From assembly GCF_005543295.1 (NCBI RefSeq), contig NZ_SRSG01000056.1, positions 1 to 52,462 on the forward strand: DNA of 52,462 nucleotides, given 5' to 3'. The DNA is from Halalkalirubrum salinum (GTDB lineage Archaea > Halobacteriota > Halobacteria > Halobacteriales > Haloferacaceae). The first letter of the stretch is position 1, and the number at the start of each line of letters is the position of its first letter. Under the pieces are notes generated by a model that had not been told where the DNA came from, ran no database searches, and saw nothing but the letters and a program-made list of their open reading frames with translations. Both the position numbers and the translations under genes were made by a program. Of this stretch, positions 1 to 52,462 are shown piece after piece.

Positions 1-108
1 TCGGTTTGGTTGTGTCAGAATCTTCAGTCGGTTTGGTTGTGTCAGAATCTTCAGTCGGTTTGGTTGTGTCAGAATCTTCAGTCGGTTTGGTTGTGTTAGA
101 ATTCTCAG
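1..108. repeat. 27-bp tandem repeat inside an acidic linker
   Basis: Three identical 27-bp units (1-27, 28-54, 55-81) and a fourth diverged one (82-108) lie head to tail and run to the window edge, so the true copy number is unknown. Read on the minus strand each unit encodes nine residues, EDSDTTKPT, so the array stays in frame with the gene at 2-541. Exact DNA identity of three units points to recent expansion by slippage or unequal crossover. Confidence 0.9.
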
Positions 109-541
109 TTACTTCAGCTGCTTCGGCTGCTTCGGTTATGTCAGAATTCTCAGCTACTTCAGCTGCTTCGGCTGCTTCGGCTGTGTCAGAATTCTCAGCT
201 ACTTCAACTGCTTCGGTTGACTTGTCTGAGCTGGTTGATATCGCCGAATCAACTGCCTCGGCAGCGTCGATATCGTCCTCGTCGGTGCCGTCTGATTTTG
301 ATCCAGTCTCTTTTTCAGACGATTCGTTTCGTTCGTCTCCGCGGACAGAAAATAACCCAAATAAACCACTCAGTGCGATCGTGCTGGCGAGTGGATCGCT
401 AGTAGTTGCGGTTGCCGCTGCCGAAACGAGAATCCCCGTGCTGGCCGCCGTTGCAATACGACACGCAAAGGGCCGATCAGTCCACACGTCATCGTTCAAG
501 TGGCGGTGAATTACCCACGCCAACTGCGAACGGTTACTCAT
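2..541 (-). CDS. Partial acidic-repeat protein with hydrophobic N-terminal segments
   Basis: This minus-strand frame is open from an ATG at 541-539 to the window edge, 180 codons without a stop. The N-terminus (MSNRSQLAWVIHRHLNDD) is followed by two hydrophobic stretches at about residues 38-50 and 54-68. From about residue 70 onward the chain is very acidic (SDGTDEDD, then AENSD and EDSDTTKPT repeats). This is the composition expected of a haloarchaeal spacer, while the overlapping plus-strand frame is a serine/valine-rich shadow. An AT-rich TATA-like element (566-573) lies about 25-33 nt before the ATG, which suggests a leaderless transcript. The likely form is a membrane-anchored protein with a long disordered acidic tail or linker. 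I do not recognise the family and the C-terminal part is outside the window. Confidence 0.75.
   Translation of the reverse strand, partial: MSNRSQLAWVIHRHLNDDVWTDRPFACRIATAASTGILVSAAATATTSDPLASTIALSGLFGLFSVRGDERNESSEKETGSKSDGTDEDDIDAAEAVDSAISTSSDKSTEAVEVAENSDTAEAAEAAEVAENSDITEAAEAAEVTENSNTTKPTEDSDTTKPTEDSDTTKPTEDSDTTKP
109..198. repeat. 45-bp tandem repeat next to the 27-bp array
   Basis: Two near-identical 45-bp units (109-153 and 154-198) followed by a partial third encode fifteen-residue blocks of the type VAENSDTAEAAEAAE on the minus strand. They adjoin the 27-bp array in the same reading frame. Within each unit a shorter EAA pattern repeats, so the region has nested periodicity. Confidence 0.8.
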
Positions 542-766
542 ATACAGTACCCACGCGAAAGAGCGAATAAATTTGTGGCCAAAACTATCCAACGTGATAA
601 TTAGCTCTGCCAGCGAAACTCCGTTTGCGTGTCGGGCGATCTAGACACTCCAAACAGTGTGGGTGAGTAGAACACAGCCAGCACGCTCACGCTTCGGGGG
701 TGTGTCTTGACGGTGACGTCCGCGAGCACACAGACGATACGGACCGAACAGAGGCGTGTGTCAGCG

Positions 767-1942
767 TTACACGCCAGAATCGATGAGATACAAAAACGGT
801 ATTGTCGGGAATCGGAACTCGATCCGGGATGGGGGCCGACCGATGTCGTTATCTCGGGCGGTTTTGACCCGTTCGGTGATTCCCGCCTCTGCTAGTTCGT
901 AGACGAGTCGTTCCACAGTCGCTGCAGTGAGCTCAATATCAGTTTCGACGATTGCTTCGGTCGCCGAACCCACACTATCGAGTGACTCCGGCGACAGTGC
1001 GACCAGCCGGCGTAATACCGCCAGACGGCTTTCAGACAGCGAAAGGACTCGCCCAAGCGAGACACACGGTTGCGGAACGTTTTCAATCGCCGACGTGAGA
1101 TATTGGTCAGTCACGTTCTCTGCGTTCGATCGATCCGCTTCGATTACTGCCCCAAAGACGGCCGCAAGGGCGTCGTGTGCGTCGCCGTTAGCCCACGTTG
1201 CTACTGTTCGAAGCTGCTCGTGGGCGATTGCGTTCCGGACGAGACTGTCTGAGAGCCGAGTGGTGAGTATTTCGATGAGCGCGTGGCTCCGATAGGCGTC
1301 GAAGCGTTTGACTTCGATCGGATCGTCCGCGTCGATTCCGATCGACTGAGGCGGATCTCTTCCAATTAGAACGACGGATATCGTCGCGCTAATCGACGAG
1401 AGTGTCTCTCGGAGCGTGTCGAACGGTTGGGTTTCCGGCTCGCCAATGTGGTCAACGGCGATCACCGCCCCGCGTTGGACGGGTTCTAACGCGGACTCAA
1501 GTTTGTTTCTCACCCACTCGGTCCCGATGCCGTGTTTCGGTACCGACTCGTCGACTAACTGATCAAGGATCGATCGGTACAGCGAAAACGCGGTCGTTGC
1601 CTGCCGAGAGTCGACATAAACAAAGTCGAACACCCGGGCATAGTCGACCCGCGTCGACGTGTGAATCGGCTCGTTTCGAGCGGTTCGAATCCGATTGAAC
1701 CCTCGAAACAGCGCTGTGATGACCGCACTTTTTCCGCTGCCTTTCGGTCCCCATACGTAGAGATCCGATGGAACGACACCCGAAAGTGCCGGATCTAATT
1801 CATCGAGGAGCTGTTCGAGCATCGACCCCTGACCGGTCGGCTCGTCGGGGTGATACAACGGACTCAGCGGCTCGTAATCGAGCACCAGCTGCGGATCCGA
1901 ACCGAGCTGTCTGCGGCGGGCGATTCGATCGTCAATATCCAT
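767..1942 (-). CDS. Divergent Orc1/Cdc6-like AAA+ ATPase
   Basis: This 391-aa protein has the layout of archaeal Orc1/Cdc6. A short N-terminal segment is followed by a Walker A loop, GPKGSGKS, at residues 65-72, a Walker-B-like strand IAVDHI at 161-166, an AAA+ lid region, and a C-terminal part (about 300-391) compatible with a winged helix. Two features depart from true replication initiators: the Walker B acidic pair is D-H instead of D-E, and the usual N-terminal GRDEEI-type motif is not apparent. I see no obvious origin-recognition-box array on either side. It is therefore more likely a paralogue or Orc-like regulator than the initiator at an active origin. It lies downstream on the same strand of glpK and its membrane partner, 122 nt away. 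Family-level confidence is good, function uncertain. Confidence 0.72.
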   Translation of the reverse strand: MDIDDRIARRRQLGSDPQLVLDYEPLSPLYHPDEPTGQGSMLEQLLDELDPALSGVVPSDLYVWGPKGSGKSAVITALFRGFNRIRTARNEPIHTSTRVDYARVFDFVYVDSRQATTAFSLYRSILDQLVDESVPKHGIGTEWVRNKLESALEPVQRGAVIAVDHIGEPETQPFDTLRETLSSISATISVVLIGRDPPQSIGIDADDPIEVKRFDAYRSHALIEILTTRLSDSLVRNAIAHEQLRTVATWANGDAHDALAAVFGAVIEADRSNAENVTDQYLTSAIENVPQPCVSLGRVLSLSESRLAVLRRLVALSPESLDSVGSATEAIVETDIELTAATVERLVYELAEAGITERVKTARDNDIGRPPSRIEFRFPTIPFLYLIDSGV

Positions 1943-2064
1943 TTGTCAGTGTGTGTCTGGGTTTCCGAATTGTGGCGGTTCTGTAGGTGGGGTAGATCCG
2001 ACGCACCCCAGGTACTCAGATACGGTACAACTGCATCTCAACAACGAAACGGGAGGGAAGGCGT

Positions 2065-3114
2065 TTAGACGTACCCGGCGTTCGGGATGACGCCTGCGAT
2101 GTGGAGAATCGCGATAATGACCATAGCCAACGCGATCGCCATCGCCGGTGGGTCAACGTGTGTCCCGCCATGCGCGTAGAAGATACGCTGGGTGACCTCG
2201 CCGAAGAGGCCGCTGATTGCGCCGAACACGCCGGCTGCGAGCAGCGCGACGACGCTCCCTGCGATCGGGTCGACGACTACGGCGCCGACCGCGCCGATAA
2301 GGGTGATGTGGTGCGTCACCGGGATCTTCTCGACGCCGAGCTGTAAGAACAGCAGGCTGATCGCGGAGATGGCGTACCCGAGGAAGATGCTCCCCGTCTG
2401 CAGCCAGATGTACCCGCCGAGGATACCGCCGACGAGGCCGATTGCGGTGACGCCCGACCACTTGTACTGGTGCGGGAGCCATGGCTCGGTCGCCGGACGA
2501 CCAGCGTGTTCCTCAGCTCCGCTGTCGGCCTTGGGATGGTCCTCGCCGCGCTCGAACGGCGACATGTCGAGAAGTCCGTCGCCCGCGGGCTTCCCGATAA
2601 TCGGGTAGCCGAACGCGACCCGCGCGATGAGCGCGCTCAACACGACTGTCAGCGCGATCGAGTCGGTTAAGCCGGTGCCGCTCACCACGAGCAGGCTCCC
2701 GGAGAGCTGGTTGATCAGGACGCCGACCACGCCGAAGACGGCGCCGACGGCGAGGATGTCCGGCTTGGTGCCGAACGCGTACGTGATGTCTTTCCCGAAG
2801 TGGTAGCCGCCGTCAGCGGGGTTCATTTCAGGGTACTTTTTGCCGGCGTACGCCGAGGCAGCCACACCGCCCGCGAAGGCGATGTGCGGGCCGGTAATCG
2901 CACCGAACCCAATAACCCCGGTCACACTAACTGCGGGATCACCAGCGATTAAGAGCCCCTCACCGAGGAAGACGAGAAAGCCCGTGAAGATGAACGCCGG
3001 CAGTGCGCCGATGGCGGCGCCGAACGCTCCGCCGGCCAGGGCGGTGATGAGGAGGAGGACGAACGCCTCGACCTCCATCCCGATTATGGGAACCTGCAGG
3101 AGTGCATCATACAT
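2065..3114 (-). CDS. GlpK-linked multi-pass membrane protein (candidate glycerol uptake protein)
   Basis: This 349-aa protein is built of about eight to ten hydrophobic segments, with a charged loop near residues 180-215 (ERGEDHPKADSGAEEHAG). Its ATG lies two nucleotides after the glpK stop codon, so the two genes should be co-transcribed and probably translationally coupled. Homologues directly downstream of glpK in other haloarchaea have been proposed to be glycerol facilitators. That link rests on gene order, and the sequence has no NPA motifs, so it is not a classical aquaglyceroporin of the MIP family. It has conserved-looking glycine-rich membrane stretches and a GxITGPHIAF segment. Transport of glycerol is an inference from context. 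Confidence 0.7.
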   Translation of the reverse strand: MYDALLQVPIIGMEVEAFVLLLITALAGGAFGAAIGALPAFIFTGFLVFLGEGLLIAGDPAVSVTGVIGFGAITGPHIAFAGGVAASAYAGKKYPEMNPADGGYHFGKDITYAFGTKPDILAVGAVFGVVGVLINQLSGSLLVVSGTGLTDSIALTVVLSALIARVAFGYPIIGKPAGDGLLDMSPFERGEDHPKADSGAEEHAGRPATEPWLPHQYKWSGVTAIGLVGGILGGYIWLQTGSIFLGYAISAISLLFLQLGVEKIPVTHHITLIGAVGAVVVDPIAGSVVALLAAGVFGAISGLFGEVTQRIFYAHGGTHVDPPAMAIALAMVIIAILHIAGVIPNAGYV

Positions 3115-3116
3115 TC

Positions 3117-4655
3117 TTATTCGCCTCCGTCGCGGGCCCAGTCAAGCGACCGCTCGACCGCTTCGTTCCAGCGCCCGTAGCGCTCGTCGGCATCCACACC
3201 GGATTTCGCCTCGAAGCTCCGATCGATCTGCCAGTTGTCCCGCAGTTCATCAATCGTGTCCCAGTAGCCGACCGCGAGCCCAGCGGCGTACGCCGAGCCC
3301 AGCGCGGTCGTCTCGTCGACAACCGGCCGAACGATGTCGGTGTCGATAATGTTTGCCTGCAGCTGACACAGGAAGTTGTTCTTGACTGCACCGCCGTCGA
3401 CGCGAAGGCTGCCCAGCTCGATGCCGGAGTCTTCGACCATCGCCTCGGCGACGTCGCGGGTCTGGAACGCGATCGATTCGAGCACCGCACGGACGAGGTG
3501 CTCGCGGCGGGTACCGCGGGTCATGCCGACGACCGTCCCGCGAGCGCGCTGATCCCAGTGTGGTGCACCGAGCCCGGCGAAGGCTGGGACGAAGTAGACG
3601 CCATCGGTTGAATCAACACTGCGAGCGAGCTTTTCGGACTCGGCAGCGTTGTCGATGAGCGTCATGTCTTCGAGCCACTCGATCGCCGCACCAGTGATAA
3701 AGATCGCACCCTCAAGCGCGTACTGAACCGGCTCGCCAGATCGCTGGAAGCCGACCGTGGTGAGCAAGCCGTGTTCGCTCATGACGGCCTCGTCGCCGGT
3801 GTTCATGAGCATGAATGAACCGGTGCCGTAGGTGTTTTTCGCGTCTCCGGCGTCGAAACAGGTCTGACCGAACAGCGCTGCCTGCTGGTCACCGAGTGCG
3901 CCCGCGACAGGCACTTCAGCGCCGAGGAAGCCGTCCGGATCTGTCGAACCGTAGGTTTCTTCATCCGACGATGGACGAACCTCTGGCAGGGTCGCTGCCG
4001 GGACGTTGAACTCTTCGAGGAGTTCCTCGTCCCAGTCCATCTCGTGGATGTTGAAAAGCATCGTCCGCGAGGCGTTCGTCACGTCGGTGATGTGGTTCCC
4101 GGTGAGATTGTAGATCACCCACGTATCGATCGTCCCGAACAGAATTTCACCGTCCTCTGCGCGCTCTCGAACGTCCTTTGGGCGCGAGCGCTGGAGCTTG
4201 ATCGGATCGGTGTTGTCGAGCAGCCACTCGGCTTTCGTTGCCGAGAAGTACGCGTCGGGCTCAAGACCGGTCTTCTGTTGGACCTCGTCTTTTTTTCCGT
4301 CCGCTTCGAGCTTTTCGATCCGGTCTGTGGTCCGCCGGTCCTGCCAAACGATCGCATTCCCGATCGGCCGGCCGGATTCTGCGTCCCACATTACCGTCGT
4401 CTCACGCTGGTTCGTGACGCCGAGCGCCTCGAGCTGATCAGCGTCGATCAGCGCGTCGTCGAGCGCGGTGTTAATGACGGATTTCGTGTTCTCCCAGATC
4501 TCCATTGCGTCATGTTCAACCCATCCCGGGTTGGGATAGATCTGTTCGTGTTTTTCGTAGGCGTTGGCGATCACTTTCCCGCTGTGATCAAATACCATGA
4601 ACCTCGTGCCTGTTGTCCCCTGGTCTATCGCTCCGACGTACGTGTCGTCTGTCAT
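3117..4655 (-). CDS. glpK: Glycerol kinase
   Basis: The 512-aa product has the usual length and motifs of the FGGY carbohydrate kinase family: N-terminal phosphate-binding DQGTTGTR at residues 11-18, GVTNQRET, IVWQDRRT, a GDQQAALFGQ segment carrying the catalytic aspartate near residue 250, and the C-terminal VDGGAVKNNFLCQ signature. It phosphorylates glycerol with ATP to sn-glycerol-3-phosphate, the entry step of glycerol catabolism in the cytoplasm. The next gene on the same strand is a membrane protein two nucleotides away, and the glpABC operon is transcribed divergently from the other side of a 300-bp region. The ATG at 4655 is the natural start (MTDDTYVGAIDQGTTG). All expected active-site blocks are present. 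Confidence 0.97.
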   Translation of the reverse strand: MTDDTYVGAIDQGTTGTRFMVFDHSGKVIANAYEKHEQIYPNPGWVEHDAMEIWENTKSVINTALDDALIDADQLEALGVTNQRETTVMWDAESGRPIGNAIVWQDRRTTDRIEKLEADGKKDEVQQKTGLEPDAYFSATKAEWLLDNTDPIKLQRSRPKDVRERAEDGEILFGTIDTWVIYNLTGNHITDVTNASRTMLFNIHEMDWDEELLEEFNVPAATLPEVRPSSDEETYGSTDPDGFLGAEVPVAGALGDQQAALFGQTCFDAGDAKNTYGTGSFMLMNTGDEAVMSEHGLLTTVGFQRSGEPVQYALEGAIFITGAAIEWLEDMTLIDNAAESEKLARSVDSTDGVYFVPAFAGLGAPHWDQRARGTVVGMTRGTRREHLVRAVLESIAFQTRDVAEAMVEDSGIELGSLRVDGGAVKNNFLCQLQANIIDTDIVRPVVDETTALGSAYAAGLAVGYWDTIDELRDNWQIDRSFEAKSGVDADERYGRWNEAVERSLDWARDGGE

Positions 4656-4955
4656 ACGTATATCACCATTCTGATGCGGGCATGCTCCGGGCGTCCGGAA
4701 TTCTTTATTGGTGCTCCCGCGTCATCAGTAAACACTATAGACAACCATGATAAAACTTTCTCCTTCTGCATGATTAACCGATATCTTCTGTGCATTTTTG
4801 CAGCTTGAAGGCAAATATGGCCGGCGAATATTGGAGAATTCCACTGCCAGCGCCGAATTTTTGTGTGTGATTATTACGCACAGACTAAATTTTTACCCTT
4901 AGTTCCGGTCGGCAGATAAAGTAAAGTGTATCGGGCCCAAGATGGAATTGAACCA
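4656..4955. promoter_or_regulatory. Divergent glpK / glpABC control region
   Basis: This gap holds no credible gene and is much more AT-rich than its surroundings. Toward glpABC there are TATA-like runs at about 4886-4898 and at 4914-4926, the second about 30-40 nt before the preferred glpA ATG at 4956. Toward glpK the minus strand has an AT-rich CAATAAAG-type element at about 4700-4710. Both operons must be controlled from here. A DeoR-type GlpR regulator is known to control sugar and glycerol genes in Haloferax, but I could not identify a convincing GlpR site by eye. Confidence 0.55.
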
Positions 4956-6710
4956 ATGACTGACACGCCACACGTCCTCGTAATCGGCGGCGGGTCAACG
5001 GGTTGCGGTATCACCCGAGACCTTGCTATGCGGGGATTCGAGGTAACCCTCGTTGAAAAGGGTAACCTCACGCACGGGACGACCGGACGCATGCACGGGT
5101 TGTTACACAGTGGAGGTCGGTACGCGGTGTCTGACCAGGCCAGCGCAACCGAGTGTATCGAGGAAAATCGGGTGTTACGCGACATTGCCAGCCACTGTGT
5201 CGAAATGACTGGTGGACTGTTCGTACAGCGCCCCGAAGATGACGACGAGTACTTCCAAAAGAAACTCGAGGGGTGTCGAGAGTGCGGCATTCCCGCAGAA
5301 GTACTCTCGGCCGAAGAAGCCCGCGAGATAGAGCCGTACCTCGCGACTGACATTAAGCGAGCGATCAAGGTTCCAGACGGCGCGATCGATCCATTCCGGC
5401 TCTGTGTAGCAAACGCTGCGAGCGCCCAAGAACACGGTGCACGGATCGAAACACATGCAGAGGTGATCGACGTACTCGTCGAAGACGACGAGGTAGTCGG
5501 TATCGAGGTCAAACACGATTCGGGACCAGGCAAACGCGAACACAAAACGCCAGGAACGACAGAAAAAATTTACGCGGACTACGTTGTGAGCGCGACGGGC
5601 GCGTGGGCAGGTCAGATCGGCGAGATGGCTGGCGTTGATGTTGAAGTTCGTCCCTCGAAGGGAGTGATGACGATCATGAACTCCCGTCAAGTCGACACAG
5701 TCGTCAACCGCTGTAAACCGAAGGGTGACGCCGACATCGTCGTCCCACACGAAACGACGTGCATTCTTGGAACAACAGACATCGAGGTTGAGGATCCCGA
5801 AGATTACCCTGAAGAGCAATGGGAGGTCGATCATATGATCGACACCCTCTCAGAGCTCGTCCCGATGTTGAATGATGCCCGAACGATCCGATCGTTCTGG
5901 GGTGTCCGACCGCTGTATGAGCCGCCGGGAACCGGAACAGATGATCCAACCGACATCACGCGGGATTTCTTCCTATTGGATCACGAGGAGCGCGATGGCC
6001 TCTCGGGGATGACCTCGATCGTCGGTGGGAAGTTTACGACCTATCGGATGATGGCCGAAAAGATCACCGACCACGTCTGCGAGCAGTTCGGGATCGACGC
6101 CGAATGTCGAACCGCCGACGAACCGCTGCCGGGCAGCGACGATTTCTCTGTATTGCGCGATTACATGGATGAGTTCGGACTGCGATCGCCGATCGGTCGC
6201 CGCAGCGTCCAGCGACTCGGCTCGCGGGCTGACGAGGTGTTGAAAACCGGTGAGCCGAATCCGGTGGTCTGTGAGTGTGAAGCGGTCACACGTGCGGAAA
6301 TCCAGGATGCGATCGAGCAATCTGGCTCCGACCTCAACGCGGTTCGAATTCGCACGCGCGCGTCCATGGGTAACTGCCAGGGGGCATTCTGCTGTCAGCG
6401 AATGGCTCACGAGTTGTACCCGAACTACGACGAGGAGACGGCCTACTCGGCGTTCGACGAATTGTTTCAGGAACGCTGGAAGGGTGAGCGACATGCGCTG
6501 TGGGGCCAACAGCTCTCGCAGGCCATGTTGAAGTACAGTCTCCACTCGACGACAATGAACGCCGATCACGATGCGGTGCGAACCGGCGATGCGATCGATT
6601 TTGCGGCCTTCGATGGCGGAACCGACGCCGCCAGCGAATCTGGTGCGACCGGTGCGGCTGCAACCGACGGTGGCATCAGCTCTCCCGGCTCGAACGGAGG
6701 TGACCAGTAG
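4956..6710 (+). CDS. glpA: Anaerobic-type glycerol-3-phosphate dehydrogenase subunit A
   Basis: GlpA is the catalytic FAD subunit that oxidises glycerol-3-phosphate to dihydroxyacetone phosphate and passes electrons to GlpB/GlpC and the quinone pool. The dinucleotide-binding loop [10 protein letters not shown] is at residues 9-18, and the DAO fold follows ([17 protein letters not shown]). From about residue 436 a BFD-like [2Fe-2S] domain appears, with CECEAV near 438-443 and a CQGAFCC segment near 474-480. A GTG at 4926 would add ten residues, but the ATG at 4956 puts the FAD motif at the usual distance and lies behind the TATA-like element, so I prefer it (584 aa). The last about 45 residues are a low-complexity A/G/T/S/D tail. 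Its stop codon abuts the glpB start. Confidence 0.96.
6696..6703 (+). promoter_or_regulatory. Shine-Dalgarno sequence for glpB
   Basis: GGAGGTGA inside the last codons of glpA sits seven nucleotides before the GTG start at 6711. It is a near-perfect anti-16S match, and it supports both the GTG start and translational coupling within the glpABC transcript. By contrast the first gene of the operon looks leaderless or weakly led. Confidence 0.7.
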
Positions 6711-7988
6711 GTGGCGATCCACGAGGACGTGTTGGTCATCGGTGGCGGTATCGCTGGAACGACCGCCGCACTCGCGGCCGCAGAGACGGGCGCACAGGTC
6801 AGACTCGTCACCCACAAAAAGAGCACGCTCAGACAGGCCAGCGGGCTGATCGACGTGCTCGGTTACGCACCAGACGTCGACGGTCCGGTGAGCGATCCCT
6901 TCGCTGCGATCGAGAGCCTTCCAGAGGGCCATCCGTACCAGCTCCTCGGGGAAACGGCGATCCGTGGCGGTCTCACCGTTTTCGACGAGGCAGTCGGCGA
7001 GGCCTACGAGGGCAGCCACACGGACACGAACGCGCTGCTTACGACGAGCGGCGGCGCGATCAAGCCGACGAGTCGATACCCAACCTCTACTGCAGCGGGA
7101 CTCGTGAGCGATGATCGCGCGATGTTGATTGTCGGCTTCCGGTCGTTGACGGATTTCGACGGTGAACTCGTCGCAGATCATCTCGCCGCGGCTGGGGTTC
7201 CCTTCTCAGTCGACGGTGTCGAGATCGAGGTCCCCGGATCGTATCGCGCTGACTCGCGGGTGACCCGGATTGCAAACGCGCTCGATTTGAACAAAGACCT
7301 CGACTATGAGGGCAGAGCGCTCCCCGCTCGTGAGGCGTTCGCGGAAGTAATCAAACCGCATCTGGGAGACGCCGATCGGGTTGGGCTGCCGGCCGTGCTC
7401 GGCGACGATCACGCAGATGAAGTTCGCGCTGATCTCGAGCGACACCTTGGTGCAGCGGTGTTCGAACTCCCGATGGGGCCGCCAAGCTATCCGGGGCTGC
7501 GGCTCGAAGACATACTGTTCGACGCCCTCGATGAAGCGGGGGTCCGACTGAGTGATGGCAACCCAGCAGTCGGGTACGAGGCAGACGGCGATGCGATCGA
7601 CGCAATCATTGTTGACCAGATGAACAAAGAGGTTCCCTACAGCGCCGAACAGGTAGTCCTCGCAACCGGCGGCTTAGTCGGCAAGGGAATCGACTCCGAC
7701 CGCGAGGGCGTTCGCGAACCAGTGTTTGACTGTCACGTCCCGCACCCGGACGATCGCTACGACTGGTTCGTTGACGACGCCTTCGGCGAGCATCCGTTTG
7801 CGAAGTTCGGCGTACAGATCGACGAGGCGTGTAAACCACTTGACGGCGACGGAGTTCCGGAGTTTTCGAACCTTCGAGCAGCCGGCGGCGTCGTCGGTGG
7901 GGTCGACAGAACGGCAGAGAAATCAAAAAGCGGCGTCTCGCTGGCGACCGGCTATGTGGCTGGTACTGCGGCTGGGGAGGCGATCTAA
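6711..7988 (+). CDS. glpB: Anaerobic-type glycerol-3-phosphate dehydrogenase subunit B
   Basis: This 425-aa protein starts with GTG immediately after the glpA stop. The N-terminus has an FAD/NAD dinucleotide-binding loop (VLVIGGGIAGTTAALAAAETG begins at residue 6, glycine loop at about 11-16), and the middle and C-terminal parts match GlpB: LRQASGLIDVLGY, PMGPPSYPGLRLEDILF, VLATGGLVGKG, then a C-terminal LRAAGGVVGGVD. GlpB is the flavoprotein subunit that bridges GlpA to the iron-sulfur subunit GlpC. It overlaps no neighbour and glpC begins three nucleotides after its stop. Length is normal for the family. Confidence 0.95.
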   Translation: MAIHEDVLVIGGGIAGTTAALAAAETGAQVRLVTHKKSTLRQASGLIDVLGYAPDVDGPVSDPFAAIESLPEGHPYQLLGETAIRGGLTVFDEAVGEAYEGSHTDTNALLTTSGGAIKPTSRYPTSTAAGLVSDDRAMLIVGFRSLTDFDGELVADHLAAAGVPFSVDGVEIEVPGSYRADSRVTRIANALDLNKDLDYEGRALPAREAFAEVIKPHLGDADRVGLPAVLGDDHADEVRADLERHLGAAVFELPMGPPSYPGLRLEDILFDALDEAGVRLSDGNPAVGYEADGDAIDAIIVDQMNKEVPYSAEQVVLATGGLVGKGIDSDREGVREPVFDCHVPHPDDRYDWFVDDAFGEHPFAKFGVQIDEACKPLDGDGVPEFSNLRAAGGVVGGVDRTAEKSKSGVSLATGYVAGTAAGEAI

Positions 7989-7991
7989 TAC

Positions 7992-9293
7992 ATGAGCGAC
8001 GCAGAATCACCAAGCGACTTCGATCCAACGGCACAGTCATTCGAGCCAGTCCAGGTCTTCCCGAATAACGAGGATATGGATCTGCGCCCGGGCGCAGATA
8101 ACTGCTACAAGTGTACAGCCTGTGACACGTCATGTCCGGTCGCGGAGGTCGACGAGGACTTCCCAGGACCGAAGTTCCAGGGTCCAGAGCAGTGGCGACT
8201 GAAACGAAAAGAAGACCAGGCGGTCGACGACTCGATCATGTCGTGTTCGAATTGTATGCGGTGTGACAATGCTTGTCCGTCGAGCGTTCCGCTCAGTCAG
8301 ATGCACAACACCGCCCGTGGAGAGTACGTCTCAGAAGAGATGAATAAACTCTCCCAGGAGTACATCCGCAACCGGATCCTGGCGAACTATCGCTTTTTCG
8401 CCAAGATCGGCAGCAAGGTACCGCGGCTCTCCTCGGCAATTATGGGCAACAGACTCGTCCGCGAAATCAACGAACGGATCCTTGGGCTTCCCGCCGAGCG
8501 GGAGTTCCCCGCGTTCGCGACCGAGACGTTCCGCGAGTGGTGGAGCAACCGCGGCGGCCCGAAGGTCCGATCGGAGGACAAGCGCGTTGCGTATTTCCAC
8601 GGCTGTTACTCGAACTTCAACACCCCTGAGGTCGGCAAGGCGATGGTTCGGGTGTTCGAGTCGTTCGGCTACGAGGTCGTCGTTCCAAAGCAGGGCTGTT
8701 CGGGAACACCAATGTTTGCAAACGGGATGCTCGATGATGCGAAACGCGAGGCGGGCATCACCGTCGAGAACTTCTCGGGGCTCATCGATGAGGGCTACGA
8801 CGTGATCGCCTCCTGTACCTCCTGTTCAATGTCGCTGAAACAGGAATATCCAGAGCTGTTCAGCATGGATGGGATCGAAGACCTCTCTGCGCATACCTAT
8901 GAAGCGATGGAGTACCTCCGAATTCACGAGGACCTCCACAGTGCGATCGAAGACGCATCCGTTGACGAGCAGGCGTACGCCTACCACGCGCCGTGTCACG
9001 CGCGGAACCAGGGGCTCGATCGCCAGGCTGTCGAGCTGTTCCGCGATCTCGATGGCGTCATCATCGAGGATGTGGGTGACTCCTGTTCGGGTATCTCTGG
9101 AACCTACGGCTGGAAGAAAGAAAAGTACGAAAACTCGATGAAGATCGGCGAGGAGATGTTCGACCACATGGAGCACGCGACCGGCGATGTCGGGATGACT
9201 GAGTGTCCGACGTGTTCGATGCAGATGGAACACGGTACCGGCTACGACATCAAACATCCCCTGCAACTTCTCGAAGAGGCGCTTGTCCAGTAA
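7992..9293 (+). CDS. glpC: Anaerobic-type glycerol-3-phosphate dehydrogenase iron-sulfur subunit C
   Basis: GlpC carries electrons from GlpAB toward the membrane quinone pool. Two ferredoxin-type cluster motifs are visible, CYKCTACDTSCP at about residues 31-42 and CSNCMRCDNACP at about 84-95. Two cysteine-rich CCG-type domains follow (HGCYSN near 204, GCSGTP near 235, HAPCHARNQG near 334, and CSGISGTYG near 365). All expected cysteines are present. The 433-aa length is typical. It is the last gene of glpABC, and the next gene (a universal stress protein) is convergent 129 nt away. Confidence 0.96.
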   Translation: MSDAESPSDFDPTAQSFEPVQVFPNNEDMDLRPGADNCYKCTACDTSCPVAEVDEDFPGPKFQGPEQWRLKRKEDQAVDDSIMSCSNCMRCDNACPSSVPLSQMHNTARGEYVSEEMNKLSQEYIRNRILANYRFFAKIGSKVPRLSSAIMGNRLVREINERILGLPAEREFPAFATETFREWWSNRGGPKVRSEDKRVAYFHGCYSNFNTPEVGKAMVRVFESFGYEVVVPKQGCSGTPMFANGMLDDAKREAGITVENFSGLIDEGYDVIASCTSCSMSLKQEYPELFSMDGIEDLSAHTYEAMEYLRIHEDLHSAIEDASVDEQAYAYHAPCHARNQGLDRQAVELFRDLDGVIIEDVGDSCSGISGTYGWKKEKYENSMKIGEEMFDHMEHATGDVGMTECPTCSMQMEHGTGYDIKHPLQLLEEALVQ

Positions 9294-9422
9294 CGATCGA
9301 CGCTCTCGTCTCTGTTTTTGCGGTTGCGGGATCTGCGATTATTCTGAAAGTGAATTGGCGAATTGTCGAGTATCGTCGGTTGAAATAAAAGTGATATACA
9401 AAAATACCAGCGCATACTGCTG

Positions 9423-9929
9423 TTATTTTTCACTGGTTTCGGCTGCACTGACCGTAAGCACGGGTACGTCGGCAAACCTGACGATTTTCTCGGTGACACT
9501 CCCGATGACGTATCGCTGCATTCCCGATCGGCCGTGTGTACTCATCACGATCATATCGATTCCGGCATTGTCAACATACTCGAGTATCGTTTCGTAGGGT
9601 GAGCCGAACCGGACCGCAGTCTCCGTTTCGACGCCCTCGAATTGTTTGGCAACGGTAGTGACGATTTCAGTCCCCTCGTCTTCGAGGTCCTCACGCCCTG
9701 TGGGCCGGCTACCGACCATTCCCGACGCATCTTCCGTTGGAGCTCCAACCATCCCAGGACCACCCTCAAAATCAAGATTGCTGGCCAAGCCAATCCCTAT
9801 GTGTTCGCTATCGATCACGTACAGCACGTGAACGGTTGCGTCATGCTGTTTGGCCTGGTTTTGAGCGTGCTCAATTGCTGATTCTGCGATCGAACTCCCG
9901 TCTGTTGGGTAGAGGATTTTGTCGTACAT
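9423..9929 (-). CDS. Universal stress protein, UspA family
   Basis: This is a single-domain Usp. It begins with the family N-terminus MYDKILYPTDGSS, and the C-terminal ATP-binding motif is intact (MSTHGRSGMQRYVIGS then VTEKIVRFADVPVLTV), so it should be of the nucleotide-binding type. An upstream ATG at 9938 would add three residues (MIC), but the 9929 start matches the usual N-terminus. The middle (about residues 45-85) holds a glycine/acidic-rich loop (GGPGMVGAPTEDASGMVGSR) longer than in a minimal Usp. A TATA-like element at 9948-9957 lies 19-28 nt before the ATG, so the mRNA is probably leaderless. An inverted repeat just upstream (9970-9996) may be its operator. Confidence 0.93.
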   Translation of the reverse strand: MYDKILYPTDGSSIAESAIEHAQNQAKQHDATVHVLYVIDSEHIGIGLASNLDFEGGPGMVGAPTEDASGMVGSRPTGREDLEDEGTEIVTTVAKQFEGVETETAVRFGSPYETILEYVDNAGIDMIVMSTHGRSGMQRYVIGSVTEKIVRFADVPVLTVSAAETSEK

Positions 9930-9969
9930 GCATATCACCGAGCGTTCTAATATTGTACAACTACCTGAA

Positions 9970-9996
9970 AAAGTGTGTTGGAAGTTATCACACTTT
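9970..9996. promoter_or_regulatory. Inverted repeat upstream of the usp promoter
   Basis: An 8-bp perfect inverted repeat, AAAGTGTG (9970-9977) and CACACTTT (9989-9996), with an 11-nt spacer lies about 13 bp beyond the TATA-like element of the usp gene. The size and position fit a dimeric transcription factor site. Confidence 0.5.
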
Positions 9997-10326
9997 GTGA
10001 CGGTCTATACCCAAAATTCGTGATTAAATCGGGTGTTTGGCGAGATCTTGACTCTGTTCGACCATTGGATGAGTACAGAAATTCTGATATGGTATATGAT
10101 ATTTTTGGCCGCCCAGCGAATTTCTGCTCTCCAGCGTAGGTGCAGTTGCGATGCACCAACATGGTAAAAACTGCAAACACCCACTCGGATTTTCGCGCTC
10201 GTAGTGCACACTTTTTGATCCAAATAAGGTACTTTGTTTGATAACACTCTTTTGCAGGTTTCGGTCTGAAAACCTGTAGGTACGCCGACCCATGCGTTCA
10301 AATACGGCGAACGATTGAAAGAGTGT
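9997..10326. other. AT-rich intergenic region, no gene seen
   Basis: This stretch between usp and the UnbV-type gene is AT-rich and holds only short frames on both strands without recognisable composition or motifs. It presumably contains the promoters of the two divergent genes. The AT-rich stretch at about 10085-10110 and the region just before 10300 are the best candidates for core promoter elements. No stable RNA gene was recognised. Confidence 0.5.
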
Positions 10327-11700
10327 ATGTTCGTCGATCGGTCCGAACGGTTGGGCGAGAACCCGCCGATGAAAGGCTATGGGGTCGCGGTGACTCCCGG
10401 TGCCGATGGACCGATGCTGTTCGTCACGGGCTTTGGCTGTCCGAACCGGTTGTACACGTTCGATGGCCGCAGGATCCGCGATCGCGGCTGTGGCATTCTT
10501 GCGGACCCCGATCGTCGAGCAATCGGCGTTGCAGCCGCTGACGTCGACGCCGACGGTAAAGAGGAGATATACGTCCACAATACCGACGCCTACGGCGGTT
10601 ACACGGACAACGGCGATATGCTCCTCGATCGGATTGCGCACGATGAGCGAGAATTGTGGTGTGACGTCTTCGGGCTGGATGTAAACTACGATCGTGGTAA
10701 CTTCCACGCCGGGCGATCGGTCGCGGCGGTCGATCGGTTTGGGACCGGTCGATACGGTATGTTAGTCGCCTGCTACGGTGTCCCTTCACGGTTTTACGAA
10801 CTCGGGGACGACGGTGAGCTTACCGACATGGCAGACGCTGTTGGGCTGCGATTCACTGATGGCTGTCGGTCCGTCATTGCCGGGCCGATCGTCTCCGAGT
10901 CGATGGATGTCTTTGTGGGTGCCGAGCGCGGACCAAACCGACTGTTCAGAAACGACAACGGTCACTTCGTCGACATCGCCGAAGCGTTCGGGCTAACAGA
11001 TAAGGCGGGAAATGCAAGAGGAGCGGCGCTGTTGGATAACACTGCTGGCGGATTTGACATCGCAGTCGGTAACTGGGAAGGCCCCTGTCGGTTGTTTACC
11101 AGAGAGGGCGATCGGTTCCGCGAAACCGCGCCAGACGCACTGATCGGCTCCGAGCGCGTGAGGAATCTCGTCGTTGCTGATTTTGACAACGACGGCCGCC
11201 AGGAACTGTTCGTCAACGCGATCGGGGCGGAGAACCGCCTCTTTCAGTGGGAGAACCGACGGCTCGAAGCGATCGACCCCGGCGACGCGTTCGAACCACG
11301 GGGGCTCGGAACCGGCGCCACCGTTGCGGATATCGATGGAGACGGAACGCTTGAGCTGATCGTAGTTCACGGCGAAGTCTCCGCCCAACCGCTGTCGCTA
11401 TTTTCGGTCCCAAACGACAATCGCTGGCTCCGGGTGCGACCAACCACACAGTACGGCGCTCCAGCTCGGGGCGCGCTCGTGGAGATGGAGACGACTGCCG
11501 GAACCCACCGCCGCGTGATCGACGCCGGGAGTAGTTACCTTTGTCAGGCCGAACCTGTCGCCCATTTCGGACTCGGAACCGATCGAACCCCGCTGTCAGT
11601 GACCGTCCGATGGCCCGACGGCCGGACACGGACGATCGACAATCCCAACGCGTGTTCCGAGCACACGATCCCACACCCGCTTTCGCCGCCGGGAAGGTAG
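10327..11700 (+). CDS. FG-GAP-repeat / UnbV (ASPIC) domain protein, CRTAC1-like
   Basis: The 457-aa protein is made of repeated beta-propeller blades of the VCBS/FG-GAP type, with calcium-binding-like loops such as DVDADGKEEIYV, DFDNDGRQELFV and DIDGDGTLELIV, each followed by NRLF- or NRLY-type strands. The C-terminal ASPIC/UnbV segment runs from about residue 355 (NRWLRVRPTTQYGAPARGALVEM ending in TVRWPDGRTRTID). Such proteins are often secreted or surface-located, yet no Sec or Tat signal peptide is present at this start. A TTG at 10315 would add four residues; the ATG at 10327 is preferred. Substrate and role are unknown. It is followed 70 nt later by the glycerate kinase gene on the same strand. 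Confidence 0.85.
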   Translation: MFVDRSERLGENPPMKGYGVAVTPGADGPMLFVTGFGCPNRLYTFDGRRIRDRGCGILADPDRRAIGVAAADVDADGKEEIYVHNTDAYGGYTDNGDMLLDRIAHDERELWCDVFGLDVNYDRGNFHAGRSVAAVDRFGTGRYGMLVACYGVPSRFYELGDDGELTDMADAVGLRFTDGCRSVIAGPIVSESMDVFVGAERGPNRLFRNDNGHFVDIAEAFGLTDKAGNARGAALLDNTAGGFDIAVGNWEGPCRLFTREGDRFRETAPDALIGSERVRNLVVADFDNDGRQELFVNAIGAENRLFQWENRRLEAIDPGDAFEPRGLGTGATVADIDGDGTLELIVVHGEVSAQPLSLFSVPNDNRWLRVRPTTQYGAPARGALVEMETTAGTHRRVIDAGSSYLCQAEPVAHFGLGTDRTPLSVTVRWPDGRTRTIDNPNACSEHTIPHPLSPPGR

Positions 11701-11770
11701 ATCGATCGCCCAAGAGCAGGTAGATCGCTCGCCCAAGAGGTATTTGTTGTCCTGTAACGTACTCCGTCGC

Positions 11771-13192
11771 ATGAGCGACTCGACACGGGATAGCGCATCT
11801 CGCGAGCGTCGCCGAGAGATCGCCGGACGCTGTTTGTCTGCGGGAATCGCCGCTGCCCATCCCGACCGAGTTGTCCGTGATCACGTTTCGATATCCGAAG
11901 GCAAGGATACGCTGACGCTCCAATCCAGTGACGAGACGGAAACAATCGACCTCACTGCGTTCGATCGGCTCATACTCGTCGGCGGTGGGAACGCCGCTTC
12001 GCAGGTCGCTCGGGAGGTAGAGTTGATCCTCGGTGACCGTCTTTCGGCTGGCATTGTTGTCACAGACGATCCGGTGGAGTGCGATCGGACCACAGTGCTT
12101 GCTGGCGGGCACCCACTCCCCACGGAAACAGGCGTCGAGAGCGCAACGCAGGTGCTCGATTGGGTTCGCGAAGCCGACGAACGAACAATCGTCCTCGCCG
12201 TCGTGACTGGCGGAGCGAGTGCAGTGTTGGCCGTCCCGGCTGAAGACATCTCCGTGGGGGCACTTCAGGAGACGACAACCGCGTTGCTCGAAAGCGGGGC
12301 GACGATCGACGAGATCAATGCGGTCCGCAAACACCTCTCGGCGATCAAAGGGGGTCGACTCGCAGCGGCAGCCGCGCCGGCCACAGTTCGGGTGATCGTT
12401 CTCAGTGACGTCGTTGGCAACGATCTCACGACGATCGGCAGCGGGCCGTTCGAGCCTGACCCGACGACCTACGCCGACGCGATCGAGGTGCTCGAACAGT
12501 ACGACCTCTCGGTACCCGATGCGGTCCAATCACACCTCGAAGCTGGTGCGGCGGGGTCGCTCTCGGAGACCCCAAAGCTAGGAGCGAACTGCTTCGATCG
12601 GGTTCGGACGCACATCATCGCCGACGGGATGACCGCGATGCGGGCGGCCGCATCGGTTGCCGAAAAAGCCGGTTACGAGCCGTTAGTGTTATCGGCGCGG
12701 ATTCGTGGAGAGGCACGAGAAGCCGCAAAGACCGCTGTTGGGATCGCCGAAGAGTCGCTAGCCACGGGAGTCCCAATCGGTCCACCGGCGGCGATCATCT
12801 CTGGCGGGGAGACAACCGTGACCGTTGAGTCCGCGAACATATCAAATCGAAATACAGCGTCGAAGGGCATAGGCGGGCCGAACCAGGAGTTTGCCCTCTC
12901 GGCGGCGATCGAACTCGGCGACGAACCGATCACCGTAGGTGCAATCGACACCGACGGAATCGACGGCCCGACCGACGCGGCTGGCGCGATTGTCGACGAA
13001 GCAACCGTCAGTGATCGTGGGTCGATCGACGGAGATGAACACACGAGCAGGATCGATCGGTCGACAGCGATCGCAGCTCTTCGTGAGCACCGTGCGTACG
13101 GCGCGCTGGACGACGCAGATGCGCTGTATCGATGCGGTCCAACGGGAACCAACGTCAATGATCTACGAGTCGTACTCGTCGAGACGGATTGA
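11771..13192 (+). CDS. Glycerate 2-kinase (MOFRL / DUF4147 family)
   Basis: This 473-aa protein matches the class II glycerate kinase family that makes 2-phosphoglycerate (or a related phosphoglycerate) from D-glycerate and ATP. Recognisable blocks are LILVGGGNAASQVA, VLAGGHPLPTETGVES, VVTGGASAVLAVP, IDEINAVRKHLSAIKGGRLA, VVGNDLTTIGSGPF, and the C-terminal MOFRL region with GGPNQEFALSAA, DTDGIDGPTDAAGAIVD and GPTGTNVNDLRVVLV. The TTG at 11744 gives an unlikely N-terminus, and the ATG at 11771 (MSDSTRDSASRERRREI) is preferred. In haloarchaea this enzyme belongs to the semi-phosphorylative or glycerate branch of sugar breakdown. Here it lies near, but not in, the glycerol operon. Confidence 0.93.
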   Translation: MSDSTRDSASRERRREIAGRCLSAGIAAAHPDRVVRDHVSISEGKDTLTLQSSDETETIDLTAFDRLILVGGGNAASQVAREVELILGDRLSAGIVVTDDPVECDRTTVLAGGHPLPTETGVESATQVLDWVREADERTIVLAVVTGGASAVLAVPAEDISVGALQETTTALLESGATIDEINAVRKHLSAIKGGRLAAAAAPATVRVIVLSDVVGNDLTTIGSGPFEPDPTTYADAIEVLEQYDLSVPDAVQSHLEAGAAGSLSETPKLGANCFDRVRTHIIADGMTAMRAAASVAEKAGYEPLVLSARIRGEAREAAKTAVGIAEESLATGVPIGPPAAIISGGETTVTVESANISNRNTASKGIGGPNQEFALSAAIELGDEPITVGAIDTDGIDGPTDAAGAIVDEATVSDRGSIDGDEHTSRIDRSTAIAALREHRAYGALDDADALYRCGPTGTNVNDLRVVLVETD

Positions 13193-13260
13193 TCGTCGCG
13201 AAACTGTCACATCTGCCGAGTTGGATGGGTTCAAGTAAGCGCGGCGTCGACCCTGTTTGT

Positions 13261-13452
13261 ATGGTTGATCTGACGTCCGATCTGGGCGAGGACGTAGATG
13301 AAACGAACGCCCCAACGTGTGCAGCGTGCGGTGAACCGATTATCCAGGAACCGACTCATCGAGTCGTGACTCGAATCGAAGACGGCATCGCGACCCATAC
13401 TCACTTTTGTGATGATGCCTGCCGAGCTACCTGGAACGACAAATCCAATTGA
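13261..13452 (+). CDS. Small zinc-finger protein (DUF7576-like)
   Basis: The 63-aa product from the ATG at 13261 has two cysteine pairs, CAACGEPI and [10 protein letters not shown], spaced as in TRASH or zinc-ribbon-like metal-binding modules. Acidic N-terminal residues ([12 protein letters not shown]) are typical of haloarchaea. A longer frame from 13189 overlaps the glycerate kinase end and is not favoured. It lies directly upstream of SBDS. Members of such short zinc-finger families are widespread in haloarchaea; the exact function is unknown. Confidence 0.8.
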
Positions 13453-13510
13453 GGAGGTCCTCCGGCGATCCCGGGTAGCGTTTTTATCCCCGGAGGGGGT
13501 ATCTCGTGAT

Positions 13511-14236
13511 ATGATTTCCCTTGAGGACGCGGTGACAGCACGGTTAGAGTCTCACGGCGCGCGATTTGAGGTGTTGGTCGATCCAGATGCAGCGCTATCG
13601 ATCAAACGCGGGGAGTTCGACGGGGAGCTTTCGGATGTGATCGCCGCTGAGGACGTCTTCGAAGACGCCTCACGCGGCGATCGACCCGCCGAAGCCGATC
13701 TTGAAAAGGTATTCGACACGACCGATCCGCTGGAGATAATTCCGGAAGTCATCACACGCGGGGAGATCCAGATCACAGCCGAGCAGCGACGCGAGATGCA
13801 AGAGCAGAAGCGAAAGAGCCTCATTAACACGATCACGCGAAATGCGGTCAATCCACAGATGGATAACGCACCGCACCCGCCAGAGCGGATCGAACGGGCG
13901 CTTGAAGAAGCAGGCTTTCAGGTCGATCCGATGGAACCGGTCGAAAACCAGGTCGACGACGCGCTCGACGCGCTGCGGCCGGTTATCCCCATCCGATTCG
14001 AGGAGGTGACGATCGCTGTTCAGGTCGAGGCCGAGCAAGCCGGTAGCGCCCAGGCACAGATCCGCCAGTACGGCGATCTCGAGCGCGAAGAGTGGCAAAG
14101 CGACGGATCGTGGGTTGGCGTATTGACTTTCCCCGCAGGTCTGCAAAACGACTTCTACGACATGGTTAATGACATCACGAGCGGACAGGCCGAAACACGC
14201 GTCATCAAGGATAAAGACGAACTCAGTACGCGCTGA
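13511..14236 (+). CDS. Ribosome maturation protein SBDS
   Basis: The 241-aa product is an SBDS homologue, which in archaea and eukaryotes acts late in 60S/50S maturation. It has the conserved start ([28 protein letters not shown]), the FYSH-type domain with [21 protein letters not shown], and a central helical domain ([26 protein letters not shown]). A ferredoxin-like C-terminus ends near [22 protein letters not shown]. The ATG at 13511 is chosen because it gives the family N-terminus; the longer frame from 13409 overlaps the zinc-finger gene. A TATA-like GTTTTTAT about 27 nt upstream suggests a leaderless message. Confidence 0.95.
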
Positions 14237-14353
14237 CTCGTTGGTGTGGTCTGCGGTAGCATTCGCGGGCCGGATTTAAGTCTGTCCGCCGGCTAGCTTC
14301 AACTCAACAGTGCAGGCTATCCGTACACTTCCGATCGACGCGGGTGAGACGTT

Positions 14354-15649
14354 GTGAGAGCGATCGTCGCCAAACGCACAGACGCAGGAACACCCGATCT
14401 CACCGAGATCCACGATCTTGCGGTCGCGGCCGGCTACGTTGTCGTCGGCGAACTCACCCAGACGCGTCAAGAGGATCCCGGCTACGTCTTCGGGGAAGGC
14501 AAGGTCGAAGAACTTGCCGCGCTTGCGGCCGACACCCGCGCTGGCGCGGTGATCATTGACAACGAGGTCGGCCCGTACCAGATGTACAATATCGGGCGAG
14601 CGATGCCCGATGGCGTCGAGGTGATCGATCGGTTCACGCTTATTCTCGAAATCTTCGGTCAGCGTGCGAACACGCGAAAAGCCCAATTGCAGGTCGAACT
14701 CGCCGAACTTCGCTACGAACTCCCCCGAGCAGAGGCCAAAGCCAGCCTCGCAAAGCGCGACGAGCGCCCCGGGTTCATGGGACTCGGCGAGTACGATGAG
14801 AGCCGCGAGAACGACATCAAGGCTCAGATCTCGAACATCAAAGCCGAGTTGGATACGATCGGAAAAAAGGAAGAAACCAGACGCGAGCGCCGTCGCGAGT
14901 CGGGATTCGATCTAGTGGCACTCGCGGGGTATACGAACGCCGGCAAGTCGACGCTGCTTCGTCGACTAGCCGCAGAACTCGACGTGGACGAAAACGAGGA
15001 CAAACACCCCGATCTCGACACTGTCGCCGAGTCCAAGGACATGCTGTTTACCACGCTTGGAACCACGACGCGGCGTGCGGAGCTCGATCGCCGCGAGATC
15101 CTGCTGACAGATACAGTCGGGTTTATTTCCGATCTTCCCCACTGGCTCGTCGAGTCGTTCCAGTCGACGCTCGATTCCGTCTATCGGGCAGATCTGGTTT
15201 TACTCGTTGTCGACGCCAGCGAAGATGTTCAGACGATTCGTGAAAAGCTTGTCACCTGTCACGACACCCTCTACGATCGCAACGAGGCACCGATCGTCAC
15301 CGTCTTCAACAAGATCGATCGCGTTGACGACGACAAACTCGATCGCAAACTTGCCGCGCTGTCGGGCCTCACTCCGAACCCTGTGACTGTCTCTGGGTTG
15401 ACCGGTGAGAATGTCGAGTCTCTCCGCGAACGCGTTGAGCGAGAATTGCCCGACTTCGAGCGCGAGCGGTTGTTATTGCCAATGGGCGAGGAGACGATGG
15501 GCGTCGTCTCGTGGATCCACGACAACAGTTACGTCATCGACGAATCATACGAAAACGACCACGTTCTCTTGGATTTTGAGGCGCGGCCAACGATCGTCAA
15601 GCGCGCCCGCGCGAAAGCAGCAGATCTTCAGCCAGTTGAACGGGCGTAA
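14354..15649 (+). CDS. hflX: GTPase HflX
   Basis: This 431-aa protein is a ribosome-associated GTPase of the HflX family. The N-terminal GTP-binding-protein domain carries GYVFGEGKVEEL, IIDNEVGPYQMYNIGRAM and DRFTLILEIFGQRA. A coiled-coil linker spans about residues 105-190, with ELRYELPRAEAKA and the FMGLGEYDESREND block. The G domain has GYTNAGKST near residue 193, FTTLGTTTRRAEL (switch I), DTVGFISDLP (G3) and NKID (G4). The GTG at 14354 gives the family start VRAIVAKR. It is co-directional with SBDS, so two ribosome-linked factors sit together, and it is followed closely by a CobW-type gene. Confidence 0.95.
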   Translation: MRAIVAKRTDAGTPDLTEIHDLAVAAGYVVVGELTQTRQEDPGYVFGEGKVEELAALAADTRAGAVIIDNEVGPYQMYNIGRAMPDGVEVIDRFTLILEIFGQRANTRKAQLQVELAELRYELPRAEAKASLAKRDERPGFMGLGEYDESRENDIKAQISNIKAELDTIGKKEETRRERRRESGFDLVALAGYTNAGKSTLLRRLAAELDVDENEDKHPDLDTVAESKDMLFTTLGTTTRRAELDRREILLTDTVGFISDLPHWLVESFQSTLDSVYRADLVLLVVDASEDVQTIREKLVTCHDTLYDRNEAPIVTVFNKIDRVDDDKLDRKLAALSGLTPNPVTVSGLTGENVESLRERVERELPDFERERLLLPMGEETMGVVSWIHDNSYVIDESYENDHVLLDFEARPTIVKRARAKAADLQPVERA

Positions 15650-15748
15650 CGCTCCTGACGATTGGCATTTGACGGTTTTCTGCGCCTATCGACCCCGAGG
15701 TACCGGCGAAACGAGGATTTACCACGCCGAAAACCGTCGTGTATTATC

Positions 15749-16909
15749 ATGACAGATTCACGCGGAGAGCCACCGACTGAATCAGACGATCGAATTCCGG
15801 TGACCGTCGTCAGCGGTGTACTCGGTGCGGGTAAGACGACGCTCGTGAACAACCTCCTGCGAAACGAGCAGGGGTACCGTATCGCGGTGATCGTCAACGA
15901 CATGGGTGAAGTAAACGTCGACGCTAATCTCTTTGAGCGAGAAAACGAGGACGCTGGCATTGTCGATCTCTCGAACGGCTGTATCTGCTGTCGGCTACAG
16001 GACGATCTGTTGACCGAGGCCGAACGGCTCGCAGAGCTTCGGGAGTTCGACTACCTTGTCGTCGAGTCCTCCGGAATCTCCGAGCCGATCCCGGTCGCGC
16101 GAACACTCGTCGAAGGGACTGCAGACAGCAATGACCCACGCGAGCGGTTTCGTCTCGATACGACTGTCACCGTCCTCGACAGCTACGGCTTCTGGAAGGA
16201 GTTTGATTCAGGCGCGTCGATCCCCGACAGTGACGATCCCGATCGCCCACTCGCGGAGGTGCTCGTCGAGTCGATCGAGTTCTGTGACGTTTTGCTCTGC
16301 AATAAAACGGACATGGTCCCGGATGCGGAGATGGATACGATCGAAGCCGCCATCAGGCAACTCCAGCCGCGGGCACACATCGAACGGACGACCTACAGTG
16401 AGGTTGATCCCGGGTTGGTGTTAGGAACCGGCCGGTTCGATTTCGAAGAAGCCCGGCGATCGGCCGGCTGGAAAGCACAACTCCGAGAACACCGCCGCGG
16501 CGACTATGACGTGGATGCCAACGAGCATGCGACGGGTGGACACAGCCACACGGAAGGTGCGGCCGATGCACACGGAATTGATTCGTTTGTCTACGCTCGC
16601 GACCGACCGTTCGATCCCGAAGCGCTTGTCGAGGCACTGGGCGAGCGCGACGACAACGTGATTCGCGCAAAGGGGCTGTGTCACGTCGCCGGCACGGATT
16701 CGGTGATCGGAATGAGCCGGGCAGGAGGCGCGATTCAGGCGGGGCCGATCGGCGACTGGGGCGAGGAGTCACCACGGACCGAACTGGTGTTTATTGGCAG
16801 CGATATGGACCGCGACGGAGTAACAGAACTGCTCGACAGTTGTCTCACTGAACCAGACGCAGCTGTTGCGGATCCCGTGTCGGTGTTTCCCGTCAGGATC
16901 GATCCCTGA
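15749..16909 (+). CDS. CobW/P47K-family metal-chaperone GTPase (G3E family)
   Basis: The 386-aa protein has P-loop GVLGAGKTT near residues 23-31, the metal-binding CxCC motif in NGCICCRLQDDL (about 77-81), and the NKTD nucleotide motif (CNKTDMVP). A histidine-rich stretch near residues 257-275 (EHATGGHSHTEGAADAHG) should bind metal. The C-terminal CobW_C domain ends about residue 385. Such proteins (ZNG1, YeiR, YciC types) deliver zinc or cobalt to client enzymes. The specific metal and client cannot be read from sequence. An upstream start at 15662 exists, but the ATG at 15749 (MTDSRGEPPTESDDRIPVT) fits better. The next gene is convergent. Confidence 0.9.
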   Translation: MTDSRGEPPTESDDRIPVTVVSGVLGAGKTTLVNNLLRNEQGYRIAVIVNDMGEVNVDANLFERENEDAGIVDLSNGCICCRLQDDLLTEAERLAELREFDYLVVESSGISEPIPVARTLVEGTADSNDPRERFRLDTTVTVLDSYGFWKEFDSGASIPDSDDPDRPLAEVLVESIEFCDVLLCNKTDMVPDAEMDTIEAAIRQLQPRAHIERTTYSEVDPGLVLGTGRFDFEEARRSAGWKAQLREHRRGDYDVDANEHATGGHSHTEGAADAHGIDSFVYARDRPFDPEALVEALGERDDNVIRAKGLCHVAGTDSVIGMSRAGGAIQAGPIGDWGEESPRTELVFIGSDMDRDGVTELLDSCLTEPDAAVADPVSVFPVRIDP

Positions 16910-16921
16910 ACAAACGTTGCC

Positions 16922-17080
16922 TTAGACCGTCAGATCGTCCTGTAGCTCGTCGAATCCTTCGCTGAAGCCGTAGTTCGATCGCTCCGCACGAAGGTCTGCC
17001 ATCGCGTCCTGGTAGGTGCGATCGTACTCCAACAGATTCGTCCATCCGTCTGTCATCGCATAGTTGCAGTACTTACACAT
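16922..17080 (-). CDS. 52-aa CxxC protein
   Basis: A 52-codon minus-strand frame starts with ATG at 17080 and reads MCKYCNYAMTDGWTNLLEYD, then a charged helix rich in D, R, E and Y, ending in FDELQDDLTV. The N-terminal CKYC pair is suitable for metal or redox chemistry, and the composition (acidic, low lysine) is genuinely haloarchaeal. It lies 12 nt from the convergent CobW-type gene, which is a plausible neighbour for a small metal-binding protein. I do not know the family. Confidence 0.7.
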   Translation of the reverse strand: MCKYCNYAMTDGWTNLLEYDRTYQDAMADLRAERSNYGFSEGFDELQDDLTV

Positions 17081-17218
17081 GGTGTATGGTTACCATCGGG
17101 CGGCTATTCATCTTTTCGCGGAGCAGTGGGTTATCGTAGCGGTTGCAATTATTTTTTCACTCCGATTCAGTTACCGCAAGTTCACGCTTTCTCGGACTGC
17201 TTTTCCCGGTGCCTGTTG

Positions 17219-17241
17219 CAAAGAGTTGCAAACGTTACTAT
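17219..17241 (+). promoter_or_regulatory. TTGCAAA-type repeat upstream of a zinc-finger gene
   Basis: A 23-nt stretch containing GTTGCAAACGTTACTAT is repeated at 17841-17863 with 21 of 23 positions the same. Here it is preceded by a second GTTGCAAA at 17215-17222, exactly 10 bp away, so two half-sites lie on one face of the helix. It lies about 85 nt before the zinc-finger gene at 17325 and looks like a protein-binding site or shared promoter element. Confidence 0.45.
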
Positions 17242-17324
17242 AATCTTTGCCGGTGCCCGACAGTGATAACCGAGCAGAAACGCTACAGACGTGGTATGTG
17301 CAATCAACTGTCGCACCGAGACGT

Positions 17325-17477
17325 ATGAAACCGACATCAAACGCGATCGACGGCGAACTGACCGGTGAGTGTGAACGCTGTGACTGGTTCGTGGTGCGAG
17401 GATCGTATCCAGAACTCGTCAAGGCGTACCACCACCACCTTCGATCGGAACACCCACGGACCTGGCTTCGTCGGTAA
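17325..17477 (+). CDS. 50-aa C2H2-like zinc-finger protein
   Basis: The product from the ATG at 17325 (MKPTSNAIDGELTGECERCD) contains CERCDWFVVRGSYPELVKAY followed by HHHLRSEHPRTW. This arrangement of two cysteines, about 17 residues and histidines spaced HHLRSEH is common in small haloarchaeal single-zinc-finger proteins. A GTG at 17247 could add 26 residues, but these are less conserved in character. Role unknown; DNA/RNA or protein binding is plausible. Confidence 0.75.
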   Translation: MKPTSNAIDGELTGECERCDWFVVRGSYPELVKAYHHHLRSEHPRTWLRR

Positions 17478-17527
17478 CTGGTTTCACAGACGATATTACT
17501 AATATCGGGGTCGTATTATAATGATAT

Positions 17528-17767
17528 ATGCCTGCCAAATCAAGCGGATCGCACCTCTTCGGACACCTCGTGTCACTCATTGCCGCCGGACTGTTGGTTG
17601 AGCACATCAACACGTTTTTGCCCTCGTTTGAACAGGTTTCGTACCTTGCGGGATCTGCATTTACTGCAGCGACAGATATCTCGGTGTCTCCCGAGGTGAG
17701 CGGAATGTTCCTCATTTCGACCGTGTTGATTTCGCTGTGGGGCGTTGGGTATCACTTTTATCACTAA
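17528..17767 (+). CDS. 79-aa membrane protein
   Basis: This small protein has two hydrophobic helices, residues about 9-25 (LFGHLVSLIAAGLLVEH) and about 60-77 (MFLISTVLISLWGVGYHFYH), joined by a polar loop. A TATA-like run (GTATTATAATGATA) immediately precedes the ATG. No known function; a frame of this type on the opposite strand has unnatural composition and is rejected. Confidence 0.65.
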   Translation: MPAKSSGSHLFGHLVSLIAAGLLVEHINTFLPSFEQVSYLAGSAFTAATDISVSPEVSGMFLISTVLISLWGVGYHFYH

Positions 17768-17840
17768 CACGCATTTTCACGCTACGATTCAGAAACTATC
17801 GGCTCAGACGCGCGTAAACCGAATATGGTACTATTTCTTA

Positions 17841-17863
17841 CAAAGTGTTGCAAACGCTACTAT
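17841..17863 (+). promoter_or_regulatory. Second copy of the TTGCAAA-type repeat
   Basis: This matches the element at 17219-17241 in 21 of 23 positions but has lost the second GTTGCAAA half-site. It sits in the 160-nt gap between the small membrane protein and the 3' end of the formaldehyde dehydrogenase gene, with no start codon obviously downstream on the plus strand. It may serve an unannotated transcript or be a relic of a local duplication. Confidence 0.4.
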
Positions 17864-17927
17864 GGCCTTGCTCGTTTGTCGGATAATAAATGGATGTGGA
17901 GGGCCGGGACAGATTGATTTTGCTTGC

Positions 17928-19094
17928 CTACGGCTCGAGTAAGACCTTCGTTACGCCCTCTTCGCGGTTGTCGAAGGCTTCGTACATTTCCGGTGCCTCA
18001 TCCAGTCCGACACGGTGAGAGACCACCCAACTTGGGTCTGCTTTTCCGGAGATAATCATGTCACGGAGGTACCGGTTGTAGCTTTTGACGTTACACTGGC
18101 CGGTCCCGACCTTCTGGCCCTTCTCGAAGAGCTTCCCGAAGTCGATTCCAAGTCGACCCTGTGCGGCCATGTCGTCCGGTGCACCCGGGTCAGACGGCAC
18201 GTACAGCCCCGGCACGCCGAGTTGGCCGGTCGGTCTGACGACCTGGATTAGTTGGTTGAGCACAACCGCCGGGTTCTCGCGGGCCGGATCGTAAGCGTCA
18301 TCGCCCGGATCGGTCTCAGGATCGATCGCCTGGTAGCCGACCGCATCGACACCCTTGTCCACCTCGCCGCCGTGGGCGTCGATGATCTGCTCGACGGGAT
18401 CGCCCTCCTCAAAGTTGATTGTTGTGGCATTTGCGTGTTCTTCGGCGAGTTCAAGCCGACTAGGGACGCGATCGACGATGTACACCTCCGAGGCACCCTG
18501 CAGGTGGGCGCTATAGGCGGCCATCAGTCCGACTGGTCCAGCACCGAAGACGGCGATCGACTCGCCGGGCTGCAAGTCCGCGAGCCGTGTCCCGTGCCAG
18601 CCCGTCGGGAAGATATCGGCCAGCAGTGAGAATGAGTCCTCGTGTTCGTCACCTTCTGGCAGCTTCAGCGCGTTGTGGTCAGCGTACGGGACGCGGAGTT
18701 TCTCGGCCTGTCCGCCTTTGTACGGTCCCATCGCGACGTAGCCGTACGCACCACCGGCGAATCCGGGGTTGACGTTGGTACAGAAGCCGGTGTAGCCTTC
18801 TTCACAGTTCTGACAGAATCCACAAGAAACGTTGAACGGCAAGACAATTCGATCGCCCTCTTCGAGCGTGCTGACGGCGTCACCGGTTTCGGTGACGACC
18901 CCCATGTTCTCGTGTCCGAATACGATCCCGGGCTCGGCCGCGGTTCGGCCCTCGTACATGTGGAGGTCCGATCCACAGATACACGTCGTCGTGATGTCGA
19001 TTACGACGTCGTTTGGATGTTCAATTTTCGGTTCCTCGACCTCCTCTACAGATACCTCGTGTGGGCCCTGATATACGACTGCTCTCATTGACAT
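17928..19094 (-). CDS. Glutathione-independent formaldehyde dehydrogenase-type zinc alcohol dehydrogenase
   Basis: This 388-aa medium-chain dehydrogenase has the catalytic zinc ligands C40 (ICGSDLHMYEGR) and H61-E62 (GHENMG), four structural zinc cysteines (C91, C94, C97, C105 in CGFCQNC...GFC), and a Rossmann loop GAGPVG near 181. The long insertions and blocks NVNPGFAGGAYGYVAMGPY, QAEKLRVPYADHNALKLP and VDAVGYQA are those of the Pseudomonas putida-type formaldehyde dehydrogenase, which oxidises formaldehyde to formate with bound NAD. Formaldehyde is therefore the likely substrate, although haloarchaeal members may act on other aldehydes or alcohols. A formate dehydrogenase gene 3 kb away supports a two-step C1 oxidation. 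Confidence 0.87.
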   Translation of the reverse strand: MSMRAVVYQGPHEVSVEEVEEPKIEHPNDVVIDITTTCICGSDLHMYEGRTAAEPGIVFGHENMGVVTETGDAVSTLEEGDRIVLPFNVSCGFCQNCEEGYTGFCTNVNPGFAGGAYGYVAMGPYKGGQAEKLRVPYADHNALKLPEGDEHEDSFSLLADIFPTGWHGTRLADLQPGESIAVFGAGPVGLMAAYSAHLQGASEVYIVDRVPSRLELAEEHANATTINFEEGDPVEQIIDAHGGEVDKGVDAVGYQAIDPETDPGDDAYDPARENPAVVLNQLIQVVRPTGQLGVPGLYVPSDPGAPDDMAAQGRLGIDFGKLFEKGQKVGTGQCNVKSYNRYLRDMIISGKADPSWVVSHRVGLDEAPEMYEAFDNREEGVTKVLLEP

Positions 19095-19240
19095 TTTTTG
19101 ATCACCGAACGGCAGTTTGTATTAATCATTAATGTTAATTATCTTTTTCTCACGATATTTGGTACTATAATTAACTTGTTGTTATCACTCAGTATTTTTT
19201 ATTAGTAATTAGCAAACAAAACCGCCGAAATTGGTCGGTG

Positions 19241-21052
19241 TTATCGTCGGGCCGAGACTGGCGAGTCATCGATCGGGGTAGCCGAATCCACCACTTTACC
19301 GAGTCCGAGTCGATCGAGGGTTTCGGGTGTTGGGAGGCCATTCGGTCCCCATCCGCGGGCGGCGTAGTAGGCATCTAACAGCGTGTCGAAGTGATTGGGA
19401 TCGATTGCGGGACGATCTGTGCCGGTAGCGGGTTCCCGAAGTGGAGCGGGTAGGCGATCCTGCCGGCGGTCAAACCCTTCGCGAGCATTAAATAGCCGAA
19501 CGAGCGTCCAGATCCGCTCGCCGACGCGGGTGAGTTCCTCGGTTGTATACGAGCGGCCGATCGCCTCGAGCCACTCACTCCCGAGGGTATCCCACATCGC
19601 TTCCCCGACGAAGTCGTCGATCACGAGGCTCCACAGCGTCGATCGAACCGTCTGTGCACCCACGACCGTCTCGACCCGATCGGCGATTGACCAGTCGGTT
19701 CCCGCAAACGCCTCGGTTTCGATTGGCCTGGCTCGACGGTGACACGCACCGCGATCGCTTGTCGCGTACGCGAGTGCCATCCCCGCGGTTCCGCGCGGAT
19801 CGTACGAGGGCAACGCCATTGATTTGATCGTCGGGATGAACGAGTCTCCGCCGTAGGTCTCGCCGGCAGCGGCGACCCCGTCGGCAAGTACCGCTGGCAG
19901 GTCAGCTGGCCATGAATCTGCCCCCGCAGTATCGCGGACGGCGATCGCCCCAAGCAGCTGTTTTGCCGCGTCCACATCGCCAAATGAAAGCCTCGCATCG
20001 ATAAGGTCGTCGTCGGCAGCACGGATCGCCCAAGCAACCGCGTTGCCGGCGTCGATCACGTCCATGCCGAGGCGATCACAGGCCTCCCCAAGCGTCGCTA
20101 CTCCGTCGAGATCCGTGATTCCCAATCCCGCGCCGAGCGTCATCGGTGCAGCGCCTCGCAACACGACCGAACCATCGTGAGTTTCGACGTAGAAGTCGCC
20201 GGGAATCGCCTCGTCACCGTCCTCGCGCGAACTGGCTTCGGCTTTGATCGCCTCAATGCCAATATCGTCGATCGCCTCGAAGCGATCGCGTTGCCACCCC
20301 TCAGTTGCGAGGTGGCCAACCTCGTTGGCGAAGTCGACGCTCTCCATGGTTCCCGCGGCGGCCTGCCACTTGCCGGTGTCGTGGTCGACGTATTCGGCCG
20401 TCAGCCGATCGTGGAGTCGTTCAATTTCCGGTGGGATCACCGGTGGCCCGTCGGCAGCGACGACCGCTTTGAGCCGTTTGCTCCCCATTACTGCTCCTGC
20501 GCCCCCGCGGCCGGCGTGGTGATCACCGCCGTCAGAGGCGATCGTTGCGTATACAACCCCGTGTTCGCCAGCCGGACCGATACACGCCGTTGCGGCGTCT
20601 GTATACGCCTCGTCTGTCTCGACGGTGTCTAGCCCCCATGTCTCGGCGGGTTCAATTCGCGCATCACCATTGGAGACGACGATTTTGACTGGCTCATCTG
20701 CTTTGCCGGTGACGAACAGCGCGAGACAATCTTGCAGTGACCCTGCGAGCCGATCGGGAAACGACCCACCGCTGTAGGAATCGAGGAACGTCCCCGTCAA
20801 GGGAGATTTGGTGACAACCGCGTACCGCGACTGTCCGGGCAGGTAACCAGATAGCGGTCCCAAAACAAAGCCGATAACGTTCGCTGGGCTCTGTGGATTC
20901 GTCTCAGGAGCGAGGTGTTCGTACAGATAGCGCGCGCCGAGACCTTTGCCGCCGAGATAGTCTCGGAGCCACCGCTCGGGGAGCTCGATCCGATCGACGC
21001 TGCCGGTCGTCAGATCGATCGACAACACGTGGTCGCGGCGGGGATCGTCCAT
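19241..21052 (-). CDS. Aldehyde:ferredoxin oxidoreductase homologue lacking the [4Fe-4S] ligands
   Basis: The 603-aa protein aligns through its length with the tungsten enzyme family: LGGKGLGARYLYE and SGYLPGQSRYAVVTKSPLTGTF near the N-terminus, CIGPAGEHGVVYA (157-169), GRGGAGAVMGSKRLKAV (181-197), EACDRLGMDVIDAGN, and SDRGACHRRARP. The CxxCxxxC cluster site, normally in a GCxxCPxxC block, is here GDEAIPGDF at 279-287, so D, I and F replace the three cysteines. The fourth cysteine, normally near residue 490, is absent from the matching STLWSLVIDDFVG segment. The enzyme may bind the pterin but cannot hold the usual cluster. The ATG at 21052 is preferred over a GTG at 21061. Confidence 0.85.
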   Translation of the reverse strand: MDDPRRDHVLSIDLTTGSVDRIELPERWLRDYLGGKGLGARYLYEHLAPETNPQSPANVIGFVLGPLSGYLPGQSRYAVVTKSPLTGTFLDSYSGGSFPDRLAGSLQDCLALFVTGKADEPVKIVVSNGDARIEPAETWGLDTVETDEAYTDAATACIGPAGEHGVVYATIASDGGDHHAGRGGAGAVMGSKRLKAVVAADGPPVIPPEIERLHDRLTAEYVDHDTGKWQAAAGTMESVDFANEVGHLATEGWQRDRFEAIDDIGIEAIKAEASSREDGDEAIPGDFYVETHDGSVVLRGAAPMTLGAGLGITDLDGVATLGEACDRLGMDVIDAGNAVAWAIRAADDDLIDARLSFGDVDAAKQLLGAIAVRDTAGADSWPADLPAVLADGVAAAGETYGGDSFIPTIKSMALPSYDPRGTAGMALAYATSDRGACHRRARPIETEAFAGTDWSIADRVETVVGAQTVRSTLWSLVIDDFVGEAMWDTLGSEWLEAIGRSYTTEELTRVGERIWTLVRLFNAREGFDRRQDRLPAPLREPATGTDRPAIDPNHFDTLLDAYYAARGWGPNGLPTPETLDRLGLGKVVDSATPIDDSPVSARR

Positions 21053-21233
21053 TGGGGACACCGTAACCGTTCGGCGGTGTTGAGCGTTTTGATCCGGACA
21101 GTTGCTCCCTTCAGTCGATTCACTATGAGAAAATACCGATTATACGATGATACAACGAGCCTGCTGAGACCACAACAAGTCAACTATCCGAATAATTACA
21201 CAGAATGAGCCTGCTTAGCTGCCCGTCGTTGGC

Positions 21234-21818
21234 TCACTCCGCTTCGAACCGATCGACCCAGCACCGCCAGATTGCCATATAACACTCCCACAGCGATCGG
21301 TCGTATCGATCAGCCAGCGATCGAACCGCCGCGAGGTAGTCCGCGTACGCCGCCGCGTCGAGTTCTTCGTCCGGATACGGGTCTGAAAGTTCGGTCAGCG
21401 CAGCAACAACGGTCCACTCGCGGTCCCCAACCACAACGTACTCCTCAGGTGATATAAATTGGAGGAAGGCAGTTGCGATCTCCATGTCGACGGCTGGAAG
21501 CCCGGTGAGGTGCTCGATCGCCGAAGCGGTGTTTTCGGCCGCCACAGCGTCGACAGCGTCGAGAATTGTTGTTCGCATCGTTCGGAAGCCGGTTTCGGCG
21601 AACGCTTCCTCCGCCTTCCGTCGATCGCGATGCGGGTACGCCCCGAGGTACCGACGGAAGTACCACCGGACGATCCACTCGGCGTCTCGCGGCCCGAAAT
21701 CGTCGTTTTTGAACGCATCCGGCGTCGTCTCGATCGACTGCTGTTCGACTGCGTACAGCGGCTCCATTTCGCGATATTCCTCGATATAGCGATCGAAGTC
21801 AGCCTGCGTAAGATCCAT
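21234..21818 (-). CDS. Hypothetical protein with HhH-glycosylase-like features
   Basis: This 194-aa protein has normal haloarchaeal composition and an ATG start (MDLTQADFDRYIEEYREMEP). The segment DDFGPRDAEWIVRWYFRRYLG, then LTGLPAVDMEIATAFLQFIS followed by YVVVGDREWTVV, resembles the layout of helix-hairpin-helix DNA glycosylases. There a GVG-type hairpin is followed by an aspartate in a VxDxxxxR context, but the hairpin here is weak (LPAVDM) and no cluster cysteines are seen. I regard it as an unassigned protein. It is transcribed away from formate dehydrogenase across a repeat-rich control region. Confidence 0.65.
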   Translation of the reverse strand: MDLTQADFDRYIEEYREMEPLYAVEQQSIETTPDAFKNDDFGPRDAEWIVRWYFRRYLGAYPHRDRRKAEEAFAETGFRTMRTTILDAVDAVAAENTASAIEHLTGLPAVDMEIATAFLQFISPEEYVVVGDREWTVVAALTELSDPYPDEELDAAAYADYLAAVRSLADRYDRSLWECYMAIWRCWVDRFEAE

Positions 21819-21890
21819 ACACTATGTATACACTCATGCGGGAAAGAATGCTCCTTCGTGCGGGCTGGTGTATCCGAGACCGAGCAACTG

Positions 21891-21960
21891 AGCGTGGTCT
21901 GTGAATGGTTCATACACACGAGCGTGGTCTGTGGGTGGTTCATACACACGAGCGCAGTCT
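21891..21960. promoter_or_regulatory. 30-bp direct repeats in the divergent fdh control region
   Basis: Two 30-bp units (21891-21920, 21921-21950) and a partial third (21951-21960) are repeated in tandem, differing at only two positions. Each full unit contains TTCATACACA, and a further copy stands alone at 22010-22019, about 50 nt before the formate dehydrogenase start. A related ATCCATACACTA lies at the other gene's start codon (about 21813-21824). The 30-bp period equals about three helical turns, so bound proteins would line up on one face. Confidence 0.6.
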
Positions 21961-22068
21961 GGAAGTTTCTCGATTCCAAGAATTGTCAGGAATGTTGCTT
22001 ATCGACACATTCATACACAGTGGCTCGCAATCGTTGTCATATGAACGTGTCAAACACAGGTGATTCAC

Positions 22069-24198
22069 ATGTCTAGTGAGGAACCAGTAAAGACGATCTG
22101 CCCATACTGCGGTGTCGGCTGTGGGATTCAGGTCAAACAGGGCGAAGAACCCGGCGACGTGCAGTTCATGCCGTGGGGTGACGCACCCGTCAACGAGGGT
22201 CGAATCTGCATCAAAGGCGGCGCGGCGACGCAAGTCGTCGACCACGAGGATCGACTGACCGATCCACTGATCAAAGAAGACGGCGAGTTCCGCGAGGCCA
22301 CGTGGGAGGAGGCTTACGAGATGATCGTCTCAGAGATGAGCCGCATCCGCGATGAGTACAACCCCGACGCGATGGGCTTTTTCGGGTCCTCAAAGACGAT
22401 GAACGAGGAGAACTACCTCCTGCAGAAACTCGCCCGACGCTACGGCACCAACAACGTCGACAACTGCACCCGAATGTGTCACGCCTCGACCGTCTGGGCG
22501 CTGCGGACGAGCCTCGGCGCGGGTGCGATGACAAACAGCATGGAAGACCTCGAGGAGGCTGCTGACGTCTTCTGGATCCAGGGCGCAAACCCCGGCGAGC
22601 AGCACCCGATCGCCAACAGCCAGTACTTCCGACAGGCAGTACTGGAGGGCGCAACGGTCATTCAGGTCGATCCGCACGCGAACAAAACGACCCGATCGTT
22701 CAAGATCGACGAGACCGATCGACACATGCATCTCCAGCTCAAGCCGGGAACCGACATCCCGCTTCTCAACATCGTCATCAAGACGATCCTCGAACGCCAC
22801 GAGGAAGAACCCGAGAAGGGCTGGATCGACGAGGAGTTCATCGAAGCGCGCACTGAAGGCTTTGAACACCTCAAAGAGACGCTCGAAGACTTCGACAAGG
22901 AAGCCGCCGCCGAAGAGTGCGGCGTCCCGCTCGAAGATATCGAACTCGCCGCCGAAAAGTACGCAATGGCGAACAACTCGGCCATCTTCACCGGTATGGG
23001 GATGAGCCAGCACACCTGCGGCGTCGACAACGTCCAAAATGAGATCAATCTCGCGTTGATCACCGGGAACCTTGGCCGACCAGGGACGGGCGTCAACCCG
23101 CTCCGCGGACAGAACAACGTCCAGGGAACCTGCGACGTCGGTGCGATGCCGAACGTTCTGCCGGGCTATCAGCTAGTCGACGACGACGAGGCCCGCAAAT
23201 CCGTCGAAGAAGTATGGGGATTCGAGATTCCCGACGAGCCTGGCCTCACCAACGTGGAGATTTCCCACGAAGCCGGCAAGTCGATCCAGGGGCTATTCAT
23301 CATGGGCGAAAACCCTGTGATGAGCGAGCCTGACGGCAATCAGGTCGAAAAGCGCCTCGAAGAGCTCGAGTTCATCGCCGTCCAGGACATCTTCATGACG
23401 GAAACCGCGAAGTTCGCGGACGTGATCCTGCCTGCAACCACGTGGGCCGAGCGCGGCGGCACTGTCACGAACACCGATCGCCGCGTCCAGCGAATGCGTG
23501 GGGTGGATAAGGTTCACGAGAACACGAAACACGATCTCGATATCCTGATGGAGATCGGGAGCCGCCTCTTCGAAGAAGAGAAATTCCGCTTCGAGGACGT
23601 TGAAGACGTCTTCGAGGAACTCAGACAGGTCTGTCCGAGCTACCACGGCATGACCTATGACTCTCTTGGCGAGGAGGGCATCCACTGGCCGTGTTACGAA
23701 CCCGGCGACGAAGGTGACCTGTTCCTCTACGAGGACGGATTCGAAACCGAGAGCGGACTCGGCCAGATCGAAGGTGTTCGCCACCAGCCGCCAGCAGAGG
23801 TTCCGGACGAAGAGTACCCGCTCTTGCTCACGACCGGGCGTCTCGAAGAGCACTACAACACCGGCACCATGAGCCGTCGATCGCCGACGCTGAACCGCCA
23901 GCAACCGGAGAACTTCGTCGACGTTCACCCGACCGACGCAGAGCACTACGGCATTGAGGACGGCGACATGGTGACGCTGAAGTCCCGCCGCGGGGCGATC
24001 GAAGTCAAAGCCCAGGTGACAGAAGACACGAAAGAGGGTGTCGTCTGGACCACGCCGCACTTTGCCGCCGCGTCGGCGAACCGGCTCACCAACGACGTGC
24101 TCGACGACCGGGCGAAGATTCCCGAGTACAAAGCTGCTGCGGCTGAAATCGCCATTACAGTCGGCGACGGCTCGGCGGCCGAGCCTGCAGACGACTGA
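22069..24198 (+). CDS. Molybdopterin formate dehydrogenase, catalytic subunit
   Basis: The 709-aa protein is an FdhF-type DMSO-reductase family enzyme that oxidises formate to CO2. The [4Fe-4S] ligands are C11, C14, C18 and C47 (CPYCGVGCGI and GRICIKG). The active-site region DNCTRMCHAST (131-140) supplies C137 and H138; this is the cysteine, not selenocysteine, form. Pterin-binding blocks include GANPGEQHPIANSQYF, LALITGNLGRPGTGVNPLRGQNNVQG and the C-terminal TGRLEEHYNTGTMSRRSP. It is a compact enzyme without extra ferredoxin domains, and no beta or gamma subunit gene follows, so electrons may go to a separate carrier. The ATG at 22069 is preferred to a GTG at 22060. An fdhD-type accessory gene is not in view. 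Confidence 0.93.
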   Translation: MSSEEPVKTICPYCGVGCGIQVKQGEEPGDVQFMPWGDAPVNEGRICIKGGAATQVVDHEDRLTDPLIKEDGEFREATWEEAYEMIVSEMSRIRDEYNPDAMGFFGSSKTMNEENYLLQKLARRYGTNNVDNCTRMCHASTVWALRTSLGAGAMTNSMEDLEEAADVFWIQGANPGEQHPIANSQYFRQAVLEGATVIQVDPHANKTTRSFKIDETDRHMHLQLKPGTDIPLLNIVIKTILERHEEEPEKGWIDEEFIEARTEGFEHLKETLEDFDKEAAAEECGVPLEDIELAAEKYAMANNSAIFTGMGMSQHTCGVDNVQNEINLALITGNLGRPGTGVNPLRGQNNVQGTCDVGAMPNVLPGYQLVDDDEARKSVEEVWGFEIPDEPGLTNVEISHEAGKSIQGLFIMGENPVMSEPDGNQVEKRLEELEFIAVQDIFMTETAKFADVILPATTWAERGGTVTNTDRRVQRMRGVDKVHENTKHDLDILMEIGSRLFEEEKFRFEDVEDVFEELRQVCPSYHGMTYDSLGEEGIHWPCYEPGDEGDLFLYEDGFETESGLGQIEGVRHQPPAEVPDEEYPLLLTTGRLEEHYNTGTMSRRSPTLNRQQPENFVDVHPTDAEHYGIEDGDMVTLKSRRGAIEVKAQVTEDTKEGVVWTTPHFAAASANRLTNDVLDDRAKIPEYKAAAAEIAITVGDGSAAEPADD

Positions 24199-24296
24199 TT
24201 GACGCTGCTCGGAGAACTCCTCGGACCCGCCCAACCGACGCAATTTTTTGCCGATAGAACGCGCGAATCAAGAGGCCACAGCCCGTATTTTCAGCT

Positions 24297-24980
24297 GTGT
24301 TGGGTTCTTCGATCCTCCGGATGCAGTGGCGGGATGGACTGTTCGCTCACTGGCCGATCGCGCCCGAACTGGTCAGCGACCGCCTTCCCGATCGACTTTC
24401 GGTTCGGACCTATGATGGCGACGCCTGGCTGGGAATCGTCCCGTTCGAGATGGCCGAAATTGGCGTCCGTGGGGTGCCGATCGGGCGATCGTTCCCCGAA
24501 CTGAATCTCCGGACGTACGTCGAGGGGCCACGAGGGCCCGGCGTCTACTTTTTTAATCTTGATGCGGACGATCGGCTCAGCGTCGCGCTCGCCCGTCGGC
24601 TCTTTGCGCTACCGTACTACGCCGCGGAGATGTCGATGGTTCGCGACGGCGAGATGGTGACGATCGCCAGCCGTCGGACACACGACGGCGTCCCGCCGGC
24701 ACGATTCCGTGCAGAGTACCGACCGACAAGCGAGGTCTATCGCGCTGAACCGGGATCGCTCGCGGCGTTTCTCGTCGAGAACTATCGATTCTACGCCGCG
24801 GGCAATCGGCTGTACTACGGTGAGATCGACCACGAGCCGTGGCCGCTGCAGGACGGCGAGATCGAGATTCGATCGAACACCCTGTTTGAAGCTGAAGGAT
24901 TCGAGGAACCTGCGGGCGAGCCGATCGTCCACTATAGTCGATCGCTAGATGTGACTGCCGATCGGCTGCGGGTCGCCTAA
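24297..24980 (+). CDS. DUF2071 (YqjF-like) protein
   Basis: The 227-aa product (GTG at 24297; TTG at 24300 and ATG at 24321 are alternatives) has the YqjF/DUF2071 pattern: MQWRDGLFAHWPIAPELVSDRLPDRL, DGDAWLGIVPFEMAEIGVRG, FPELNLRTYVEGPRGPGVYFFNLDAD and LFALPYYAAEM, ending in an acetoacetate-decarboxylase-like fold with EPWPLQ. It follows formate dehydrogenase by 98 nt on the same strand but probably has its own promoter. Function of the family is not established. Confidence 0.85.
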   Translation: MLGSSILRMQWRDGLFAHWPIAPELVSDRLPDRLSVRTYDGDAWLGIVPFEMAEIGVRGVPIGRSFPELNLRTYVEGPRGPGVYFFNLDADDRLSVALARRLFALPYYAAEMSMVRDGEMVTIASRRTHDGVPPARFRAEYRPTSEVYRAEPGSLAAFLVENYRFYAAGNRLYYGEIDHEPWPLQDGEIEIRSNTLFEAEGFEEPAGEPIVHYSRSLDVTADRLRVA

Positions 24981-25030
24981 CCGTGGCCGAGACGAATCAC
25001 ACCGCTTTCGCCTATCTCGGCTGAACCGAA

Positions 25031-26149
25031 TCACAACGCTTCGATCGCCTCGCCCATAATCGCGATCGCCTCGCGTAACTCTTCCTCGTCAGTGGCGTAG
25101 GAGATCCGCGCGTAGCCCGTGCCGTGGTCGCCAAAGGCCGCTCCGGGGACGACGATGACGCCGCGATCGATGCACTCGTCGACAAATCCCTCGGGAACCT
25201 CGGGCATCGCGTAGAAGGCTCCCTGTGGCGTTGGTACGTGGATCCCGTGTGATTCGAGTCCCTCAAGCAGAATGTCCCGGCGGCGCTCGAAGGAGTCGGT
25301 CATCTCGCCGACGATGTCCTGTGGTCCAGTCAGGGCAGCCTCAGCCGCATACTGTGCTGGTGCACTGGCACAGGCTTGTGCGTACTGGTGAACTCGGAGC
25401 ATCCGCTCGACGCGAGGCTCAGCGCCGTACACCCAGCCGAGCCGCCAGCCGGTCATCGAGTACAGTTTCGACGCGGAGTTGACCACGACAACGTTGTCGC
25501 TGTCGGCAAACTCGATCGGCGAGTAGTGTTCGCCCTCGAAGACGGTGTACTCGTAGACTTCGTCGGAGACACAGAGGACGTCGTGTTCGTCTGCGATCCG
25601 TGCGAACCCTTCAATGTCTTCTTTCGGTGAGACTGCGCCGGTCGGATTGCCGGGGCTGTTGACTACGAACGCCGCCGTGTTCTCTGTGATCGCCGCCTCG
25701 ATCGCTTCGGGGTCGATCGTCAGGTCATCCCGAAGTGGAACTGGAACCGGTTCACCGCCAGCGAGTTTCGTGAGCGCGTCGTAGGAGACGAACCCCGGAT
25801 CGGGGATAATGACCTCCTCACCGGCATCGACGTGTGCTTCGAGCGCGATGTGCAGTGCCTCGCTGCCGCCAGCAGTGGCGATCACGTTCGACGGATTGAG
25901 ATCGATTCCCTGATCCGCCTCGTGTTTCGCGGCGATCGCTTCTCTGAGCGATTCGATGCCTTTGTTTTCTGTGTATTCGTCTGCAAGCCCCGAGTCGATC
26001 GCGTCGATCGCCGCCTGTCTGGCGTGTTCGGGGGTCTGAAAGTCCGGCTGGCCCAACCCGAGGTTGATCGCATCCTCGCCGGCTGCTTCGAAGACTTCTC
26101 GAATACCGCTGATCGAAATCCGCTCGACCCGAGCGGAGAATCCTGTCAT
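25031..26149 (-). CDS. Class I/II pyridoxal-phosphate aminotransferase
   Basis: The 372-aa enzyme belongs to the aspartate/aromatic aminotransferase group (subfamily I-gamma type). The start MTGFSARVERISISGIREVFEAA is at the ATG at 26149; the longer frame to 26218 is poorly conserved. Motifs include LGLGQPDFQTPEH, NVIATAGGSEALH, NSPGNPTGAV, SDEVYEYTVF, the PLP-lysine segment NSASKLYSMTGWRLGW, and the terminal ARISYATDEEELREA. Substrate cannot be fixed from sequence; branched-chain, aromatic and aspartate activities are all possible. It is divergent from kynureninase, which also uses PLP, and might act on kynurenine-pathway or aromatic substrates. Confidence 0.9.
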   Translation of the reverse strand: MTGFSARVERISISGIREVFEAAGEDAINLGLGQPDFQTPEHARQAAIDAIDSGLADEYTENKGIESLREAIAAKHEADQGIDLNPSNVIATAGGSEALHIALEAHVDAGEEVIIPDPGFVSYDALTKLAGGEPVPVPLRDDLTIDPEAIEAAITENTAAFVVNSPGNPTGAVSPKEDIEGFARIADEHDVLCVSDEVYEYTVFEGEHYSPIEFADSDNVVVVNSASKLYSMTGWRLGWVYGAEPRVERMLRVHQYAQACASAPAQYAAEAALTGPQDIVGEMTDSFERRRDILLEGLESHGIHVPTPQGAFYAMPEVPEGFVDECIDRGVIVVPGAAFGDHGTGYARISYATDEEELREAIAIMGEAIEAL

Positions 26150-26346
26150 ACGTGTACTCCCGGTTTCCGCGGCGATAGTTCTTACCGTGTCAGCGCTTCG
26201 GCAAGCGAATACCAGCAAAATCGTTAGCGTCCGCCTACCGGTCCCGTTGCTTACGATGATCGGAGTATCCGAGTGAACTGCAATGAGTGGGCATCTCGGA
26301 GGAGTAACAGAGTAACACGTTTGACTCTAGGCCGCGCGTTTTGTGT

Positions 26347-27660
26347 ATGGGCAATCGAGAGGACCACACCGGCCCGTACACTCGACACGGTGCAATTGAC
26401 CGCGACGACGCCGACGAACTCGCGTCGTTCCGCGATCGGTTTCACATCCCCGACGAGGAACAGTACATGGACGGTAACTCGCTTGGGTTGCTCTCTGAAG
26501 ACGCCGAAGAAACGCTCGATCGGGTCGTCGACGAGTGGCGCACCAAGGCGATTCGCGGCTGGACCGACACGGACCCGTCGTGGTTTACCTACGGCGAATA
26601 CCTCGGCGATCGGCTCGCGCCGCTTGTGGGCGCAGAACCCGAGGAAGTTGTCGTCGCCAATTCGACAACGGTGAACATCCACACCCTGATCGGCACGTTC
26701 ATCGACGAGATCCGCCGTAAGGACGGTCCGGACGCGGAGCCGGCCGTCTTGGTCAACGAACTCGACTTTCCAACGGATCACTACGCGATCGCGGCCCAAC
26801 TGCGCCAGCGTGGGATCAACCCCGACGAGAAGCTTCGACGCGTCGAGAGCGCGGATGGCCGGACAATCGAAACCGACGCGATTGTCGAGGCGATCGAGTC
26901 CAACCCGGACGTGGGGATTGTCTTCATGCCGGGCGTGCTGTATCGCAGCGGGCAGCTTTTGGACATTGAAACAATTACCCAGGCCGCACACGACCATGGC
27001 GCGTACGCGGGCTTCGACTGTGCGCACTCGATCGGCGTCGTCCCCCACGACTTCTCGGGCCACGGCGTCGACTTCGCGGTCTGGTGTACGTACAAGTATC
27101 TCAACGCAGGACCAGGTTCGCTCGCGGGGCTCTACGTTAACAAGACGCACTTTGGCACCGAACCAGCGCTCGCCGGCTGGTGGGGCCACGAGAAGGCGAC
27201 ACAGTTCGAGATGAACCAGACGTTTACGCCCGCCGGGGACGCCGGCGCGTGGCAGATCGGAACTGTCTCAATGCTTTCGGCGGCCCCACTCGAAGGATCG
27301 CTGTCGATACTTGAGGAAGCGGGAATCGATCGAATCCGTGAAAAATCGATCGCGCTCACTGATTACCTCATAGAACTCGTCGACGAACGTCTCGGTCAGG
27401 CGTTTTCGATCGGGACACCAAGGGAACTCGATCGTCGAGGTGGCCACGTCGCGATCGAACACCCCGAGGCGGCGGCGCTGGCTACTGTGTTGCGCGACCG
27501 GGGCGTGATCGTTGACTTCCGGCCACCGAACGTCGTTCGCGTCTGTCCGTCGCCGCTGTGTACCCGGTTCGTCGACGTGTGGGACGTTGTCGAAGAGATC
27601 CGATTGATTACGACCGAGGAGTCACTGTCTGAGATCCAAACGCCCGATGGCGTAACCTGA
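26347..27660 (+). CDS. kynU: Kynureninase
   Basis: The 437-aa PLP enzyme cleaves kynurenine or 3-hydroxykynurenine to anthranilate (or hydroxyanthranilate) and alanine. Conserved features include YMDGNSLGLLS, GWTDTDPSWFTYGE, NSTTVNIHTLIGTF, DELDFPTDHYAIAAQL-like segments, FDCAHSIGVVPHDF, and the cofactor lysine in WCTYKYLNAGPGSLAGLYV. GWWGHEKATQFEM and a C-terminal RVCPSPLCTRFVDVW also match. The ATG at 26347 is preferred over a TTG six nucleotides upstream. No tryptophan dioxygenase or formamidase is in this window, so the upstream steps must be elsewhere. Confidence 0.95.
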   Translation: MGNREDHTGPYTRHGAIDRDDADELASFRDRFHIPDEEQYMDGNSLGLLSEDAEETLDRVVDEWRTKAIRGWTDTDPSWFTYGEYLGDRLAPLVGAEPEEVVVANSTTVNIHTLIGTFIDEIRRKDGPDAEPAVLVNELDFPTDHYAIAAQLRQRGINPDEKLRRVESADGRTIETDAIVEAIESNPDVGIVFMPGVLYRSGQLLDIETITQAAHDHGAYAGFDCAHSIGVVPHDFSGHGVDFAVWCTYKYLNAGPGSLAGLYVNKTHFGTEPALAGWWGHEKATQFEMNQTFTPAGDAGAWQIGTVSMLSAAPLEGSLSILEEAGIDRIREKSIALTDYLIELVDERLGQAFSIGTPRELDRRGGHVAIEHPEAAALATVLRDRGVIVDFRPPNVVRVCPSPLCTRFVDVWDVVEEIRLITTEESLSEIQTPDGVT

Positions 27661-27699
27661 AAAGAAACCCTCAGGTGCCCGCCGTCCTAATCAACGGCA

Positions 27700-28200
27700 A
27701 TGAACGTCTCCGGGCTTCGATACCTGGCCGCCGGGCTGTTGTTGGCCGTGGCAGCGACCCATCTGTACTGGGGATTCCCGCGGCTCGTCACCCAGATCCA
27801 GATCGGCATCGTCCACGATCCGCGTCCCCCGGTATTCGTGCTGTCGGGAACCGCGATCGTTCTCGGAATCGCACGGGTGCTCGACGGGGCGAATCCTCGG
27901 CCGCTGTACCTGGTTGGGATCGCGCTCATGCTCGGCTACATCGCCGGCTACGCCGCGTGGCACACCGTGTTGGGTCACGGTGCGTTCTGGCCGTGGGGAC
28001 TCGGCGGCGACGGCCTCCACTACGACATGGGGTTCATCGAATTGATGATCACGCATCTGTCGGTGGAGACGACTGCCGCAATTTCGAAGGTATTTGAGAT
28101 TGCGGCGGCAATCGTTCTCTCGATTTTGTACATATTTGACGACGAGCCGACCGAAACAAGCCCCCCGATACCCCCGCAAAAAGACGGTTACGAGGGCTGA
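27700..28200 (+). CDS. Four-helix haloarchaeal membrane protein
   Basis: This 166-aa protein has four hydrophobic stretches (about residues 5-24, 42-62, 70-88 and 122-144) and a polar C-terminal tail (DDEPTETSPPIPPQKDGYEG). Recognisable but unassigned blocks are LLLAVAATHLYWGFPRL and GHGAFWPWGLGGDGLHYDMGF, the latter in a loop facing outward if the N-terminus is inside. It follows kynureninase after 39 nt and may be in the same transcript. Function unknown. Confidence 0.8.
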   Translation: MNVSGLRYLAAGLLLAVAATHLYWGFPRLVTQIQIGIVHDPRPPVFVLSGTAIVLGIARVLDGANPRPLYLVGIALMLGYIAGYAAWHTVLGHGAFWPWGLGGDGLHYDMGFIELMITHLSVETTAAISKVFEIAAAIVLSILYIFDDEPTETSPPIPPQKDGYEG

Positions 28201-28226
28201 TCTGGCCGTCTGAGTTGATCGCCTGA

Positions 28227-29528
28227 TTATTCGAGCGCGTCGATCGCCTGGGCGACTGCATCGTTGGTTACCGTTGCTCTTGCGTCGGCGATCGCATATT
28301 CAGCGATCGACCAGAGTGCTGCACGCTCGACACTACGGTCGGCGTGTCTCTCGATTGTGTCGTCACCGCGGTGGATCGAACTGATCGCCGCTGACAGCTG
28401 TGGTTCAAGAAGATACTGCGAGCCGGTATCGGCCGTCGCCCGCGCATCCTCGATCGATTCAACCGCGCTGATTTTTGCGTCCTCAACCGCTGTTTCGTCC
28501 TCGGGGCGGCCAAGTCCACCCTCCTCGACAACCGTTCGGAGTCGATCGACCATCTGGAGATCACAGAGCGCGTCCAGCGCTGTGGTGAACCCCTGTGCGC
28601 TCTCTGGATCGTTGTCGCGATACCGATCTACAGAGCTCTGGACCAGTCTCAGTACCTGTTCGCCGGCCGGTGCTCTTGGAGTGCTATCCGTCTCAGCGTC
28701 GAACAGCGTATGCCTGTTCGGATCGTCGGGAATGGTCTCGACCCGAGTAGTGATCTCTTCGTCCATAGCGTCGATCGCCTGCTCGATCGCCTCTCCGAAG
28801 GGTTCTGGATCGTGGACGGATTCGCGATGTCTCTCAAGGAGGTGCATCGCATCGTTGGTCGCAGCCCGTACAAACCCGGTCCGTCCAGAGAGTTCTCCGA
28901 CTGCCTCGACCGTCGAGACAGTCGAGGGCGGTTCAGGCCGATCGAGCGCTCGGATTGCGGCTGCCAGCCGACGTTCGATCCGATCGTAAATGGGTATTGC
29001 CTCATGAGGATCGCGCCCCTCGACAGTGAGTGATTCGGCCCGCCCGGCTGCTCGCTCACGGAGCTCTGTTAGCCCAGGAGTGATCTCCGCTCGAGTCAAC
29101 TCGCCGCGGGCTGCACGATACGCGCCGTTCGCTTCTTCGCTATCGCTGCGAGCGCCCCGTAGCGGTCCCAAACGGCCGATATTCGTTTCTTCATCGTCGG
29201 CGCGATTGAGTTTTTGACGTGTGTCCTCGCGTTCGTTGTCAATATACTGTCGAACCGCCTCGTTTGGGATCTCGGTCTCGAGCGCCGACGGAATCTCTTC
29301 GAGAAGTGACTCGACCCGATCGACCTCGCGTTCGACGTACGCCGCGTCGACTTCGATGGGGAACGGCTCAGCCCGTGCGGGTACGTCCATCGCGGCGATT
29401 TCCCTCAGATCCCTGGCTTCTGCGTCGATCGGCTCGGGACCGTCGTCGAACAGACAGCCGGCGATTGACGCACCAACAGCGGTTCCGATCGTCCTGAGCA
29501 ATCGACGGCGGGACAGTTCTCCACTCAT
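28227..29528 (-). CDS. Tat-exported lipoprotein, helical
   Basis: The 433-aa protein has a clear Tat lipoprotein signal: SRRRLLRTIGTAVGASIAGC places the lipid-carrying cysteine at about residue 25. The mature protein is predominantly helical and acidic (REVDRVESLLEEIPSALETE, many ARAT/AREL-type heptads), without domains I recognise. Its ATG overlaps the stop of the upstream lipoprotein gene by four nucleotides (ATGA), so the pair is translationally coupled and probably functions together on the outer face of the membrane. Confidence 0.82.
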   Translation of the reverse strand: MSGELSRRRLLRTIGTAVGASIAGCLFDDGPEPIDAEARDLREIAAMDVPARAEPFPIEVDAAYVEREVDRVESLLEEIPSALETEIPNEAVRQYIDNEREDTRQKLNRADDEETNIGRLGPLRGARSDSEEANGAYRAARGELTRAEITPGLTELRERAAGRAESLTVEGRDPHEAIPIYDRIERRLAAAIRALDRPEPPSTVSTVEAVGELSGRTGFVRAATNDAMHLLERHRESVHDPEPFGEAIEQAIDAMDEEITTRVETIPDDPNRHTLFDAETDSTPRAPAGEQVLRLVQSSVDRYRDNDPESAQGFTTALDALCDLQMVDRLRTVVEEGGLGRPEDETAVEDAKISAVESIEDARATADTGSQYLLEPQLSAAISSIHRGDDTIERHADRSVERAALWSIAEYAIADARATVTNDAVAQAIDALE

Positions 29529-30114
29529 TGGCCGTCCTCCTCGTCACTCGCGAAATGTTCCGATGGCAACCGACAACTTCCACTGATGCCGACGCCGCTC
29601 CCAGAATCGGTATCAAGCGTTACCGGGACAGAAATGGCCGTTATTTGGGTTTGTTGCTCCTCACTGGAACACTCGACAGATGACTCGCGCATCGTTTCAC
29701 AGAACTGGACGCCAAGGCGATCCTCCGCTCGCCACTCCACGTACTGGGGTGCGTGGTGGTAACACGCTGATACCGCGGTTTCGACGACGAGGCCGGTTTG
29801 AGAGCCGTACTCGATTGAACGGAGAAACTCGGTCGGTACGTCGCCGTCGATCGGTTCGTCGCTGAATTCGAGCTTGTCGACGTCAGCTGCTGACAGGACG
29901 TAAACAAATCTGCGTGGTTCGTCCGCATCGGCAGTGCCGAGAACATCTGCCCCGTCGAATCGAACAGTTTCGAACTCGATGTCGGTGATGACGTCATCCG
30001 GCTCGGGCGGGACTGACGTGCTCGCCTCATCGGAGCCTGAACACCCCGCAAGTGTGGCGATCGCGACGGTCAGCGCCGGGACGCTCGACGCGTGTGGAGG
30101 GCCATATTCAGCAT
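29525..30114 (-). pseudogene. Lipoprotein gene with a frameshift in its signal peptide
   Basis: From 30043 down to 29525 one frame encodes a coherent acidic protein that begins ALTVAIATLAGC, a perfect lipobox with Cys at codon 30043-30041, and continues SGSDEASTSVPPEPDDVITD to SEHFASDEEDGQ. In that frame the next stop upstream is only about 29 codons back, and there is no ATG, GTG or TTG in between. A different frame starts with ATG at 30114 or 30105, gives MALHTRRASRR, a Tat-like twin-arginine start, and stops at once. One base inserted near 30073-30085 would join the two halves into a normal Tat lipoprotein. A TATA-like AATCAATAAAG lies 20-30 nt before those ATGs. The gene is either recently broken, misread at one base, or frameshifted during expression. 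Confidence 0.75.
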
Positions 30115-30203
30115 ACTTGCCGACACTTTATTGATTTTGTGTTGGTTCTCCCATCCAGAACAGCTGAAGCGACGTTTTGTCAGTTCTGTTCAACCCGAGA
30201 GTA

Positions 30204-31502
30204 TCAGTCGGCGTTGACCAGATCGGTGTTCGGGAGCGCTGAGCCGGTTTCGCGTCGAACACCAGCTACAAGCGCGATTCCGGCGAGTACCGGGACCACC
30301 GCGCATGCGGCGTACACGGGCGCGAAGCCGATCGCGTCGATCGCCGGCAGCGTCAACACGGGACCGAAGCCGCCACCGAGATCGCCGAAGACATTGTTTG
30401 TGCCCATCGCTCGGCCCATTCGATCGTCCGGCGTCAGATCCGCCAAGAGCGCGATCAGCGGCCCGCTCGTGCCCCCCTGGCCGGCTCCGATCAGTAGGCA
30501 AGCGATCGTCAGGGCGTAGAAATCCGCACTCACCGTGAGGATGAGAAAGCCAACGAAGGAGATGCCTATAAACGCGAGCAGCGTCGGTACCCGCGAGTCG
30601 AAGCGATCCGAGAGCACGCCGCCAATGATCATGAACACCGACGCCGAAAGCACTGTAATTGCCATGAATACGCCGGAACTTCCCTGCGGCCCGAAGCCAA
30701 GCACTGCGATGTCGTACGCCTCTAAGAACAATACGAGCGAAGCGAAGAGCGCCCCAATGTACGCGAAGTACAGCCCGAAATTCACGAGGCCAACCGTGAC
30801 AGCGGGAACAGTTAATTCGATGTCGAATGGGCTCACTGTTTCGTCCTCCTCGTCGACGTGAGTCTCCGGCACGGTAAAGAACGCAACGAGGCTCGCAAAC
30901 AGCGCAAATCCGGCTGCGAGAATGAAGGCCTCGGAGATCCCGTACAGTTCGCTAACCACGCCGCCGAGGACCAGTCCACTTGGGAACCCGAGAGTGATCC
31001 CGCCACGGACGAGGCCCATGCTCGTTCCTCGGGCCTCGCGGTCGGCGATGTCAGCGACGATCGTGTACGCGGTTGCGAACACTAGCGCGCTCCCGACTCC
31101 CCAGAGAATCCGCGAGAAGAGAAACCACGCCGCGGGGGCGGCTGCGTGGACTGCGACAACGTATCCGAGCGTCGCGAGCCCTTCGATCGTTAGTCCGGCG
31201 ACAAACGGCTTTCTGGTACCAAACCGATCGGTTAACACGCCAGCCGGTGCGTTCATGAACAGCCGCGTAAACCGGTTCGCACTCAGGATGATCCCGACCA
31301 CGAAGGGGGTAATTCCGAGTATCGCGCCGAGATTCGGGAGGATCGGAAACACGACCCCACCACCAAACCCAACAAAAAACGTGCTCGCGACGACTGCGAG
31401 CATCACTGTTCGGGCGTTGGGAGGAGTGGTTGAACCGGTCGATTCAGTCGCTTGGATCGATTCCGTCGATTCGGGCCCAGTAGCTGATCGATCTGCGCTC
31501 AT
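30204..31502 (-). CDS. MFS transporter
   Basis: The 432-aa protein has twelve predicted transmembrane helices, the major facilitator loop 2-3 motif GVLTDRFGTRKP, and a repeat of it in the second half (GGVLSDRFDSRVP). The ATG at 31502 (MSADRSATGPESTESI) is chosen over an upstream start at 31586 because it follows the MATE stop codon by one nucleotide. It is the third gene of a tetR-MATE-MFS operon, so export of a toxic compound or metabolite is the likely job. Substrate unknown. Confidence 0.88.
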   Translation of the reverse strand: MSADRSATGPESTESIQATESTGSTTPPNARTVMLAVVASTFFVGFGGGVVFPILPNLGAILGITPFVVGIILSANRFTRLFMNAPAGVLTDRFGTRKPFVAGLTIEGLATLGYVVAVHAAAPAAWFLFSRILWGVGSALVFATAYTIVADIADREARGTSMGLVRGGITLGFPSGLVLGGVVSELYGISEAFILAAGFALFASLVAFFTVPETHVDEEDETVSPFDIELTVPAVTVGLVNFGLYFAYIGALFASLVLFLEAYDIAVLGFGPQGSSGVFMAITVLSASVFMIIGGVLSDRFDSRVPTLLAFIGISFVGFLILTVSADFYALTIACLLIGAGQGGTSGPLIALLADLTPDDRMGRAMGTNNVFGDLGGGFGPVLTLPAIDAIGFAPVYAACAVVPVLAGIALVAGVRRETGSALPNTDLVNAD

Positions 31503-31503
31503 C

Positions 31504-33027
31504 TTAGCTTCCACCCGTCGTGTCCGTCGCCGTTTCACCAGCGGTCCGGTCCTCATTGGATCCAGTCGTCTCTGGGCCGTCGACAACTCGATTCATCCAC
31601 GTGCCACGGAAGAACCAGATCGCCGTCGTGATCGCGCTCGCGACAAACGAGATTGCCACGGCGTACCACACACCCGTGATCCCGAGCGCGAACCACGTGA
31701 GCGCGGCGTAGGCGATCGGCAGCCGGAACAGCCACAACTCCTGCAGCGAGAAAATCATTGCCAGCCGCGTGCTCCCTGCCCCGCGGAATCCGCCGAGCAT
31801 CACCTGGAAGACGCCCAAAAAGACGTACGCCGGCCCGGCGATCAAGATGTACGCTGCACCGATTTCGATCACAGCGCTCTGCTCACCTGTTGTCTCAATA
31901 AAGAACGCGACGATCGACTCGGCATACGGAATTGCAATCGCAAGCACAACAGCGAAGACCCCAATGATGAGCCCTGAACTGATGTACACCGCGCGCTTGG
32001 CGCGATCGAACTGCTTGGCCCCAATATTTTGTCCGACGACGGTCTCAGTCCCCCGGGCGAGACCCAGCGCGGGCAAAAACATGAGCGAAGAGAGCCGATT
32101 GACGATCCCGTAGGCGGCAACCGCTTGATCGCCGGCGATCGCGATGATCGCGGTCAAGAGCGCAATCCCGAGCGAGCGAAAGCCCTGTTCGGTGGCGATC
32201 GGTGCGCCGATATCGAAGATTTTCCGGACGGTCTTTCGTTTGAGCCACAGGTCTTCGAGCCGCGGTTGCAGTCCGACCCGGCCGCTGAAGAGGAGGTACA
32301 ATCCCGCTACTGCAGCAAGTCCCCGAGCAATAACCGTCGCAACGGCTGCGCCGGTGACGCCGTAGCCTTCGAAACCGGTTGCGGCGTATAGGCCGTCGCC
32401 AAGCGCCTCCATGCCGATCCACGCGAAAATCGGGTTGTCGGCGAACCCGAGGATCAAGAACGGATCGATGACGACGTTGACCGCGGCGCTGACGGCCATC
32501 AGGTACAGTGGCGTACGCGTATCACCCCAACCGCGCGAGAGGGCATCGAAAATAAAGAACCAGAACATGAACAAGACACCGACAAAGATCACCCTCGTGT
32601 ATTGCGTCGCGAGGGTGTGTGGAGCGCTGCCCGGTGCCGCGCCGATCAACGCGAGGAGCCACGGTGTCGCCACGTAACCGACGATCGCAAATCCGGCTGC
32701 GATGAGCGTCACAAACGAGAGCGTTTGTCCAGCGACGTGGTGTGAACGTTGAAAATCTCCTGCGCCCTTATTCTGGGAAACGAGGACGGTTCCGGCCACA
32801 GTGAGCCCGCCGCCGACGCTCACCATAAGAAAGACGATCGCCCACGAGTACGACAGCGCGGCAACCGCGTCCTCGCCAAGCCGACCAACCCAGTAGGTAT
32901 CCGCCAGGTTGTATGCGACCTGTAACAACTGTGAGGCGACGATTGGCGCGGACAGGACGACCAGCGGCCCTGCGAGCTTCCCATCGGTCACGTTGACGGA
33001 ACGATCGGTTCCGCCGGCGCGTGCCAC
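31504..33027 (-). CDS. MATE-family efflux protein
   Basis: The 507-aa protein matches the multidrug and toxic-compound extrusion family: LVVLSAPIVASQLLQVAYNLADTYWVGRLGEDAVAALS at the N-terminus, GGGLTVAGTVLVSQNKGAGD, and the mirrored half with LSSLMFLPALGLARGTETVVGQNIGAKQFDRAKR. It should export cations or drugs with sodium or proton antiport. Its GTG start shares one nucleotide with the tetR stop codon, and the MFS gene begins one nucleotide after its own stop codon, so all three are one operon. The C-terminal about 30 residues are a polar low-complexity tail. Confidence 0.93.
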   Translation of the reverse strand: MARAGGTDRSVNVTDGKLAGPLVVLSAPIVASQLLQVAYNLADTYWVGRLGEDAVAALSYSWAIVFLMVSVGGGLTVAGTVLVSQNKGAGDFQRSHHVAGQTLSFVTLIAAGFAIVGYVATPWLLALIGAAPGSAPHTLATQYTRVIFVGVLFMFWFFIFDALSRGWGDTRTPLYLMAVSAAVNVVIDPFLILGFADNPIFAWIGMEALGDGLYAATGFEGYGVTGAAVATVIARGLAAVAGLYLLFSGRVGLQPRLEDLWLKRKTVRKIFDIGAPIATEQGFRSLGIALLTAIIAIAGDQAVAAYGIVNRLSSLMFLPALGLARGTETVVGQNIGAKQFDRAKRAVYISSGLIIGVFAVVLAIAIPYAESIVAFFIETTGEQSAVIEIGAAYILIAGPAYVFLGVFQVMLGGFRGAGSTRLAMIFSLQELWLFRLPIAYAALTWFALGITGVWYAVAISFVASAITTAIWFFRGTWMNRVVDGPETTGSNEDRTAGETATDTTGGS

Positions 33028-33632
33028 TACTGACCACCCCTCTCGTTATCCTCAACGAACAGCCACGTCTCGAAGACATCGATGAGGTGATGACAGACGG
33101 CGTCCGTATACCAGTCGGTCCGGAGTGTGATCTGGCGGGTACGTGCGCCGTCAACGGTTGCGATGATCCACGCGGCTGTCGCCTCGACATCCACGTCGCG
33201 AAACGCACCTGATTCGATCCCCTCACGGAGAATCGATTCGACGGTGCCACGCAGCAACTCATCGCTCGCACGGAGCTGTTCGCTGAACGCCTCGTTGAAC
33301 GCACCCTGTGCGCGTAACTCCAACAACGCAAGGTGAAACGCCGCTCGATCGTCTTCGTCGGGATCGATCACGAACCACTCGACGAACGACAGCAGTCGCT
33401 CTTCGGGTGGGGCGTCCACGGTCACCGCAATGCGCTCTTCGAAATCCGAGAGCAGGTGTTCGATGAACGATACCAACAGATCCGCTTTCGTGTCGTAGTG
33501 ATAGTGTAACAGGGATTTTGATTTGCCGGCCCCATCGGCGATATCCGCCATCGTGAGCCCGACGTAGCCGCGATCGCAGAGGGCGTCGTAGGTCGCCTGC
33601 ATGATCTCGTCGTGGGTCTCTTCACTTGTCAT
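33027..33632 (-). CDS. TetR-family repressor
   Basis: The 201-aa protein has a standard TetR N-terminal helix-turn-helix: EIMQATYDALCDRGYVGLTMADIADGAGKSKSLLHYHYDTKADLLV at residues about 9-55, with a variable ligand-binding C-terminal domain. It lies first in an operon with MATE and MFS exporters. A perfect palindrome begins seven nucleotides upstream of its ATG, so autorepression and control of both exporters is the likely arrangement. The inducer is unknown. Confidence 0.92.
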   Translation of the reverse strand: MTSEETHDEIMQATYDALCDRGYVGLTMADIADGAGKSKSLLHYHYDTKADLLVSFIEHLLSDFEERIAVTVDAPPEERLLSFVEWFVIDPDEDDRAAFHLALLELRAQGAFNEAFSEQLRASDELLRGTVESILREGIESGAFRDVDVEATAAWIIATVDGARTRQITLRTDWYTDAVCHHLIDVFETWLFVEDNERGGQ

Positions 33633-33638
33633 TTGGTC

Positions 33639-33658
33639 CTGACTGAACGGTCAGTCAG
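33639..33658. promoter_or_regulatory. Palindromic TetR-type operator
   Basis: A perfect inverted repeat with 8-bp arms, CTGACTGA and TCAGTCAG, and a 4-nt spacer (ACGG) lies 7-26 nt upstream of the tetR start codon. The size and sequence style match known TetR-family operators of the TGACNNNNNGTCA-rich kind, and overlap with the transcription start would allow repression. Confidence 0.8.
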
Positions 33659-33738
33659 CGACGGTAATAGGGTTGTCGTTTGACGGTTACTCGATCGGAA
33701 AATGAACTAAATTGAGCGGGATATGTCGCCTGGCGATC

Positions 33739-35151
<1,413 letters not shown>

Positions 35152-35347
35152 ACCCGAATAGACGGCCGACGCGAGCGTAAAACCCATCGATCTGCGGGCG
35201 CGAAAGCGAGTCGTCTGCGTGTCAGTTTCTGGCGATACTGAACGCTATGAGCCGTTACGTCTCCGAATAAATAATACCGATCGGCGGGCGAACCCGCACG
35301 ATCGGTGCTTCACAAACCGAAAAACCGCGGACGAACCCTCTCGGGAA

Positions 35348-35542
35348 TTACAGCCGGGTCAGGTTGGTTGCACGCGGACCCTTGTCCGCCTGCTCGATTT
35401 CGAATTCGACTTCCTGTCCTTCCTCGAGATCGGGTCCGCCGACGTCCTCCATGTGGAAGAAAACGTCGTCGTCCGAATCGTCGGTCTCGATGAAACCATA
35501 GCCGCCGGTGTCATTGAAGAAACCGACTTTACCAGTAGACAT
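35348..35542 (-). CDS. Cold-shock protein, CspA-like
   Basis: The 64-aa OB-fold protein has the RNA-binding motifs KVGFFNDTGGYGFIE (RNP-1-like, residues about 5-19) and DDVFFHMEDV (RNP-2-like, about 25-34), and ends GPRATNLTRL. It binds single-stranded RNA/DNA and acts as an RNA chaperone. A TATA-like CTTATA about 35 nt before the ATG suggests a short leader. Haloarchaea carry several such genes, and this one is monocistronic. Confidence 0.95.
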   Translation of the reverse strand: MSTGKVGFFNDTGGYGFIETDDSDDDVFFHMEDVGGPDLEEGQEVEFEIEQADKGPRATNLTRL

Positions 35543-35599
35543 TGCAACTGTACGAAGCAGTGCCGGGGGTATAAGGCTTGTGTGATAGCGTGAGGGGCG

Positions 35600-36817
35600 T
35601 CATCCAAACACACGCATACCAGCCAAGCACGCCCCAATCGGATGGTATCCCGGCTCGACAGCAGGCCCATCAGTGGGCTTGGTTGGCTCGTTCACCGCGT
35701 TCACCCGCTCGTACCAGTTGCCATGCGGCGCGACGAGATGTGCGTCGGCGTACGCCCACAGCCGATCGTACCAGTCGCGATAGCGCTCGTGGGCCGTTCG
35801 TTCGAACAACAGCGCCGCCGCCCCGATCGCCTCCGCGACTGTCCACCCATACGTGTCGGTGACGATCGGTTCGCCGTCCCGGTCGATCGTGTAGTAGAAG
35901 CCGCCGTGGTTGTCGTTCCACCCGATCGTCGTTGCCCACGCAAACAGTTCCTCCGCGTGCGGTATCGCCCAACTGGGTCGTGTAACCGCTGGTTCGGTCG
36001 CCGAACGGGCATCGATCGTCGCGAGCAGCCGCGCCCACTCGGCGTGGTGGCCCGGCTGGTATCCCCACGGACGGAACTGATCAGCTGGCTCCGATCGGTT
36101 GTACGCGAAGTCGTGTTCCCACGCAGGCGTGTAGTGCTCCCAGAGCAGTCCGCCGGTTTCCGCTGGAAGTTCGACACAGAGCTGCTCGGCAATCTCGATC
36201 GCCCGTCGAAGCTGCGGTGGAGAGCCAGTCGCGTCGTAGACGGCGAGGTGGGCCTCACAGGCGTGCATATTTGCGTTTTGGCCGCGGTAGGCCTCGATCG
36301 GTTCCCACTGCTCGTCTAGATCACTTCGATAGAGGCCGTGATTGGACTCGTAAAACCGATCCTCGAGGATATTCAGCGTAGTCTCAAGTCGGCCCGACGC
36401 GTGTGTCGCGCCTGCCTGGACCGCGTGGGCCGCAGCCAGCACACAGAAGGCGTGCCCGTAGGTCGATCGCATCCGATCGCGCGTTGGGGCCTCGTCCTCG
36501 TCCGCTCGTATTACGAGCTGATCGAATCCACCAGCCGTCCGATCGTAGTGACGCTCCCAGAGACGATCGAGCGCGGCAGTCGCCGTGGTCCGCCAATCGC
36601 CCTCGAGACCGAATTCGGCCGCGATCGCGGTGGTGACCACGAATCGAGCCGAAGCGACGAGGTGTAAGCGCTCTGGACACGTCAGCTCGCCAGTCAGTTC
36701 ATCGCGCTCGGCACTGAAGGATCTCACAGATCGGTCTGGCGAATAGAAGGTGTAGATCTGGTCAATTCGCTCAGTGAGTGCGTCCGGATCGCGGTTCGAG
36801 CGGTCTGGGGTGGGCAT
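35600..36817 (-). CDS. AGE-family epimerase/isomerase
   Basis: The 405-aa protein has the (alpha/alpha)6-barrel pattern of N-acylglucosamine 2-epimerase and related aldose-ketose isomerases: TCPERLHLVASARFVVTTAIA, AGGFDQLV, STYGHAFCVLAAAHAV, YRGQNANMHACEAHLAVYDAT, WGYQPGHHAEWARLL and GNWYERVNAVNEPTKP. The histidines of YGHAF, NANMHACEA and QPGHHAEW are the expected active-site residues. The sugar substrate cannot be told; mannose or cellobiose isomerases, N-acetylglucosamine epimerases and sulfoquinovose isomerases share this fold. No sugar operon adjoins it. Confidence 0.87.
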   Translation of the reverse strand: MPTPDRSNRDPDALTERIDQIYTFYSPDRSVRSFSAERDELTGELTCPERLHLVASARFVVTTAIAAEFGLEGDWRTTATAALDRLWERHYDRTAGGFDQLVIRADEDEAPTRDRMRSTYGHAFCVLAAAHAVQAGATHASGRLETTLNILEDRFYESNHGLYRSDLDEQWEPIEAYRGQNANMHACEAHLAVYDATGSPPQLRRAIEIAEQLCVELPAETGGLLWEHYTPAWEHDFAYNRSEPADQFRPWGYQPGHHAEWARLLATIDARSATEPAVTRPSWAIPHAEELFAWATTIGWNDNHGGFYYTIDRDGEPIVTDTYGWTVAEAIGAAALLFERTAHERYRDWYDRLWAYADAHLVAPHGNWYERVNAVNEPTKPTDGPAVEPGYHPIGACLAGMRVFG

Positions 36818-36826
36818 CCCGATTAA

Positions 36827-37090
36827 TTATTCTTCGACCGCCTCGTACTCCTCGGGCGTATACGTCTTGATCTCCATCGCGTGGATGTCCGTTGTCATCC
36901 GATCGCCGAGCGCGTCGTAGACTAGTTTGTGTTGGTCGACGAGGGATTTTCCCTCGAACGCCGGAGAGACCACAATTGCGCCGTAGTGGGCGTCTTCGGC
37001 CTCGTCGTTGTGAACGCGTGGCATCATTACAGTCGCGTCGGCGTCCTCGATTGCGGCTTCGATCGTCGCTTCGATCTCATCTGTGTCCAT
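36827..37090 (-). CDS. BolA family protein
   Basis: The 87-aa protein from ATG 37090 (MDTDEIEATIEAAIEDADA) has the BolA signature: HYGAIVVSPAFEGKSLVDQHKLVYDALGDRM, and ends with an IHAMEIKTYTPEEYE tail. BolA proteins pair with monothiol glutaredoxins in iron-sulfur trafficking and also influence stress responses. No glutaredoxin is adjacent. A start at 37153 would add 21 residues that look non-coding. Confidence 0.92.
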   Translation of the reverse strand: MDTDEIEATIEAAIEDADATVMMPRVHNDEAEDAHYGAIVVSPAFEGKSLVDQHKLVYDALGDRMTTDIHAMEIKTYTPEEYEAVEE

Positions 37091-37186
37091 AACGATCTCA
37101 CCGTTCCGGCGGGCAAAAAATGGGACGTATCCGGCTGTGACGCGCTCGATCAATTGTTATTATCAGCCAAGAGTGTCTGTCCGACG

Positions 37187-37417
37187 TCACCGATTGCGAA
37201 GGCGATCGCGAGCAGCTGCAAATCGGACTGGATCCGTGTCGTCAGTAGCGGCCATGTCGTTTGCTGACTGGAGCTGGGAGTCGATGAGGCGATTCTGCTG
37301 GCGTGACCATTCACGATCGTCGTGGGTCCGAACATACTCAGCCCACCGTTTGATCATTGCACGCCGTTGCTCAGTGTTCTGGCGTTTTTTATCCTCAAAC
37401 TCCTGTGAGTTCAACAT
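37187..37417 (-). CDS. Small helical protein coupled to a nucleotidyltransferase
   Basis: The 76-aa product (MLNSQEFEDKKRQNTEQRRAMI...) is charged and helical, with alternating basic and acidic patches. It is less acidic than most proteins here. Its ATG lies inside the end of the nucleotidyltransferase gene, giving a 23-nt overlap in another frame, so it must be translated by reinitiation. Small partners of this kind occur with minimal nucleotidyltransferase toxins or antitoxins, but I do not recognise the family. Confidence 0.6.
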   Translation of the reverse strand: MLNSQEFEDKKRQNTEQRRAMIKRWAEYVRTHDDREWSRQQNRLIDSQLQSANDMAATDDTDPVRFAAARDRLRNR

Positions 37418-38033
37418 AGTAGTCCTCAACTCCAAGCTCGTTGACGTACATTTCGAGCCGCTCCGTGTTAAATCGTTCCTCGAAGGTCAAATACAGGTGA
37501 AGTGCGTCTTCGAAATCTTTCCCGCTGAGGCTGTCTGAACTGTGTGCAAGGCGGAGTTTGTACGCAATCTGTAGTTCGAGCGGACTGATATCGATCTGTC
37601 CTTCGTCGAATACAACGGTGAGGGGGTTCGAGAGTGCCTCGCGTTCCACATCGTTCGAGACAAACCACAGCTCGAAGTTTGGGAACATTTGTCCGTCTTC
37701 GGCAACTCGGATCCGACTACCGTCACTCAACATCGAATACATCTCATCAAGCGGCATCGCCATGCCCCAGTACCCCTGATTTTTGAGTTCGGTAACCAAC
37801 TGTGCAGTCTCAGTTTGAGAGAGCGACTCTAGAATAACGTCGATATCTTCAGTCGATCGAGATCGTCCAGTAAGGATAGCGACGTATCCACTCACGATAA
37901 CATAGTTCACGTCGCAGACGTCGAGGATCCTGGTGAACTCAAGTACATCTTTGTCAAGCTGTGAAAGCTCCCGTGAAACCGAGAGCGTGTCGTCACTGAG
38001 TTCCATCAGTTCGCTAATATTGCTCACCGGCAC
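37395..38033 (-). CDS. Minimal nucleotidyltransferase-like protein (DUF6036/AbiEii-like)
   Basis: This 212-aa protein carries a Pol-beta-type motif in VIVSGYVAILTGRSRSTEDIDVIL (residues about 45-68), with the DxD pair in TEDIDVI and a glycine-rich lead-in, as in DUF6036/AbiEii nucleotidyltransferases. A third acidic residue may be in FPNFELWF. The C-terminal domain holds a KLRLAHSSDSLSGKDFEDALHLYLTF motif common to this group. AbiEii-like enzymes serve as toxins that modify tRNA, while related ones are antitoxins. The overlapping small gene downstream fits a two-gene stress or defence module. Confidence 0.72.
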   Translation of the reverse strand: MPVSNISELMELSDDTLSVSRELSQLDKDVLEFTRILDVCDVNYVIVSGYVAILTGRSRSTEDIDVILESLSQTETAQLVTELKNQGYWGMAMPLDEMYSMLSDGSRIRVAEDGQMFPNFELWFVSNDVEREALSNPLTVVFDEGQIDISPLELQIAYKLRLAHSSDSLSGKDFEDALHLYLTFEERFNTERLEMYVNELGVEDYYVELTGV

Positions 38034-38075
38034 TAAGTTACCGGGACTAAATGGCGATTCAGCTATGGGAAATTC

Positions 38076-39056
38076 TCAAAGCCAATCGTTGAGTCCGGTC
38101 TGGACCATCGAGGATTCGATCCGCTCGAAGCCGCGTTCGACTTCGCTTGCGTCGATCTCCCAGGTGTCGACGACGTACTCTCTGGCAGCGTCCACGTCTG
38201 GATTCACGTCAGTTCGAATCGTGTAGTCGTCTGTTGTCGGTGGATTGAAGAACAGCTCACGGATGCGATCGGCGTGTGAAATGTGCTCGCCTCGCGCTTC
38301 GAGCACGGCAAACAGATCGCCGTATTGGTGGATCAGTTTGATCGCGGTCTTGGGCCCGACTCCGTGCACTCCCTCGTTGAAATCGGTCCCACAGAGAATC
38401 CCTACATCGACGAGTTGCTCGTAGGTGATGTCGTGGCGATCGAGCGTCGCTTCGAGGTCCATCAGCTCTGGATGGCCCTTGCTCGTAATCCCCCTGAGAG
38501 TTCTGGGTGCGCCGAAAAGCAATGTGTCGTAGTCTTCACTGCCGACGTAGTCGACGTCGCCGATCCGGTTCATGTATGACGCCTGTGCCTCACCCTCCGC
38601 TGGCGCGTCGATGTACGGCACGTCGAGCATCGTCAACAGCTCACGGGTCGTCTCCTGGATCGTCTCGGTGAGCCGCTGGGTCCGCGCCTCAAGGCGAGCG
38701 GCGGCGACGGCGTCGCCACGTTCTCTTGCGGCTTCGAGTTGCTCCTCGGCGTCATGGCGCTGCGCGCGGCGGCGTTCGACCTCGTCGTCTTTGAGCTCTG
38801 TCACCCCGCCGTCGAAAACGAAGATCGGGACGAGTTCGTGTTCGAAGAACTTCGGGAGTCCTTTGATGACGCCAATTAGGTTTGCGACTTCAGTGCCATC
38901 ATTGGTGGTGTAGACTGCGTCATTCGTCCATTTGACTGTCGTCGTGAGGTACCGGTACAGCCAGTTGTGTGCATCCACGGCGACGGTCGAGCCGGTACAC
39001 TCCGCGAACGGGAGTTCCGTGATCGACGCGAGCGATCGAAGGTCCGAATTACCCAT
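38076..39056 (-). CDS. fen: Flap endonuclease FEN1
   Basis: The 326-aa structure-specific nuclease removes 5' flaps in Okazaki fragment processing and base-excision repair. The N and I domains have [15 protein letters not shown] (catalytic D28), [37 protein letters not shown], and [24 protein letters not shown] (metal-binding aspartates and H2TH motif). The last residues QTGLNDWL form a PCNA-interacting PIP box. The ATG at 39056 gives the family N-terminus [10 protein letters not shown]; the longer frame to 39104 is not conserved. Confidence 0.95.
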
Positions 39057-39151
39057 ACCCGGTGTTCGGCCGCCGTCGGTTTGAGACTGACCATTGGTGA
39101 TCACCTGCTATCGCCTGCCGTCGTCCGCTGTCATCTGCAGGATACCACCGA

Positions 39152-39775
39152 TCAACCGCTTTGACGCGACGGCGGATCGCTGTGTACCCGCGCGTCGAGG
39201 AACGATCGCTCGGCCGCTGAGAGCCCCTCACGATTCCGGTAGTGGTCGAGTCCCGCTTGGTAGCGCTTGGTGTCCCCCGCTGAGTCAGTTTCATGCGAAT
39301 CAGCAGCGTCGATCGGTCGCTCTAAGACCAGTTCGGCCAATCCGGTGGTCCGGCCGGTAAACGCAAAACCAACCTTGTAGAGCGCCTCGTACGCGAACGG
39401 GTTGTTCACCGCGATCGATGCCCGGTCGAAGTCACGATCCTCTGCCCCCTTGAGCACGTGTTCGACAAGTTTGGGAGCAAGCCCTTGCCCGCGTCGGTCT
39501 CGTCGTACGGTGACGTATCGTAGCCAGAGGGTCTCTGGATCGCGGCGGTCGGGGCTGAACGCGATCGCAGCGAGGATCGAGCGATCGAATACGTCGGAAT
39601 GTATCGTCGACGGAAGCGCTGGAAGATCTCGGGGATACGTCTCTTCGGCCCGCTCATCGCAGATGACGGCCTTTCCGGTCCCCGTCATCACGAACTTGCC
39701 GGCGTAGCTGAAGACGCGGTAATCGAGGCGAACCGTCGGCTCGTCTTCTGGCCACCCGAGCATTCGACACTCCAT
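39152..39775 (-). CDS. GNAT-family N-acetyltransferase
   Basis: The 207-aa protein has the acetyl-CoA-binding motif A in LRYVTVRRDRRGQGLAPKLVEHVL (about residues 85-108), followed by the RASIAVNNPFAYEALYKVGFAFTGR motif B region. After the GNAT fold comes an acidic linker and a short helical tail (AGLDHYRNREGLSAAERSFLD). Acceptor substrate unknown. It is transcribed divergently from a methyltransferase across 85 bp. Confidence 0.85.
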   Translation of the reverse strand: MECRMLGWPEDEPTVRLDYRVFSYAGKFVMTGTGKAVICDERAEETYPRDLPALPSTIHSDVFDRSILAAIAFSPDRRDPETLWLRYVTVRRDRRGQGLAPKLVEHVLKGAEDRDFDRASIAVNNPFAYEALYKVGFAFTGRTTGLAELVLERPIDAADSHETDSAGDTKRYQAGLDHYRNREGLSAAERSFLDARVHSDPPSRQSG

Positions 39776-39860
39776 GAAGTGATGATCGGTTTCGAAGACG
39801 GTGGGTGTTTCGGCTGTACCAGGGAAGTGTGTTTTATTCTTGCTGGTCGAATGCCTGGGT

Positions 39861-40448
39861 ATGTACGGACCCGGCGATGTTCAATTTTTCACGCGGCTGT
39901 CTCGGATCTACGATCTTGTCATGCCCGCTGCGAACGAGGCAGCGATCGACGCGGGCCTCTCGTCCGCGGAACGCCCCGTCAACCGGGTGCTTGACGTTGG
40001 TGGCGGCAGCGGTCGGGCAACGGTTGCCACCGGGCGCACAGACTCTATTGTGGTCGATATCTCCGCCGGGATGCTCTCACGAGCGCAGGCCAGGGGCCTG
40101 GCATGCATCCGCGGGGACGCCCGTCGGCTTCCAATCAGCGATCGGTCGGTTGACGCGGTCCTCATCGTCGACGCCTTTCACCACATGCCTGACGGCGAGG
40201 TCGTCCTTGACGAACTCGTCCGCGTGCTTCGTCCGGGGGGCGTGATCGTCATCAGAGAGTTCGATCCCTCACGGCTTCTCGGACGGACGATCGAACTCAG
40301 CGAACACGCGATCGGCATGCAGTCGACGTTCTACACACCGACCCGGCTGGCGTACGAACTGGCCGAGCGAGGACTCGATGTCTCGACCACCGACAATCGG
40401 CTCGGCTACACAGCTATTGGTGTCCTATCAGTCGACGATTCCCAGTGA
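39861..40448 (+). CDS. Class I SAM-dependent methyltransferase
   Basis: The 195-aa protein has the Rossmann SAM-binding motifs: RVLDVGGGSGRATVAT (motif I, about residues 43-58), IVVDISAGML (motif II), CIRGDARRLP and a UbiE/Methyltransf_11-type VLRPGGVIVIREFDP (motif IV-VI). It resembles the UbiE/COQ5 group but is short. The ATG at 39861 gives MYGPGDVQFFTRLSRIYDLV, a common start among haloarchaeal homologues. Possible targets are quinones or small metabolites. Confidence 0.85.
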   Translation: MYGPGDVQFFTRLSRIYDLVMPAANEAAIDAGLSSAERPVNRVLDVGGGSGRATVATGRTDSIVVDISAGMLSRAQARGLACIRGDARRLPISDRSVDAVLIVDAFHHMPDGEVVLDELVRVLRPGGVIVIREFDPSRLLGRTIELSEHAIGMQSTFYTPTRLAYELAERGLDVSTTDNRLGYTAIGVLSVDDSQ

Positions 40449-40524
40449 TCTCTTTGATTGTCAACATATCACAGGGGCAGACCAGGACCGTTGATATCAT
40501 TATCGCCCGCCCGAACACCCAGGT

Positions 40525-40932
40525 ATGAGCGCGATATCGGAGGCGACTGGGGGGCGCGTTGAGATGGCAGCTCTACCGCTTACGATCGGTGACCTCGCCG
40601 CAATAATTGCAGTGTTGACCTACGGGATGATCGACCACAACACGTTCGTTGACCCGACACACATTCTCATGGTGTATGCCCCGTTCATCATCGGCTGGTT
40701 GATCGCCTTTCCGATTGTTGGTGCGTACTCCGCAGGAGCCGCAGAGTCGGCGAAGGCAGCAATTCCACTCGGTGTTCGATCGTGGGTGGTCGCAGCTGTC
40801 ATCGGGTTCGCCCTGCGATGGACGCCGGTCTTTCCGGGCGGGCTCGCGGGGGCCTTCGTGGCTATCACGTTCGTGTTGGTCGGCGTGTTGATCGGTGTCT
40901 GGCGGTGGCTCTTTTTCAAGATTGTGGGATAG
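40525..40932 (+). CDS. DUF3054 membrane protein
   Basis: The 135-aa protein has four transmembrane helices with the DUF3054 pattern: LPLTIGDLAAIIAVLTYGMIDHN, APFIIGWLIAFPIVGAYS, SWVVAAVIGFALRWTPVFPGG and FVAITFVLVGVLIGVWRWLFF. The family is common in actinobacteria and haloarchaea and has no established function. Starts at ATG 40525; a second ATG at residue 14 (MAALPLTIGD) is an alternative. Confidence 0.85.
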   Translation: MSAISEATGGRVEMAALPLTIGDLAAIIAVLTYGMIDHNTFVDPTHILMVYAPFIIGWLIAFPIVGAYSAGAAESAKAAIPLGVRSWVVAAVIGFALRWTPVFPGGLAGAFVAITFVLVGVLIGVWRWLFFKIVG

Positions 40933-41249
40933 CGACGGAGACGATCTGAGTCGCGAATTCTCACCGAGAGCAGATCTTTGCTAACCTGAGAGGCGGGTCG
41001 ATACGGCTATTTTGTCGTCGGTTACTGGACCAAGAAAATATCACTATTACTAATTTTTTCGTGAGGTGAATGCAAAAAACAAACCCGACGAATCAGCAAT
41101 TTCAAAACCCCCGAAAACAACTACTTTAGAATCTCTAGCGTATGTTTATATCCATAACTTATGAGAATTATATTGCATAGTTCTTTCAATGGGCTCCGTG
41201 AACCACGGGAAACAATTATATACCCACTGTACATACCATGTGCTGTATT
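40933..41249. other. AT-rich intergenic stretch, no gene seen
   Basis: This gap is AT-rich (notably about 41030-41180) with only short, unnatural frames on either strand. A TATA-like AATTATATACC at 41213-41223 sits about 27 nt before the ATG of the next gene and is a good core promoter candidate. Nothing else was recognised. Confidence 0.5.
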
Positions 41250-41477
41250 ATGACTGGATACTACGACTACGTACTCGGGCTCATTCCCGTATCGCTGATC
41301 GGAATACCTGCTTTGCTCAGCGTGATTGGCTTGCCATTGACGGCGGCCGTGCCCCTCGGTGCGACAGCGGCGATCGGGATCATCGCCCACGCCGTGTTCG
41401 TCAATGTTCCAGTCGACCCACAAGCGACAGAGTCCACCGCTCGGCCTCCCAGTCAGAACAGCATAAACGCCGACTGA
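41250..41477 (+). CDS. 75-aa membrane protein
   Basis: This small protein has two hydrophobic helices (about residues 6-28 and 32-52) followed by a polar tail rich in S, P, Q and N. The ATG at 41250 (MTGYYDYVLGLIPVSLIGIP) is the likely start; one at 41238 would add four residues. The TATA-like AATTATATACC about 27 nt upstream fits a leaderless message. It lies 41 nt before the ornithine cyclodeaminase family gene, on the same strand. Function unknown. Confidence 0.72.
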   Translation: MTGYYDYVLGLIPVSLIGIPALLSVIGLPLTAAVPLGATAAIGIIAHAVFVNVPVDPQATESTARPPSQNSINAD

Positions 41478-41518
41478 TTGCGGTCGATTTTTTGTAGCAC
41501 ACGCCCGTTTCGGGTGAT

Positions 41519-42517
41519 ATGACCGACACACTGTTCTTACGAAGCGATGAGCTCGATGGGCTTGCAACACCCGCAGAGTACGTTGACGCGGTCCGATCGG
41601 GCTACAGAGAGTACGGTGAGGGCGCTCCTGCCGAGCCCCGGACAAAACTCGTCAACCGTGATCCGGCGGGGATGTTGACGACATATGCCGCAATCCTCCC
41701 AGAGACTGGCGCGATGGGCGGCTACACGTACAGCGCGGGGTTCGGTGCACGGGATGCGTGGTTCATGACGCCGCTTTTCGACGCTGAATCCGGTGAGCCG
41801 ATTGCGCTGTTGGACGGTGCGAGCATGAATCCCTACAAGACCGGCGCAGCTGGTGGCGTCGGCGTTGATGCACTGGCCCGCGAGGACGCGACTGTTGCCG
41901 GAATCATTGGCAGCGGCGCACAGGCGCGCGGACAGCTGAAAGCGATCGCAGCCGTCCGAGATCTGCAAGTGGTTCGGGTGTTCTCACCCACGCGCGAACA
42001 TCGCGAAGCGTTCGCCACCGACCTATCCGCGGAGTTGAACCTGGACGTTCAGGCAGTCGATTCCAGCGCCGAAGCCGCGGGGGGTGCTGATATCGTCGTA
42101 ACCGCGACAAACGCCTCGAGCCCAGTGATCGACCGCGATACGATCGATCCGGGAACTCACATCACCGCAATGGGACAGTACAATCCGAACAAACACGAAC
42201 TCGACGCCGAGACGATCGCCGACAGCGTCTACGTCCCCGACATCGCCGCCAGAGCGACGAAAGATGCCGGTTCGTTCATCAACGCGATCGATGCAGGCCT
42301 CGTCGATGAGGGTCACATCCACGGCGACCTTGGGGATGTACTCGCCGGAGCGGCCCCAGGGCGACAGTCTGACGAGGAGATCACCGTGTTCGACAGCGGT
42401 GGAACCGGGATCGAGACCGTGGCGGCGGCCTACATGCTGTACCAGAAGGCGATCGACGCTGGGCTCGGGACAACGATCGATTTCGCGCCGGCAAGCGAGG
42501 CACTCACCGGACAGTAA
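41519..42517 (+). CDS. Ornithine cyclodeaminase / archaeal alanine dehydrogenase family enzyme
   Basis: The 332-aa NAD-dependent enzyme has EPRTKLVNRDPAGMLTTYAAILPETGAMGGYTY (substrate arginine and lysine), LLDGASMNPYKTGAAGGVGVDAL, the Rossmann loop GIIGSGAQARGQLKAIAAVRDL, and GTGIETVAAAYMLYQKA. The family contains ornithine cyclodeaminases and an archaeal type of alanine dehydrogenase, and sequence alone does not separate the two. Its last codons are part of a 33-bp tandem duplication that continues beyond the stop. Confidence 0.9.
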   Translation: MTDTLFLRSDELDGLATPAEYVDAVRSGYREYGEGAPAEPRTKLVNRDPAGMLTTYAAILPETGAMGGYTYSAGFGARDAWFMTPLFDAESGEPIALLDGASMNPYKTGAAGGVGVDALAREDATVAGIIGSGAQARGQLKAIAAVRDLQVVRVFSPTREHREAFATDLSAELNLDVQAVDSSAEAAGGADIVVTATNASSPVIDRDTIDPGTHITAMGQYNPNKHELDAETIADSVYVPDIAARATKDAGSFINAIDAGLVDEGHIHGDLGDVLAGAAPGRQSDEEITVFDSGGTGIETVAAAYMLYQKAIDAGLGTTIDFAPASEALTGQ

Positions 42518-42562
42518 CAGCGGTTTCTCACTCGCTTCACCGGACAGTAACAGCGGTTTCTC
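42504..42562. repeat. 33-bp tandem duplication over a stop codon
   Basis: A 26-nt sequence (42504-42529) covering the last codons of the cyclodeaminase-family gene, its TAA stop and the start of the 3' region is repeated exactly at 42537-42562, with a period of 33 bp. The second copy is downstream of the stop and untranslated. It looks like a recent slippage or a repair duplication. Confidence 0.85.
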
Positions 42563-42616
42563 GCGTACTTTCGGTAGCCGGTGTTAAGCCACTGAAGCAT
42601 CAAGATTACTCAGGCG

Positions 42617-43963
42617 ATGGGATCGAGCCACCTCCCCGGCGTAGACGGCGACGACAACGGTCGCGATCGGATCGTCTTCCACGTCGACATGGACTGTTTT
42701 TACGCCTCCTGCGAGCGGCTTCGCGAACCCGAACTGCGCGGCGCACCGGTGGTGGTCGGGATGGGCTACGAGGCTGGCGAGTCTCATGGCGCGGTTGCAA
42801 CGGCGAGCTACGAGGCCCGCGAACACGGGATCGAAAGCGCACAGCCGATCGGTCAGGCGCTTGACGCATTACCGCGAATCGGTTCGACCCCACCTGATCA
42901 CGACGGCCCAGTGGGTCACTACCGACCAGTTGATCTAGATTTCTACAAAGATGTCGCTGGAAGTGTCAAATCGATTCTCCACGAGTGTGCAGAGACCGTC
43001 CGCGAGGTGAGCATCGACGAGGCGTACCTCGACGTCACCGATCGAACGGGATGGACGAAAGCCTCTGACGGCCGTCCCCTCGCTGAGGGATACGCCAGAT
43101 ACGTCAAAGACCGAATCGATCGGGAAGTTGGCGTCACGGCGAGTATCGGCGTAGCGCCCGATATGGCAACCGCAAAGATCGCCAGTGATTACGACAAGCC
43201 TGATGGGCTCACTGTTGTCGCACCTGGGACCGTCCGATCGTTCCTCGAACCGATCCCGATCGACGAACTCCACGGCGTCGGCCCCGTCACCGCGGACGAA
43301 CTCCGGTCAATGGGGATCGAAACCGCAGGTGACCTCGCCACAGCCGACCGCGATACGCTGGTCGAACGGTTTGGCTCACGGGGCGGTGAACTGTACGATC
43401 GCGCCCGCGGCGAGGACGACAGAGCGGTGACACCGACGGGAGATCCGAAGAGCCTCTCGCGAGAATCGGCGTTTACGCAGGCAACCGAGGAGGCTGAGGC
43501 GATCAAATCGAAGGTGAAAGCGTTGGCTGCAGATGTCGCCGAGCGAGCCCGCGAGCGTGGGGCACTGTATCGGACAATCGGGATCAAAGTCGTGAGGCCA
43601 CCCTTCGACGTGAATACTCGGGCACAATCGCTCTCAGGGCCTGTCGATGCGCCCGACCTCGTCGAGAAGGTCGCGCTCGATCTCTGCGCGGAGTTCGAGG
43701 GCGATCGGGTGCGAAAGCTTGGAGTTCGCGTCTCGAATCTCGATTTCGATGGGAGTGATCAAGCGACGCTGACCGGCTATGAAACCACGACAGATGAGCG
43801 CGATCGCCCCACTCAAAATGGCCAACCCGATCGACCAGAGGGCGAACGCATCGTTGATTGGATCGACACCGATGAACGGCCGATCGATGACACCCGCTCA
43901 ACGGCAGAGGGAAGACCGACCGGGCAGCGATCGCTATCGGAGTTCGCTGATTCTGATCGGTGA
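42617..43963 (+). CDS. dinB: DNA polymerase IV (Y family)
   Basis: The 448-aa translesion polymerase has FHVDMDCFYASCERL (metal-binding aspartates D24 and D26), the REVSIDEAYLDVT block with the second acidic pair near residue 136, a helix-hairpin-helix region (IPIDELHGVGPVTADELRSMGI), and a little-finger domain with VKALAADVAERARERGALYRTIGIKV. The polar C-terminal tail ends in QRSLSEFADSDR, a probable PIP box for PCNA. The N-terminus has about 17 extra residues, with no obvious role, before the family start. Confidence 0.95.
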   Translation: MGSSHLPGVDGDDNGRDRIVFHVDMDCFYASCERLREPELRGAPVVVGMGYEAGESHGAVATASYEAREHGIESAQPIGQALDALPRIGSTPPDHDGPVGHYRPVDLDFYKDVAGSVKSILHECAETVREVSIDEAYLDVTDRTGWTKASDGRPLAEGYARYVKDRIDREVGVTASIGVAPDMATAKIASDYDKPDGLTVVAPGTVRSFLEPIPIDELHGVGPVTADELRSMGIETAGDLATADRDTLVERFGSRGGELYDRARGEDDRAVTPTGDPKSLSRESAFTQATEEAEAIKSKVKALAADVAERARERGALYRTIGIKVVRPPFDVNTRAQSLSGPVDAPDLVEKVALDLCAEFEGDRVRKLGVRVSNLDFDGSDQATLTGYETTTDERDRPTQNGQPDRPEGERIVDWIDTDERPIDDTRSTAEGRPTGQRSLSEFADSDR

Positions 43964-44060
43964 GCTGACGTCGAGTGAGTGGTCGATCAGGCGATACGCT
44001 GAGGCACGCGATCGAATGTCTGACGCAATACTATGTACGTAGAGCGACAGTATGTACCTA

Positions 44061-45836
44061 ATGAGCGATACCAAACACATCACTGTCGCGGACGTGAGCG
44101 CCGGTCCCGGCGGGACGAACGAGATTGAGCCGGATACACAAGTCGAACTGCCGGTCGTTGACATCCTCACCGGCCGTGGGTTCGTTACGGGGAAATCGGG
44201 ATCCGGGAAGTCAAACACGGCCTCGGTGGTCATGGAGAATCTCTTGGATAACAACTTCCCTGTACTTGTGGTAGACTCGGACGGCGAGTACTACGGGCTC
44301 AAAGAGGAGTACGAGATCCTCCACGTTGGCGCGGATGAGGAGTGTGATATCCAGGTGAACCCTGAGCACGCCGAGAAGATCGCCTCACTGGCCCTCGAAC
44401 AGAATGTGCCGATCATTCTCGACGTGTCCGGCTACCTCGACGACGCGGACGCTCAAGAACTCATTCTTGAGACCTCGAGGCATCTCTTTGCGAAAGAAAA
44501 GAAGCTCAAGAAGCCGTTCTTGCTCGTGATCGAAGAGTGCCACGAGTACATCCCCGAGAAAGGCGGAATGGGTGAGGCCGGCAAGATGCTCATTAAGATC
44601 GGCAAGCGCGGGAGAAAACACGGTCTTGGTATCCTCGGCATCAGCCAGCGGCCCGCAGACGTCAAAAAAGACTTTATTACGCAGTGTGACTGGCTCGTCT
44701 GGCATCGGCTGACCTGGCGAAACGACACAAAAGTCGTTGGGCGGATCCTCGGTAACGAGTACGCGAACGCAGTCGAAGATCTCGGTGACGGAGAGGGCTT
44801 TCTGGTCACAGATTGGTCTGAATCGATCCGACGGGTCCAATTCCACAGAAAGCGAACCTTCGATGCGGGTGCGACGCCCGGCCTCGAGGACTTCGAGCGC
44901 CCAGAGCTCAAATCTGTCAGTGGAAATCTCGTCTCAGAACTAGAGGAGATATCTGACGAGAAACAGCGACGTGAAAGCGAGATCGCCGACCTGCGCCAAC
45001 AGCTCGATAAAAAAGACGCCAGGATCCAACAACTCGAGCAGGAACTCGAAGAGGCAAAGGATCTCAGCCAGATGGCCGACAAGTTTGCTCAGGCGCTTTT
45101 GAGCCGATCGGAGGCCTCCTACCGCGGTGGAAGCGGCCAAACGCCGGCACACGACGACGCACAATCTGATCTTTACGAGTATGAAGCCGGCGAGCGCGAT
45201 CATTCAGATCCGACTGAGCCTACGGCGGCCGACGATGGGTGGGACGACGACGCTGTCGCCGCGTGGGTCGGCGAACCTCCGAACGAATCCACCTCTGCGG
45301 CACGTGAAACGAACGGAATCACTGCGGCGGATCCCGCGTCTCCGGACGCACCCGACGACGACATCGCCGCACTGGCACAGTTAGGGACTGTCTCGAAAGA
45401 CGATATCACAGAGGACGCGTTGGAGTTCGCCGAAGCCGTCGAGCTCGGAACCCGGCGGGCGGTGATCGACGAACTGTGCGATCGTATTGAATCGCTCCCC
45501 GAGCCGAGTCTTGACGTTCTTCGACACTACCGAATCGAAGGAACGAGCGATCCGCTGACTGCGCACATCGAAACGGGTGGCGACGCCGACCAGCAGTTCG
45601 CCTACAGCCGTCATCGGCCACTCAGACAGGCTGGTGTTGTTCAACACATCGGTCACGGAGAATATCAGTATGCGGTTCCGGATCTCATCGACGAGGCCTA
45701 CGCCCATCAACTCGGACCCGACGAGGTCGACGAGATGGTCGCAGCGATCGAGTCGACGTTCGTCGATTCAGTCGAAGACCCTCGGACACCGCGGCCCGCC
45801 CGCGGCGATCGTGGCTTCGTCTTTGAGATGGAGTGA
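44061..45836 (+). CDS. HerA-like DNA-pumping ATPase
   Basis: The 591-aa protein begins with an about 35-residue HAS-like beta segment, then Walker A GKSGSGKS at 44-51 and Walker B LLVIEECHEY near 155. A GISQRPADVKKDFITQCDWLVW sensor and the arginine-finger region RNDTKVVGRIL follow, all as in the HerA/FtsK superfamily (DUF87). A coiled coil runs about 285-345, then a long acidic linker, then a C-terminal globular domain from about residue 430 with LDVLRHYRIEGTSD, absent from classical HerA. No nurA nuclease gene is adjacent, so it may work alone. The ATG at 44061 is preferred to 44052. Confidence 0.85.
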   Translation: MSDTKHITVADVSAGPGGTNEIEPDTQVELPVVDILTGRGFVTGKSGSGKSNTASVVMENLLDNNFPVLVVDSDGEYYGLKEEYEILHVGADEECDIQVNPEHAEKIASLALEQNVPIILDVSGYLDDADAQELILETSRHLFAKEKKLKKPFLLVIEECHEYIPEKGGMGEAGKMLIKIGKRGRKHGLGILGISQRPADVKKDFITQCDWLVWHRLTWRNDTKVVGRILGNEYANAVEDLGDGEGFLVTDWSESIRRVQFHRKRTFDAGATPGLEDFERPELKSVSGNLVSELEEISDEKQRRESEIADLRQQLDKKDARIQQLEQELEEAKDLSQMADKFAQALLSRSEASYRGGSGQTPAHDDAQSDLYEYEAGERDHSDPTEPTAADDGWDDDAVAAWVGEPPNESTSAARETNGITAADPASPDAPDDDIAALAQLGTVSKDDITEDALEFAEAVELGTRRAVIDELCDRIESLPEPSLDVLRHYRIEGTSDPLTAHIETGGDADQQFAYSRHRPLRQAGVVQHIGHGEYQYAVPDLIDEAYAHQLGPDEVDEMVAAIESTFVDSVEDPRTPRPARGDRGFVFEME

Positions 45837-45913
45837 GTATTTCAGTCCTCGGAAATGGGGGTGATTTTCGTAACTTTGGCTTCCCGGTGTTACTGGGGAA
45901 GGTATGAATCAGG

Positions 45914-45934
45914 GTCAGATTACCGAGTACTGAT
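45914..45934 (+). repeat. Left copy of a direct repeat bracketing the accessory segment
   Basis: A 21-nt sequence ending in TACCGAGTACTGAT is found again at 48719-48739 with two mismatches. The last 14 bases are identical. It stands just before the toxin-antitoxin-like pair, and the other copy is just before the second IS element, so the pair brackets about 2.8 kb. Confidence 0.7.
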
Positions 45935-45952
45935 ACACCGTACTGAGCGCGG

Positions 45953-46429
45953 TCAGGGTTGGTTCGTTCCGGTGTTAATGTTTGTCATCGACCCCTCGTC
46001 AAGTGCCTGTCGCCATAAGAGGTGAATTGACCGGGCAACGATGTCAACTGAGCGTTCCCTGAGACACGATGCCTCTACGTGTGTATCCGCGCTTGACGCG
46101 TCTGGTGGCGGGTGGAAGTGTCGGTCGTCGGGCGGTGCTGAAAAGTCGTGAGGGTGGATATCCCACCGGAGATCGCGCCCGGACGTATCCGAGTAGTGGA
46201 TGTTGTAGTCGTCCACCGTCGTCCATCGAACCGTGAATATAGTTGTATCTGCCTCCCCGATGCCGTACGAGATCGTGAGTCGGAGTTCTCGGGGGTTGAG
46301 TCGGTCATCGATTGCGCCTGAGGCCATCGGTTCGATAGCGGTGAACGCATCTCGAAATGCATCGAGTTTCGTCACGTCGACAGTGCCTCGAAGCGCGTGA
46401 GAGTCACCGTCTTCACTGTCGAAGTGCAT
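45953..46429 (-). CDS. TumE-like protein, putative toxin partner
   Basis: The 158-aa protein has the character of the TumE/DUF6516-like group found next to small winged-helix regulators: a central SYGIGEADTTIFTVRWTTVDDYNIHYSD strand region, then RWDIHPHDFSAPPDDRHFHPPP, and a C-terminal VDIVARSIHLLWRQALDEG helix. The ATG overlaps the upstream regulator stop by one nucleotide, so the two are co-translated. A toxin role is inferred from gene pairing, not from catalytic residues that I can name. Confidence 0.68.
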   Translation of the reverse strand: MHFDSEDGDSHALRGTVDVTKLDAFRDAFTAIEPMASGAIDDRLNPRELRLTISYGIGEADTTIFTVRWTTVDDYNIHYSDTSGRDLRWDIHPHDFSAPPDDRHFHPPPDASSADTHVEASCLRERSVDIVARSIHLLWRQALDEGSMTNINTGTNQP

Positions 46430-46959
46430 CAGACTGCTTCTGGCTCACCAGTGGGGTTTTCGACCGCGCTGAGCGCGAGCGCCACTTCAGCGAATGCGAG
46501 GTTCCGCCGCGTCGTTCGCCACTTCAGGAGCGTCTCTGCGTCGATCTCCGCGTGGGATCGGACGGCGTCATCGGGCGAGTTAGCGCCGAAGCGGTCGCCG
46601 TACTCTCGAAGCTCCTCGCGCATCTCCAGAACGCGTGTCGAGAGCGTATCGGTGTCCGTTTCGTCGAGGATACGCCGAGCCTGTTCGAGGGCGAGCGAGT
46701 CCGTGGACCGCTGATACAGCGTTCCCGTCGAGTCTGGTGACGCGGTCTCTGCCACGTAGCCGTGTTCGACAAGCGAACGGAGGTGCTTGCGGGCTGTCTG
46801 CTCCGACGTAAGGGCCTTTTTGGCAACGATCGCCGCGCTCATGGGCTCGTACGCCGTGCGCATCACTGACCGCACACGGTCGAACGGGCTGGTCTCACGC
46901 TTCCAGTCCTCTTTGGCGCGCTCGTTCACATCTTCGAACGGAGGGGCAGATTCTGGCAT
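46429..46959 (-). CDS. DUF7342-like winged-helix regulator
   Basis: The 176-aa protein has a winged-helix segment with EPMSAAIVAKKALTSEQTARKHLRSLVEHGYVAETASPDSTGTLYQRS (residues about 38-86), where the recognition helix is TSEQTARKHLRSLVEHG, followed by a helical C-terminal domain. Haloarchaeal DUF7342 proteins have this layout and are often paired with small genes as here. It is the first of a two-gene operon and probably acts as the antitoxin or autoregulator. Confidence 0.75.
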   Translation of the reverse strand: MPESAPPFEDVNERAKEDWKRETSPFDRVRSVMRTAYEPMSAAIVAKKALTSEQTARKHLRSLVEHGYVAETASPDSTGTLYQRSTDSLALEQARRILDETDTDTLSTRVLEMREELREYGDRFGANSPDDAVRSHAEIDAETLLKWRTTRRNLAFAEVALALSAVENPTGEPEAV

Positions 46960-47308
46960 CGAATTACTATACGAGACAGGAGCAGATCACTCTTCGGGAT
47001 GCTATTCTTATCCTCCTGGCCTGTCGGGTGCGTATCAGTACGCCTAAGAGCCAATGAGCGACTTTCCTCACTCTACACGGGTTGCTGGAGGACTGTACTT
47101 CTCCTCTCAACCAGGTTGCGAGGACGTCTTCGCGGTCCAATGCGATTTCTTGAACGGCTGAAATTCAGAGAGATTGCGAGGCGGATACCCCGAGGCTTGA
47201 CCTCGGGGAGGAAGCCGACACTCGATGACACAAACCACGTACGATGGCAAGGCTGACTCCCCACACCTGAAAAATACTTTCAAGTATCACTAAGCATACT
47301 AATGAAGT

Positions 47309-48538
47309 ATGGAGGTCGTTAGGAACATCCAGATAAAGCTCGACGTTCCCGAGGACGCTCATAGCGTTCTCGATGAGACGTTCGAGCAATTCCAACAGGC
47401 GGCCCAACACGTCGCTGACGCTGGATGGAGTGACGACCCCACAGAAATCGAGGACACGAAGAACACGCTCCACGAACAAACCTACACTACTGTTCGGGAG
47501 CAGACTAGTCTGCAAGCCAGTCTCGTCCAATCTGCTCGAGATCTCGCCGCCGACGCGCTCGGCAACTGCAAAGACCGCATCCTCGACGAAGGTGAAAAGG
47601 CAAGCAAGCCTGAGTTCCGAGGGAGCGTCGTCGTGTACAATGGGCGCACCATCACGTACAACGACGACCACGTAACGCTCGCAACCGTGGACGACCGCGT
47701 GACTGCCGAGTTCGTCACACCCGAGGATGACGAGGGGACACCGTTTGCGGAGTATTGGACGTCAGAGTGGGAACGGAAGGAAGCCACGCTCCACAAGCCT
47801 GACGGCACGTACTACCTCCACGTCGCAGTCGAGAAAGAAGTCGAACCCGCCGATTCTAGCGACGATTCGACCGAGAACGGAGTGGTTCTTGGCGTTGACT
47901 TGAACGTGGACGGCTACCTGGCCGTCACCTCAACGGGAACGTTCCTTGGAAACGCAGACTACCTCAACCACTGCCGCGACGAGTATGAGCGTCGGCGCGG
48001 CAACCTCCAACAGACAGGCACTCGCTCCGCACACCTTACCATCAAGAGCATCGGCTCACGGTTCGCTCGGTGGAGTGCAGACTACCTCCACCGCATCTCG
48101 AAAGCGATTGTGCAGGAAGCCGTGGAGAACGACTGTACGGCGATTGCGTTCGAGAACCTGACGCATATCCGCGAACGCATCTCGAACGCCTCGAAGTTCC
48201 AGCAGTGGGCGTTCCGCGAACTCCAACGCCACGTCGAATACAAAGCCGAAGAATACGGCATCGACGTGGACGATGTTGCCCCTGCATACACGTCGCAGCG
48301 GTGCAGTCACGGCGAATGCGGATTCACCCACGAGGACAACCGAGATGGTGACGAGTTCGAGTGCCTGAAGTGTGGTAAGGAACTCCACGCCGACTATAAC
48401 GCCGCTCGGAATATCGGGTGGCGTCTTATCCAGCACTGGCTCAAGTCTGGTGCTGGACGGGCCACCAGTCAACTGGCCCTCAAGTCAGGGACGCTGAACG
48501 CGAACGGTCGATTCAGACCTACTGCACTACTCAGTTAG
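47309..48538 (+). CDS. TnpB RNA-guided nuclease (IS1341-type)
   Basis: The 409-aa TnpB begins MEVVRNIQIKLDVPEDAHSV. The RuvC-like domain has the three acidic residues in GVDLNVDGYLAV (D), IAFENLTHIRERI (E) and the terminal ELHADYNAARNIG (D). The zinc-finger-like insert has CSHGECGF...FECLKCG, four cysteines as expected. Such proteins cut DNA guided by an omega RNA encoded at the element's right end. All catalytic residues are present, so it may be active. GATC, abundant in host genes, is almost absent here, in line with recent acquisition. Confidence 0.94.
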   Translation: MEVVRNIQIKLDVPEDAHSVLDETFEQFQQAAQHVADAGWSDDPTEIEDTKNTLHEQTYTTVREQTSLQASLVQSARDLAADALGNCKDRILDEGEKASKPEFRGSVVVYNGRTITYNDDHVTLATVDDRVTAEFVTPEDDEGTPFAEYWTSEWERKEATLHKPDGTYYLHVAVEKEVEPADSSDDSTENGVVLGVDLNVDGYLAVTSTGTFLGNADYLNHCRDEYERRRGNLQQTGTRSAHLTIKSIGSRFARWSADYLHRISKAIVQEAVENDCTAIAFENLTHIRERISNASKFQQWAFRELQRHVEYKAEEYGIDVDDVAPAYTSQRCSHGECGFTHEDNRDGDEFECLKCGKELHADYNAARNIGWRLIQHWLKSGAGRATSQLALKSGTLNANGRFRPTALLS

Positions 48539-48590
48539 AGCGGGAGTCCACTGACAAGCCTCGGGGCTTGACCCCGAGGCGGTTGACCAG
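48440..48590 (+). ncRNA. Predicted omega RNA overlapping the tnpB 3' end
   Basis: In IS200/IS605 elements the guide scaffold RNA runs from the end of tnpB through the right-end hairpin, and the guide is the flanking DNA that follows. The hairpin at 48558-48580 would be the last scaffold stem, and the guide would start soon after, near 48581-48600. This assignment is by analogy with known TnpB systems, not by a sequence match to a known scaffold. Confidence 0.45.
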
Positions 48591-48718
48591 CCCGGTGTAC
48601 GTCGAAGCTGTTTGGCTTCATCAACTCCTCGTCTCGATATCGCTGAAAAATCCGGTGTCAGTAACCACACCCGCCTTCATACCTCTTGGCCGCCTCGATG
48701 GAAAAGTTACGAATGTAA

Positions 48719-48739
48719 GCCAGAGTACCGAGTACTGAT
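48719..48739 (+). repeat. Right copy of the direct repeat
   Basis: Matches 45914-45934 in 19 of 21 positions and ends in the identical 14 bases TACCGAGTACTGAT. It is 23 nt from the left hairpin of the second tnpB element, and the two copies bracket the toxin-antitoxin-like pair and the first element. A nearby AAAGTTACGAA (48703-48713) is the reverse complement of a sequence at 45867-45877, so the flanks share inverted similarity as well. Confidence 0.65.
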
Positions 48740-48868
48740 TTAGCTGAATTGAGGCACTAAGCCCCCTTCCTCAACGAGTGAGTGAAGCGAGCGAGTAGGG
48801 AGGGGATACAGCGCCGCACAGTTCTCATACACTCTACGGTTGCAGGCCCACACAATCACAACTCTTTT

Positions 48869-48892
48869 ATGCATATAGTAAATATAATGCAT
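48869..48892 (+). promoter_or_regulatory. Paired ATGCAT sites at the RHH start
   Basis: The palindromic hexamer ATGCAT occurs at 48869-48874 and 48887-48892, 18 bp apart centre to centre, enclosing an AT-rich core (ATAGTAAATATA) that could be the TATA element. Because the encoded protein is RHH-type, and such proteins often bind paired palindromic half-sites over their own promoter, autoregulation is a reasonable guess. Confidence 0.45.
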
Positions 48893-49015
48893 ACAGTGAA
48901 GCGGACCACAATCACGCTCCGAGAGGACCAACACAAATGGATTCAGGAACACCACTTGAATCTCTCATCGTTCATTCGTGAGCGACTTGACGAGTACATC
49001 GAGGAACACGAGTAG
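48887..49015 (+). CDS. 42-aa ribbon-helix-helix protein upstream of tnpB
   Basis: The product MHTVKRTTITLREDQHKWIQ ... LNLSSFIRERLDEYIEEHE is a minimal RHH (CopG/MetJ-like) fold: strand RTTITL, helix DQHKWIQEHH, then LSSFIRERLDEYIEE. Its stop is followed by only three nucleotides before the tnpB ATG. The start could instead be ATG 48869 or GTG 48896; ATG 48887 gives the usual N-terminus length. It belongs to the element and probably regulates tnpB. Confidence 0.75.
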   Translation: MHTVKRTTITLREDQHKWIQEHHLNLSSFIRERLDEYIEEHE

Positions 49016-49018
49016 CAG

Positions 49019-50320
49019 ATGTACTACGCCTACAACTACCGACTCAAGCCGTCCGACGCCCACCGTGAGGTGTTGGACCGCCACCGCGATATTTGTAGGC
49101 AACTATACAATCACGCGCTCTACCGCTTCGACCAAATCCCCGAGGACGCAGGTACGCTCAACCAACGTGTTCGGTCCATCCGAGACGAAATCCCCGACCT
49201 GAAAGATTGGTGGGATGACCTCTCGGACGTGTACTCGACAGTTCTGCAAACCGCAGTCATGCGAATCGAGCAGAACGTCAAAGGCCTCTCCAAACTCAAG
49301 GAGAACGGCTACGACGTCGGTCAACTCAAGTGGGAACCGCCACGGGAGTTTCGCAGTTTCACGTACAGTCAGTCTGGCTTCAAGCTCGACAAGAAGGGCG
49401 GTCAGACTGTCATGTCTCTCTCGAAACTCGCAGACATTCCGATTCGGCTTCACCGTGCCATCCCTGACGTTCACAAGAGCGACAGCTCTTGTGCAGCCCA
49501 TCAAAAATCTCCGATTTCTGAGGACGACGCGAAACTCAAGCAAGTCACGGTTAAGAAGGAATCGACGGGCGAGTGGTTCGCCACGTTCGGTGTCGAAATG
49601 GACCGCGAACCACCCGAACCGCCTGAGAATCCCGAGAAGTGCGTCGGTATCGATGTGGGGATTCTCAAGTACGCCCACGACACCGACGGCACGGCAGTCG
49701 GGTCACTCGACCTTTCCGACGAGCGCGAACGCTTGGAGCGCGAGCAACGGAAGCTCTCGCGGAAACAGCACGGGTCCAACAACTACGAAAAGCAACGACG
49801 GCGCGTTGCGAGGTGTCACGCCGACCTCCGACGGAAGCGCCGCGACTTCCTCCACAAGCTCTCGAATTACTACGCCACCGAGTACGACCTCGTAGCGGTC
49901 GAAGACCTGAATGTGAAGGGGATAATGGAGTCGCCGTCGAACAGTCGCAACACGGCGTCTGCGGCATGGCGGACGTTCCTCTCGTTACTCGAATACAAGT
50001 GTGAGCGGGAGGGAACGCACTTCGTCGCGGTCAACCCGAGAGGAACGACCAAAGAGTGTGCGTCCTGTGGCGTTTCGACGGAGAAGCCGTTGTGGGTCCG
50101 TGAACACTCCTGTCCCGCGTGCGGGTTTGAGGCGGACAGGGACGCGAACGCAGCGTGGAACATCCTTTCTCGTGGCCTCGAAGACGTAGGAGTGGGATAC
50201 TCCGAATCAACGCCTGTGGAGACTGCGCTCCCTGTGGATACGTCCGTGTCTGCAAAGCGCGTCGTTGAAACAGGAAGCCCTACCCTCAAGGAGCGAACGG
50301 CGTCAGCCGTGAGCGAGTAG
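49019..50320 (+). CDS. TnpB RNA-guided nuclease with an 18-aa hairpin insertion
   Basis: The 433-aa TnpB starts MYYAYNYRLKPSDAHREVLD. The RuvC residues are in GIDVGILKYAHD (D), LVAVEDLNVKGI (E) and DRDANAAWNIL (D). The zinc finger has CASCG and CPACGFE. An 18-residue stretch, VHKSDSSCAAHQKSPISE, lies between AIPD and DDAKLKQVTVKKE, where related proteins run straight on; the DNA there is a twin hairpin flanked by CTGA (49464-49521). The frame is preserved. The C-terminal TGSPTLKERTASAVSE is encoded by the right-end structure. GATC is absent from the gene as far as I could see. Confidence 0.93.
   Translation: MYYAYNYRLKPSDAHREVLDRHRDICRQLYNHALYRFDQIPEDAGTLNQRVRSIRDEIPDLKDWWDDLSDVYSTVLQTAVMRIEQNVKGLSKLKENGYDVGQLKWEPPREFRSFTYSQSGFKLDKKGGQTVMSLSKLADIPIRLHRAIPDVHKSDSSCAAHQKSPISEDDAKLKQVTVKKESTGEWFATFGVEMDREPPEPPENPEKCVGIDVGILKYAHDTDGTAVGSLDLSDERERLEREQRKLSRKQHGSNNYEKQRRRVARCHADLRRKRRDFLHKLSNYYATEYDLVAVEDLNVKGIMESPSNSRNTASAAWRTFLSLLEYKCEREGTHFVAVNPRGTTKECASCGVSTEKPLWVREHSCPACGFEADRDANAAWNILSRGLEDVGVGYSESTPVETALPVDTSVSAKRVVETGSPTLKERTASAVSE
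49464..49521. repeat. Twin hairpin insertion 1 (in tnpB)
   Basis: A 50-nt insert (49468-49517) is flanked by CTGA at 49464-49467 and 49518-49521. It contains hairpin CACAAGAGC-GACA-GCTCTTGTG (49472-49493), an 11-nt spacer, and hairpin AAATC-TCC-GATTT (49505-49517). With one CTGA it adds 54 nt, exactly 18 codons, so the TnpB frame survives. Confidence 0.8.
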
Positions 50321-50330
50321 GGTAGGGTAG
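50190..50330 (+). ncRNA. Predicted omega RNA of the second tnpB
   Basis: The right-end structure spans 50278-50327, with an outer stem CCCTACCCT/AGGGTAGGG and an inner hairpin ACGGC-GTCA-GCCGT (50297-50310). By analogy with TnpB systems, a guide RNA scaffold should cover the end of tnpB up to about here, and the guide follows from about 50331. Only the stems are directly seen; the 5' limit is a guess. Confidence 0.45.
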
Positions 50331-50335
50331 TTCAC

Positions 50336-50373
50336 CGCGTCGATTGAAGTGCGTATACAGCGCGTCGATTGAA
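50336..50373. repeat. Two 13-bp direct repeats beside the element's right end
   Basis: CGCGTCGATTGAA occurs at 50336-50348 and 50361-50373, 25 bp apart, immediately outside the right hairpin of the second tnpB element and before the convergent tpiA 3' end. The cause may be target duplication, slippage, or a binding site pair; I cannot tell which. Confidence 0.55.
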
Positions 50374-50390
50374 ATGAGTGTTCTGCGCGT

Positions 50391-51035
50391 TTATAATTCC
50401 GAGACGAGATCTTCCAGCACGGCTGCCGGATCGTCGGCTTTTGCGACCCCGCTGGCCAGAAGCACACCTGTTGCACCTAGTTCGCCTGCGGCGGCGACGT
50501 CATCACCGGTCGAGACGCCCGCCCCACAAAATACTGAGACCCCATCGTTTACGCGGCTGGCAGCGTCAACTGCGTTGGTCACGATGTCTGGATCCGCAGA
50601 GCTGACAGAGACGTCTCCACCGATAAGCTCCGGCGGCTCGACGGCCGCAGCATCCGGTCCGAGCGCGGCGACAGCGGCGATCTGCTCGGGGTTGTTCCCA
50701 CAAACACAGGTTTCGAGACCAGCGCGTTCGGCAGCAGCCACCGAGGCGTCGATGTCTGCGAGCCGCAGGCGGTTCTCCGAGTGATTGATCAGCGTGCCGA
50801 CCGCGCCAGCATCTGCGACCGCCTCCGCAAGCGTACTCCCAGTGTGGCTGCCGTGACCGTTCGGTGAGACGTGTTGTGCCCACGTTTCGACGCCTGTCTC
50901 GGAGACACGCTCGAGATGGGCCGCTTGGGGCGCAACTGCGATCCGAACGCCGGATTCTTCGGCCACATCGCGGGCGGCAGTTGCGATCTCGATCGGGTCA
51001 CACGGGTACGCCTTGAGGTTGACCAGGATGAACAT
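50391..51035 (-). CDS. tpiA: Triosephosphate isomerase
   Basis: The 214-aa archaeal-type enzyme interconverts dihydroxyacetone phosphate and glyceraldehyde-3-phosphate. Catalytic residues are visible: N6 and K8 ([11 protein letters not shown]), the histidine in INHSENRL and the glutamate in VEPPELIGG. The phosphate-binding GAGVSTGDD and [17 protein letters not shown] are present. Haloarchaeal TpiA is short, as here. It sits between two insertion sequences but is full-length. It links metabolically to glpK/glpABC elsewhere in the window. Confidence 0.95.
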
Positions 51036-51171
51036 ACTCTACTGAATGCTCCCCTTGACAAATAGGTTGACCCTTTCGGCCAATCTTGAGTCAGCCAAGG
51101 GCCCGCCGTCTTTACAACAGCAGTACTTTAGCTTTTGGACGGCCTCCGCTCTAAAGAAAACAGCGAGAGTT

Positions 51172-51241
51172 CCACGGGTTTCCGAAAACGTCCGTTTTCG
51201 GCTTTCGCAAATCTTCGATTTGCTCAACACCTGACCCGTGG
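51172..51241. repeat. Left-end hairpin containing twin hairpin insertion 2
   Basis: The outer stem CCACGGGT/ACCCGTGG encloses two perfect hairpins: CCGAAAACG-TC-CGTTTTCGG (51182-51201), a 5-nt spacer CTTTC, and GCAAATC-TTC-GATTTGC (51207-51223). The twin hairpins fill the loop of what would otherwise be a compact IS end structure. Confidence 0.75.
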
Positions 51242-51592
51242 GTGAATCGCGTACGCTCGCCTAATGTTCAGTATCCTCTATGTACCGAGGAACCACGTCC
51301 TCGGAAACTGCACCCGTCGTCCCGACGTAGTAGCCATCCTTCCACAGGCCACTTCCCCAGAAGTACCGCTGTTTGAGTTCAGGATGACGCTTGAGAACCG
51401 TTCGTCCCGAGTAACCTTTGAATTGCTTGGCTATCTCGGCAGGACTCCATTTCGGCTCGGTCTCCACGAACAAGTGAACGTGGTCGGAGGCAATCTCCAT
51501 CGACACAATTTCGTGACCAAACCGCTCGGCAGTCCCCCGGAACAACTCCGAAAGTTCGTCTAGAGCTACTTCCAAAATCCCGTGTCGATACT

Positions 51593-51638
51593 AAGCGGAG
51601 CGAAGCTCCGCGAGGTACGCAAAGCTCCGCTTTGCTTG
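51593..51638. repeat. Twin hairpin insertion 3 (in tnpA)
   Basis: A 46-nt insert flanked by ACT at 51590-51592 and 51639-51641 contains hairpins GCGGAGC-GAA-GCTCCGC (51595-51611) and GCAAAGC-TCC-GCTTTGC (51619-51635) with a 7-nt spacer. With the 3-nt flank it adds 49 nt and frame-shifts tnpA. Confidence 0.8.
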
Positions 51639-51648
51639 ACTTCGGACA

Positions 51649-51689
51649 TTGCAAATCTCTGATTTGCAAGCAGTCAATCTTTGATTGAC
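51649..51689. repeat. Twin hairpin insertion 4 (in tnpA)
   Basis: A 41-nt insert flanked by GACA at 51645-51648 and 51690-51693 contains hairpins GCAAATC-TCT-GATTTGC (51651-51667) and GTCAATC-TTT-GATTGAC (51673-51689), separated by 5 nt. It adds 45 nt and keeps the tnpA frame. Confidence 0.8.
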
Positions 51690-51796
51690 GACACCACACG
51701 AAATGATATTTACACGAACTAATCGAATGTCCGTGACTCCTGTAAGTTCCTATCCTAATCCCTACTTTTACTATCATTTAATTCGATAGTCAAGGT

Positions 51797-52462
51797 ATGG
51801 GTATCGAAGAAGTCACGAAGACCGCACGCACTCGACTCTGTATAGAGTCTGGTGAGCGGTCGTGGCTCAAAGATGCCCGCTTCACCGCACGAGACATCTC
51901 CAACGACACACTCCGACTCAAACAAGACGGCTACAACAAGACCGAAATTCAACGCGAAGTTGACCGCGATGACTTCCTGCGGAACAACAAGTGCGCGGTC
52001 GTCGCCAAGGCTCTGCAAGCGTGGGATTCTTACAAAGAACTCCTCAACTGGTGGCACGACCAAGACGACACCCACGTCGGGAAACCGTCGCCACCGGCCA
52101 CAGACAAGAACGGAGCCTACCCACTTGTCATGGCGCACACCGAAGGCTACCGACTCACCTGCAACGACGAAGATGACCGGGTTCAGTTCCGTGTGAGTCC
52201 GAAGCCGTATAAGAAGGTGAAAGGGCATCTTCAAGGGCGACCGGAAGATCTTGAACTCATCGAATCGGCCTTGACTGAAGATGAGTGGTCGTTGGGACAG
52301 GCTGAACTTCTGTCTCGAAAATCAAAGATTTTCGACGAGTCATCGAAGTGCCGTGGCACTTCGAGATACCGAGATGGCGTGTACTACCTACACGTCACGG
52401 TCAAAACAGAAACCAAAGTGCCTGAATCCGAAGACGCTGACACGCTCGTCGGCGTCGATATT
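51797..52462 (+). CDS. tnpB: Partial TnpB of the IS605-type element
   Basis: From the ATG at 51797 the frame is open for 222 codons to the window end (MGIEEVTKTARTRLCIESGE...). The N-terminal half of TnpB is seen, ending at LVGVDI, the start of the first RuvC motif; catalytic parts lie outside the window. Between LLSR and YRDGVYYLHVTVKTETK the insert KSKIFDESSKCRGTSR is encoded by a twin hairpin (52315-52364) in frame. It is a different TnpB family from the two at 47.3 and 49.0 kb. Confidence 0.85.
   Translation, partial: MGIEEVTKTARTRLCIESGERSWLKDARFTARDISNDTLRLKQDGYNKTEIQREVDRDDFLRNNKCAVVAKALQAWDSYKELLNWWHDQDDTHVGKPSPPATDKNGAYPLVMAHTEGYRLTCNDEDDRVQFRVSPKPYKKVKGHLQGRPEDLELIESALTEDEWSLGQAELLSRKSKIFDESSKCRGTSRYRDGVYYLHVTVKTETKVPESEDADTLVGVDI
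52315..52364. repeat. Twin hairpin insertion 5 (in tnpB)
   Basis: Two hairpins, TCGAAAATC-AAA-GATTTTCGA (52315-52335) and TCGAAGTGCC-GT-GGCACTTCGA (52343-52364), stand 7 nt apart in the partial tnpB. Together with flanks the insertion is about 48 nt, 16 codons, so the frame is retained. A flanking duplication is less clear here because both ends share TCGA. Confidence 0.7.

Follow-up and report, generated by a model that had tools for sequence, protein, structure and literature searches.

TnpB nucleases are thought to be ancestral to Cas12, and to our knowledge little is known about how they are kept at tolerable levels. Among haloarchaeal IS200/IS605 elements, those carrying tnpA and tnpB (ISHmu6, ISHma12 and ISHje2, by the labels of plasmid records) share with the locus analyzed here the TnpB clade, both end strings and the upstream motif, but have tnpA and a core promoter where this locus has an array of 9-bp repeats and a gene for a ribbon-helix-helix (RHH)-like protein. 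The DUF2080 gene (PF09853, NF033496) is likewise small, occupies the same slot before tnpB and has promoter repeats of its own; its sequence is unrelated, however, its repeats have a period of 11, and its family is already named, whereas the RHH family is not. The RHH autorepressors, which include the CcdA-type antitoxins and also CopG, omega and MetJ, resemble the new gene in the short RHH-like sequence, the tandem repeats in the gene's own promoter and the position as first gene of an apparent operon. Unlike in these autorepressors, the partner here is an RNA-guided nuclease, the protein consists of the minimal domain only, and the family match is below threshold. TnpB-related control of transcription is also found in TldR, described in the available part of its source as TnpB-derived RNA-guided repressors (PMC13418256), but in that system the repressing is done by the TnpB relative itself, whereas at the present locus TnpB is presumed to be the nuclease under control. 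The haloarchaeal IS1341-type tnpB genes with a sotRNA or omega RNA have in common with the present locus a tnpB without tnpA and an RNA from the 3′ end; in the available text they appear without an RHH partner (PMC8303175, PMC12558985), and the presumed RNA of the present locus has no Rfam match. Numerous haloarchaeal tnpB genes without tnpA were termed unusual in 2011, 35 of 38 Natronomonas tnpB genes being unlinked to tnpA, and the mention of CopG in the accessible portion of that paper concerns plasmid proteins (PMC3119063). PMC10134880, as far as its text was available, has three detected and argues for post-transcriptional repression, which would be a layer beside the RHH control proposed here. 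We found no description of an RHH gene coupled to tnpB in the literature covered, nor such a coupling in the available parts of PMC8303175, PMC12558985, PMC3119063, PMC10440598 and PMC10134880; it may be mentioned elsewhere, as preprints and most subscription papers lie outside this coverage.

The window, by which we mean the whole stretch of 52,462 nucleotides analyzed, is contig C6 of its own genome (G000), a 3.4-Mb haloarchaeal genome, and the features of the RHH–tnpB element in it are collected in Table 1. The window's TnpB has the OrfB and zinc-finger (TNB) domains and belongs to the RNA-guided endonuclease family (Pfam PF01385, PF07282; NCBIfam NF040570); its D-E-D and CxxC motifs, which we take to be those of the RuvC domain and the zinc finger, look intact by eye. 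The TATA-like call leans on what we assume to be the typical position of haloarchaeal TATA boxes. The right end (50240–50335) is predicted to fold better than its shuffles (z −3.37), and the left end has a z of −1.69, with an equally good fold in 12 of 200 shuffles; an Rfam search of 46500–52462, including the right-end hairpin, gave no match. The element has no tnpA of its own, the RHH gene occupying the tnpA position. As its own tnpA is missing and the genome has only distant TnpA, the window's element is non-autonomous and IS1341-like.

Table 1. Features of the RHH–tnpB element in the window (positions of the whole stretch)
Feature	Position	Strand	Evidence
Whole RHH–tnpB element of IS200/IS605 type, including a putative TTAG target	48740..50335	+	1,598-bp, 97% alignment to the SHRA6 element
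Left end	48740..48812	+	TTAGCTGAATTGAGGC(A/G)CTAAGCCCCCTTCCTCA-type string; left-end-like string counted across loci
GGCCCACA motif, in relatives often an 8-bp tandem	48845..48852	+	5′ of all three cassette types (RHH, tnpA, DUF2080)
TATA-like stretch TTTTATGCAT	48865..48874	+	Sequence; lies ~27 nt 5′ of the proposed leaderless start
Three tandem 9-bp repeats, proposed RHH operator	48869..48895 (48869–48877, 48878–48886, 48887–48895)	+	Lag-9 self-similarity in relatives
RHH-like gene, 39 aa from GTG or 42 aa from ATG 48887	48896..49015	+	Start conserved in relatives; dN/dS; sub-threshold Pfam CcdA match
tnpB, 433 aa	49019..50320	+	PF01385, PF07282; NF040570 guided TnpB, E 2.8e-85
Right-end hairpin, presumed 3′ part of the omega RNA scaffold, ends GTAGTTCAC	50276..50335	+	Fold z; end-string counts; no Rfam match

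Directly upstream of the element, at 47309–48538 (+), a second TnpB (IS1341-type) is encoded that clearly differs from the first, the two sharing about 28% identity over 218 residues; an 82% identical relative lies on G000:C5 (L002). An IS200-type TnpA fragment with an in-frame TAG lies at 51261–51605 (−) and is 28% identical to the TnpA of the element's relatives, and an ORF of at least 222 aa (51797–52462, +), resembling a third TnpB by eye, is cut off by the end of the contig.

The initial annotation described a 42-aa RHH protein ending three nucleotides before tnpB, with two ATGCAT palindromes at its start. The ORF at 48869–49015 (+), which translates as MHIVNIMHTVKRTTITLREDQHKWIQEHHLNLSSFIRERLDEYIEEHE, bears this out, the 42 aa being counted from the ATG at 48887, and the spacing is as claimed (RHH stop 49013–49015, tnpB ATG 49019). 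Both ATGCAT sites are present, at 48869–48874 and 48887–48892, with starts 18 bp apart. The hexamer is not enriched in the window as a whole (6 found versus 7.15 expected), and the pair at the RHH start is the only close one in the window, with 0.04 expected by chance and such a pair present in 4 of 100 shuffles. The ATG at 48887 is a less likely start than the GTG at 48896, giving 39 aa, because relatives such as L009, L012 and L014 carry an ATG exactly at the latter position, which is also where conservation of the protein sets in. Comparison with relatives also led us to drop the palindrome pair: the sites are real and part of an operator-like array, but are better read as the first and third units of a threefold tandem 9-bp repeat.

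In the window, the array reads ATGCATATA, GTAAATATA, ATGCATACA and then the GTG. Taken alone, these 27 nt show a modest 9-bp periodicity (P = 0.026 versus dinucleotide shuffles); over the relatives, it is far beyond chance. We computed lag-wise self-identity for 144 of 147 RHH loci with a usable start (L002, L077 and L106 dropped), dereplicated to 72 at 85% identity of the upstream DNA, and for controls of 58 tnpA and 17 DUF2080 upstreams, dereplicated to 17 and 12 (7 tnpA and 1 DUF2080 dropped for having no start pattern). Lag-9 self-identity was 0.50 versus 0.26 in shuffled sequences for type-A upstreams (49 dereplicated, z 14.7) and 0.44 versus 0.31 for type-B upstreams (23 dereplicated, z 6.7), and the signal was not seen in the 17 dereplicated tnpA-type controls (z −2.1). 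Among lags 6–12, 9 was the best in 50 of 72 RHH, 2 of 17 tnpA and 0 of 12 DUF2080 dereplicated upstreams, the remaining 22 RHH upstreams having another best lag. In type A, lag 7 was also raised (z 7.2) and lag 11 slightly so (z 3.5), and even lags such as 6, 8, 10 and 12 were depleted, as would be expected when alternating purine–pyrimidine motifs fall out of step. The DUF2080 upstreams (19 loci within L216–L242) have a period of 11 instead, with TGTTGAAACAA-type repeats (11 of 12, z 7.1), and in the tnpA upstreams lag 8 is raised, though less strongly (z 3.9). Across the relatives, the sequence of the repeat changes and its 9-bp period is kept: by eye, the motif is RTGCATA with RHH proteins of the KR-types, GCGCATA with the RRKN-types and TTTGTGTA with the TRKN-types. 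Operator similarity tracks RHH (partial rank correlation 0.40) more than TnpB (0.18). Thus, the window and L035 are 92% identical in TnpB, 61% in RHH and 52% in the operator, and L035 and L155 are 64% identical in TnpB, 97% in RHH and 85% in the operator; as the operator adjoins the RHH gene, the correlation may reflect mere linkage and gives weak support only. Haloarchaeal mRNAs are habitually leaderless, and with the GTG at 48896 as start, the repeats would cover approximately the stretch between TATA box and start site. A repressor bound to this putative operator would block initiation.

Coupling of the RHH gene to tnpB extends far beyond the window. At E ≤0.01, 149 of 391 Halobacteria genomes (own included) have a sequence that matches the RHH protein, some of them weakly. 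We drew RHH loci from the matches listed in order of E. Among these, TnpB lies just downstream on the same strand in all 29 loci from other genomes, with a gap of −1 to +4 nt after the RHH stop, and is 63–96% identical to the window's, in a few loci as fragments. About 113 nonduplicate places without a locus remained (hand count), of which we took 100 and left out 13. A TnpB-homologous ORF adjoins RHH in 96 of these 100, 95 of them at −4 to +6 nt, a gap extrapolated from the aligned part of TnpB, and TnpB is near full length in one frame in 70. Of the four without a recognizable adjacent TnpB ORF, L086 retains the C-terminal half of TnpB, L091 and L106 have short N-terminal remnants, and near the RHH match of L110 no TnpB remnant was found. 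Among the best 80 of 174 relatives, TnpB is adjacent in 74; the six exceptions are two contig ends (L277, L341), a truncated TnpB (L330) and three missing ones (L297, L337, L338). The sets overlap, L001/L033 and L004/L034 being the same places and L338 and L330 being L110 and L086, respectively. This linkage (29/29, 96/100 and 74/80) supports the view of the initial annotation that the RHH gene is part of the TnpB element and not an incidental neighbor; that annotation took an RHH gene without tnpB in most genomes as the sign of an incidental coupling, and the survey of relatives found the opposite. Two places in the own genome were rejected as further copies: L003 has an internal stop and no match to the RHH profile, and L002 (G000:C5:283708–283809, −) is a different RHH-like open frame, which at 102 aa is longer and lies 3′ of a TnpB that belongs to the other clade. 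A match on G075:C1 has the same frame length as L002.

The position directly 5′ of tnpB is exchangeable. Among the 30 TnpB loci in the matches listed (window included), it holds RHH in 14 and tnpA in 16, with both in none and neither in none. A further 77 TnpB loci have tnpA in 53 cases and neither tnpA nor RHH in 24; as they were picked for having no RHH neighbor among the matches listed, the share of RHH among TnpBs is not readable from them. Of those 24, one is truncated, four have no gene in the position and 19 have a third small gene 3–9 nt before tnpB. The one of the 19 that was profiled matches NF033496 (E 5.8e-19), the model of the DUF2080 family transposase-associated protein, with PF09853 falling just short of its cut-off, and the remaining ones look alike and would be DUF2080-type too; the family is present in 61 of 145 Halobacteria genomes. 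Where TnpB aligns to the window's over 200 residues or more with at least 75% identity, tnpA is present in 67 cases, RHH in 52 and neither in 3, a tally that, like the end-string counts below, holds some places twice. In all three the TnpB is partial, and in L086 and L151 RHH is present further up. Among close TnpBs, the slot thus holds RHH or tnpA, never both as far as seen, and more distant ones may have DUF2080.

The elements with RHH and with tnpA have their ends in common. Among the loci with a long TnpB (114 RHH and 70 tnpA), 109 of the RHH type and 67 of the tnpA type have the right-end string TAGTTCAC, and 99 and 65, respectively, have the left-end-like string. Compared letter by letter, the window and the tnpA-type L065 share the left end and the GGCCCACA-type motif and diverge from the promoter core, and the two types of element differ from there to the tnpB start. 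As the ends are common to both types, RHH replaces tnpA. A GGCCCACAGGCCCACG stretch (8-bp tandem), conserved at about −60 to −45 in relatives (window 48845–48852), precedes RHH, tnpA and DUF2080 cassettes alike and is perhaps an exchange point or a host-factor site. To place the exchanges on a tree, we reduced 201 sufficiently long TnpBs to 187 at 98% identity (101 with RHH, 65 tnpA, 17 DUF2080 and 4 none). Parsimony gave 26 changes between RHH and other states; with 84 of 184 inner branches weak, a cautious count leaves at least 6 that are forced by well-supported branches. The slot has thus been reused repeatedly, most simply through recombination between elements. The exchangeable regulator slot is a stronger finding than the dedicated control of TnpB discussed below.

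The RHH–tnpB elements occur at different genomic sites. The window's element (match 48738–50335) is 97% identical in a 1,598-bp alignment to that of halophilic archaeon SHRA6 (G075), of the same genus, with no common flank in the stretches compared, and also aligns to an element of Halegenticoccus tardaugens at another site. In G027, two RHH–tnpB copies are 99.6% identical over ~1.52 kb and end exactly at GTAGTTCAC, with unrelated flanks. The element thus has defined ends and unrelated flanks at different sites. The two copies in G355, which has RHH elements and two copies of a close TnpA (100%), were rejected as evidence of movement because the duplication spans 3.1 kb and takes in the flanks as well. 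The only TnpA match in G027 is distant (27% identity), as is that in G000 (28%, at two places including the fragment in the window), which has one RHH element. At G000:C17:10769–11157, remnants matching both element ends lie close together without the element's genes; such gene-less paired ends resemble the PATEs described for Haloquadratum.

The sequence pattern of the small protein fits an RHH fold, and the protein is probably DNA-binding. The window's protein matches Pfam CcdA with E 0.0028 and 18.4 bits, below the curated cut-off of 22.4. NCBIfam, including the DUF2080 model NF033496, PDB sequences and phage records gave no match to it. An AlphaFold monomer showed one helix at low confidence (pLDDT 67) and no RHH shape; a poor monomer model is unsurprising for what would be an intertwined dimer, but it is not support. 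The best explanation of the locus, and in our judgment a likely one, is dedicated control, in which the RHH protein represses its own RHH–tnpB promoter and limits TnpB and its guide RNA. A small autoregulatory RHH cassette would have taken over the tnpA slot of an IS200/IS605 element, RHH and tnpB would be cotranscribed as one leaderless mRNA, and the three tandem 9-bp repeats would cover the TATA-to-start region of the promoter. RHH dimers would occupy the repeats side by side and block transcription initiation, and TnpB and the guide RNA from the same transcript would be held low. Having no transposase of its own, the element would be mobilized only by a TnpA working in trans at its ends.

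Other roles for the RHH protein have to be weighed against this one. It could be an antitoxin-like partner that binds the TnpB protein and blocks cutting, with promoter binding secondary. The nearest Pfam family is the CcdA antitoxin, matched at E ≤0.1 by 21 of 33 members of the RHH group, and among weak PHROG matches a HicB-like family is hit by 16 of 33. The order of regulator and then nuclease also resembles toxin–antitoxin operons, and on three similar-looking viral contigs (L243–L245:2001–2686) an RHH relative precedes and overlaps an ORF with a match to HNH endonucleases (21.1 versus the 21-bit cut-off). CcdA-type antitoxins, however, bind their toxins through a C-terminal extension beyond the RHH domain, whereas the window's protein ends three residues past the last invariant column of the alignment and its 39–42 aa approximate the RHH domain alone, with no extension. 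RHH, moreover, pairs with diverged TnpBs, and TnpBs of the tnpA- and DUF2080-types lack it, so that we consider this role unlikely. That the protein instead serves transposition as an accessory factor at the left end, helping or restraining a TnpA in trans, would agree with the replacement of tnpA by RHH inside shared ends and with the fact that such elements have moved. But ATGCAT occurs in the window's element only at the promoter and not at the ends, the RHH and DUF2080 cassettes each have promoter repeats of their own, and a TnpA partner is not evident in G027 and G000, where the only TnpA is distant (27–28% identity); this, too, seems rather improbable to us. Even less is to be said for the RHH ORF as a neutral hitchhiker left from tnpA loss, with the ATGCAT pair merely promoter. 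The ORF is short, unlisted in two plasmid records (where the gene table is incomplete) and matched by no NCBIfam model, but it is under purifying selection, with a median dN/dS of 0.136 (4,791 nonindependent pairs, pS 0.1–0.6, from 124 unique cores), and the other reading frames of these cores have stops in 96 and 101 of 124. Together with the matches in 149 of 391 genomes, some of them weak, and the alternation with tnpA, this makes such an origin scarcely credible.

Relatives of the RHH protein are also found outside the haloarchaea. In a phylum-wide sample, 39 of 392 genomes had matches to the RHH profile, five of them labeled only as same phylum (G399, G408, G487, G626 and G647). Of the 20 places taken from these five, L252, L260 and L262 are followed directly by an ORF that Pfam identifies as TnpB. 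The non-haloarchaeal G408 (L246–L258) has 13 matches to the RHH profile, 6 of them with a same-strand match to the TnpB profile; other same-phylum places have broken or other neighbors, and the ORFs after L264 and L265 are not TnpB-like. A further RHH relative (L303) lies in a contig labeled as a Syntrophomonadaceae bacterium MAG, which may be a mis-binned haloarchaeal contig. The cases of RHH relatives near viral HNH and non-haloarchaeal TnpB-like genes widen the picture but are few, and they may point to a general taming of mobile-element nucleases.

A wider reading, to which we give somewhat less than even weight, is that haloarchaeal TnpB transposons have a plug-in slot where tnpA and the promoter core are exchanged for unrelated small DNA-binding regulators, RHH with 9-bp or DUF2080 with 11-bp repeats. 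This would give regulated RNA-guided nuclease modules and, because copies of the same type share an operator, a regulator that acts on all copies in the cell and thus controls copy number; the taming of nucleases might then be general. If dedicated control is true, the RHH protein would be a compact regulator for TnpB tools, with a clean test in Haloferax. A swappable dedicated repressor with a recognizable operator would then partly answer how TnpB levels are held in check and why there are tnpB genes without tnpA.
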